Assembly: GCA_937919915.1 (NCBI GenBank)
Contig: CALFOL010000429.1
Span: forward strand, 1-38,295
Direction: 5' to 3'
DNA from: an uncultured Planctomycetaceae bacterium
GTDB lineage: Bacteria > Planctomycetota > Planctomycetia > Planctomycetales > Planctomycetaceae
DNA: 38,295 bases
The notes beneath the pieces were generated by a model. It had not been told where the DNA came from and ran no database searches. It saw only the letters and a list, made by a program, of their open reading frames with translations. Of this stretch, positions 1-38,295 are shown in pieces. Every line of letters starts with the position of its first letter. Positions within the stretch are counted from its first letter, which is position 1. The position numbers and the translations under genes are program-made.

Positions 1-230
1 TCCGGAAACGGACAGCACGTCGCTACCGCAAGGCTACTCGCCAGAAGAAACAACTGAATTCACACCTTCAAAGGGCTGGGGCATTGGCCCTAAACGCATT
101 CGTGGGGAAAAGCCCTGGGCCTGGTAAAGGGTGGGCCCTTGGCGCGAAGCACAATCCGTGCCAAACACGATTGGCTGGAAGCCTGGAAGCCACAGTCATT
201 AGCGAGCTGCGAAGTTATTCCAGGACCGTT
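1..230. other. Left-edge stretch without a confident gene
   Basis: No convincing gene is visible. All three plus frames are open from the edge. One ends at 55-57, one ends at a TAA at 125-127, and the third runs on antisense into the phosphodiesterase gene. Either of the first two could be the tail of a gene starting outside the window, but neither has a recognisable domain. A GC-rich stretch with repeated GGGCC/GGCCC runs at about 110-160 might fold as a hairpin downstream of the minus-strand gene, but there is no clear T-tract. Confidence 0.3.
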
Positions 231-1055
231 CTAACGTATTGGCCGCAGGAATGTGCTGAGTTTCTCAAGGTCGTCCGTTCCGATCAGATCGACGCCCGCA
301 TTCCTGAGCTCCTGCCATACGGTGATACTTTCCGGTGTCGCCCAGAATCGGACTCGACGTCCCTTGTCGTGGGCACGTTTAACGATGTCTCGCAGCTTGT
401 CACGTTCTGCATCCGGCATCGTTCCTTCGCCACGGTACTTGAAGTGGCTCGACCACTTATCGCTGATCAGTGGCAGCAGGTCCGACGACATTTTGCTGTC
501 CAGGTCTGTCACTCGTCCATCGATTCCAGCACGTCGAACCTTCGACTGCTGAATCTCAGCCATCGGTCGATCGCCGCTGATGATCACGGTGACTGCTTTC
601 TCCATGTATTTGCCATCGCGTGTTACGGAAATCAGAGCGTCATACTTCGACAATAGTTGATCCAGTGCAACATACGCAGCCTTGCCATCGGCTTTGATAT
701 CGACCAGCAGTGTGATCGTCGGTCCATCTTTGTATATTCGACCATCATTCTGCTTCGCTTGTTGCTGCAGTGGCTGCAGATACATCTTTTCCAGCGTGCG
801 TTCCGGGGACAGGAAGACGAAGTTGTGGGCCACCAATAGCTGTCCCTCGACAAGATAGACGTCTGCCTCGACACTGGTAAATCCCTCGCCCAGTGCATCC
901 AGCAGTGGACGTTTGTGCTCGTAGTCATTGTGAGCATGCGCATTCAGCAACGGAGGTGCGGCAGTACCTTGTGATTGACCAATTGACTGCTGACAGACGA
1001 ACCATGGTCCCGCGACCACCACCAACATCAGGATTCGCTGAGGAAATTTGAACAT
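231..1055 (-). CDS. Secreted PI-PLC/glycerophosphodiester phosphodiesterase-like protein
   Basis: This 274-residue protein belongs to the PLC-like phosphodiesterase (TIM-barrel) superfamily, closest in feel to the AIM6-like branch. Residues 1-27 form a signal peptide. The catalytic start of the barrel is visible as H40-x-H42-N-D, followed by S-V-E63-A-D65 and a later A-H77-N, the usual His/Glu/Asp/His set for metal-assisted phosphodiester cleavage. The C-terminal R-F-W-A-T-P...G-V-D-L-I-G-T-D-D resembles the last barrel strands of the family (usually W-T-V/G-x-D-x-I-x-T-D). It probably acts outside the cytoplasm on a glycerophosphodiester or phosphoinositide-type substrate, which cannot be told from sequence. 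It lies 25 bp downstream of glnE on the same strand and may be read through from it. Confidence 0.8.
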   Translation of the reverse strand: MFKFPQRILMLVVVAGPWFVCQQSIGQSQGTAAPPLLNAHAHNDYEHKRPLLDALGEGFTSVEADVYLVEGQLLVAHNFVFLSPERTLEKMYLQPLQQQAKQNDGRIYKDGPTITLLVDIKADGKAAYVALDQLLSKYDALISVTRDGKYMEKAVTVIISGDRPMAEIQQSKVRRAGIDGRVTDLDSKMSSDLLPLISDKWSSHFKYRGEGTMPDAERDKLRDIVKRAHDKGRRVRFWATPESITVWQELRNAGVDLIGTDDLEKLSTFLRPIR

Positions 1056-1080
1056 AAGTTTTCTTTGCTACCAGAGTTTC

Positions 1081-4000
1081 TCATTCGTAAGTCGTCGCAT
1101 CCCCGCACAGGCGTTCGACCTGCTGCGAAAACAATCGCACATGCTGCATTTGCGATTCCAGGCTGGCCAGCGGAACTTCAGAATCGTGCACCTTGTCCAT
1201 GCGTTTCGCCAGCTGAACATAGTCCGCAGAGTCAGTGGCCGGCACCGTCAGGTCCTGAGCATTCCCACGTACCATGCGCAGGCAATCGATTACTTCTCGC
1301 AGAAACATATACGCCTCCTGCGCGGTCGCTAACTGACTATCGGTTAACAAACCAGCCGCCCCGGCAGCGGATAACGCGGCCAGTGTGTTCGACGCGCGCA
1401 GGTTCGGATGCTGTTTTCCGAACGTCAATTGCAGCGCCTGTACAGCGTATTCGCAGTCCACCAGGCCGCCTTCGCTAAGTTTGGCATTGATCGTTCCGCC
1501 GTGCACAAGCTGGCGAATTTGTTTTTCTCGCATGGCTCGCATTGCGGAAAAATCGAAGCATTGCGGGCTAAAGATCAAATCGTCGCGGATGCATATCAGT
1601 TTAGCGGCGAAAGCAGCATTGCCTCCGATACATCGCATTTTTACCAGTGACTGACGTTCGTACGGCCAGGCGTCACCTTCCGGACCAAAATACCGCTGAA
1701 AAGTCGCGGCCGAGACCGCCGGAGAGCCCGCCTGGCCGTACGGTCGCATTCGCAAATCGACTTCGAAAATTCCTTTGTGGCGAGCTTCTATCGCCCGTGT
1801 GATCAGACCAGCAAGTCGTTCAAAAAAGTTCGCAGTCGATATCGCTGCCGCGCCGCTGGTTTCGCCGTCTTCCTGAAAGATGACGAACATCTCAATATCA
1901 GATGCAAAGCCCATTTCGACGCCACCGAATTTTCCCAACGCCGCGATGACGAACGCACATTCCTGTCCGTCTGCACCAATCGGAACACCGTGCATGGCTG
2001 ACAACTGCTGCCACGCTCGAATCGCAGCGGCTTCGACAACAATCTCAGCCAGTTCAGTCACTTCGGTCGAGAACGAACCGAACGGGCCACAATGTCCCAG
2101 CACATGCCGCAGATCGATGCGAAATAAATGCTGGTCCTTAAACCGATTCAGAGCCCGATTGACTCGGTCCGCCTCCGCCTCTGCAATCATCTGGCTCAGT
2201 TCACTTTCGAGTTCATCGCGTGCCACGCGACGCTCCAGTTCGCCGGATTCCTGCATCAACACCAGCAGATCTCGCGAACGAACCCGCAGGAAATCTTCCC
2301 ACAAATAGCGACTCAACCCCAACACCCGACTTACGTTGCGCAACACCTGTGGCTGCCGGAGTGCCGCCACGTTGCTTTCCCACTGAGTCTGTGACAGGAG
2401 CTTTTGCAGCAACTCGCGGAATCGCAATAACGCATTTAGCGGATCGTTATTCGACGGCAGCCAGTGTGTGAACTGCTTAATAAGTGTGACTGCCGTTTCC
2501 AGCGCTGCGACACGGCGCGCGTCATTGATCGCGCTGCCATCAGCTTCTGTGACTTGCAACACGTCCTGAATGCGTCCGCCTGCTGCGCCAAGTTCCGCAC
2601 TGGTGATACGAAACCCGCACAGTCCCAGCGCGCTGGCCAGTTCGAAGAAGAATCCGAAGCTGTCGTCGGCGGAAATTTTCAGTTGTGTTGTTCCCTGAGG
2701 CGAATCGTCGGACACTCGAATGACGAGATCGGCCTGAGGACTCGCACTTTCCGGAATCGCTTCAATGCGGTCGCAGAAGATCTGGACCAGATCCCGACGC
2801 ACCTGCTGGCCATCGCCCGCACGATACTTCGTGACCATTCTTTGCAGCGATTCTTCCACTTCACTGGCGATGGTTGTTGCGCACCGTGAAGTGGCCGATG
2901 CTGGACTCGCTACCAGAAACAATCCCAGAAAACGGCCGTCGGGGATCGCATGACCGAACCGATTTCGTCCGGTGCCCTTGACCGTGCAACCTTCCCGAAT
3001 GTCTAATTGCAGCGCGAAAAACAACCCGCAGATCATCGACAACAATTCCGGCGTGTCCAGGCAAACGATCGTCAGAAGTGCATGATGACCGTCAGCGCCC
3101 CAGGCCTCACTGTGAACTCGACAGCGCTGCCCGCTTTCAACATCATCGAGCATTTGCCGGCGCAGTTGTTCGTGCTGGTGAGTATTGGCCGAGAAGTGTT
3201 GATTGAGCTGAGATGAACTCAGTTCGCGAGACGGCTGATCCGTGATCGGACCAGCGGCCGTCTGAGAAACGGTGTTCGAATCTGCGAGCGTCGAGGGCAT
3301 GTGAACATACTCGTCAAAGATCGCTCGCACGGCACGACGATGCTCTTCAAATCGCGTCAGCAACACCGACTCATTCGGATAATCCAACCGGCGAGCCAGC
3401 CAGATTCGTTGTTCCGGGTCCGCTGGAAGTTCGTGAGTCTGCTGGTTGTGCAGCAGCTGCAACGCGTGCTCAATGGTCCGCAAAAAGATATAGCCTTCTC
3501 GCAACTGGCGGTATTCTGTCGCATTCAGAATTCCAAACTCCGCCAGCCGAACCAGGGCGTCCAGTGTGTTAGCACTGGCCAAACGCGGCTCCGCATTTCC
3601 GTGAGTCAACTGCAGTGCCTGCACGAGGAATTCAATATCGCGAATGGACCCCGCACCAAGTTTGACTTCAAAAGCCAGCTTACCGGCCTTCCGCAGCCGA
3701 TCTTCAATGTAGCCCTTCATGCGACGGATGCTGTCGAAGATGTCTTCGGAAGACGCCTTGTACAACACCGCTGGCAGTCGTTTCAGCAGGTCTATTCCTG
3801 GCCGCGTGTCTCCCGCGATCACTCTGGCCTTTAACAACGCTTGTTTTTCCCAGAGCTCCGCATCCGACAACAGATACTGTTCGTAGCTGCCAGGTGTCGT
3901 GACCAGCGGCCCCGCGTCCCCCCACGGCCGCAGTCGCATGTCGACCCGATACAGAAATCCTGACGACAGATTGTCACTCAGTGCATCGATCAACTGTCGC

Positions 4001-4767
4001 GCGACGCGTTGCGCCGTGGCGGATGATTTGTCCGCGACAAGAATCAGGTCGATATCAGAACTGTAGTTCAGCTCTTCCCCACCGTGCTTGCCCAGCGCCA
4101 GCACACTAAACGGCGGTTCGTCGATCTTCGCGTTGTCGCAGACAATTTTCAGACACACCTGCACCATCGCATCGGCCAGTAGGGAAATCTGTAGCGTGAC
4201 GAATTTTAAATCCAGCAGTCCGAAGGCATCGCACATGCCGATTCGCAGAATTTCTCGACGCTGGTAACGCCTGAGCGCGGAGAGTTTTTCGACGAGTGAT
4301 TCGCAGGGCCCGGAAAGTTCCTGCGCTTCGTCCAGAAACTCATTGCGTGACTTCATTTCTGCTGTGCGACGTTCCGCTGTCAGGTCGCGCAGAGCAGACG
4401 GCTGATTGAGCAGAGTTTGCGTCAGAAACGGGCTTCCACAGGCCAGCCGACCAATAACTTCCAAAGAGCGTGGCGTGTTTTTGAACAGAGAAAACGCTTC
4501 CAGCGCCGATTTGCTCCGGGCCACAAACTGATCGACCGTGTGCACGACGTTACCCGGTAAGGGAGCTTCCAGCAGCACACGCATCAGCGTTTTGTACCAC
4601 TGCGGGTCGACGTTGGGATGCTCTGAGGACTGGCAATTTTCGAAAGCCTGGCGCAACCGCATCAGGCTGCGCGTGGCCTGGGCGGCGTCAGAAACGCCAG
4701 CTTCGGAAAGCAAACCAGAGTTCTGGTCAAAATCCGATTCGATAAGCTTGTCAAACTGCGGAAACAT
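1081..4767 (-). CDS. glnE: Glutamine synthetase adenylyltransferase/adenylyl-removing enzyme with inserted ACT-like domains
   Basis: Bifunctional enzyme that adenylylates and de-adenylylates glutamine synthetase. It has two nucleotidyltransferase halves. The N-terminal (adenylyl-removing) half carries G-K-H-G-G-E-E-L-N-Y-S-S-D238-I-D240 (about 226-243), D-M-R-L-R-P (276-281) and a G-S-I-R-D-I-E-F motif (373-380). The C-terminal (adenylyltransferase) half carries G-K-F-G-G...A-S-D957-I-E959 (945-960), D-L-R-M-R-P-Y (1004-1010) and G-G-L-V-D-C-E-Y (1100-1107). At 1228 residues it is about 280 longer than the E. coli protein (about 950). The extra length lies between the halves at about 490-775, with two ACT-like segments near 560-620 and 683-755. 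The second acidic residue of the C-terminal D-x-D motif is Glu. The start at 4767 leaves 72 bp to the divergent queF. Confidence 0.93.
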   Translation of the reverse strand: MFPQFDKLIESDFDQNSGLLSEAGVSDAAQATRSLMRLRQAFENCQSSEHPNVDPQWYKTLMRVLLEAPLPGNVVHTVDQFVARSKSALEAFSLFKNTPRSLEVIGRLACGSPFLTQTLLNQPSALRDLTAERRTAEMKSRNEFLDEAQELSGPCESLVEKLSALRRYQRREILRIGMCDAFGLLDLKFVTLQISLLADAMVQVCLKIVCDNAKIDEPPFSVLALGKHGGEELNYSSDIDLILVADKSSATAQRVARQLIDALSDNLSSGFLYRVDMRLRPWGDAGPLVTTPGSYEQYLLSDAELWEKQALLKARVIAGDTRPGIDLLKRLPAVLYKASSEDIFDSIRRMKGYIEDRLRKAGKLAFEVKLGAGSIRDIEFLVQALQLTHGNAEPRLASANTLDALVRLAEFGILNATEYRQLREGYIFLRTIEHALQLLHNQQTHELPADPEQRIWLARRLDYPNESVLLTRFEEHRRAVRAIFDEYVHMPSTLADSNTVSQTAAGPITDQPSRELSSSQLNQHFSANTHQHEQLRRQMLDDVESGQRCRVHSEAWGADGHHALLTIVCLDTPELLSMICGLFFALQLDIREGCTVKGTGRNRFGHAIPDGRFLGLFLVASPASATSRCATTIASEVEESLQRMVTKYRAGDGQQVRRDLVQIFCDRIEAIPESASPQADLVIRVSDDSPQGTTQLKISADDSFGFFFELASALGLCGFRITSAELGAAGGRIQDVLQVTEADGSAINDARRVAALETAVTLIKQFTHWLPSNNDPLNALLRFRELLQKLLSQTQWESNVAALRQPQVLRNVSRVLGLSRYLWEDFLRVRSRDLLVLMQESGELERRVARDELESELSQMIAEAEADRVNRALNRFKDQHLFRIDLRHVLGHCGPFGSFSTEVTELAEIVVEAAAIRAWQQLSAMHGVPIGADGQECAFVIAALGKFGGVEMGFASDIEMFVIFQEDGETSGAAAISTANFFERLAGLITRAIEARHKGIFEVDLRMRPYGQAGSPAVSAATFQRYFGPEGDAWPYERQSLVKMRCIGGNAAFAAKLICIRDDLIFSPQCFDFSAMRAMREKQIRQLVHGGTINAKLSEGGLVDCEYAVQALQLTFGKQHPNLRASNTLAALSAAGAAGLLTDSQLATAQEAYMFLREVIDCLRMVRGNAQDLTVPATDSADYVQLAKRMDKVHDSEVPLASLESQMQHVRLFSQQVERLCGDATTYE

Positions 4768-4839
4768 CGTAGAAACGCTAACGAAGCACAGATGTCGATC
4801 GCCATCCGGCTGTGCCAGTGAAGTTTTATCAGATCTAAG

Positions 4840-5235
4840 ATGGCAACCTTAACCAAGTCCCGAGCTTACGTCATGACGGAACCCTGTCGAGATACCCTGG
4901 AAACTTTCGAAAACCCATTTCCTGACCGCGATTATTTGATCGAAACGGTCGCGCCGGAGTTTACTTCTCTGTGCCCGAAAACCGGTCAGCCCGATTATGG
5001 CGTGCTGACGATCGTGTATATTGCGGACAAACTGTGCTATGAGTTGAAATCACTGAAAATGTACTTGCAGGAATTCCGCAATCATGGGGCGTTCTACGAA
5101 AGAGTCACGAACACAATTCTGGATGACCTTGTCGCTGTAACAAACCCACGCTGGATCAAAATCGAAGCGGCGTTCACACCACGGGGCGGCATTCGCACCA
5201 CGGTAATCGTGGAGCACGGAAAAAAGTCGAACTAG
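4840..5235 (+). CDS. queF: NADPH-dependent 7-cyano-7-deazaguanine reductase (preQ1 synthase), QueF type I
   Basis: Reduces preQ0 to preQ1 in the biosynthesis of the tRNA nucleoside queuosine. The 131-residue length fits the short unimodular QueF class of the T-fold superfamily. Visible signatures are the catalytic Cys45 in [10 protein letters not shown]52 with the conserved Asp seven residues on, the QueF NADPH motif E68-L-K-S-L-K-M-Y75, and N-H82-G for substrate binding. An internal ATG at 4873 is an alternative start. Neither start has a strong Shine-Dalgarno, and both precede the conserved E-N-P-F-P at residues 24-28. It diverges from glnE across 72 bp, so the two promoters must be packed back to back. 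No other queuosine gene is in the window. Confidence 0.95.
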
Positions 5236-5273
5236 AATCGTTGGCGTTGGGATGACTTTGCCCGGAGCCGGAA

Positions 5274-5615
5274 ATGGTAGAAGCGGAAGAAACACGATCT
5301 GAACAGATCGGCACCTGGATTGCCATTATTGGCATCATGATACCGAGCATGATTGTTGCCGAATTCTGGCCAGCATGGAATGTCCTGCCGCTCTGGGCCT
5401 GGGCCGCAATTGCTGGTGCATCGGGAGGGATTGGGATGGCCATCAGCTATTCGCCGCGATCAGCAGCTTTCGCTGGCGGCGTGGTGGCTGGCGTCTGTAT
5501 TCCGTTCGCACTCGTTCTGTATGTGTTCCTGCGGTCAAAACTGTCGGACACATTCTGGAGTCTGGAATTCATTATCCCCGGTGTGCTTGGAGCTCTTCCG
5601 GGCATCGGCGTGTAG
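5274..5615 (+). CDS. Small four-helix membrane protein of unknown function
   Basis: A 113-residue protein with a short charged N-terminus (about 11 residues) and four hydrophobic segments at roughly 13-30, 36-56, 63-86 and 93-112, so it is almost entirely membrane embedded. The short N-terminal stretch is acidic and there is no enzymatic motif. The start at 5274 is preceded by GGAG at about 5262, an acceptable ribosome site. It lies 38 bp after queF on the same strand, so co-transcription is likely, but the sequence shows no link to queuosine metabolism or transport. Function not recognised. Confidence 0.7.
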   Translation: MVEAEETRSEQIGTWIAIIGIMIPSMIVAEFWPAWNVLPLWAWAAIAGASGGIGMAISYSPRSAAFAGGVVAGVCIPFALVLYVFLRSKLSDTFWSLEFIIPGVLGALPGIGV

Positions 5616-5773
5616 AAACTGATTTGCGCTTCCGTGGGATATTCAGATGATGACCCCATGGTTGAAAGTGTCGACCGGAATACCGAAGCCTGACCTCCCG
5701 TAGAATCTATGGGGAAGATGGCGATTCGCTTTGGAATTTAGAACACGGAATTACAAGCAGGGATAGAGAGAAC

Positions 5774-7156
5774 ATGGCAAAAGCATGGGGCGGACGCTTC
5801 AATCAGGACACCGATCCGCGAGTTGAGGCTTTCACGGAATCCATCAGCTTCGACCGCCGACTTTACGAAGTCGACGTCCGCGGTTCGCAGGCGCACGCCA
5901 CGATGCTGGCCAGCGTGGGACTGATCACCCAGGAAGAACGCGATCAGATTTGCAGCACGCTGAATGAGATCAAGGCTGAGATCAAGGCCGGCGATTTCGA
6001 ATTCAAAGCAGCGCTGGAAGACATTCACATGCACATCGAAAGTGCATTGATCGCGCGAATTGGCGATACCGGTCGCAAGCTGCATACTGCTCGCAGCCGC
6101 AACGATCAGGTGTCCACTGATCTGCGACTGTACGTCCGCGATGCCATTGATACGCTGGACGAATTGCTGCTGGAATGCCAGCGGTCGTTTGTTGACCGCT
6201 GCGACCGCGATGCCGACGTCATTCTTCCCGGTTATACGCATCTGCAGCGAGCTCAGCCGGTGAAAGCTGCGCACTACTGGCTGGCATACTGCGAGAAGTT
6301 TCAACGAGATCGTGATCGACTGGCGGACTGTCGCAAACGCGTCAACGTTTCTCCACTGGGTGCAGCTGCGCTAGCGGGAACATCGTTGCCGATTGATCGA
6401 GATATGACCGCGAAGCTGTTGAATTTCGCGTCCGTCGCTGGCAACAGCCTGGATGTCAGCAGCGACCGTGACTATCTGGCGGAATTCGTATTTTGCATGT
6501 CGCTGATTTCGGCACATCTAAGCACGTGGTGCGAAGAATGGATCATCTGGTTTACTACTGAATTTAACTTCATTCAGCTGCCGGACGCTTATACCACTGG
6601 TTCGTCGATCATGCCGCAAAAGCGGAATCCAGATGTCCTGGAGCTTATGCGTGGCAAGACGGCCCGAGTCATGGCGGCGGTGCCGCAGGTACTGATCCTG
6701 CTTAAGAGTCTGCCGATGGCGTACAACCGCGATCTGCAGGAAGACAAGTTGGCGCTGTTCGATGCGTTCGACACCGTCAAAGCCTGTCTGGAATTGACGC
6801 CCGCCATTGTGTCCGGTGCCGAGTTGAAGCGAGAGCAGATAACCGCACGTCTCGAAGACGGATTCCTGGACGCTACCGCGCTCATGGAGTACCTGATCAA
6901 AAAGGGTGTCCCTATGCGAACGGGACATGGCACGGTCGGGCAACTGGTCGCAAAGTGTGAACAAACGAAATCGCGTTTGAAAGATCTTTCACTGGCAGAA
7001 CTTCAAGAAGCCTGCGAACTGATTCAGCAGGACGTCTACGAAGTTCTGGGAACAGAAAACGCGATGAAGGCATTGCAGAGCTACGGTTCCGGCGGCGAAA
7101 AACCTGTTGCGGACCGCGTTGCTCACTGGAAATCAGCACTTAAGAGTTCCACGTGA
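5774..7156 (+). CDS. argH: Argininosuccinate lyase
   Basis: Cleaves argininosuccinate to arginine and fumarate, the last step of arginine biosynthesis, in the cytoplasm. It is 460 residues, the normal family length, and a member of the aspartase/fumarase superfamily. It starts M-A-K-A-W-G-G-R-F, typical of ArgH. The three conserved regions are present: T-A-R-S-R-N-D-Q (105-112), L-P-G-Y-T-H156-L-Q-R-A-Q-P (151-162) with the general acid/base His, and the signature [11 protein letters not shown] (276-286) with the catalytic Ser on the flexible loop. A purine-rich AGGGATAGAGAG lies just upstream of the ATG. It stands alone, with no other arg gene in view. Confidence 0.97.
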
Positions 7157-7649
7157 TAAGTTAGTGACTGGAATTGCACCAAAGCCGCGAGCGTTGCCAA
7201 AGACTGAAGGATCGCGAAGCGACTTTGCGTAAAAATCCAACTCGCTGAAAACCCGACAAGTTGGTGATTGTCGCTTTGAGTACGCCAAGGCGTCCGATTA
7301 CGTCAAACGCCGCCTTTGTCCACTGCCAGTTAAGTTGGCACATTGAGCAGTCCCAGTCGCCGACAATAACGATGAGTGAGCTGTTACGATCCCAAAAATA
7401 GAGGGGCAGACAATCGTCCAGGCCGTCCAGGATTTCAGTGTCGCCGGCACGGTACGCTCGGCATGAGTTTTTTGCGGACGGTTCTGAGGAGCTTGGTTTG
7501 GACGGAGCGCTCGCCCACGTGACCGTAGCGAATACACTCAAAATTGCCATCGAGAGTTACGTACGGCCCCACGTGATGATACTGGCAACGAATGGAGCGT
7601 TATCGCGAAACGCAATTGGTGCGAACACGCGCGCAGTTGGAAGCCGTGC
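7157..7649. other. Gene-poor stretch between argH and the sufES fusion
   Basis: About 490 bp between two converging genes. The only sizeable minus-strand frame is 7161-7550 (129 codons). Its middle part, about residues 37-95, has a protein-like composition (G-D-T-E-I-L-D-G-L-D-D-C and later G-D-W-D-C-S-M-C), while its ends look random. It may be a decayed gene or chance. A second minus frame (7298-7537) and a plus frame (7438-7683) overlap it and are no better. No terminator with a T-tract was found. Confidence 0.35.
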
Positions 7650-9368
7650 CTACGTTAGCCGCAGCTTTTCGCGGGCGAACTGAATGGCTTCGATCAGCAT
7701 CTGAATATCGTCTGTCGTGTTGTAAGCGGCGAAGCTGGCGCGCGTGGTCGCGCTGACGCCCAGCAGATCGTGCAACGGCATTGTGCAGTGATGACCGTGT
7801 CGTGTCATCACGGCTTTGCGGTCGAACATGGCAGCCAGATCTTCGGGATGGACGTTGTCCATACGGAAGCTGATGATCGCACCTTTATCAGCGATGTGTG
7901 GGCCGTAGATCTTCATTCCCGGGATCTGTTGTAATTGTTCCGTTGCCAGTTTTAACAGGTTCTGCTCGTGCTGATGGATGGCTTCCAATCCGTATTGCTG
8001 AACCCAGTCGATGGCGGCCCCTAACGCGATCGCCTGGACAATCGGCAATGTACCGGCTTCGAACTTCGCAGGTGCCTGTGCCCATTCGGAGTGATCCTTA
8101 TAGACTCGGGAAATCATGTGGCCGCCGAATACTGTCGCGTCCGCTTCTTCCAGACGTTCCGGCTTACCATACAGTATTCCAACACCAGTCGGGCCATAGA
8201 CTTTGTGCCCGGAGAACACCAGAAAGTCGACATCATCGGCGACGACATCAACCGGCATATGCGGCACGCTTTGAGCTCCATCAACCACGATTATTGCGCC
8301 CACCGCATGCGCGCGACGGGCGAGTTCCGCAATCGGATTGACTGTGCCAAGGACGTTGGACATTCCTGTGACGGCAAGGACCTTCGTTTTGGATGTCAGC
8401 ACACTGTCCAGTTGCAACATGTCAAGTTGACCATCCGCTGTCAGCGGAATGAACTTCAGGGTTGACTGTGTTCGCAGGGCCAGCTGCTGCCACGGAACAA
8501 AGTTCGCGTGGTGTTCCATTTCTGTGATCAGGATTTCGTCGCCGGGTTGCACGTGTCTCATGCCCCAGCCGAATGCGATCATGTTTAACGTGGCTGTGCA
8601 GCCCGGTGTAAACGCAATCTGTTGCGGCGTGGCGGACCTGATGAAGTCAGCAACCTTTTGACGCGACGCTTCCAGTTCTTCGTCAACGCGAGCTCCAAAG
8701 CTGTAACGTCCGCGGTAGGCGTTGGCGAAGTATTGTTCTTCCACTTCACGCTCTTTGTCGATGACGACCTGCGGTTTCTGAGCTGACGCGCCGCTGTCCA
8801 GAAACACGGGGCGAAGTCCGTCGGCAAGCAGTTGATTAAGAATTGGAAACTGCTGACATACCTCTTCCACGTTGAACGGCTTCCGCGGTGCCGGTACGTT
8901 GGCTGCGATTGCCGGTGCGGAGGATTTGACAGTGGGTTGTGGTTCTGTCTGTTCTGCGACGTGACTGGCGGCGAGCTTGCGGATCTTGTCCACCATTCCC
9001 TGCAGGCCATTGTGTCGCTGAGGGGAAATGTATTGCTTCAGTCGCAATCGGTCGAACACTTCCGCGATGTTGATCTGCAGGATTTCGCTCGCCTTCCTGC
9101 CAGAGAAGGCCGCCAGCAGCACCGTGATCAACCCACGCACGATTTCCGCGTCGCTGTCAGCGTGAATCGTCAGCAGCGGATCATCGCCGGGCGCCGCGGA
9201 TGCGTTCAGCCACACCTGACTCTGGCAACCGTGTACCAAATCTTCACTGCGTTGTTGAGCCGCCGTAAACCGCGGAAGGTCGTAACCCAGTTCCAGCAAA
9301 TACTGAGATTGGTCACGTGGATCGAGGTCTTCGAACTCTTCGAAAATTTCTTCAGTCGTGATAAACAT
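7650..9368 (-). CDS. SufE-SufS fusion: cysteine desulfurase with N-terminal sulfur acceptor domain
   Basis: Mobilises sulfur from cysteine for Fe-S cluster assembly. Residues 1-137 are a complete SufE domain with the acceptor Cys48 in V-H-G-C-Q-S-Q-V-W. A proline/alanine-rich linker (about 138-163) leads to a full group II cysteine desulfurase (about 165-572), a PLP enzyme of the SufS type. SufS signatures are H286-H287-A-N-F, D363-G-A-Q, the PLP lysine in S-G-H-K389-x-Y-G-P-T-G, and catalytic Cys528 in R-H-G-H-H-C-T-M-P. SufE and SufS are normally separate partners, so the fusion would hold donor and acceptor on one chain. It lies 30 bp behind mrp on the same strand. No sufBCD genes are in the window. 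Confidence 0.93.
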   Translation of the reverse strand: MFITTEEIFEEFEDLDPRDQSQYLLELGYDLPRFTAAQQRSEDLVHGCQSQVWLNASAAPGDDPLLTIHADSDAEIVRGLITVLLAAFSGRKASEILQINIAEVFDRLRLKQYISPQRHNGLQGMVDKIRKLAASHVAEQTEPQPTVKSSAPAIAANVPAPRKPFNVEEVCQQFPILNQLLADGLRPVFLDSGASAQKPQVVIDKEREVEEQYFANAYRGRYSFGARVDEELEASRQKVADFIRSATPQQIAFTPGCTATLNMIAFGWGMRHVQPGDEILITEMEHHANFVPWQQLALRTQSTLKFIPLTADGQLDMLQLDSVLTSKTKVLAVTGMSNVLGTVNPIAELARRAHAVGAIIVVDGAQSVPHMPVDVVADDVDFLVFSGHKVYGPTGVGILYGKPERLEEADATVFGGHMISRVYKDHSEWAQAPAKFEAGTLPIVQAIALGAAIDWVQQYGLEAIHQHEQNLLKLATEQLQQIPGMKIYGPHIADKGAIISFRMDNVHPEDLAAMFDRKAVMTRHGHHCTMPLHDLLGVSATTRASFAAYNTTDDIQMLIEAIQFAREKLRLT

Positions 9369-9398
9369 GGGCTGCGTCTGCCGTTCGCAATGCGATGC

Positions 9399-10466
9399 CT
9401 ACAGAATTTCCAGAGTGGGAGCCGCTGGAGTTTCGAGCAGATTGCGAGCGATCTGCATCGCCACATTCTGACAAACAGCCAGCAACGCGTCGCGGGAAGG
9501 GCTGTCGTCTTTCAACAGATCCATCATCTTGCCAGCGTCTCCGTACTTGCGAATCGTGGCGTCGATAGGCACTTCTCCCAGAAACGGCAACTTCAGTTCT
9601 TCAGCCACCCGTTTGGCGCCGCCACGACCGAAGATTTCGCCGGACATGTTTTCCACCATGCCCAGCACGGGCACGTTTACCTTCTGATACATGTCCACGG
9701 CTTTGATGGCATCCAGCAGCGCGACTTGTTGCGGCGTGCAGACGATGACAGCTCCAGCGAGACCAACCTGTTGAGACAGCGTTAATGAAACATCGCCGGT
9801 ACCAGGAGGCAGATCGATGACCAGGTAGTCCAATTCGCCCCAGTCAGTGTCTTTCAGAAACTGCGTCAGAGCTTTGTGCAGCATCGGCCCACGCCAGACC
9901 ACCGACTGACCTTCTGCGATGAAGAAGCCCATCGACATCAGCTTCAAGCCGTCAACGTCGATTGGTTCCATGCGAGCGAACTTTTGTCCGTCGCCAGCCA
10001 CATGTTCTGTCGCTGCAGGTTGTCCGGAAGCTCCCAGCATATGAGGAATGCTGGGGCCGTACACGTCGGCATCCATCAAGCCGACTTTGCAGCCGAACGA
10101 ATGCAGTCCGCAAGCCAGGGCCGCAGCGACTGTGCTTTTCCCAACGCCTCCCTTGCCACTGCCGACGGCGATTACGTTGTGGACTTTCAGGCCGATGCGT
10201 CCGCCGGAATTCTTACCGCGCACTTTCGCTTCGATTTGCACATCCAGCGTCTGGCCGGGTTCCACAGCAACAGCCACTTTGTCGCTGACGAGTTTTTTGA
10301 GGCGATGGGAATTAGGGTATAGGGGCGTAGGGAGCTCAAGCCGGACAACATATGTGGTTCCGGTTAACTGAACATCTGCGATCATGTGCAGATCGCCGAG
10401 TGTCCTGCCGATTTCGGGATCGATGACCTGAGATGCCAAAGCGCGAATGTCGTCGACGGATGCCAT
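9399..10466 (-). CDS. mrp: Mrp/ApbC-type P-loop iron-sulfur carrier ATPase
   Basis: A 355-residue member of the Mrp/NBP35 family of P-loop ATPases that carry and deliver Fe-S clusters. The N-terminal 1-80 is a MIP18/DUF59 domain (D-P-E-I-G at 16-20). The nucleotide-binding domain has the deviant Walker A G-S-G-K-G-G-V-G-K-S (102-111), D-A-D-V-Y-G-P-S (132-139), and D-L-P-P-G-T-G-D (218-225). The CxxC usually found just after V-E-N-M-S is absent: here V-E-N-M-S275-G-E-I-F-G-R-G-G runs straight on with no cysteine. It starts the operon with the downstream sufE-sufS fusion, which supports a role in Fe-S assembly. Confidence 0.93.
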   Translation of the reverse strand: MASVDDIRALASQVIDPEIGRTLGDLHMIADVQLTGTTYVVRLELPTPLYPNSHRLKKLVSDKVAVAVEPGQTLDVQIEAKVRGKNSGGRIGLKVHNVIAVGSGKGGVGKSTVAAALACGLHSFGCKVGLMDADVYGPSIPHMLGASGQPAATEHVAGDGQKFARMEPIDVDGLKLMSMGFFIAEGQSVVWRGPMLHKALTQFLKDTDWGELDYLVIDLPPGTGDVSLTLSQQVGLAGAVIVCTPQQVALLDAIKAVDMYQKVNVPVLGMVENMSGEIFGRGGAKRVAEELKLPFLGEVPIDATIRKYGDAGKMMDLLKDDSPSRDALLAVCQNVAMQIARNLLETPAAPTLEIL

Positions 10467-10729
10467 GGAGAAGTTTCGGGAAAGCTGAGAACGAAGCGTG
10501 GAAAACCGAGCAAACGCTCAGCGGACAGCCTTCATCCTACGCCCCTCGGGCAACAGTTCAACAGTCGCAGTCCGGGAACTCCGGCGTTTCGTCGAACCGA
10601 GATTCATTGGACGCTCTCTTTTCCTGCATCAAAGAACGACAGCGGGAAGACCTTACGCCCAGGTGTCGGTTTGTGGTTCGTTCATCGTGATGGGCAGGAT
10701 GCGAAGGCGAAGGCGGAAGGCTCTGCAGC

Positions 10730-11170
10730 TTAACTAGTTCCGGCAAGTTCCGAAGTCCGGGTCCGCTTTGACTTCCGGGTCTCTTTTTCGATCGCGAAGC
10801 CAACCGGTGTATCGTCGTCCTCGTGACCGTTGTAGTTGATCGTGATTTCCTGGCCCGCCGCAATGTCTCGCACAGCCGTATAGACTTTCGTTTGACGTCC
10901 GACATCGTCATAACGGGCGTTCGGCGAGTAAGAATGGTTGTACATCGAGCCAAATCCGAGGGCGAGTGCCACTTTTCCGTCGCCCCACTCGAAGACATAC
11001 TGCTGCAGGAATTCTCCAGCCTGGCCCCCCAAAATGTCCGCAGCGGGCATCACTAAAACTGGGACACGTTCAAATTCTGTGCCCGCCGGAATGAATGCTG
11101 TCGCGAAGACTCCGCGACCTTTGCGTGCAGTATATTTGACTTCAATCAGTGAAGAAGGCTGGATTGGCAT
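10730..11170 (-). CDS. SET-domain protein, putative protein-lysine methyltransferase
   Basis: A 146-residue protein that is essentially a bare SET domain. Motifs in order: G-R-G-V-F-A-T (18-24) for the SAM-binding start, Y-N-H-S-Y-S-P-N (77-84), matching the N-H-S-x-x-P-N motif of SET enzymes, and G-Q-E-I-T-I-N-Y (106-113), matching G-E-E-L-x-x-x-Y. There is no cysteine-rich post-SET segment; the tail is basic (K-E-T-R-K-S-K-R-T-R). By family it would use S-adenosylmethionine to methylate a lysine on a protein; the target is unknown. It is upstream of mrp on the same strand but 263 bp away, and diverges from the kinase gene. Confidence 0.85.
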   Translation of the reverse strand: MPIQPSSLIEVKYTARKGRGVFATAFIPAGTEFERVPVLVMPAADILGGQAGEFLQQYVFEWGDGKVALALGFGSMYNHSYSPNARYDDVGRQTKVYTAVRDIAAGQEITINYNGHEDDDTPVGFAIEKETRKSKRTRTSELAGTS

Positions 11171-11319
11171 ACGAGGTTAGTCGGTCTGAAATTGAGGAAC
11201 AGTGTTGACGGCGAAGATGTATAAAGAATTATTCCCGGTTCGCAAGGCGTTTGTGGCAAACAATGATATTTTCCGTAGCATAGTGTCTCTGACGCTCGCA
11301 TCCAGCTGAGGCTACGTTT

Positions 11320-13023
11320 ATGCATCCGGATAAAATCGGTCCCTATCTGATCGATCGAAAAATCGGTTCAGGGGGAATGGGAAATGTTTACCTCGGCATC
11401 CACGAAGTCACTCGGCAACAAGTTGCCGTGAAGGTGCTGCCCGCTTCGATGGCGCGGGAAGAAGGATTCGTCCTGCGGTTCTCACGCGAGATTCAGGCCA
11501 TGCGAAAGCTCAGCAATGACCACATCGTTCAACTGTTCGAAGACGGGAATGCTGAGGACGGAAGCTATTACTATTCAATGGAATTCGTCGATGGCGAGAC
11601 GCTGACATCGCTTGTCCAGCGCCGCAAGCGTCTGCCCTGGCAGGAAGTCGTTGAGATTACACTGCAGATCGCATCTGCTTTGAAGGCCGCCCATGATGCT
11701 GGAATCGTTCATCGAGATCTGAAGCCGTCCAACCTGATGGTTAGCAAAGATGGCGATATCAAACTGGCCGACTTCGGCGTCGCCCATGTCTTTGCCACGA
11801 CACGCCTGACCCGCACCGGTGGAGTCGTGGGCACGGCAGAATATATGTCGCCCGAACAGGCGCGGGGCAAGCAGGCGTCAAAACGCAGCGACCTGTATTC
11901 TCTGGGTGCTGTGATGTACGTAATGTTGACGGGGAAGCCGCCATTTACCGGCAAACTGGCCAGCGATATTCTGCACCAGCACCAGTTCTCGCAATTCGCC
12001 AAGCCCAGCCATTATGTGCCCGAACTACCAAGAATGCTGGAAGAATTCGTCTGCACACTGCTGGAAAAGAAACCTGAGGATCGTTTTCCGGATGCGCTGG
12101 TTCTGATTCGAAAACTGAAGAACGCTCGCAGTCTGATTGAATACAAAGACGAAGCGGCCAAAGCCGAATTCGCGGTGACATCGACGTCGGATCATACGGC
12201 GATTCTGGCGTCTGATCGCACACGGGGACCCGGCAGCGGCCAGGTTCTACCGGCTGACGACCGCGGTACGGCGACGATGATTCGCGACGTGATGCGTAAG
12301 GAAATCGACGAGCGTATGCAGAAGTCTGCGCTGGCGAAGTTCTTCGACAACACGATTGTTCTGATCACATCGTTCGCACTGGTCATCGCCGCGGGATTTT
12401 ATCTGTCCAGAACAACAGTTCCCGATCCCGGTGAACGATTTGCTCAGGTAGAAAGGGTCATGACGGCCAAAGCGGGAGTCGCATGGATTCGAGCACGACA
12501 CGATATTATTGAACCGCTGTTAAAAGAGGACGAGCTACCAGCGGAACAGCGTGAACAACTGCAATTCTGGGAACAACAGGCGGATCAGTTCGAATTCTGC
12601 CGCAGTCTAAAAGTCTCGGCCCCTTCGGAAGCCTCGCAGCAGTCTGAAGTTCAGCGACTGGTGCGTCGTGCATTTGACCACTACGCAGCGGGTGACCCGG
12701 TGGCTGCCTGTCGACAAATGGAAGCCGTGACTGCCATTCTACAGGGGCAGGAAAAGTATGCGTATCTGACCGACTTTGTGGCGACAACATTGTCCAACTG
12801 GGCCGGCACGGGTAACGAGCAGGTTCGCAGATCGCTGGTAACGGAGTTGATGGAAACGGCCCGACAGCTTTCGAAGAGCGATGGTGCGCAAGCGATCTCG
12901 CTGCTGAAGTCCACGTTGCTGCTATACGGAGATGACATGGCAGTGGATGACGAAATCAAGCAACTGAAGAATCTGCTGGGCGAATTGAATACGAACGAAG
13001 CGGAGCCAAGTACTGGCGAGTGA
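11320..13023 (+). CDS. Membrane-anchored PknB-type serine/threonine protein kinase
   Basis: A Hanks-type kinase domain at residues 8-275: glycine loop G-S-G-G-M-G (16-21), ATP lysine K38 in V-A-V-K-V-L, catalytic loop H131-R-D133-L-K-P-S-N, D151-F-G, and G-T-A-E-Y-M-S-P-E (171-179). All catalytic residues are present. A juxtamembrane stretch follows, then one transmembrane helix at about 344-362, leaving about 205 residues outside the membrane. That part is helical and charged, with no PASTA, WD or TPR motif clear by eye. GAGG lies about 10 bp before the ATG. No substrate or partner phosphatase is adjacent. The gene ends 57 bp before a strong terminator. Confidence 0.95.
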   Translation: MHPDKIGPYLIDRKIGSGGMGNVYLGIHEVTRQQVAVKVLPASMAREEGFVLRFSREIQAMRKLSNDHIVQLFEDGNAEDGSYYYSMEFVDGETLTSLVQRRKRLPWQEVVEITLQIASALKAAHDAGIVHRDLKPSNLMVSKDGDIKLADFGVAHVFATTRLTRTGGVVGTAEYMSPEQARGKQASKRSDLYSLGAVMYVMLTGKPPFTGKLASDILHQHQFSQFAKPSHYVPELPRMLEEFVCTLLEKKPEDRFPDALVLIRKLKNARSLIEYKDEAAKAEFAVTSTSDHTAILASDRTRGPGSGQVLPADDRGTATMIRDVMRKEIDERMQKSALAKFFDNTIVLITSFALVIAAGFYLSRTTVPDPGERFAQVERVMTAKAGVAWIRARHDIIEPLLKEDELPAEQREQLQFWEQQADQFEFCRSLKVSAPSEASQQSEVQRLVRRAFDHYAAGDPVAACRQMEAVTAILQGQEKYAYLTDFVATTLSNWAGTGNEQVRRSLVTELMETARQLSKSDGAQAISLLKSTLLLYGDDMAVDDEIKQLKNLLGELNTNEAEPSTGE

Positions 13024-13080
13024 ACGAGAGGCCGTCATGTAATCCCGTCCGCCGGTGTCGGCGGGACCACGGCAACGTAA

Positions 13081-13121
13081 AAAGCCCGCGTGTGGGCTCA
13101 CACGAGGGCTTTGATTTTTAT
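13081..13121. terminator. Bidirectional rho-independent terminator
   Basis: Arms AAAGCCCGCGTGTG (13081-13094) and CACACGAGGGCTTT (13099-13112) pair over 14 bp with one mismatch around a GGCT loop. The stem is flanked by an A-run on the left and a T-rich run on the right. It lies between the converging kinase gene and DUF1571 gene and can end both. A second GC hairpin (GTCCGCC/GGCGGGAC) sits just before it at about 13046-13068. Confidence 0.88.
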
Positions 13122-13149
13122 TGTTGTTTCGCCTTCGGCCCCACCTGGT

Positions 13150-14151
13150 TTACATGCGGTACTTTGGGTTCTCGCGACTGAAATCCGCTACCGCCAGTTC
13201 GGAATTCATGTCGAGTTTCGTGAACGAGTAGTTTTCGATCAGAGTGGCTTTGTCAAGTTCCTCTTCGGAAAGCTCTTCTCCATCCGTTGCCCAGGTGAAG
13301 TTCCGTACCATCAGTGGGATGTGTCGTCGAGAGTCGACCAGCAGAATGCTCTTGCGATAGGCCGCATTGAATTTGGGATCCTCGTACGTCAGTAGAAAAC
13401 GATAGCATTGGTGGCCGTCGAATTCATCATTCGTCAGTCGAACACAGTTGACACCATGGCCCCGTTTCAGATCTTCCTGTCGGTGAGCAAGGATTTGTTC
13501 GATCATTCCCAGTACACCGGCTTCGGTGATGGGGTATCGAGTTTCGGCCTTGGCGAGGCCGCAGGTCGGATCAACGCGGACCGCTGGCAGAAAGCGTCTG
13601 ATGCCGCCGAATTTGACCACCATGCAACCATCTTCATAGGCATCGCTAAACAGAACCTGACGCCCGCGATCACCGGTTTGCCAGTTCATGTAAACCGCGA
13701 AGTTCGGCAGATGTTGTACCTTCATGGCGATTGATTGCTGCTCTTTCATATCGCCATCGATGCGCTCTTCACGGTGAAAGTTCACGGTGTAGTCGTTGAG
13801 GCTTTTCATATAGCGAGCACCATCCTGCAGCAACAGTACGCAGAATTTGATGGTCTCCATGTTCGACAACACGCCGCCCTGTGCGGGGGAAGATGTCTCG
13901 GTGGCAGCCGTTGTGGTGTTATTGGCCGATTGTTCGGCCTGAGTTGCCGGGGTGACGTTGGCGTCTGGAGCGACGGGAACGTCGGATTGATCGATTACGT
14001 AAGCAGCTGGTGGGGGATCATAGTTGACAAGATCTTCACCAGCCGGAACCGGATCGAAGCTGGAATAGAGAATGGCAACACTGAATACGGTGACGCATGC
14101 AGCCAGCATGTTTCGTCGACCTGATGAAGTTCCTGAGCTGGGTCGCGGCAT
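13150..14151 (-). CDS. DUF1571 domain protein
   Basis: A 333-residue envelope protein. A basic N-terminus and hydrophobic segment at about 13-32 give a signal peptide or anchor. Residues 35-90 are a low-complexity Pro/Thr/Ala/Ser linker. The DUF1571 domain, widespread in planctomycetes, covers about 95-325 and includes the typical Y-T-V-N-F-H-R-E-E-R-I-D-G stretch, R-F-L-P-A-V-R and a Y-P-I-T-E-A-G segment. The family is thought to resemble LolA/outer-membrane lipoprotein carrier folds, but no activity is established. It converges on the kinase gene and shares its terminator. Confidence 0.85.
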   Translation of the reverse strand: MPRPSSGTSSGRRNMLAACVTVFSVAILYSSFDPVPAGEDLVNYDPPPAAYVIDQSDVPVAPDANVTPATQAEQSANNTTTAATETSSPAQGGVLSNMETIKFCVLLLQDGARYMKSLNDYTVNFHREERIDGDMKEQQSIAMKVQHLPNFAVYMNWQTGDRGRQVLFSDAYEDGCMVVKFGGIRRFLPAVRVDPTCGLAKAETRYPITEAGVLGMIEQILAHRQEDLKRGHGVNCVRLTNDEFDGHQCYRFLLTYEDPKFNAAYRKSILLVDSRRHIPLMVRNFTWATDGEELSEEELDKATLIENYSFTKLDMNSELAVADFSRENPKYRM

Positions 14152-14745
14152 CTAGTGATTACCTCTTGCGAAAGTGTCCACGGACGTTAACCAGATTTTG
14201 GTGAGGACTTTGAAGAACGTATGGACGAAGTGGGATTCGGACGGGAAGTCATGCTCTGATCCTTCAGAGTTGCTCTTTGTCACCGGACTCCCTTCCGCTA
14301 AGAGTGTGCGTGCTGTTGTGCTGAATTGCGGAATTTTTAATTCGCCAAGTGTCTTAATCCCAAAGACAATCTGTGCGCGCAATGTCTGTAGCGATGCTCA
14401 TGACTGAGTAGTCAGGGCAAAACCAGACTCCTGTATGACGTTGCGTTGGTTAGAAAGGGTTTTCCACGTCGCAGCAAGCCTTTTGATCGTCGATGCGCTG
14501 GGCTCGAAAATCACGCATTGGCAAAGTCTGCCGAAGTTTACCAGGACACCTCGGCTGCTGAAGTCAAAGACTCCGTACGCGATAGAGTCTACCCGTCCGT
14601 TCGTTGACGACGGTGCCGCACAGTTCTCCCATTTCCCTTAATCATCCCTTTGGATGGAGCGGCTGCATTTGCTGGTTTCTTCAGCGAATCTTTTCGCAAT
14701 CACCGAATGCACGATTGACAGGAATGTCGTGCGGACAGGCACGCG
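14152..14745. other. Long intergenic stretch upstream of the DUF1571 gene
   Basis: About 590 bp with no convincing gene. Short frames on both strands (14152-14382 minus, 14174-14407 plus, 14435-14641 plus) overlap each other and have random-looking composition. The part next to 14151 presumably holds the promoter of the DUF1571 gene. No terminator with a T-tract, tRNA or repeat was recognised. Confidence 0.4.
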
Positions 14746-15795
14746 TTAACCCCGCATCACAGGCCAGACATCGACGTGCTGCTCTCCCCGATAAATCTGA
14801 ATTTCACGGTGCATCAGCAGCGAGTGATCCGAATACCCGACGGCTAATGTCACGTTGTTACCGATTTTGAGGTCCTGTGCGTCCCCCTCCAAGGACAAAA
14901 CGGTGTGTTCTGCGCTCAGGCTTTTCACGGTGGCTCCCGGAATTCCGAGGACTTCCGGTGGATGAAGCACCGGGTTGATCGCTTTGCGACCGCAATTCAG
15001 GACTGCCTGAACCAGTGAGGGCCGTGAGACCACCTCAGCGACGACAGTTAGCGCCGGTGAGGTCCCGCTGAGTCCGCATTGCTGCTGGTAAAACAGGTCT
15101 CCGAAAATTCCTCCCCCCGCCTGCAATTCGGTGACAGCCGGATGAAGCCCCGCAGTCGCGAACGTGCCGCTTCCGCCAGCGCTGACGATGTCACACCGAA
15201 TTCCCTGGCGAATTATTTCGTCTCGAGTCTGCTGGAGAGCGTTCATCGAATCAAGCACCGCCGTTCGTTTTTCTTCGACGTCGGGCACTGCTGCCAAGTG
15301 GCCCTCATACCCCATGATTCCGACGACTTCGATGCCCGGAAGCCGATTTGCAGCAACGGCGAGTTGCGTTGCGTCGACGCGTGGGCGGCAGCCGGTGCGG
15401 CCCATTCCAACGTCGATGTCAATCAGGATGCGGAAACTTGTGCCGTGCCGCTGAGCCGTTTGGCTGTAGAGTTCCGCATGCACAAAATGATCCACGGTGA
15501 CCAGCAGTTCCGTTTTCCGTGTTGCTGCGGCCAGACGATCCAGATCAGCCGTGGCGGCGACCAGGTGAGCCAGCAGAACCGATGGGATTCCTGCGTCGGC
15601 CATGACATCAACTTCAAAGACGTTCGCCGCTGTTACACCGCAGGCTCCCAGTTTGACCAGGGTCCGCGCGATGTGTGGCTGACAATGTGCCTTGATGTGT
15701 GGTCGCCATAACTTTCCGAGCGCCGCAATGTCCGACGCTAACCGCTGCGCGTTTCGCTCCATGACGTCCAGGTCGAGCCGAAGTTCTGCTGACAT
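14746..15795 (-). CDS. DSD1/D-threonine aldolase-like PLP enzyme (alanine racemase fold)
   Basis: A 349-residue fold-type III PLP enzyme: alanine-racemase-like barrel at about 5-240 and a C-terminal beta domain. The PLP lysine is K35 in W-R-P-H-I-K-A-H, matching the R-P-H-x-K-x-H of the D-threonine aldolase/D-serine dehydratase family. D-V-G-M-G-R-T-G-C (about 128-136) and G-Y-E-G-H-L are also family-like, and S-A-G-G-S-G-T-F is a phosphate-binding loop. Characterised members use a metal bound by a C-terminal H-x-C motif. Here the matching place reads S-D-H-S-L-L-M-H, keeping His but not Cys, so the exact reaction on a D-hydroxy amino acid is uncertain. It is 90 bp downstream of the redoxin gene. 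Confidence 0.82.
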   Translation of the reverse strand: MSAELRLDLDVMERNAQRLASDIAALGKLWRPHIKAHCQPHIARTLVKLGACGVTAANVFEVDVMADAGIPSVLLAHLVAATADLDRLAAATRKTELLVTVDHFVHAELYSQTAQRHGTSFRILIDIDVGMGRTGCRPRVDATQLAVAANRLPGIEVVGIMGYEGHLAAVPDVEEKRTAVLDSMNALQQTRDEIIRQGIRCDIVSAGGSGTFATAGLHPAVTELQAGGGIFGDLFYQQQCGLSGTSPALTVVAEVVSRPSLVQAVLNCGRKAINPVLHPPEVLGIPGATVKSLSAEHTVLSLEGDAQDLKIGNNVTLAVGYSDHSLLMHREIQIYRGEQHVDVWPVMRG

Positions 15796-15885
15796 TCCGT
15801 TTACCGTTCGGGGATCGGTACCAACAATCGTGGTGCCGTTGAGATTGTTTCGATCGAGATTGTTCGCAGGCAGGCATCCAGCGAA

Positions 15886-18180
15886 TCAACTCTGGTCCTG
15901 TTGCAGGAGTCGTTTGGCTTCTTTCAATACGAAGTCCGGATCCATGAAGGGTTCGTAGCTGATGTCCTGCCAACGGATCAGGCCGTCCGCATCAATCACG
16001 AACGTGCCGTGCAGTGGCTGTTTTTCGAAGTCGTCATAGCAGCGATAGCTCTTGAAGACGTTCAGTTCCGCATCTGATACCAGCGGAAACGGAAACCCTT
16101 CTTTGAGGTCCTTGTACGCGTCGCCAAGTACCGGCTGAGCGTCTGTACTGATCGCAACAATTTCGAAGCCTGCTGCCTTGAAGGCTTCGGCCTTCGGAGC
16201 GAACTTCTGCAGTTGCTGAGCACAGTGCAGACATCCCGCTCCGAGGTAAAAAACAGCTACCACCGGCTTACCCCGAAACTCAGTCAGGGACCTCTGTTGG
16301 TTCTGCACATCAGCCAGAGACCATTCTGCAGCCGCAACAGGCTGCCAGCGAAGTGGCCCCAGTGCATCCAATGGCGGCCGAGCGCCGATGTCGGCAGGAA
16401 ATTGACGCGACGTCGTCCAGTTTTCCTCCCAGCCCAGCTCTTTTGCGATCGGCGTCAGTCGGCTGAAGGCAGGCGTGCTGAGATCAATTTCTGACGACTG
16501 ATTGCGAAGTTCTTCAAACGCCTTTTTCGCTTCAGGCTTTTTATTGGCTGCCCACAGAGTCTCCACCTGAGCTGCCAGCGGACGCGTTTCGTTTTTGTTG
16601 GTTTGGACGTGATCGGCAATCTTCTTGATGGCGTCGTCAACTTTGCCCGCTTTGATCATTATCGCGACCTGTTCTTCGACGGGAACGCCCGTCGATTTCT
16701 TGAACAAGGCGAGGGCCTCATCGATTTTTCCACTATTGGCCGCTATGCGTCCGTCGATTTCGTCAATCGCTTTTTCGTGACCCTTCACATCGCCCAGCAA
16801 CGTCGCTTCCGCGGCTTTACGCGCTTTCTCGACATCTTTGTCGTTCTTCTTTTCTTTCTGAGCCGTCTGTGCGGCCTTATCGCCAGCGGCCGTACGTTCC
16901 GCCTTCTTCGTATCCAGGTTTGTCTGCAGTTGCAGGCGAATTTCCATCGCTTTGTCCAGTTGTCCTGTAGCAACCAGGGCTGCGGCCAGATAACGGTCAC
17001 GCTTCAGGTCTTCGTTTTTGTCGCCGGACTTTTCCAGATAGGGCGTCTCACAAAGTCGGACAAATTCGGCATGCAGTTCGAATATTCGCAGGACATCCAT
17101 TAACCGCTCGCGGCCATATTTGTAGCTGCCTGATTTATCGATGTCGTTGTACTTCGGATGGCGTGGCATCTGAATCATGTTCTGTGCCAGATCGATGGCG
17201 TCACCAACGCGACCGATGTGCACCATGTTGCGTATGCACCATTCGTTGTTGTGAGCGAAGTTATGAATCTGATCCGGCAGCACCTGATCTTTCATCATAT
17301 GCGCATGATCGACGCGGGCGGAGGCTTCCTGTTGATAGACCGCATCGTGATATCGCTTTAGCCGAGAGTAGATGTGTCCAGGCATGTGCCACATGTGGGC
17401 GATGGAGGGTGCCGCCAGTCCGCACCGAGCGGCAGATTCCAGTGCGAGTTCCGACTTCTTCGTGTCCCAGAGATGAATTCTGTAGTGATGCACGGAATGC
17501 AGTGGTTCACGATCAAGAATATCCTGAATCATCGCATCCACGGCCAGGTAACTCGCCTGTTTGTTGCCATCCCGCCGTGCGGACCACAGGAATTCGCATA
17601 GAAATGCTTTGGCTTCGAGGTCGGCGGGAAACTCGATGACCAGGTCATCGAGTTTGCTGACGTATTTTTCGGACCGCTTGGTTTTGTCTTCGGTACTCTC
17701 CGATTTTGCCTCGGAATATTCGTGAAACGCTTCGATGTACAATCGCTCGCGGCGAGACGTTTTGTCTTTGCGGTCCATTGCTTCCTTGATGAATCCTTTT
17801 GCCCTGGCTTCGCTCTTTCTGTTCGACATCGCCATGCCCCAATAAGCAATCGCACAGTCCGGATCCAGCATGGCAGCCTGGCGGAACGAGCGTTCTGATT
17901 CGAAGTACCAGAAACCATGCAGCTGAGCGACTCCCTGTCGTACGAAAGCTTTGGCCTCATCAGAACTTGATGTCACATCGAATGTCGTCGTGCCCAGGCC
18001 GTCTATCAGATAGGCTGCCTGTCGAGGCCCCTCGTTGAAGACTTCACCGTGCGAGGAATGTCCTTCCGCCGGATCTGCCGCCGCAGAATCTTTCGCATCC
18101 GCTGCGGTGAGGTCAGGAATTGGAACGAACGCGAGGAGCAGCACGGCAGGCAGGAACTGACGGGGAGAAAGGAGGATCAT
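15886..18180 (-). CDS. Secreted TPR-repeat protein with C-terminal AhpC/TSA-type redoxin domain
   Basis: A 764-residue exported protein. The ATG at 18180 is preferred over one at 18255 because it puts a clean signal peptide at the very N-terminus (cleavage after about 25). Residues 70-600 are helical with TPR-like units (for example S-F-R-Q-A-A-M-L-D-P-D-C-A-I-A-Y-W-G) and a charged Lys/Glu/Ala-rich segment at about 425-460. The last 130 residues are a peroxiredoxin/TlpA-like domain: F-R-G-K-P-V-V-A-V-F-Y, then G-A-G-C650-L-H-C653 and a later G-T-F-V-I-D-A-D-G. The CxxC suggests thiol-disulfide chemistry outside the cytoplasm. The TPR part could bind partner proteins, but no partner is shown. 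Confidence 0.85.
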   Translation of the reverse strand: MILLSPRQFLPAVLLLAFVPIPDLTAADAKDSAAADPAEGHSSHGEVFNEGPRQAAYLIDGLGTTTFDVTSSSDEAKAFVRQGVAQLHGFWYFESERSFRQAAMLDPDCAIAYWGMAMSNRKSEARAKGFIKEAMDRKDKTSRRERLYIEAFHEYSEAKSESTEDKTKRSEKYVSKLDDLVIEFPADLEAKAFLCEFLWSARRDGNKQASYLAVDAMIQDILDREPLHSVHHYRIHLWDTKKSELALESAARCGLAAPSIAHMWHMPGHIYSRLKRYHDAVYQQEASARVDHAHMMKDQVLPDQIHNFAHNNEWCIRNMVHIGRVGDAIDLAQNMIQMPRHPKYNDIDKSGSYKYGRERLMDVLRIFELHAEFVRLCETPYLEKSGDKNEDLKRDRYLAAALVATGQLDKAMEIRLQLQTNLDTKKAERTAAGDKAAQTAQKEKKNDKDVEKARKAAEATLLGDVKGHEKAIDEIDGRIAANSGKIDEALALFKKSTGVPVEEQVAIMIKAGKVDDAIKKIADHVQTNKNETRPLAAQVETLWAANKKPEAKKAFEELRNQSSEIDLSTPAFSRLTPIAKELGWEENWTTSRQFPADIGARPPLDALGPLRWQPVAAAEWSLADVQNQQRSLTEFRGKPVVAVFYLGAGCLHCAQQLQKFAPKAEAFKAAGFEIVAISTDAQPVLGDAYKDLKEGFPFPLVSDAELNVFKSYRCYDDFEKQPLHGTFVIDADGLIRWQDISYEPFMDPDFVLKEAKRLLQQDQS

Positions 18181-18378
18181 GTGTATCTCGGGCAAAAGTG
18201 AGAAACTGGTGGCAGGGATGCTATTTTGCCCGGGAGTGAGCGACTCGGCAAGCATCGAGTGAGAATCAGCTGACTTCTTTGCCGGAACGCCGGCCTCATG
18301 ATTGGATGCGGTGCGTTCGTCCGTTAGTCTGCCGACTTACAAATTTCAGTTTCGCTCACGTCTGGTCTGTTTCCACAC

Positions 18379-19191
18379 ATGTCTCGCATTTTCCAGGTAT
18401 TTACTGACGCTTCTCAGGCCAATCGCATGGCCTTTATGCCGTTTATTACTGCGGGAGACCCTTCGACAGAAACGACAGCCGCAGTGCTGAAGGGGCTTAG
18501 AGACGCGAACGTGGATCTGATCGAACTCGGATTTCCCTACAGCGATCCGATCGCGGACGGCCCTGTGATTCAGGCCTCCTACACGCGAGCGTTAAACGCC
18601 GGAATTACTGTTGAAGCGATTTTCGGCATGATGCAGTCTCTGAAGAACGAGAACCTTCCGCCGGTGTTGGCCATGGTTTCGTTTGCGATTATCTTTCGAG
18701 TCGGGGGCGAAAAATTCGCCCAACGCGCAGCCGATGCAGGGTTCAGTGGGTTGATTATTCCCGATTTGCCGGCTGATGAAGCTACGGAAATGTCGGCTAC
18801 TGCGAAGTCGCATGGACTGGATGTGGTACAGCTGATTGCACCGACGACGACGGCTGCTCGTACGCAGCAAATCCTCGATGCATCAACCGGTTTTGTCTAC
18901 TGCGTTTCTGTAGCCGGAACAACCGGGGTGCGGAAAGAACTGCCTGCAGAATTGATCGACCAGCTTAAACAGCTGCGAAAGGCAACGGACATGCCACTGG
19001 CCGTGGGTTTCGGAATCAGCGGCCCGGATCAGGTTTCCGAACTGGATGGCGTCGCTGACGGCGTGATCGTCGGATCGGCAATTGTGCGACTGATGGCCGA
19101 AGCAACTTCCCCGGAAGCTGCCGCGACCGCCGTTCGAGATTACGCAGCAACAATGCGACAGGCGGTCGAAGGCGTCAAGCCGTCAAGGTAG
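18379..19191 (+). CDS. trpA: Tryptophan synthase alpha chain
   Basis: Cleaves indole-3-glycerol phosphate to indole and glyceraldehyde 3-phosphate, passing indole to TrpB. It is 270 residues, the normal length, and a TIM barrel. The catalytic pair falls exactly where expected: E49 in L-I-E-L-G-F-P-Y-S-D-P and D60 in A-D-G-P-V-I-Q. The phosphate-binding V-G-F-G-I-S and the V-I-V-G-S-A-I-V near the C-terminus are intact, and V-S-V-A-G-T-T-G-V-R matches the mobile loop region. No trpB, trpC or other trp gene is in the window, so the pathway is dispersed. Confidence 0.97.
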   Translation: MSRIFQVFTDASQANRMAFMPFITAGDPSTETTAAVLKGLRDANVDLIELGFPYSDPIADGPVIQASYTRALNAGITVEAIFGMMQSLKNENLPPVLAMVSFAIIFRVGGEKFAQRAADAGFSGLIIPDLPADEATEMSATAKSHGLDVVQLIAPTTTAARTQQILDASTGFVYCVSVAGTTGVRKELPAELIDQLKQLRKATDMPLAVGFGISGPDQVSELDGVADGVIVGSAIVRLMAEATSPEAAATAVRDYAATMRQAVEGVKPSR

Positions 19192-19218
19192 ACGAGTTCC
19201 GACAAGCACGAAGCCCAG

Positions 19219-19252
19219 GCGAGTGAACCCTGTTCGCCCTCTATTCACTCGC
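19219..19252. terminator. Intergenic hairpin between converging trpA and lactonase genes
   Basis: GCGAGTGAA (19219-19227) and TTCACTCGC (19244-19252) form a perfect 9-bp stem around a 16-base loop. AAGCCCA and TGGGCT nearby could extend the pairing outward. There is no strong T-tract, so it may be a weak bidirectional terminator or just a REP-like palindrome. Confidence 0.45.
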
Positions 19253-19294
19253 TTCGCGTTTGGCTTGTATTTGGGCTCTTTTGCGAGAAAGACG

Positions 19295-20458
19295 CTATTC
19301 GTGACCGAACAGCACACAGATACACGATGGAGCATGCACAACGCTGCGATTGTAGCTCAGTTCTCCGCTGTCTGGATCGATCGCAAAGCTAGCCAGCGTG
19401 GATGAATCCTGTCCGGCCGCCAGCAACCACTTTCCACTCGGATCGATGTTAAAGTTGCGTGGCGTGGCTCCTCGGACGTTTTCTCGTTCGATGAATGTCA
19501 ATTCGCCGGTGTTCTGATCAATACGAAACGCCGTGATCGTGTCGTGTCCGCGATTCGCCGCGTACAGGAACTTTCCGGAAGGATGAACGCGCACTTCTGA
19601 ACAGCTCTTGAATTGCTCTTTCGCCAGCAGGTCGCGAGGGACGGTTTCGACAGTTTGTTTCGCTGTCATGGTTCCCGCTTCGCTGTTGTAGTCGAACACA
19701 GTAACCTTCAGGTCGAGTTCATGCAGTACGTAAATCCAGCGGGCATTGTTGTGAAACTTCATGTGACGTGGCCCGCCACCCGGAGCGATCTCGCCGAAGC
19801 CGTGTGGTTCAATATTCGATGCCGCGGCATCAACGCGGTAGATCACGACCTTGTCCAGTCCCAGGTCAGGCACAAACGCAAACCGATTGTCCGGAGAGAA
19901 ACCCGTCCAGTGAGCGTGCGATTTATCCTGCCGTTGCGGCACCGCCTTTGATCCGCCTTCATGCTTGATCAGTTGAGTCTGCTTGTTCAGCGATCCGTCG
20001 GCATTCAGCGAGAACACGCCTGTCGAACCGCCGCCGTATTGTGCGGTCAGCAGCGTGCGACCAGTGGAGTCAACGGAAACATGGGCTGCACCGCCATCAT
20101 TGATTTCGGCCGAGTTCATGAACGCAAGCGTTGTCCGCCCAGGCTTCTCCTGAATTTCATAGGCCGCCACCGAAGGTTTTCCGTCAAGGCTGCCCACGGC
20201 GTACAGTCGAGCCAACGTGGGATGCATTGCCAGGAATCCGGGGCCCGAAATTTCTGCAGCTAGTTCCGGCTCAGACAGCTTTCCATTGTCTGTGTTCAGA
20301 GTACAGCGATAGATCCCTTTGCTGTTTCTGCCGTTGGCCGTGCCCAGCCAAACGTCGATTGCATTCGGCTGTTGTGCGACAATTGGTCCGGCGGCCGTGG
20401 CCACGGCTATGGCAACCAGCAATGTGAGATTCATTACATTCAGGAACGTTGATTTCAT
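19295..20458 (-). CDS. Secreted lactonase-family beta-propeller protein (6-phosphogluconolactonase/Pgl-like)
   Basis: A 387-residue protein of the lactonase family (YbhE/Pgl fold, seven-bladed propeller). The ATG at 20458 is chosen because GGAGAAG lies about 8 bp upstream and a signal peptide follows at once (cleavage after about A-Q-Q). A frame open to 20632 adds only unlike sequence. Family landmarks: V-W-L-G-T-A-N near the start, A-H-V-S-V-D-S-T-G-R-T-L-L-T-A-Q-Y-G-G-G-S, K-S-H-A-H-W-T-G-F-S-P-D-N-R-F-A-F-V-P, and P-S-G-K-F-L-Y-A-A-N-R-G-H-D. With an export signal it is unlikely to serve the cytoplasmic pentose phosphate pathway. A sugar lactone is the likely substrate type, not shown. Confidence 0.88.
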   Translation of the reverse strand: MKSTFLNVMNLTLLVAIAVATAAGPIVAQQPNAIDVWLGTANGRNSKGIYRCTLNTDNGKLSEPELAAEISGPGFLAMHPTLARLYAVGSLDGKPSVAAYEIQEKPGRTTLAFMNSAEINDGGAAHVSVDSTGRTLLTAQYGGGSTGVFSLNADGSLNKQTQLIKHEGGSKAVPQRQDKSHAHWTGFSPDNRFAFVPDLGLDKVVIYRVDAAASNIEPHGFGEIAPGGGPRHMKFHNNARWIYVLHELDLKVTVFDYNSEAGTMTAKQTVETVPRDLLAKEQFKSCSEVRVHPSGKFLYAANRGHDTITAFRIDQNTGELTFIERENVRGATPRNFNIDPSGKWLLAAGQDSSTLASFAIDPDSGELSYNRSVVHAPSCICVLFGHE

Positions 20459-20761
20459 TGCTGCGTCTTCTCCACCGCGTAATTTGAACGTTATGTTCAC
20501 ATCATTGCAGTTCCCTGGGTCCGTGAAAAGTCTGCCAATTCCTTTCGAACCCATGTTTCCTGGGCCGATTGACTGACCCATCGGAAATTTCGGGAGGTCT
20601 CCTTGCCACAGATTGGGAAACAGCCGATTCACGCATTGAAGTGTGCTCGCGCGACCGCGTACAATCTCCGTCGAATACTCTCAGCCGGTGTTTCCGGCAT
20701 TCTGTGGATCACCAGGTGGTGGTTCAATCTAATCAACTCGTTTTCAATTAGGTGGAAGACA

Positions 20762-21094
20762 ATGCGAAAGCAACTGTTGTGCCTGATGTTGGTAGCAGCG
20801 GCCGGATGTGCCGAGCAGCCAGCATCAGCGCCGACGGCATCTGCTACAGTAGATGGCAATACCGTCACCCTCGCGAAGTTCACGTGCGATGCCATGACCT
20901 GAGGCGGATGCCGTGCAACGGTCACCCAGACCTTGCAAGCGCTACCGGGTGTAGCGACCGTGGAAATTGATGCAAACAACCGTACAGCGACTGTTTCCGG
21001 AAAACCTGAAGCATTCGTCGTCGCCGACGCTGTCGAAGCGTTGAAGAAGTGCGGCTTCCCTGCTGACAAAACAGAAGAACTGAGCGGTTCTTAG
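20762..21094 (+). CDS. Candidate selenoprotein: HMA-domain lipoprotein with in-frame TGA (Sec47)
   Basis: Reading through one TGA at 20900-20902 gives an uninterrupted 110-residue protein ending at TAG 21092-21094. AGGTGG sits 7 bp before the ATG. Residues 1-15 are a signal peptide and C16 a probable lipidation site (V-A-A-A-G-C). Residues 30-102 match a heavy-metal-associated (HMA) domain: V-D-G-N-T-V-T-L, A-M-T-U47-G-G-C50, L-P-G-V-A-T-V-E-I-D and A-L-K-K-C97-G-F. TGA occupies exactly the first Cys of the family's M-T-C-x-x-C. A weak hairpin (GCCGT/ACGGT, loop GCA, 20910-20922) begins 7 bases after TGA, where a bacterial SECIS would lie. An extra Cys42 is close by. Alternative: a pseudogene with a nonsense change, though the downstream frame looks fully maintained. 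A strong terminator follows. Confidence 0.72.
20910..20922 (+). promoter_or_regulatory. Possible SECIS-like hairpin after the in-frame TGA
   Basis: GCCGT and ACGGT can pair (one G-U) around a GCA loop, starting 7 bases after the TGA. Two more G-C pairs may form below an internal loop (20906-20907 with 20925-20926). Bacterial SECIS elements lie inside the coding region just after the UGA and are poorly conserved in sequence. The stem is short, so this is only suggestive. Confidence 0.35.
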
Positions 21095-21143
21095 CAGCTC
21101 GCGACAACAACATTCATCTCAACACCTGTCGAGATTGATACAG

Positions 21144-21174
21144 GCTCGGTCAACGTAGTTGGCCGAGCTTTTTT
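21144..21174 (+). terminator. Rho-independent terminator of the candidate selenoprotein gene
   Basis: GCTCGGTCAAC (21144-21154) and GTTGGCCGAGC (21158-21168) form an 11-bp stem with one G-U pair and a GTA loop, followed directly by six Ts. It sits 50 bp after the TAG at 21092-21094. Its position supports a transcript that continues past the internal TGA. Confidence 0.88.
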
Positions 21175-21268
21175 GTTGGCGGTGCCCCAACACACGAAGC
21201 ACCAGAGAGTGAATTGACGCAATCGAATGCCGCTGGATTCGGCATAGGTGCTGCCAGTCGTGATTTGA

Positions 21269-21329
21269 TGTGCCACTGGCTTTGCCAGTGCCGTGGAGCA
21301 CCAGAAACACGGGCAAAGCCAGTGGCACA
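21269..21329. repeat. REP-like inverted repeat
   Basis: TGTGCCACTGGCTTTGCC (21269-21286) is the exact reverse complement of GGCAAAGCCAGTGGCACA (21312-21329), separated by 25 bases. The left arm contains its own small palindrome, CACTGGC-TTT-GCCAGTG. A related fragment (CAGTGCCAGTGCCACAC) occurs near 26254-26270. This looks like a dispersed extragenic palindrome between the selenoprotein terminator and the membrane protein gene. Confidence 0.7.
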
Positions 21330-21382
21330 CAAACCATCAATTTCATGCTGACGAGACGACTGGCTTGGTGCCTCGGTCGCGG

Positions 21383-22366
21383 CTATGCCGCTTTCCGTCC
21401 TCGCGGCGTTTTCTTTTTCGCAGGTTGCTTTTGTCGCAGGGGCTGCCCTGTCTTATCCTCGAGCGAAATATTCGCCACAGTGATGTCGGGGGCCTCAAGC
21501 TCCGGAGCTTCCGCAACGGCTGTCGTGCATTGAGATGTCGGACGGATCTGTTCTGCAGTTGCTGGAGGATCGTTGTTAACGAAAGCGACAAAACGGCAGT
21601 GGAGCAACATCGCTGCGAAACCGAAGTTCACTGACAACAGCAGCATCTGGTTCAGTGTCGCCTGGTCGATCACACTCCGCGACGATGTATGGATCAACAT
21701 CAAACGCACAGTCATCACCAGCAGCGCCGTCACCAGCGCACCCTGTGACCAGACATTGCGACTCATGTCCGGAATGACTTGCCCCAGCACAACGAGACAA
21801 AACAGCAGGGCAGGAACCAGCACCACCGCTGGGCGAGCTGCCTGGACGGGGCCCGTAACAAGGGTAATGATCCCGACAATGGCGTCCGGAATGATCACGT
21901 CTGTGCCTGTAAGCATCGTGATTCCAGCACAAACAGCTCCGGCTCCCAGCCATTTCCACCAACGATAGCGGCCGCGGAAATCCAGTGTGCTGTGCGATCG
22001 AATCCAGCCAATAAAGAACGCAAACTGGCCGGACAACAGTAATAGCAGGCCTGTCGCACCCTCAACAGGAAATTCGGCCCGTTCCACTCCCGAAGACGTT
22101 GCGGCGCGTTCCCACCAGATGACGGCCAGCACCGCGGAAAAGACGCCGAGCAGAACACAGACGTGCTTCCACAAACGCGGTGAAACGAATCGTCGCAACA
22201 ATTGAGAGCTATTTGGAAATGCGTCGGCAAACACCGTGCTCGCAGAATCTCTCCCAGGTTCGGCTGGGAAAAAATCGTCGAACAACTGTTGGTCATGTTC
22301 ATCGTGTGACAGTCGCCGACGTCGGCGATCTCCAGCGTCTTTTGCGCCCGCGAATCCGTTTCCCAT
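21383..22366 (-). CDS. Membrane protein of unknown function with basic C-terminal tail
   Basis: About 327 residues from the ATG at 22366. A frame open to 22489 adds 41 residues with random composition. The N-terminal about 65 residues are charged and cytoplasmic-like (R-R-R-R-R-L-S-H-D-E-H). Six to eight hydrophobic helices span about 70-265, including a W-x-W-W-K-W-L-G loop region. The remaining about 60 residues are an Ala/Pro/Thr linker ending in a strongly basic tail (K-K-K-T-P-R-G-R-K). No catalytic or transport motif was recognised. It is the last of three same-strand genes after the ATP-grasp and enolase-superfamily genes, but 268 bp separates it from the latter. Confidence 0.65.
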   Translation of the reverse strand: MGNGFAGAKDAGDRRRRRLSHDEHDQQLFDDFFPAEPGRDSASTVFADAFPNSSQLLRRFVSPRLWKHVCVLLGVFSAVLAVIWWERAATSSGVERAEFPVEGATGLLLLLSGQFAFFIGWIRSHSTLDFRGRYRWWKWLGAGAVCAGITMLTGTDVIIPDAIVGIITLVTGPVQAARPAVVLVPALLFCLVVLGQVIPDMSRNVWSQGALVTALLVMTVRLMLIHTSSRSVIDQATLNQMLLLSVNFGFAAMLLHCRFVAFVNNDPPATAEQIRPTSQCTTAVAEAPELEAPDITVANISLEDKTGQPLRQKQPAKKKTPRGRKAA

Positions 22367-22634
22367 GCTGCCCACCGTGGTGAATGACCGTATCCTGCAA
22401 ACGGCCGACAATTTCGACAGCCACATGCATCGGCAAATTCTGCCGACGGATTTCCGAACAGAGAGACACTCCATTCGAGTCATCGTCACATTCGGCGAGC
22501 CCCTCCAGTTTCAGGCCAGCAGTCGAGATTCATCACGGGAATTCGCTATATTGAAGACAGCTGTACCGAACGTTTCCGTCGTTCATCACCGTTGGTTTTC
22601 CGGCGACCAGACGCCTGGGGCCACTCCGGCCTGA

Positions 22635-24098
22635 CTATTCATCCTGTCGTTCCGACTTCCGCACGATCCTTTCAGACGTGGTCGGCGCCGCAGCAAGGTC
22701 ATCTATTTTATCCACACCCGTTGCTGACCATGACGGGCTCTGGAAACCAAGTCCGCTTTCCGACAGGCGGCCCGTTCCGACTGTTCCATCTGTGATGTTG
22801 AACATTTCGGGGTACCGCTTCGCCCACTTGGTATTTGGGCCTGGGCAATACTGCCGGGCGTTGCCTTCGATCGCTGAGACGCCCGGAATTCTCGCCGCCA
22901 GACTGCACGACTGCAGGAACGATGCTCCAGGACAGGTCAGGTCCTGCACACACAGAAACATTCCGAATTTCTGAGCAGCCGCGGCGGCCAGTAGAGACTC
23001 GGTCTGTCCTTTGCACGCCTTTAACGCGACACCGGAATAGCCAAGTTCCCGACACCTCATCAAAGCATCGAAGTCGACCAGTGCTTCATCGATCACAACA
23101 GGCTTCAGTTTGGCGACCTCGTGCATCTTAGCGGCAGACGCTGCTTCGAGGTCACGGCTGGTCGGTTGCTCGATGTACTGAATTCGATCGTATGCTGCCG
23201 CGGAACTTTTCTTCACGCGTTTCAGGAATTCGATCACGTAGTCAGCAGAATCACACTTCTCATTGAAGTCACAACTGTAGAACCACTCTCCACAGCCGCG
23301 TGCTGCCTGAGCTGCCCCGGCGACTTTTTCGATGGCCAGAACTCGATCGATGTCCCAGTCCAGATTGTCGCCCGCCAGTTTGATTTTTAGATGTGTTAGT
23401 CCGTCGGCTGCGATCCATTCGACCAGTGTTACCGGCAGGCTGTCGTTGGGCCGGTCTGTGACGTCGCCGTCAGTCAGTGGATCGAGGGCTCCCACGAGAT
23501 GGTAAAGCGGCAGCTTGGCCGTTGGTTCTCGCAGTGTATATTGATCCAGGTATTCGCCTGCGAATTGATCATCCAGAAAATAAGACAGGTCTTCGTTACA
23601 GTATTGCGCAGACAGCAGATTATAGCTGTTGGTTTTGTGTACACGCCCAAACGCATCGTGCAGCGCGGCGTCGATCGAACTGGTTGCGACCAGCTGTGCG
23701 AGTTGAGGCAGTGGTTCTGACAGTGACAGCCGTTCCGAAACTTTTTTCGCCTGATGATGAAACTCAGCACCGACGTTAAATTGAATTTCAACAGGGTGTC
23801 CGTACTCAGGATAGCTTGCGAATAGCTCGCCGAATTTTTCGGCGTAGGCTTTCATCGCTGCTTCGGCTGCCGCCGGTTCCACGTCTGCGGATGGCCATGC
23901 CCACACGTTGCCAACGGGCATACTTCCGAAGCCCTTAGCCTGGTTGCCTGTGCGAGTTTCCACGTTCACGCAGGCATTGATCAGATATGTGTGGTCAACA
24001 ACACGGCCGCCAAACTTAAGCGGTGCTCGGAAAGTTACGGGATCGAAACTAACTTCAACATCCAGAATGCGGATGTCTGTGGACTTTTCCTGTGTCAT
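22635..24098 (-). CDS. Enolase-superfamily enzyme (mandelate racemase/muconate lactonizing type)
   Basis: A 487-residue protein with the two-domain enolase-superfamily layout. The N-terminal capping domain is about 1-160; the barrel is about 195-440. Catalytic landmarks: K238-I-K240 (the KxK base pair), D277-F-N-E, Y-I-E310-Q-P, I-D337-E338 and L-K360-A-C-K, so the metal-binding Asp/Glu/Asp set and both catalytic lysines appear intact. It is longer than the usual about 370 residues of MR/MLE enzymes, with extra sequence at about 60-130 and 205-225. Specific reaction (epimerase, dehydratase or cycloisomerase) cannot be read from sequence. It lies 130 bp after the ATP-grasp gene. Confidence 0.85.
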   Translation of the reverse strand: MTQEKSTDIRILDVEVSFDPVTFRAPLKFGGRVVDHTYLINACVNVETRTGNQAKGFGSMPVGNVWAWPSADVEPAAAEAAMKAYAEKFGELFASYPEYGHPVEIQFNVGAEFHHQAKKVSERLSLSEPLPQLAQLVATSSIDAALHDAFGRVHKTNSYNLLSAQYCNEDLSYFLDDQFAGEYLDQYTLREPTAKLPLYHLVGALDPLTDGDVTDRPNDSLPVTLVEWIAADGLTHLKIKLAGDNLDWDIDRVLAIEKVAGAAQAARGCGEWFYSCDFNEKCDSADYVIEFLKRVKKSSAAAYDRIQYIEQPTSRDLEAASAAKMHEVAKLKPVVIDEALVDFDALMRCRELGYSGVALKACKGQTESLLAAAAAQKFGMFLCVQDLTCPGASFLQSCSLAARIPGVSAIEGNARQYCPGPNTKWAKRYPEMFNITDGTVGTGRLSESGLGFQSPSWSATGVDKIDDLAAAPTTSERIVRKSERQDE

Positions 24099-24228
24099 TG
24101 GTCTGCCTTAGCGTCTCCTGCCGGATGTGAATTGAAATGGGAGTTTTACGTTTCGTGTTGACGTTTGTTAGCAGAAACGCCAAAAACGTACGAGTTCCAA
24201 AGGGTGCTAGTGCCACGAATTTTCAATG

Positions 24229-25497
24229 CTATTTGATAACTCCGAAAATCCCTTGAATTTCCCGGTTTTGTCGGGTAATGCCCCCTGTCATTCGCTCCGA
24301 AAACGTGTCCGCCAGCAGCTCTTGAAGCGTATCATCGGTCAGGTTCGCATCCAGATTAAGATAAACAGAACAAAACGGCGTTCCCTGAGGGATCATCGCC
24401 TGAGTTCCGGGAAGGTCGGCCAACCATACTCGGGCAGGGTTTTCGGGGGGGTGTCGGCCTAGCTTCTGCATCGCCGTTAGTTGCTTTGTTGATATTTGGA
24501 TATCGCATTCCGCGTACATAATCAGCCGCGCTAAAGGCGTTGTGGCAGCCGCGTGATCCCCATCGGGAAGTCGTGGCGAATGCGACAGTTCATCGTACGC
24601 CGCCAGGTGCAAACTGACATGGCCTGGCGAATCCCTTTTAGCGAGCTCATGAAGTTCATGTGACGCCGTCAATCGTGGATTGACTTCGATCACAAAAACC
24701 TCACCGCCCTGCACAATCACGTCCACGCCGAACAGTCCCCGAATGGGCCACCGATTGCCAAGGCACTGTCCAATCTTCTGAAACTGTTGTTGCAGCTGCA
24801 ATGACACACGCACGGGCCCAGCATTCCCGCAAAACCAAAACGGCGGCGCATTCAATGCTGCGCAGCCCGATAACTGCAATGCGCAGCCCAGTAACCGCAC
24901 GTTGGAATCCAAACGGCAGAACGTTGCCGACATCGGCACGCCGTCGATAAATTCCTGCAGGTAGTGTCGTTCGGGCAGTGGTTCCTGTTTCCATGTTGCG
25001 AAATCGAAGTTTTGCACCCCTTGTCCGCCCGCGGTTTGAGTCGACTTCATCAGCCAGCGTTCGTTCGGCGACGGAGGTGCACCGGCGAGTTGTGGCGGGT
25101 GTGTTTGACCGCAGACGTATCTCGGCATCCGGCAGTCGCCAGCAGCCAGGACCGGGAACAGGATTTCCGGGTCGCGAAGTTCACGAATCATTGTCTCCGC
25201 TGGCGAGAGTACCGGACGTTGTCGCCGGAGCGCGGCCATGACTTCGAAATCGTTCTCAATGCCCCCAACTGCGATCAGCGGCACGTCGTCCTGGATATCG
25301 GCCAGGACGTCGGGAACCTCTGAGAATCGTTGAACCGTTTTCAGACCTGCCAGAGTTCCGAACTGTTGAAACACCAGTTTACGCAGGTCTTCGTCCCCGA
25401 ACATGTCCACGCAGAGGGGTCGCAGGCCGTCCCGCACAGCGGATTCTGCCAGACTTCTCACGCTGGCGCCGGCCAGAATCAGATCGGGATGTTTCAT
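24229..25497 (-). CDS. ATP-grasp ligase (COG2232-like)
   Basis: About 422 residues from the ATG at 25497. The frame is open to 25608, but the preceding 37 residues look non-conserved and overlap the tpx promoter region. The N-terminus (D-L-I-L-A-G-A-S-V-R-S-L-A-E-S-A) is a Rossmann-like pre-ATP-grasp domain. R-W-L-M-K-S-T-Q-T-A-G-G-Q-G-V covers the ATP-grasp lysine and glycine loop, Y-L-Q-E-F-I-D-G the adenine-binding edge, and F-V-I-E-V-N-P-R-L-T-A-S-H-E the Mg-binding end. It resembles predicted carboligase-like enzymes that accompany tetrahydromethanopterin C1 genes in methylotrophs and planctomycetes. That link is from memory of the family, not shown here. Confidence 0.78.
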   Translation of the reverse strand: MKHPDLILAGASVRSLAESAVRDGLRPLCVDMFGDEDLRKLVFQQFGTLAGLKTVQRFSEVPDVLADIQDDVPLIAVGGIENDFEVMAALRRQRPVLSPAETMIRELRDPEILFPVLAAGDCRMPRYVCGQTHPPQLAGAPPSPNERWLMKSTQTAGGQGVQNFDFATWKQEPLPERHYLQEFIDGVPMSATFCRLDSNVRLLGCALQLSGCAALNAPPFWFCGNAGPVRVSLQLQQQFQKIGQCLGNRWPIRGLFGVDVIVQGGEVFVIEVNPRLTASHELHELAKRDSPGHVSLHLAAYDELSHSPRLPDGDHAAATTPLARLIMYAECDIQISTKQLTAMQKLGRHPPENPARVWLADLPGTQAMIPQGTPFCSVYLNLDANLTDDTLQELLADTFSERMTGGITRQNREIQGIFGVIK

Positions 25498-25659
25498 TTG
25501 GCAAAATTCATCTACGGCACGTATCCGATTCGTCGCAGGACCTCGCTCTTTTTCTTTGGCGAAGAGCGGCGTTCTTCCCGCGGTTGCAACCCGACCAGGA
25601 AACGACATACTACGCGCCTGAACCCAATCGCGACTTTACCATTCATTCAGGAGATAAAA

Positions 25660-26178
25660 ATGTCAGAGATTCGTAGTGGCGCTGTCACACTTAAAGGAGG
25701 TCCTATTGACCTTGCCGGAGCCGCGTTGAGCGTAGGAGCCGCAGCGCCGGACTTTTCGCTGCAGAGTATTGGGCTGGAAGAAGTAAGTCTCAGCAGCAGT
25801 GCCGGAAAAACAAGAATTATCGCCACTGTGCCGTCTTTAGATACCGGTGTCTGTCACGATGAAACGCGCAAATTCAACGAGCACGCCGCTGGTCTGGAAA
25901 ATACAGAAGTCATCGTCGTCAGTATGGACCTGCCGTTCGGTCTGAAACGCTGGTGCGGTGCTGAAGGCATCGAAAATGTGAAGACACTCAGTGCTCATCG
26001 CTGCACAAAGTTCGGCGAAGACTACGGTGTGCTGATTAAGGGCGGACCGCTTGATCGCTGTCTTGCTCGCGCTGTCTTCGTAGTTGGTGCTGACGGAAAC
26101 CTGAAGCATGTTGAGTACGTTTCAGAAACCACTGAACACCCAAACTACGATGCCGCTTTGGCTGCTGCCAAAGGCTAA
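25660..26178 (+). CDS. tpx: Thiol peroxidase (atypical 2-Cys peroxiredoxin)
   Basis: Reduces hydrogen peroxide and alkyl hydroperoxides with thioredoxin as reductant. It is 172 residues, normal for Tpx. The ATG at 25660 has AGGAGATAAAA directly upstream, an excellent ribosome site that overrides the longer open frame. The peroxidatic Cys65 lies in V-P-S-L-D-T-G-V-C-H-D-E-T-R-K-F-N, and the resolving Cys99 in R-W-C-G-A-E-G-I-E-N-V, the standard Tpx pair. Extra cysteines occur in H-R-C and D-R-C. It diverges from the ATP-grasp gene and ends in a strong terminator before the purine nucleoside phosphorylase gene. Confidence 0.96.
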   Translation: MSEIRSGAVTLKGGPIDLAGAALSVGAAAPDFSLQSIGLEEVSLSSSAGKTRIIATVPSLDTGVCHDETRKFNEHAAGLENTEVIVVSMDLPFGLKRWCGAEGIENVKTLSAHRCTKFGEDYGVLIKGGPLDRCLARAVFVVGADGNLKHVEYVSETTEHPNYDAALAAAKG

Positions 26179-26285
26179 CATCCCAGTAAAGAACGTGCAT
26201 TCCGGCCTGCCAGTGCTTATCTGATTCACAACACAGGAAAGCTTCAGCACTTGCAGTGCCAGTGCCACACAATCGCTCTCGTAAC

Positions 26286-26330
26286 AGCAGCGGCTCATTA
26301 TTTCTTTTTGAGCCGCTGCTTTCGTTTTTC
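26286..26330 (+). terminator. Rho-independent terminator after tpx
   Basis: AGCAGCGGCTCA (26286-26297) and TGAGCCGCTGCT (26309-26320) form a perfect 12-bp stem around an 11-base T-rich loop, followed by TTCGTTTTT. It ends only 10 bp before the next ATG, so the following gene either has its promoter inside this short region or relies on read-through. Confidence 0.9.
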
Positions 26331-26339
26331 ACCAGGTAA

Positions 26340-27188
26340 ATGATGCAGCACAGGGAACCTGAGCAGACAGACGTCAAGGCAGCCGCCGAAATGATCGGCG
26401 ACAAGCTCGCGATACTCGGTGTCTCGCCGCATACGGCCGTCATTCTCGGATCAGGCCTCGGAGCTGCGGGTCGCATGGCGATCGAACAGGGTGGCGTTGC
26501 GATCGACTACGCGGACATCCCGAATATGCCGCAGCCCGCCGTCGCTGGTCATGCCGGTCGACTGATTATTGGCGCCGGCGATCTGGCGGGAGTCCTGTTT
26601 CTGCAGGGACGCGTTCACTATTACGAAGGACATTCGTTAGAACGCATGACCTTTGCGACCAGATTAATGTCGGTACTGGGCGTGCGGCATCTGATCGTCA
26701 GCAACGCTGCGGGAGGCATCACGTCGGGGTACAAGCCGGGTGACGTGATGTTGATCAGCGGCCACTGGACGCTGTTAAGCATTCAGGAACCCTCCGCACA
26801 GAATGGCCGAACATTGCCGCCGTCAAAGTTGTGGAGTCCTCGGCTGCGACAGCTCGGCAGAGCCGTTGCAACAACGCTGTCGGTACATGAAGGTACTTAC
26901 GCGATGATGTCCGGGCCGAACTACGAAACTCCTGCGGAAGTTCTGATGCTGCGAACATTTCATGTTGACGCGGTTGGCATGAGCACTGTTCCCGAAGCCT
27001 GCGCCGCGGCTCGCCGCGGCATCGAGGTCCTCGGCGTTTCGTGCATCACAAACGTCGCCAGCGGATTGTCAGATCAACCGCTCGACCACGCCGAAGTCAG
27101 CGAAACCGCAGCGAGTGTCGAATCTGAATTTACCTCGTGGTTGTTTGAGGTACTCAAATCCGTGCAGCCAACGTCACGTTACCGATGA
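26340..27188 (+). CDS. Purine nucleoside phosphorylase
   Basis: Phosphorolysis of purine (deoxy)nucleosides to base plus (deoxy)ribose 1-phosphate. It is 282 residues and belongs to the trimeric PNP/MTAP class. Motifs: V-I-L-G-S-G-L-G (35-41), Q-G-R-V-H-Y-Y-E-G-H (89-98), S-N-A-A-G-G (121-126), G-P-N-Y-E-T-P-A-E and V-S-C-I-T-N-V-A-S-G-L with the base-binding Asn. The usual D-H-I-N after A-A-G-G is replaced by S-G-H-W-T. Two ATGs at 26340 and 26343 are both possible starts. Its 3' end overlaps the 3' end of the converging sulfatase gene by 10 bp, with no terminator between them. Confidence 0.92.
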   Translation: MMQHREPEQTDVKAAAEMIGDKLAILGVSPHTAVILGSGLGAAGRMAIEQGGVAIDYADIPNMPQPAVAGHAGRLIIGAGDLAGVLFLQGRVHYYEGHSLERMTFATRLMSVLGVRHLIVSNAAGGITSGYKPGDVMLISGHWTLLSIQEPSAQNGRTLPPSKLWSPRLRQLGRAVATTLSVHEGTYAMMSGPNYETPAEVLMLRTFHVDAVGMSTVPEACAAARRGIEVLGVSCITNVASGLSDQPLDHAEVSETAASVESEFTSWLFEVLKSVQPTSRYR

Positions 27189-28654
27189 CGTTTCGCTGCG
27201 ATAATCTCTTCCAAACGTTTCGACATCGTCCGCACTAGATCCGGATGTCCCGAATAGACATCTGTCGTTTCGCCAGGATCAGCAGCCAGATTGTAAAGTT
27301 GCCCCGTCGGCTGACCCTGCTCTGCCTTAACTCTTCGCGGTTCCGAGAATCCTCCTGAACCCAGCCCCTGAATCAACTTCCATTGTCCCTGCCGAAACGT
27401 CATCAAGCCACCGCCCGAACGAATAACCAATTCCGTCCGAACAGGTTCATCATCCAATTGCTCGCCAGTCAGCACACGACGAAAACTGAAACTGTCCGGG
27501 GCAGCTTTCGTCGGAAGTTTCACACCCACAATTTCAGCGAAGGTTGCCAGCAGGTCAGTAAAACAGATCATCTGCTTCGAGACAGATTCCGGCGGCGTCA
27601 CGCCCGGCCAACGCACAATAAACGGCATCCGATGACCACATTCCCAGGCATCTGATTTCATGCCGCGTAATCCACCGGAAGAATCGTGGCCGAATCGCTC
27701 AACATCCGTTTCGTACCACACTGGGCCATTGTCTGATGTGAACACGACCAACGTGTTGTCCGCCAGACCAGCCGTCTTCAGCGAATACAGAACCCGACCA
27801 ATCTGAAAGTCCACCATCATCACGAAGTCGCCATACATGCCAGCTCCGCTTTTGCCTGCGAACTCCTCCGACGGCAGCCACGGAGTATGCGGGGCTGGAT
27901 ACGCCAGGTACAACATCAGCGGCAACTTCGCCGTTGCGTCATTCGCCACATGAGCCTCAACGACCTGGATGGCTTCATCCGTAAACCTCGGTAACACATC
28001 CTTTAACGCCAGATCCGGAGCGATGCCGCCCTTGCGCCAAAATGCGCCCTGAATTCTTGACCAGCCTTCACTGTTGTTGTCGCCGATTTGGTTCGTCGGT
28101 GGCTGCACGGCCCTGTCGTCACGAATGTAGAAATAGGGCGGAATGTCCGTGGATGCTCGGATGCCGAAGTAGCTATCGAAACCACAATCCACAGGCCCAC
28201 CGGGCAGTGGCTTGTCGTAACCGTCTTCATCGAAGCCAAGGTGCCATTTGCCAACCATAGCAGTGTGGTAACCCTGAGATTTCAGCAGCGACGCGATGTT
28301 CATCTGGCCTGCCTTGATCGTGCGTTCTTTAGCCCAGCGTTCAGGGGTCGCGCGAAACGGATAACGACCCGTCATCAAGCCATACCGTGACAGATGGCAC
28401 AGCGGTCCTGGCGCATGAGCATCTGTGAATCGCATCCCTGCCGTGGACAGAGCATCGATATTCGGCGTCGCGATTTTTGAATCAGGACTGAAGCAACCGG
28501 GGTCTCCGTACCCCATGTCGTCCACAAGGATCACAACGATATTCGGTTGAGATCTCGTTCCGGCCGCCACCGCGAATTGTGAGCACGACGCAGCGAATCC
28601 CCAGGTGAGAATAATCAGGGTCGGTAATCGATACATTGCGCGTTTATCTTTCAC
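27179..28654 (-). CDS. Secreted sulfatase with non-canonical CHLSR motif
   Basis: A 491-residue arylsulfatase-A-type protein with a signal peptide (about 1-31). Sequence start is a GTG at 28654; an ATG at 28636 six codons on also keeps the signal peptide. Metal-binding D45-D46-M-G-Y-G-D and T-P-N-I-D-A-L are normal, as are W-H-L-G-F, F-T-S-D-N-G-P, G-L-R-G-M-K-S-D-A-W-E-C-G and R-M-P-F-I-V-R-W-P-G. The active-site cysteine that becomes formylglycine normally sits in C-x-P-S-R. Here it reads C86-H-L-S-R, with Leu for Pro. This may be a variant or poorly matured enzyme. It is 37 bp downstream of a second sulfatase; the likely substrate is a sulfated polysaccharide. Confidence 0.92.
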   Translation of the reverse strand: MKDKRAMYRLPTLIILTWGFAASCSQFAVAAGTRSQPNIVVILVDDMGYGDPGCFSPDSKIATPNIDALSTAGMRFTDAHAPGPLCHLSRYGLMTGRYPFRATPERWAKERTIKAGQMNIASLLKSQGYHTAMVGKWHLGFDEDGYDKPLPGGPVDCGFDSYFGIRASTDIPPYFYIRDDRAVQPPTNQIGDNNSEGWSRIQGAFWRKGGIAPDLALKDVLPRFTDEAIQVVEAHVANDATAKLPLMLYLAYPAPHTPWLPSEEFAGKSGAGMYGDFVMMVDFQIGRVLYSLKTAGLADNTLVVFTSDNGPVWYETDVERFGHDSSGGLRGMKSDAWECGHRMPFIVRWPGVTPPESVSKQMICFTDLLATFAEIVGVKLPTKAAPDSFSFRRVLTGEQLDDEPVRTELVIRSGGGLMTFRQGQWKLIQGLGSGGFSEPRRVKAEQGQPTGQLYNLAADPGETTDVYSGHPDLVRTMSKRLEEIIAAKRHR

Positions 28655-28691
28655 GGAAATCGGCCTCGCTTACGGCAACGGGTTAAACGTA

Positions 28692-30935
28692 CTAATCTGC
28701 CACAACCGTAACAGCTGTCTCCAGATAGCGAATTGTGAGCTGTGTCCCATCGGCAAGTTTCACTTGATCAGACGGGTTGTTGAACCGGCCCGTAATGCTC
28801 TTTCCGCGAATCACTGCGTGCGAGCTGCCGGACTTCAGACTCAAGCTTTCACCTGCACTGACTTCCAGAGTTCCATTCAGAACCACCGTGCCTGCGACCC
28901 GCAAAGCCGGTTGATTGTTCCCGACCGCAATCCTGATTTTGCCACTCGTCGTCTGCCGATAGTCGCCACTGACATCGAAGCCCGAAGAATCAGCATTGGT
29001 TACGTCAACAACGCCGCTGTTGTACACGGTGCTGTTGATCCTGCCGGAACCGCTTAACGTCCCACCTGAGTAAGTTTCTACCCATCGCAGTGAGTCAACC
29101 TGCCCGCCATCAACCACCAACCTGCCTTTCGCCGCGATGCGAACTTCGTTGCGACCAGTCAGATTAACTCCTTTGCCGAGCACCAATGACTGTGCTCCGG
29201 CTGTGCTCCCTCGAACCTCAAGGGCCAGGAATTCCAAATCAATATCGCCATGAGCCGTGTTGGGTTTGCTATTTGAATTGACAATCCGCGCTGTCCACGA
29301 AAGTTGCGGCGCTCCGGTTTCGGTCATGTAGGTTACGCCCGCGTTGCTGTACTCGTAGTCCGACCAGTTATCTGCGTCCGAAGTTTTGCCACCTTTGCTG
29401 CCGGTCCAGTGATGGTACGTATTGGCGAATCCTTTGGGTTCCGCTACGCGTTCTCCGAGCAGCAAAGCTTCCAGGTGTTTGGCCAGCTTCGGGTGCTTGT
29501 CCGCGATGTCGTTGGCCTCTGCACGATCAGCTCCCAGGTCGAACAACTGCAATGAAGATTTTCCGCTGCGAATCAATTTGTGTTTTCCACAAATGATTGA
29601 CTGTCGGTTGCCAGCTTCATGGATAACGAAATCACGTTGCCGCTGGTAGCCATCACCCAGCAATGTCGGCGCGATGGAGACACCATCGACTCCCAGCGGC
29701 GTTTCTGCACCGGCAAGTTCGCAGAACGTTGGCAACAAGTCGGTGATGTCGACAACTTTCGGGCTCTGTGTTCCGGCTTGCAACGCGGATGTCGTGTTGA
29801 TTCGTGCTGGCCAACGCATCACCAGCGGAACTCGAATACCACCTTCGTAAATCTGTCCTTTGTTACCACGCAGCCCACCGTTCGCATCCAACTCGACATT
29901 GTTGTTCCCGCTTGGTCCGCCGTTGTCCGATTGGAAGATAACCAGCGTGTCTTTGGCAATCGAATCCTGCGTATTCCCATCATTGTTTGGATCCTCCAAC
30001 GCTGACAGGATGTTGCCGAAGTGTGCGTCGATGCGAGTCACCATCGCTGCCCATTGTCGCGACTGATCGGCCAGCGAAGCGTAGTGTGGATCCTCCGCGT
30101 ACGCTTTGTCCCAATCCGGCAGCTTGGCAACTTCGCCAAACGGAGCATGCGGAATCTGTACGGCCAGCAGCCCGAAAAACGGTTTCCCCGTTTTGTTGTA
30201 GTCGGTCCCGCCGGCTCGCACGAAGTCCAGCGCAGCAAACGCGTAGCTGTCGTCGCAATACGCCGACTTCGGATAGGCTCCTTCGTTTTGCAGCGCTGGT
30301 GTGTCGGGGTAGGCCGAATCGTTTTGAAACGGAGTCATCGAATTAGGAACGAGCTCCAGACCACCAACAGCTCCCGCAGTTGCGGGGGCGTTCCACAGAG
30401 TCGGTTGGAAAAACGTGTGAGCTCGAACATGGTGCAGTTCCGCCAGCACATGTTGGAAACCATGTGAAGTCGGCAGCGTCTGAACGTTGTCGATGGTCGG
30501 ATTCACCTGTTCCTTCGAACCACCATATCCCCACTTGCCCCAGTAGCCGGTCTTGTAGCCGACTGCGGACAGTGCGTCGCCCATCGACACATCGTCACGG
30601 CGAATCGCCTTGCGGGCATTATTCGGATCGTTGCGATCAGAAAACGCATGCCCCTGATGAAAGCCGGTTTGCTGTGAGGCGCGCGATGGAGAACACACCG
30701 TGCAGGCGTAGCCGCGTGAAAAGTTCACGCCGGCGGCGGCCAGCCTGTCAATATTCGGAGTCCGAACACTCGGCTGGTTTTTCGCCCGCCGCTGAGCCTG
30801 AGCGTTCGGGCCGATCGATCCCCAGCCCATATCGTCGACATAGAAGTAGAGGATATTCGGACGAGGGGCATCGGCTGCCGCCAGCAACGCCGCTGTCGGC
30901 GCGACGGCAATGATCAGGACGAGCAGGTTCTTCAT
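28692..30935 (-). CDS. Secreted sulfatase with C-terminal beta-repeat extension
   Basis: About 747 residues from the ATG at 30935, chosen because a signal peptide starts there (M-K-N-L-L-V-L-I-I-A) and the upstream open frame overlaps the ThuA gene; an ATG at 30947 is also possible. The sulfatase domain covers about 25-520 with D34-D35-M-G-W-G and the canonical formylglycine motif C81-S-P-S-R85. The last about 215 residues are Gly/Ser/Thr/Val-rich and beta-rich (for example G-G-T-L-S-G-S-G, G-T-V-V-L-N-G-T-L-E-V), like the passenger repeats of autotransporter-type or PEP-associated surface proteins. The extension may bind substrate or the cell surface. It is 46 bp downstream of the ThuA gene. 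Confidence 0.92.
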   Translation of the reverse strand: MKNLLVLIIAVAPTAALLAAADAPRPNILYFYVDDMGWGSIGPNAQAQRRAKNQPSVRTPNIDRLAAAGVNFSRGYACTVCSPSRASQQTGFHQGHAFSDRNDPNNARKAIRRDDVSMGDALSAVGYKTGYWGKWGYGGSKEQVNPTIDNVQTLPTSHGFQHVLAELHHVRAHTFFQPTLWNAPATAGAVGGLELVPNSMTPFQNDSAYPDTPALQNEGAYPKSAYCDDSYAFAALDFVRAGGTDYNKTGKPFFGLLAVQIPHAPFGEVAKLPDWDKAYAEDPHYASLADQSRQWAAMVTRIDAHFGNILSALEDPNNDGNTQDSIAKDTLVIFQSDNGGPSGNNNVELDANGGLRGNKGQIYEGGIRVPLVMRWPARINTTSALQAGTQSPKVVDITDLLPTFCELAGAETPLGVDGVSIAPTLLGDGYQRQRDFVIHEAGNRQSIICGKHKLIRSGKSSLQLFDLGADRAEANDIADKHPKLAKHLEALLLGERVAEPKGFANTYHHWTGSKGGKTSDADNWSDYEYSNAGVTYMTETGAPQLSWTARIVNSNSKPNTAHGDIDLEFLALEVRGSTAGAQSLVLGKGVNLTGRNEVRIAAKGRLVVDGGQVDSLRWVETYSGGTLSGSGRINSTVYNSGVVDVTNADSSGFDVSGDYRQTTSGKIRIAVGNNQPALRVAGTVVLNGTLEVSAGESLSLKSGSSHAVIRGKSITGRFNNPSDQVKLADGTQLTIRYLETAVTVVAD

Positions 30936-30981
30936 GGTGGATCTCATCGACTGTGCGTTCGGACGCCGCGAAATTAATATA

Positions 30982-31857
30982 CTACTTTGCGAAACCTGCC
31001 GCGGGTTTGCCATCTGCAGTAATGTTTCCGCTGGCCCACAGGACACCGCGAACAACGAATTCCATGTACCGAGTATCCGCCACGGTTTCGTTTTGGTGTC
31101 CCAAAGAAGTGCTGAAGATGCGTGTCTTCTTCGGACCGTATTCATTCGTCCACGCGATGACAGCTGCTGATTCTGTCGGCTTGGCATTCCGGTCGTCTTT
31201 TAGCTGTTTCTTGTTTGGCGGCGTTGTCTGTTTTGCTCGCAGCAGCTGCCCGGTGCTGTTGAAAACGCGTACATTGTTGTACAGCTCTTCATCTACCGTG
31301 GTCCAGTCGGTGAAGCCGTTCATCACAGGGTGATCGCTGTCCAGACTCTGCAGCTCAAGCGGAGCTTTCGGGCCGTGCCCAGTAGATTGGAGTCCGATCA
31401 TTTCGTACCACGCAGCATTGTCTGCGCCTGGTTCAACAGCAACTTTAAAATCACCCCAGCGATAACTGTGCATTGCGCAGTGCAGATTGACTGCTGGCGT
31501 ACCGTTCTTATGAGCTGCCAGGATACGATCAACGTACGGCTTCTCGGTCACGTTGGCAGAGCATTCGTCGTGAATAATGACGTCGTATGCTTTAGCCCAG
31601 TCGTCTGATTCGTAGATTTCGAACGTGGCTTTCGTTGACGTATCCGAACTCAGCACCACCGTCACCTCGGCGTTGATCCGCGATTCAATACCTTCTTTCA
31701 ACAGTTTCGTCTGAGTCGTATAGTCGTGACAGCAGCCGCCAGCCACCAGCAGTACTTTTAGTGGCGATTTCGCTTCCTGAGCAGAAACGCTGGCAGCGTG
31801 TGGAGCGATAGCCGCCGTGGCAATGACCGCGATGAGTTTGACGAGTGTTGTCTGCAT
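30982..31857 (-). CDS. Secreted ThuA-domain protein
   Basis: A 291-residue protein with a signal peptide (1-26) and a ThuA domain (class I glutamine-amidotransferase-like fold). Typical stretches are V-L-L-V-A-G-G-C-C-H-D-Y, Y-D-V-I-I-H-D-E-C, A-V-N-L-H-C-A-M-H-S-Y-R, D-H-P-V-M-N-G-F and V-I-A-W-T-N-E-Y-G-P-K-K-T-R-I-F. ThuA proteins occur in trehalose and other sugar-utilisation clusters; their reaction is largely unsettled. It is the upstream partner of two sulfatases on the same strand, which fits polysaccharide breakdown. Confidence 0.92.
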   Translation of the reverse strand: MQTTLVKLIAVIATAAIAPHAASVSAQEAKSPLKVLLVAGGCCHDYTTQTKLLKEGIESRINAEVTVVLSSDTSTKATFEIYESDDWAKAYDVIIHDECSANVTEKPYVDRILAAHKNGTPAVNLHCAMHSYRWGDFKVAVEPGADNAAWYEMIGLQSTGHGPKAPLELQSLDSDHPVMNGFTDWTTVDEELYNNVRVFNSTGQLLRAKQTTPPNKKQLKDDRNAKPTESAAVIAWTNEYGPKKTRIFSTSLGHQNETVADTRYMEFVVRGVLWASGNITADGKPAAGFAK

Positions 31858-32002
31858 GAGGGCATCCTGTGGAAAATGATTGATGTGTAAGAACAGATCA
31901 GGCGTGACTCACCTGCACGAATCGCCAGCACGTGAATCCCATACGGCCCACAGTCATTCACTCGCTGGCGCGTCGCGTTGGTAGTCAGCCCGACATAGAC
32001 CT

Positions 32003-32734
32003 CTACTTCACCAGCGAATAGATCTTCACGTCATCCACGACAACATTGCGATGAATCGCAAGTCGCAGCATGCGTTTCGTTGGATGAGCGATCCCTGCCG
32101 CAGCAAACGATCCAACGACTTTGCCATCAATGGACACAGTCAGAGTATCACCCTTCACCGTTGCCAGCACGGTATGCCACTTGCCGGCTTCCAACGCGTG
32201 AGGAAAGCGTTTTGTCTTGGTCTTTAGTTCATTCTGCTGTGCTTCCGTCAGCTTTTTCGTCTGCCGGAGTTCTCGAATATTCAGATCCATCTGCCCCGTC
32301 TTCAGGTCGGTAATCTCTGTAGTCTTCACACCGACCGTGACCTTGAAAAGGTGTCCAGCCCATACTTCTTTGCACTTCAGATCCGCAAAGTTCAGCCCCA
32401 GCGTGTCCTTTTCGTCCTCCAGTAAAAACTTCATCTGCACAGAACCGTCTTTGAACTCAGCCGCATGGGTCACTGAAACTCCATGATCAGCCTTCTCATG
32501 AATATAGATCCGCATCGTGCCGTCTTTCAGGTCAACCTGTTTATTCCCTGCGGCGCGCGTCTTGCTGTTTGTGCCCCAGCCGTTGCCGACTTCGTCTTTG
32601 TCTTCCTGGGCTTCCGAGCGTTCGAAATCGTCTTCAAAAATCAACGTCCCTGGCTCATCGGCGACGAGTGTTGGTGACAGCAAAGCGAATGTGAGCAGCA
32701 AACTTCCCGCAGGAACGAACTTGAGTTTGGCCAT
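32003..32734 (-). CDS. Secreted DUF1080/concanavalin-like protein
   Basis: A 243-residue protein with a signal peptide (about 1-25) followed by a jelly-roll-like domain. L-I-F-E-D-D-F-E-R-S-E at the start, G-K-W-H-T-V-L-A-T-V-K-G-D-T-L-T-V-S-I-D-G-K-V-V-G near residue 185 and V-V-V-D-D-V-K-I-Y at the C-terminus are typical of the LamG/DUF1080 type common in planctomycetes. A Lys/Gln/Glu-rich helix lies between about 150 and 180. It probably binds or cleaves a glycan, though no catalytic residues can be named. It lies 145 bp upstream of the ThuA gene on the same strand. Confidence 0.78.
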   Translation of the reverse strand: MAKLKFVPAGSLLLTFALLSPTLVADEPGTLIFEDDFERSEAQEDKDEVGNGWGTNSKTRAAGNKQVDLKDGTMRIYIHEKADHGVSVTHAAEFKDGSVQMKFLLEDEKDTLGLNFADLKCKEVWAGHLFKVTVGVKTTEITDLKTGQMDLNIRELRQTKKLTEAQQNELKTKTKRFPHALEAGKWHTVLATVKGDTLTVSIDGKVVGSFAAAGIAHPTKRMLRLAIHRNVVVDDVKIYSLVK

Positions 32735-32923
32735 GAATTGTTGCCTATGTGGCGAGTTTCGAAGGTAAGGTGAATTGCCAAAGCCGCTTGATGAGGAGGC
32801 TGTCGCCCGCGGGCCCTTCCCTGCCGCGATGAATTATGTCGATAGGTTACCAGTCTCGGTCTGCGACGCATCAAGCCTTACCGGTTTCTCCGCAAAAACG
32901 ATCCTTAAAGTATGCGTTTGGAG

Positions 32924-34357
32924 TCAATCCGCATACACGAATGCAGAAACCATTCCAGGCAGCTCCAGATCTCTGTGCAGCGTCTTCCAGTTGTCTTCAT
33001 GATTGAACAGCCAACAAACTCGCGTGCGACGATTGCGTTTCGGCGGTGTTGGAATCGCGGCGATTCCGTCTGTGAACACAATCATGCCGTCATACTCGCG
33101 GTGTTCATCCAGATACTTCATCAGCGGCTGAAAGTTGGTTCCGCCACGACCAAAGATCGCCACTTGTTGCCGAGCTTTCTTTAACGTGATTGGATCTTCG
33201 CAGCGGATTTTCGTATCGAACCAAATCACATCAATCGATTCGACTCCGTACTTAAATAATCGATTGACGATCGAAAACGCGTTCTGCACATCCTTAGTAC
33301 TCACAGAACCGCTGACGTCGACGGCAAACAAAATATGCGTCGTGAAGTCGCGACGGCTGCCCATGTACTGGAAGCCGTAACGGCGACTCGGCTTCATCCG
33401 CGTCAACTGACGACTCGAAGCCAGAATTGTGGCGCGAAAGGACTGCAGCACGCGTCGGTAGTCCAGCTTCGGCCTGCGACTGGCCAGAATCAACTCACGA
33501 GAACTCCCGGCAACAGTCCCCCAGTTATTCGAGGATTCGATCTCCGTGATCAGGTCGTTGATGACTTCACACTGGAACTGGTCGTAGTCCCATTCGATCG
33601 CGTTCTGACTTCCGACAAGCTCCGCGTCACAGTAGTCGTCCGGCTTCGGAGCCCGCGATGACGCTGTCTCGCTGTTCGAATCTGACTCAGCTGTTGTCGG
33701 GTCGGAATCTGTCTGGTTGGGGAAATCGCGAAAAGAGGTCTTGTTGCCATTTTTCTTCTGCGACAATGATGAACCGCCGCCTTCACCATCCCCCTCGCCT
33801 GTGGCGTCGCAGTTTCCTTCGTCGCCTTCACAGCCGTCATCTGATTCGGCATCGCATTCTCCGCTGAGACCATCGTTCCAGGACGAGTCAGCGTCTCCCT
33901 TTTCGGCAGCGACGCCACACAACAGGTCGTAATAGTACTCAAAATACTTACCGCTGTGAGCCTTCCCGAATTTCGATTTGGCCGACGGCATTTTCAGTGA
34001 CGTCGACGTGCATTCACGAATCGCAAAGTTGCTGGCTTCCCATGCCATCTCCGTCTTTGGTTTTCGCCTCTCGTACGGATGCTTCAGAATGATCCTCAGG
34101 ACTTCAAACTTCATCACTTCGCGAAGCGTTTTGCTATCCAGCGTTCTCAGGTAATCGTCGTTGAATTCAATCAATCCGCGTCCTGATCGCATCGTTCTGA
34201 TCTGCGGATTCGGAACGAACCTGTGAGTCATCCATACACCAAACAGCAGCGGTTCTGTCAGAAACCACTGCTGCGTGATGTCGCTGACACGATTCGTCTG
34301 GCTTTGGTGGGTGGCGTTGCTAGACTTTCCCCCGTCCCTGACTGCTGCCTGATTCAT
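32924..34357 (-). CDS. VWA-domain protein of the DUF2201 metallopeptidase-like family
   Basis: About 477 residues from the ATG at 34357; the longer frame to 34642 overlaps the divergent neighbour and adds low-quality sequence. The N-terminal half resembles the DUF2201 peptidase-like domain, but the place of its H-E-x-x-H reads F-E-V-L-R followed by I-I-L-K-H-P, so the zinc site looks lost. Residues about 155-250 are a very acidic, Gly/Ser-rich linker. The C-terminal about 135 residues are a VWA-like domain with an intact MIDAS start D-V-S-G-S (347-351) and F-T-D-G. VWA proteins of this kind work with MoxR AAA+ ATPases, one of which lies 836 bp away across an unknown gene. Confidence 0.85.
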   Translation of the reverse strand: MNQAAVRDGGKSSNATHQSQTNRVSDITQQWFLTEPLLFGVWMTHRFVPNPQIRTMRSGRGLIEFNDDYLRTLDSKTLREVMKFEVLRIILKHPYERRKPKTEMAWEASNFAIRECTSTSLKMPSAKSKFGKAHSGKYFEYYYDLLCGVAAEKGDADSSWNDGLSGECDAESDDGCEGDEGNCDATGEGDGEGGGSSLSQKKNGNKTSFRDFPNQTDSDPTTAESDSNSETASSRAPKPDDYCDAELVGSQNAIEWDYDQFQCEVINDLITEIESSNNWGTVAGSSRELILASRRPKLDYRRVLQSFRATILASSRQLTRMKPSRRYGFQYMGSRRDFTTHILFAVDVSGSVSTKDVQNAFSIVNRLFKYGVESIDVIWFDTKIRCEDPITLKKARQQVAIFGRGGTNFQPLMKYLDEHREYDGMIVFTDGIAAIPTPPKRNRRTRVCWLFNHEDNWKTLHRDLELPGMVSAFVYAD

Positions 34358-34379
34358 TTCGCTTTCACATCCCGATTCT

Positions 34380-35129
34380 ATGTTGCCGCTGCCCACTGTT
34401 CGAAAACTCCTGCGAGAATGTTTTCCTGAAGAACAACTGGAACACGTCGGTATCATCTGCGTTTCGGAGGCAGAACTCCAGAGCTGGATGGAGCGTTTAC
34501 AAAAACGACTGACCCGAGTCACACAGTGTTCCGCTAAATTCGTGTTGCGGCGAGGCGGACAGTCGTATGTTACCATCTGTATTTCCGATGCAGATAAAAG
34601 CAGCACAGACAACTGGTTTGAGGTACAACTCGCCGCGCACAACGATACCCACGGTATGTGGATTTCGGATTCCAGCTACCGTCGCAAAACCCACGCTTCG
34701 CCCGCTCCGGTCTGCGATATCTCACAGATCGAAACTTTTCTGGAAGCCATTAAAGCACGCGTGACTCGCGATTCGTTACGTGACAAACGCACCGAGAAAG
34801 TCACAGGGTTGAAGAAGGCCGGGCTCACCTCACGATTGAAGGAACTTGGTGCTGAGCACGGTTTCTCGTTCGCGATCGGCCAAAGCACACGAGACATCAA
34901 CCTGAGTATTCGGGTCCTGGGCCGAAAGAAGGGCTACCACTTCGCATTTCCCAAAGGCAAGCTGGACGCAGTCATCGATCAGGTCCCCGACCTCGTCGCT
35001 ATGTTGGAGAAGCTGCAGTTGTTGGGAACCACCTTTCGCACGAACAACAAATACTGGGCGGATCGGCAGGGTGACTGGATTGAAGCTCCCGAGCCTTTCG
35101 AAAAGAGAACGCCCTCAAAAAAGAAGTAG
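34380..35129 (+). CDS. Unknown protein linked to MoxR/VWA pair
   Basis: A 249-residue soluble protein that I do not recognise. It has no signal peptide or membrane segment. The N-terminal 1-100 has alternating helices and strands with a conserved-looking Y-V-T-I-C-I-S-D-A-D. The middle 115-150 is charged and helical; 150-235 contains G-F-S-F-A-I-G-Q-S-T-R-D-I-N-L and G-Y-H-F-A-F-P-K-G-K-L-D. The C-terminus is basic. It starts only 22 bp from the divergent VWA gene and ends 64 bp before the MoxR ATPase gene on the same strand, so it is best seen as the third member of that set, perhaps a substrate or adaptor. Confidence 0.7.
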   Translation: MLPLPTVRKLLRECFPEEQLEHVGIICVSEAELQSWMERLQKRLTRVTQCSAKFVLRRGGQSYVTICISDADKSSTDNWFEVQLAAHNDTHGMWISDSSYRRKTHASPAPVCDISQIETFLEAIKARVTRDSLRDKRTEKVTGLKKAGLTSRLKELGAEHGFSFAIGQSTRDINLSIRVLGRKKGYHFAFPKGKLDAVIDQVPDLVAMLEKLQLLGTTFRTNNKYWADRQGDWIEAPEPFEKRTPSKKK

Positions 35130-35193
35130 CAGCTTATTGGCCCGATTCGACGGGGAGCCTGCATCCACTCTATAGAAGTAACATCAAATCTAA

Positions 35194-36291
35194 ATGCCCG
35201 CGATTAAACTCAACACGTCAGAGCTCCACGAACTGCTGAGCTTCACACCTTCAGAACAGAATCTGATGCTGGTCGGGCGCCACGGGATCGGCAAGTCTCA
35301 GATTGTGACCAGCTATTTTGAAAGCACGGGACAGCCAGTCGTGACGTTCTTTCTTGGTCAGATGAGCGATCCCGGCGACCTGATCGGACTGATGCACAAG
35401 AACGAGAAAACAGGGCAATCCGAATTCCTGCCGCCGTTCTGGTGGCCAATGGACGGTCAGCCCATCGTGCTGTTCCTTGACGAGTTGAACCGCGCCCGCC
35501 CCGAAATCCTGCAGTCCGTGATGGATCTCACATTAAACAGGACTCTGGCCGGCAAAGCATTGCCACCAGGCAGCCGAGTCGTCTCGGCTGTGAACGAGGG
35601 CGAAGAATACCAGCTGACGGATCTCGATCCGGCATTGGTATCACGGTTTAACGTGTATGAGTTTGCTCCCACTGTTGAAGACTGGATTGGGTGGGCGAAC
35701 GGCAATGGTGTTGATTCCAGAGTTGTCGCGTTCCTGCAGGAGAACAGCGAATATCTCGATGGCGACCCAAAAGCCGCAGCGAACGGGGCAACCGGGTTTG
35801 GTGCCGATCTGACCAGAACTCCTGACCGTCGTTCGTGGGTCCGAGTGGCCAAAACGATCGAGAAGATTCCGACCGTCACAAATCTGCACATCAAGCTGAT
35901 CGCTGGAATCGTGGGAGTCAACGCGGCGATGTTGCTGGCCAGGAGCCTGCAGAGCAATGCGTTGATTTCGGCTGAGGACGTGTTGCTCAGGTTCGCGAAA
36001 TCCAAGCCCCGATTACTGAAATTACAGACTCACGACTTCGCGGCGTTGAACGAACGTGTTGTGCTGCGAATTCAGAAGGATGATTTCAAAGGAGCAGAAA
36101 AGAAGAAGGTTCTGGCTAACTTTCTGCTGTACCTGGCACTGATGGTCAGCATGGGCCAGTCCGAATCCTGTGTACACCTCGCCTCAATGCTCGACCGGCC
36201 ACGGTACCAAACCGCATCGCAATTTCTGTTAGGCGACGAAAAGATCCTGGCACAAATGGTCGAATTCATCCAGGCAATCGCCATCGACTAA
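35194..36291 (+). CDS. MoxR-family AAA+ ATPase
   Basis: A 365-residue cytoplasmic AAA+ ATPase. Walker A G28-R-H-G-I-G-K34-S, Walker B L-F-L-D96-E97-L-N-R, sensor-1 Asn134 in S-A-V-N-E-G, and arginine-finger region D-P-A-L-V-S-R151-F are all present. A helical C-terminal lid runs from about 185 to 365. MoxR ATPases act as chaperones that, with VWA partners, insert cofactors or assemble complexes. Here the VWA partner is divergent at 32924-34357 and an unknown protein lies between them. A small hairpin (GTCACTG/CAGTGAC, 36299-36315) follows the stop. Confidence 0.92.
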   Translation: MPAIKLNTSELHELLSFTPSEQNLMLVGRHGIGKSQIVTSYFESTGQPVVTFFLGQMSDPGDLIGLMHKNEKTGQSEFLPPFWWPMDGQPIVLFLDELNRARPEILQSVMDLTLNRTLAGKALPPGSRVVSAVNEGEEYQLTDLDPALVSRFNVYEFAPTVEDWIGWANGNGVDSRVVAFLQENSEYLDGDPKAAANGATGFGADLTRTPDRRSWVRVAKTIEKIPTVTNLHIKLIAGIVGVNAAMLLARSLQSNALISAEDVLLRFAKSKPRLLKLQTHDFAALNERVVLRIQKDDFKGAEKKKVLANFLLYLALMVSMGQSESCVHLASMLDRPRYQTASQFLLGDEKILAQMVEFIQAIAID

Positions 36292-36298
36292 AGTAGCC

Positions 36299-36417
36299 GT
36301 CACTGTCCCAGTGACGAACTTTGCGGAACAGGCATCCCGCACAACAAGCTGCCGTCGCCGTGACAAATGCCTCAGCAAACCACGACCGTGAGCCGCCACG
36401 GGCGGTAGCTCGTCACG
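36299..36417. repeat. Two short palindromes between converging genes
   Basis: GTCACTG-TCC-CAGTGAC at 36299-36315 and an imperfect hairpin built on GAGC-CGCC...GGCG-GTAGCTC at about 36387-36417 lie between the MoxR and deacetylase genes. Neither has a T-tract. They may be REP-like elements or weak terminators. Confidence 0.4.
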
Positions 36418-36453
36418 ATTTCAAAGCCGCCACCCAAGTCAGGCCCCGACAGC

Positions 36454-37290
36454 TTACGGTTTCCCAACCAGTTCCTGACGAGCCTTAATCACCGCAGTCG
36501 GATCCTCCGGCACGATCGCTGGATCGACATACTTTTCCAGGTCTCGCACCGCGATCACTTTGTACTTGTTCAAAGACAGGTATTTCATATACGACTCGAA
36601 CCGTTCCTGGGGCGAATTGACCCAACTATGAGCCGTATCCGGGACGCCGTGAAACTGCAGCACGGCGATCCTGCCATCCTTCGCCTGCTCAACCGCACGA
36701 ATGAAATCGCTGAGGTTCCAGGTCGGGCGCGCGTCACCGGCAGACGGCAGCAACAACGGGTGATCCCTGCCTGGTTCGAACGCAAAGCCGCGTCCTGCTG
36801 CGTAAGGATATTCCGGCGCACCGCCTCGGCGAGCAAACCTGATCCCGTGCTGCTGCAGCAGTGAAAATGCGTTGTGAGACGTCGCGTTGCCAGGCCATGC
36901 AAAGGTCACCGGTCTCGGGATACCATGTTTCTCGCACTGCTGATTGATTCCGTCCAGCTGCTCTGGCAACCGATCAACTTTCGCATCAGAAATGCCCATG
37001 TGATCACGGGTATGGTTGCCGATTTCAAAACCATCGCGATGCATCTGAGCGATCTCTTCCCAAGTCATGTAATCCGTTTTGTTCGTCGGGAAATCAAAGC
37101 CTTCGGTAATGAAGAAGGTCGCCCCAAAACCGTAATCCTTCAACAAAGGCCGCGCGATGGTAAAATGAGATTTGGCAGAATCGTCGAACGTCAGCACGAC
37201 CAGCTTGTCCGGAATCGGTTCCTTCGCGATGGAAAAACCGGCCTGAAAAACAAACATTAGTGGTAGCAGGAGTTTTGGCAGCACCTTCAT
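36454..37290 (-). CDS. Secreted polysaccharide deacetylase (NodB-type)
   Basis: A 278-residue carbohydrate esterase family 4 protein. Signal peptide at about 1-22. NodB motifs: L-T-F-D-D (33-37) with the catalytic Asp pair, and N-H-T-R-D-H (about 92-97) as the H-x-x-x-H zinc motif. The third motif, usually R-x-P-Y/F-G, reads F-A-W-P-G-N. The C-terminal part has A-V-L-Q-F-H-G-V-P. It would deacetylate an N-acetylated or O-acetylated glycan outside the cytoplasm. Its ATG overlaps the TGA of a small upstream frame as ATGA. Confidence 0.88.
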   Translation of the reverse strand: MKVLPKLLLPLMFVFQAGFSIAKEPIPDKLVVLTFDDSAKSHFTIARPLLKDYGFGATFFITEGFDFPTNKTDYMTWEEIAQMHRDGFEIGNHTRDHMGISDAKVDRLPEQLDGINQQCEKHGIPRPVTFAWPGNATSHNAFSLLQQHGIRFARRGGAPEYPYAAGRGFAFEPGRDHPLLLPSAGDARPTWNLSDFIRAVEQAKDGRIAVLQFHGVPDTAHSWVNSPQERFESYMKYLSLNKYKVIAVRDLEKYVDPAIVPEDPTAVIKARQELVGKP

Positions 37291-37496
37291 TCGGTGTTCT
37301 CTTGATTGCGGTACAAGAATTTCGTGGCGAGATAAAACATGGCAAACAGGCTAACGACCAGCCAGTGCTGCACAAGCAGATTGTTGCATCGTCCGTAGGT
37401 CCCGCGGATTCCTGGCACTGGTGCGTTTTGTCGTGCGATGCAACGTCTGGCCAGCCGTCCTCGTACCAACTGTTGGCCTGCCGTTTCTTTGTTCAC
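37287..37496 (-). CDS. Possible small membrane protein coupled to the deacetylase
   Basis: A 69-codon frame starting with GTG. The first 40 residues are basic and unremarkable; a hydrophobic helix lies at about 43-62 (V-V-S-L-F-A-M-F-Y-L-A), followed by a short polar tail. Its TGA overlaps the deacetylase ATG (ATGA), and its own GTG overlaps the TGA of the preceding frame (GTGA). Such overlaps suggest translational coupling. The composition before the helix is weak, so it may be a truncated or chance frame. Confidence 0.35.
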   Translation of the reverse strand: MNKETAGQQLVRGRLARRCIARQNAPVPGIRGTYGRCNNLLVQHWLVVSLFAMFYLATKFLYRNQENTE

Positions 37497-37618
37497 GAAC
37501 GCAGCACGCTGTCAATTCGCCCATCGTAAATCACATCGAGAACTTCGACGCTCGTTGGAATCTTCTGCGGCAGTACCTTGAAAGAGGAAAGTGGGTTGGC
37601 ATCAAGTTTCCCGGCCAT
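37493..37618 (-). CDS. Possible 41-residue peptide or gene remnant
   Basis: ATG at 37616-37618, stop at 37493-37495, with a stop just two codons upstream. The C-terminal half (V-E-V-L-D-V-I-Y-D-G-R-I-D-S-V-L) has strong protein-like composition, unlike the start, so this may be the surviving end of a larger gene. No Shine-Dalgarno. It is the first of three frames joined by 4-base overlaps leading to the deacetylase. Confidence 0.3.
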   Translation of the reverse strand: MAGKLDANPLSSFKVLPQKIPTSVEVLDVIYDGRIDSVLRS

Positions 37619-37671
37619 TGTTCAAGGGGCTGGTTTTCGCAAACGCGGAATCTTATTCAACGTAAATCGCA

Positions 37672-37713
37672 AGCGGCTGAAGGGAATCGAACCCTCATCT
37701 CAAGCTTGGGAAG
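37672..37713 (-). tRNA. 3' half of a tRNA-Gly(CCC)-like gene (fragment)
   Basis: On the minus strand the sequence runs anticodon loop TTCCCAA, 3' anticodon stem GCTTG, a 4-base variable loop, T-arm GAGGG-TTCGATT-CCCTT, and 3' acceptor CAGCCGC plus T. Each piece fits the 3' half of a glycine tRNA. The bases upstream of the loop do not pair with the stem, no D-arm or 5' acceptor follows, and no CCA is present. It is a fragment broken at the anticodon loop, not a working tRNA. Confidence 0.6.
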
Positions 37714-37850
37714 ACAACGCAGGGCATAAACACCGAATCCGGAGAGTTGCGAATAACCCCGAATCCACTGCGTTTTATCGTGATTCAGTCGGATTGGCAA
37801 CTGTGCCAATTCTCACGGAATCACACTCGAAAACACAGCGTTTTATAAAA

Positions 37851-37873
37851 AGCGCGGCGCGCGCGTGCGCGGC
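37851..37873. repeat. Short GC-alternating tract
   Basis: A run of alternating G and C with one T sits between the two tRNA fragments, directly after an A/T-rich stretch (TTTTATAAAAA). The abrupt composition change is unlike the flanks and fits a recombination scar or extruded hairpin region, but no function is shown. Confidence 0.4.
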
Positions 37874-37882
37874 AACAGGCCG

Positions 37883-37921
37883 TTGCTTCAAGCTCAGCTG
37901 GATAGAGCATCGGATTCCTAA
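37883..37921 (+). tRNA. 5' half of a tRNA-Arg(CCT)-like gene (fragment)
   Basis: Seven acceptor-like bases, AA, then a perfect D-arm GCTC-AGCTGGATA-GAGC, then stem TCGGA and loop TTCCTAA with a CCT anticodon. After the loop the sequence diverges: the 3' strand does not pair with TCGGA, and there is no T-arm or matching 3' acceptor downstream. It is a 5' tRNA half ending at the anticodon loop. Confidence 0.55.
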
Positions 37922-37952
37922 AGGGAATCTAATCAACGATTGAGCAAGCGAA

Positions 37953-38282
37953 TTACAGGGTTTCCGTGACACCATCGGTTTTCAAAAATGCTCGATTTGT
38001 CGCGGTTCGCAACCGTTGCAGGTGTGGTCGCACACCCGTAGAGACCTTCGGATCATTGATCCGAAGCACCATCGAGAAACCGGCGATGGTTCCGGGCTTC
38101 GGCCTGCAGAGCCTATCCCGCCTGCGTTCGTATTCAGTCGTCTTAAAGCCCATCGCGCTCAGCTTGTTCCCGAGCTTCGTCAGGGCCTCTGCAATCTGCT
38201 GCAAGGCGTCCTGAAGCCTCTTGATCGCATCTACTTTCCCGTCGAATCGAGCAGGTGTAGCGTTGGTCGATGTTCGAGAATC
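37953..38282 (-). CDS. Unknown right-edge frame, probably partial or degraded
   Basis: A minus-strand frame with no ATG near its beginning; TTG at 38202-38204 or an internal ATG could start it. The first part (D-A-I-K-R-L-Q-D-A-L-Q-Q-I-A-E-A-L-T) has a heptad-like coiled-coil look, followed by basic residues; the last 40 residues look less natural and include a palindrome. No family recognised. It could be a remnant of an accessory gene near the tRNA fragments. Confidence 0.3.
   Translation of the reverse strand, partial: DSRTSTNATPARFDGKVDAIKRLQDALQQIAEALTKLGNKLSAMGFKTTEYERRRDRLCRPKPGTIAGFSMVLRINDPKVSTGVRPHLQRLRTATNRAFLKTDGVTETL
38046..38066. repeat. Perfect 10-bp palindrome
   Basis: CTTCGGATCA and TGATCCGAAG are exact inverted copies around a single T. 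It lies inside the doubtful edge frame. It may be a protein-binding site or part of a mobile-element end; nothing else in the window repeats it. Confidence 0.5.
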
Positions 38283-38295
38283 CGCTCAGAAGCGT

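Follow-up and report, generated by a model that had tools for sequence, protein, structure and literature searches.

A predicted selenocysteine-containing HMA lipoprotein of a Planctomycetaceae bacterium and its relatives in the Planctomycetota

The locus

The stretch of DNA analysed here, called the window, comprises 38,295 nucleotides from an uncultured Planctomycetaceae bacterium (contig CALFOL010000429.1 of assembly GCA_937919915.1), the genome of which is represented by 925 contigs with a size of 7.2 Mb and a completeness of 94%. On its forward strand lies a gene of 110 codons for a predicted HMA lipoprotein (20762..21094), recognized from the sequence, a Pfam match and homologs, in which a single in-frame TGA occupies codon 47 (20900..20902) and the same frame continues for 63 more codons to a TAG at 21092-21094. 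The ATG (20762) is preceded at a distance of 6 nt by a Shine-Dalgarno-like AGGTGG (20750..20755), and a hairpin resembling an intrinsic terminator follows the TAG (21142..21170), two such hairpins being found in the region versus 0.9 expected from shuffles. A preliminary description of this DNA had outlined the same frame, from the ribosome site and the lipobox signal to the TGA, the TAG and the terminator, and all of these elements were recovered, the last as a terminator-like hairpin. The neighbouring genes encode a lactonase-type propeller protein, an enolase-like protein and tryptophan synthase alpha, among others, and on the opposite strand (15886-18255) lies a gene for a 789-residue protein in which TPR-like repeats are combined with an AhpC-TSA/redoxin domain at the C-terminus. 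An Rfam scan of the window gave no match.

The product consists of a putative signal peptide joined to an HMA domain through a short linker. The signal peptide (20762..20809) has a hydrophobic N-terminus and a lipobox ending at Cys16, and by reading and alignment the residues GC stand at the lipobox position in all 7 orthologs; the lipobox suggests that the product is an exported lipoprotein held by a lipid anchor. When the TGA is read through, the product matches the Pfam HMA family (PF00403) over residues 41-99 with an E value of 1.7e-16 and 60.8 bits (gathering score 24.8), so that the domain spans the TGA. The codon sits where the first Cys of a GMTCxxC loop would be, giving MTUGGC, and the alignment and the HMA match thereby arrive at the placement on the first Cys of M-T-C-x-x-C that had been given before. 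Three cysteines accompany it: Cys50 (20909..20911), the second metal-site residue of the UxxC motif, which is invariant in the A1 alignment; Cys42 (20885..20887), placed five positions before the TGA codon by the domain alignment; and Cys96 (21047..21049), which alignment and structure model put at the end of helix 2 and which is found in genus-level relatives only.

Conservation of the in-frame TGA

When 98 relatives were searched, close homologs were found in seven genomes (the window's included), each with a single in-frame stop that is a TGA, and all seven TGAs fall into one column of the alignment. With 170 genomes of the family and an E value below 1e-20 against the A1 profile as the limit, the number of carriers rose to 13, again including the window's genome and each with one TGA; these come from several genera and represent the window species and 12 other species of the family. 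The TGA column is identical in every close homolog that was aligned. A scan of genome contigs had yielded one ortholog only, and the whole-genome searches found more. A homolog is present in a genome of the same genus (G004), and three other genomes of the genus that are devoid of the UxxC gene (G001, G002 and G007) carry a UxxxU form instead.

Downstream of the TGA, the substitutions lie mostly at third codon positions, every pair that was compared shows more synonymous than amino-acid change, and dN/dS is below 1 (for example, 0.26 for the window gene versus L013). These comparisons of sequence indicate that the frame 3′ of the TGA is under purifying selection. The expectation that a fixed TGA at this position is unlikely to arise by chance mutation agrees with its recurrence in 13 genomes, in the same column wherever aligned, and neither a different stop codon nor a decayed downstream frame, two of the signs that were to speak against it, was seen in the relatives.

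Selenocysteine machinery and decoding of the UGA

All four components of the selenocysteine (Sec) system that the preliminary description proposed to look for are present in the source genome: selA (E 6.5e-128), the C-terminal domain of SelB (E 9.5e-12) within a frame of 658 codons, one clear copy of a tRNA-Sec with the anticodon TCA, and selD (E 2.1e-77), which lies on the same contig as selA and within 1.3 kb of it. The selD match (G000:C590:172-1089, locus L098) is part of a 748-codon open frame near selA and is perhaps fused to another domain. SelA was found in 30 of the 31 genomes that carry a UGA form and in 7 of the 19 that were tested among those restricted to Cys forms (Fisher p 4.5e-6).

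A long hairpin is predicted for the 51 nt that begin with the UGA in the 7 orthologs, and its apical loop lies about 22-30 nt away from that codon. The loops of bacterial SECIS elements sit at about this distance. In the window the candidate SECIS corresponds to 20900..20950, with the apical stem-loop at approximately 20914-20937. Single-sequence folds were mildly more stable than shuffles (z of -0.5 to -1.4), and the consensus fold contained three pairs with double changes and a slightly unfavourable covariation term (+0.47). Since consensus folding alone was unconvincing, a control was used in which the RNA was recoded synonymously, i.e., with the protein kept. Among 37 Sec genes, which are not independent sequences, the 51 nt after the UGA were more stable than their recodings, with a mean z of -0.99, none of the 37 above +1 and a p of 2.5e-8, whereas the 51 nt upstream of the UGA did not differ significantly from theirs (p 0.07). 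The hairpin loops were also enriched at positions 24-29 relative to the recoded controls. A SECIS-type hairpin directly after the UGA has moderate support from these predictions, which comes from the pooled test rather than from covariation; the folding of this RNA, suggested earlier as a check, gave a significant difference in the pooled recodings and a mild one in single folds, with a slightly unfavourable covariation term.

With the conserved TGA, the complete Sec machinery and the purifying selection downstream, the gene almost certainly encodes a selenoprotein with Sec at codon 47, as was first proposed. If a suppressor or allo-tRNA inserted Cys or some other amino acid at the UGA, this would fit the Cys that homologs have at this column, but such decoding is very improbable in view of the full Sec machinery with its one clear tRNA-Sec, the strong co-occurrence with SelA and the RNA structure 3′ of the UGA. 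TGA also terminates ordinary genes in the window, which means that the code is not reassigned throughout; this normal use as a stop would suit a broken HMA gene, i.e., a pseudogene or a sequencing error, an explanation with practically no chance left given the same TGA in 13 genomes of several genera, the selection after it and the intact TAG and terminator.

A wider set of Sec-HMA domains in Planctomycetota

The search was extended to HMA domains across the Planctomycetota, to which it was confined, and the larger set that emerged had not been foreseen in the preliminary description. A profile of seven rows was used to read the domains from fetched loci, with one mask for all stops, which gave TGA, TAA and TAG an equal chance to align, and with duplicates left out 133 domains were obtained. 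The column of the first ligand held 52 TGA and the column of the second ligand 13 TGA, with no TAA, TAG or other stop in either; the two ligand columns together therefore contain 65 in-frame stops, all of them TGA, versus 2 TGA and 3 TAG in all other columns combined. Loci with TGA were fetched deliberately, and the share of Sec forms is consequently not a frequency. That choice does not explain why TAA and TAG are lacking at the site, as loci containing these two stops had been fetched as well.

The 133 domains divide into UxxC (26), UxxxC (13), UxxxU (8), UxxU (5), CxxC (79) and CxxxC (2) sites, and a lipobox-like signal is found in most Sec forms. At the column of the first ligand the homologs have C or U only, as expected for a metal ligand; the occurrence of both Cys and in-frame TGA here, and of nothing else, answers the search for homologs suggested earlier. 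In a poorly resolved tree of 127 short domains, the window subfamily falls within a clade of 18 rows that are all Sec (support 98/98). The Sec label changes about 13 times on this tree (10-13 in bootstraps, with at least 4 changes forced by well-supported branches), which points to several gains or losses of Sec. The window gene belongs to a broader, unnamed and widespread set of exported Sec-HMA proteins in the Planctomycetota with UxxC, UxxxC, UxxxU and UxxU sites.

Several loci differ from the window gene in their arrangement. In L071, L072, L130, L134, L059 and L074-L076, the metal loop is one residue longer and contains two UGA codons (UxxxU). Two Sec-HMA domains per locus occur in L080, L086 and L082, and in the first two of these both lie in the same frame and may form a single protein that contains at least two Sec. 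Genomes of family f31 (L060, L081, L050 and L043) have a second HMA-like gene with the motif GMDUGQU (UxxU) near a Cys or Sec HMA lipoprotein gene, and these loci look like a pair of Sec-HMA genes; the second protein of L060 had no NCBIfam match at an E value of 1e-5. The Cys forms L034 / L094 (G028) and L035 (G067) have CxxxC, not CxxC, in the HMA domain.

Structure and possible function

In the AlphaFold model, an HMA fold is predicted confidently from approximately residue 32 onwards, with the order beta-alpha-beta-beta-alpha-beta as in HMA domains, and Sec47 is located in the metal loop just before helix 1. The best PDB match of the model is MerP (1osd), followed by Cd-bound HAH1-MNK1, Au-bound GolB and Atx1, and a sequence profile search also yields copper ATPase domains and MerP.

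In the proposed mechanism, the SelA/SelB/SelC/SelD machinery would decode the UGA as Sec under the guidance of the hairpin directly 3′ of it, as comparative evidence indicates, and the lipid-anchored protein would be positioned outside the cytoplasmic membrane, with a single HMA domain that has Sec as its first ligand (MT-U-G-G-C). The selenolate of Sec47 and the thiolate of Cys50 would then bind soft metal ions of the Cu(I), Hg(II) or Ag(I) type. A U-x-x-C site is presumed to bind more tightly than CxxC, and the protein would accordingly trap or carry metal on its own, not as part of a mer uptake operon.

Context bears on this model. MerT was not found in the source genome, which is 94% complete, nor in 10 of the 11 UxxC carriers that were tested; no mer genes were found near the window gene, and 21 loci showed no conserved neighbourhood or operon, with no gene family common to more than two of them. 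The absence of MerT and of shared neighbours makes mercury uptake less likely than a stand-alone, lipid-anchored site that binds soft metals, and without a metal operon as context the choice of metal is a guess. Function as a metal trap or carrier is thus somewhat favoured, and as a whole a Sec-HMA lipoprotein working as a stand-alone soft-metal trap or carrier is the best explanation and a reasonably probable one.

The preliminary description had offered both soft-metal binding and a thiol-selenol switch as possible functions, of which the former is preferred here. The chief rival is a redox function, because the subfamily adds Cys42 and, in part, Cys96. Sec47 and Cys50, with these two residues, would then form a redox pair on the HMA scaffold, and the lipid-anchored protein would operate without metal, as an oxidoreductase of the thiol/selenol type, as a scavenger of peroxide or in electron transfer. 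The majority of catalogued selenoproteins are redox proteins (PMC13188914), and Cys42 appears in 12 of 26 UxxC domains versus 1 of 79 CxxC domains, with Cys96 being added within the genus. The fold, however, is that of HMA and not thioredoxin-like, the conserved GMTxxxC loop is a metal-binding signature, and neither extra cysteine is needed throughout, position 42 being Met in L018 and Cys96 missing in 3 of 7 orthologs, which leaves a redox role rather unlikely. A Sec form of MerP that takes up Hg(II) in partnership with MerT is improbable. MerP is the top structural match, the NCBIfam MerP model is hit with E values of 8e-8 to 5e-12, and MerT/CopZ and MerP selenoproteins have already been reported; the scores of 33-46 bits nevertheless fall below the cut-off of 92.55, the lipobox takes the place of a free periplasmic form, and membership in a mer operon is largely refuted by the missing MerT, insofar as a 94% complete genome allows.

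The metal trap reading can be extended to the phylum. The Planctomycetota may have evolved, repeatedly, a large group of exported Sec-HMA proteins, mostly lipoproteins, with one or two Sec and with two or three residues in the metal loop (UxxC, UxxxC, UxxxU and UxxU). These would trap soft metals with high affinity through their selenolates and provide a selenium-based defence independent of a mer operon, a tentative proposal with somewhat less than an even chance of being right.

Comparison with known systems

Sec in HMA-type proteins is already known and not new as such, and the preliminary description had not anticipated that HMA selenoproteins with other architectures are on record. A UxxC cation ATPase, MerT and a MerP from GOS are among the tabulated heavy-metal proteins with Sec (PMC13188914, PMC2398784, PMC9312934), and NCBIfam holds two HMA-type selenoprotein families, NF041115 (UxxU) and NF045683 (a MerT/CopZ fusion). 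None of the 7 window-type proteins and 10 others of the set reaches any cut-off in NCBIfam release 20, and no exported HMA UxxC family is named in a 2026 list of 119 families. No paper on this lipoprotein family was found in the literature covered, to which the selenoprotein candidates listed with a paper on Porphyra Planctomycetes (PMC4807772) do not belong. Because standard gene calling stops the gene at codon 46, most annotations probably lack these proteins or contain shortened versions of them.

NF041115, a UxxU metal-binding (seleno)protein listed in a review as a "putative mercuric reductase", shares with the window protein a short HMA-type domain with Sec as the first ligand, but has two Sec, while the window protein is a predicted UxxC lipoprotein and scores 41.3 bits against a cut-off of 95; no member above that cut-off was found in 294 Planctomycetota genomes. 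With NF045683 (MerT_CopZ_Se), a MerT/CopZ fusion-like heavy metal transport selenoprotein, only the HMA-like part is shared, the fused MerT-like part being its own, and the window protein, with 110 residues and one HMA domain, scores 26.9 bits against 375. MerP (TIGR02052; PDB 1osd and 1afi) is likewise an exported single HMA domain and the nearest solved fold, but it has CxxC, works with MerT and is without a lipobox; the window protein scores 32.6 bits against 92.55, and no MerT was found in its genome. CopZ and Atx1, the copper chaperones, share the HMA fold and the GMTCxxC loop but are cytoplasmic and have Cys only. Two further cases are set apart by description: the cation-transporting E1-E2 ATPase selenoprotein ABB15669.1, which shares UxxC and is a membrane pump, and two GOS MerP selenoproteins, which share Sec and are uncharacterised metagenome fragments.

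The Sec-HMA proteins of the Planctomycetota are an uncatalogued group within the known HMA-type selenoproteins. If real, they would enlarge the short list of selenoproteins described in this phylum by a widespread group and would put Sec itself in the place of a recognized metal ligand in an extracytoplasmic protein. Their natural variants on one fold, with Cys, one Sec or two Sec and two loop lengths, would lend themselves to the question of why selenium is preferred to sulphur.
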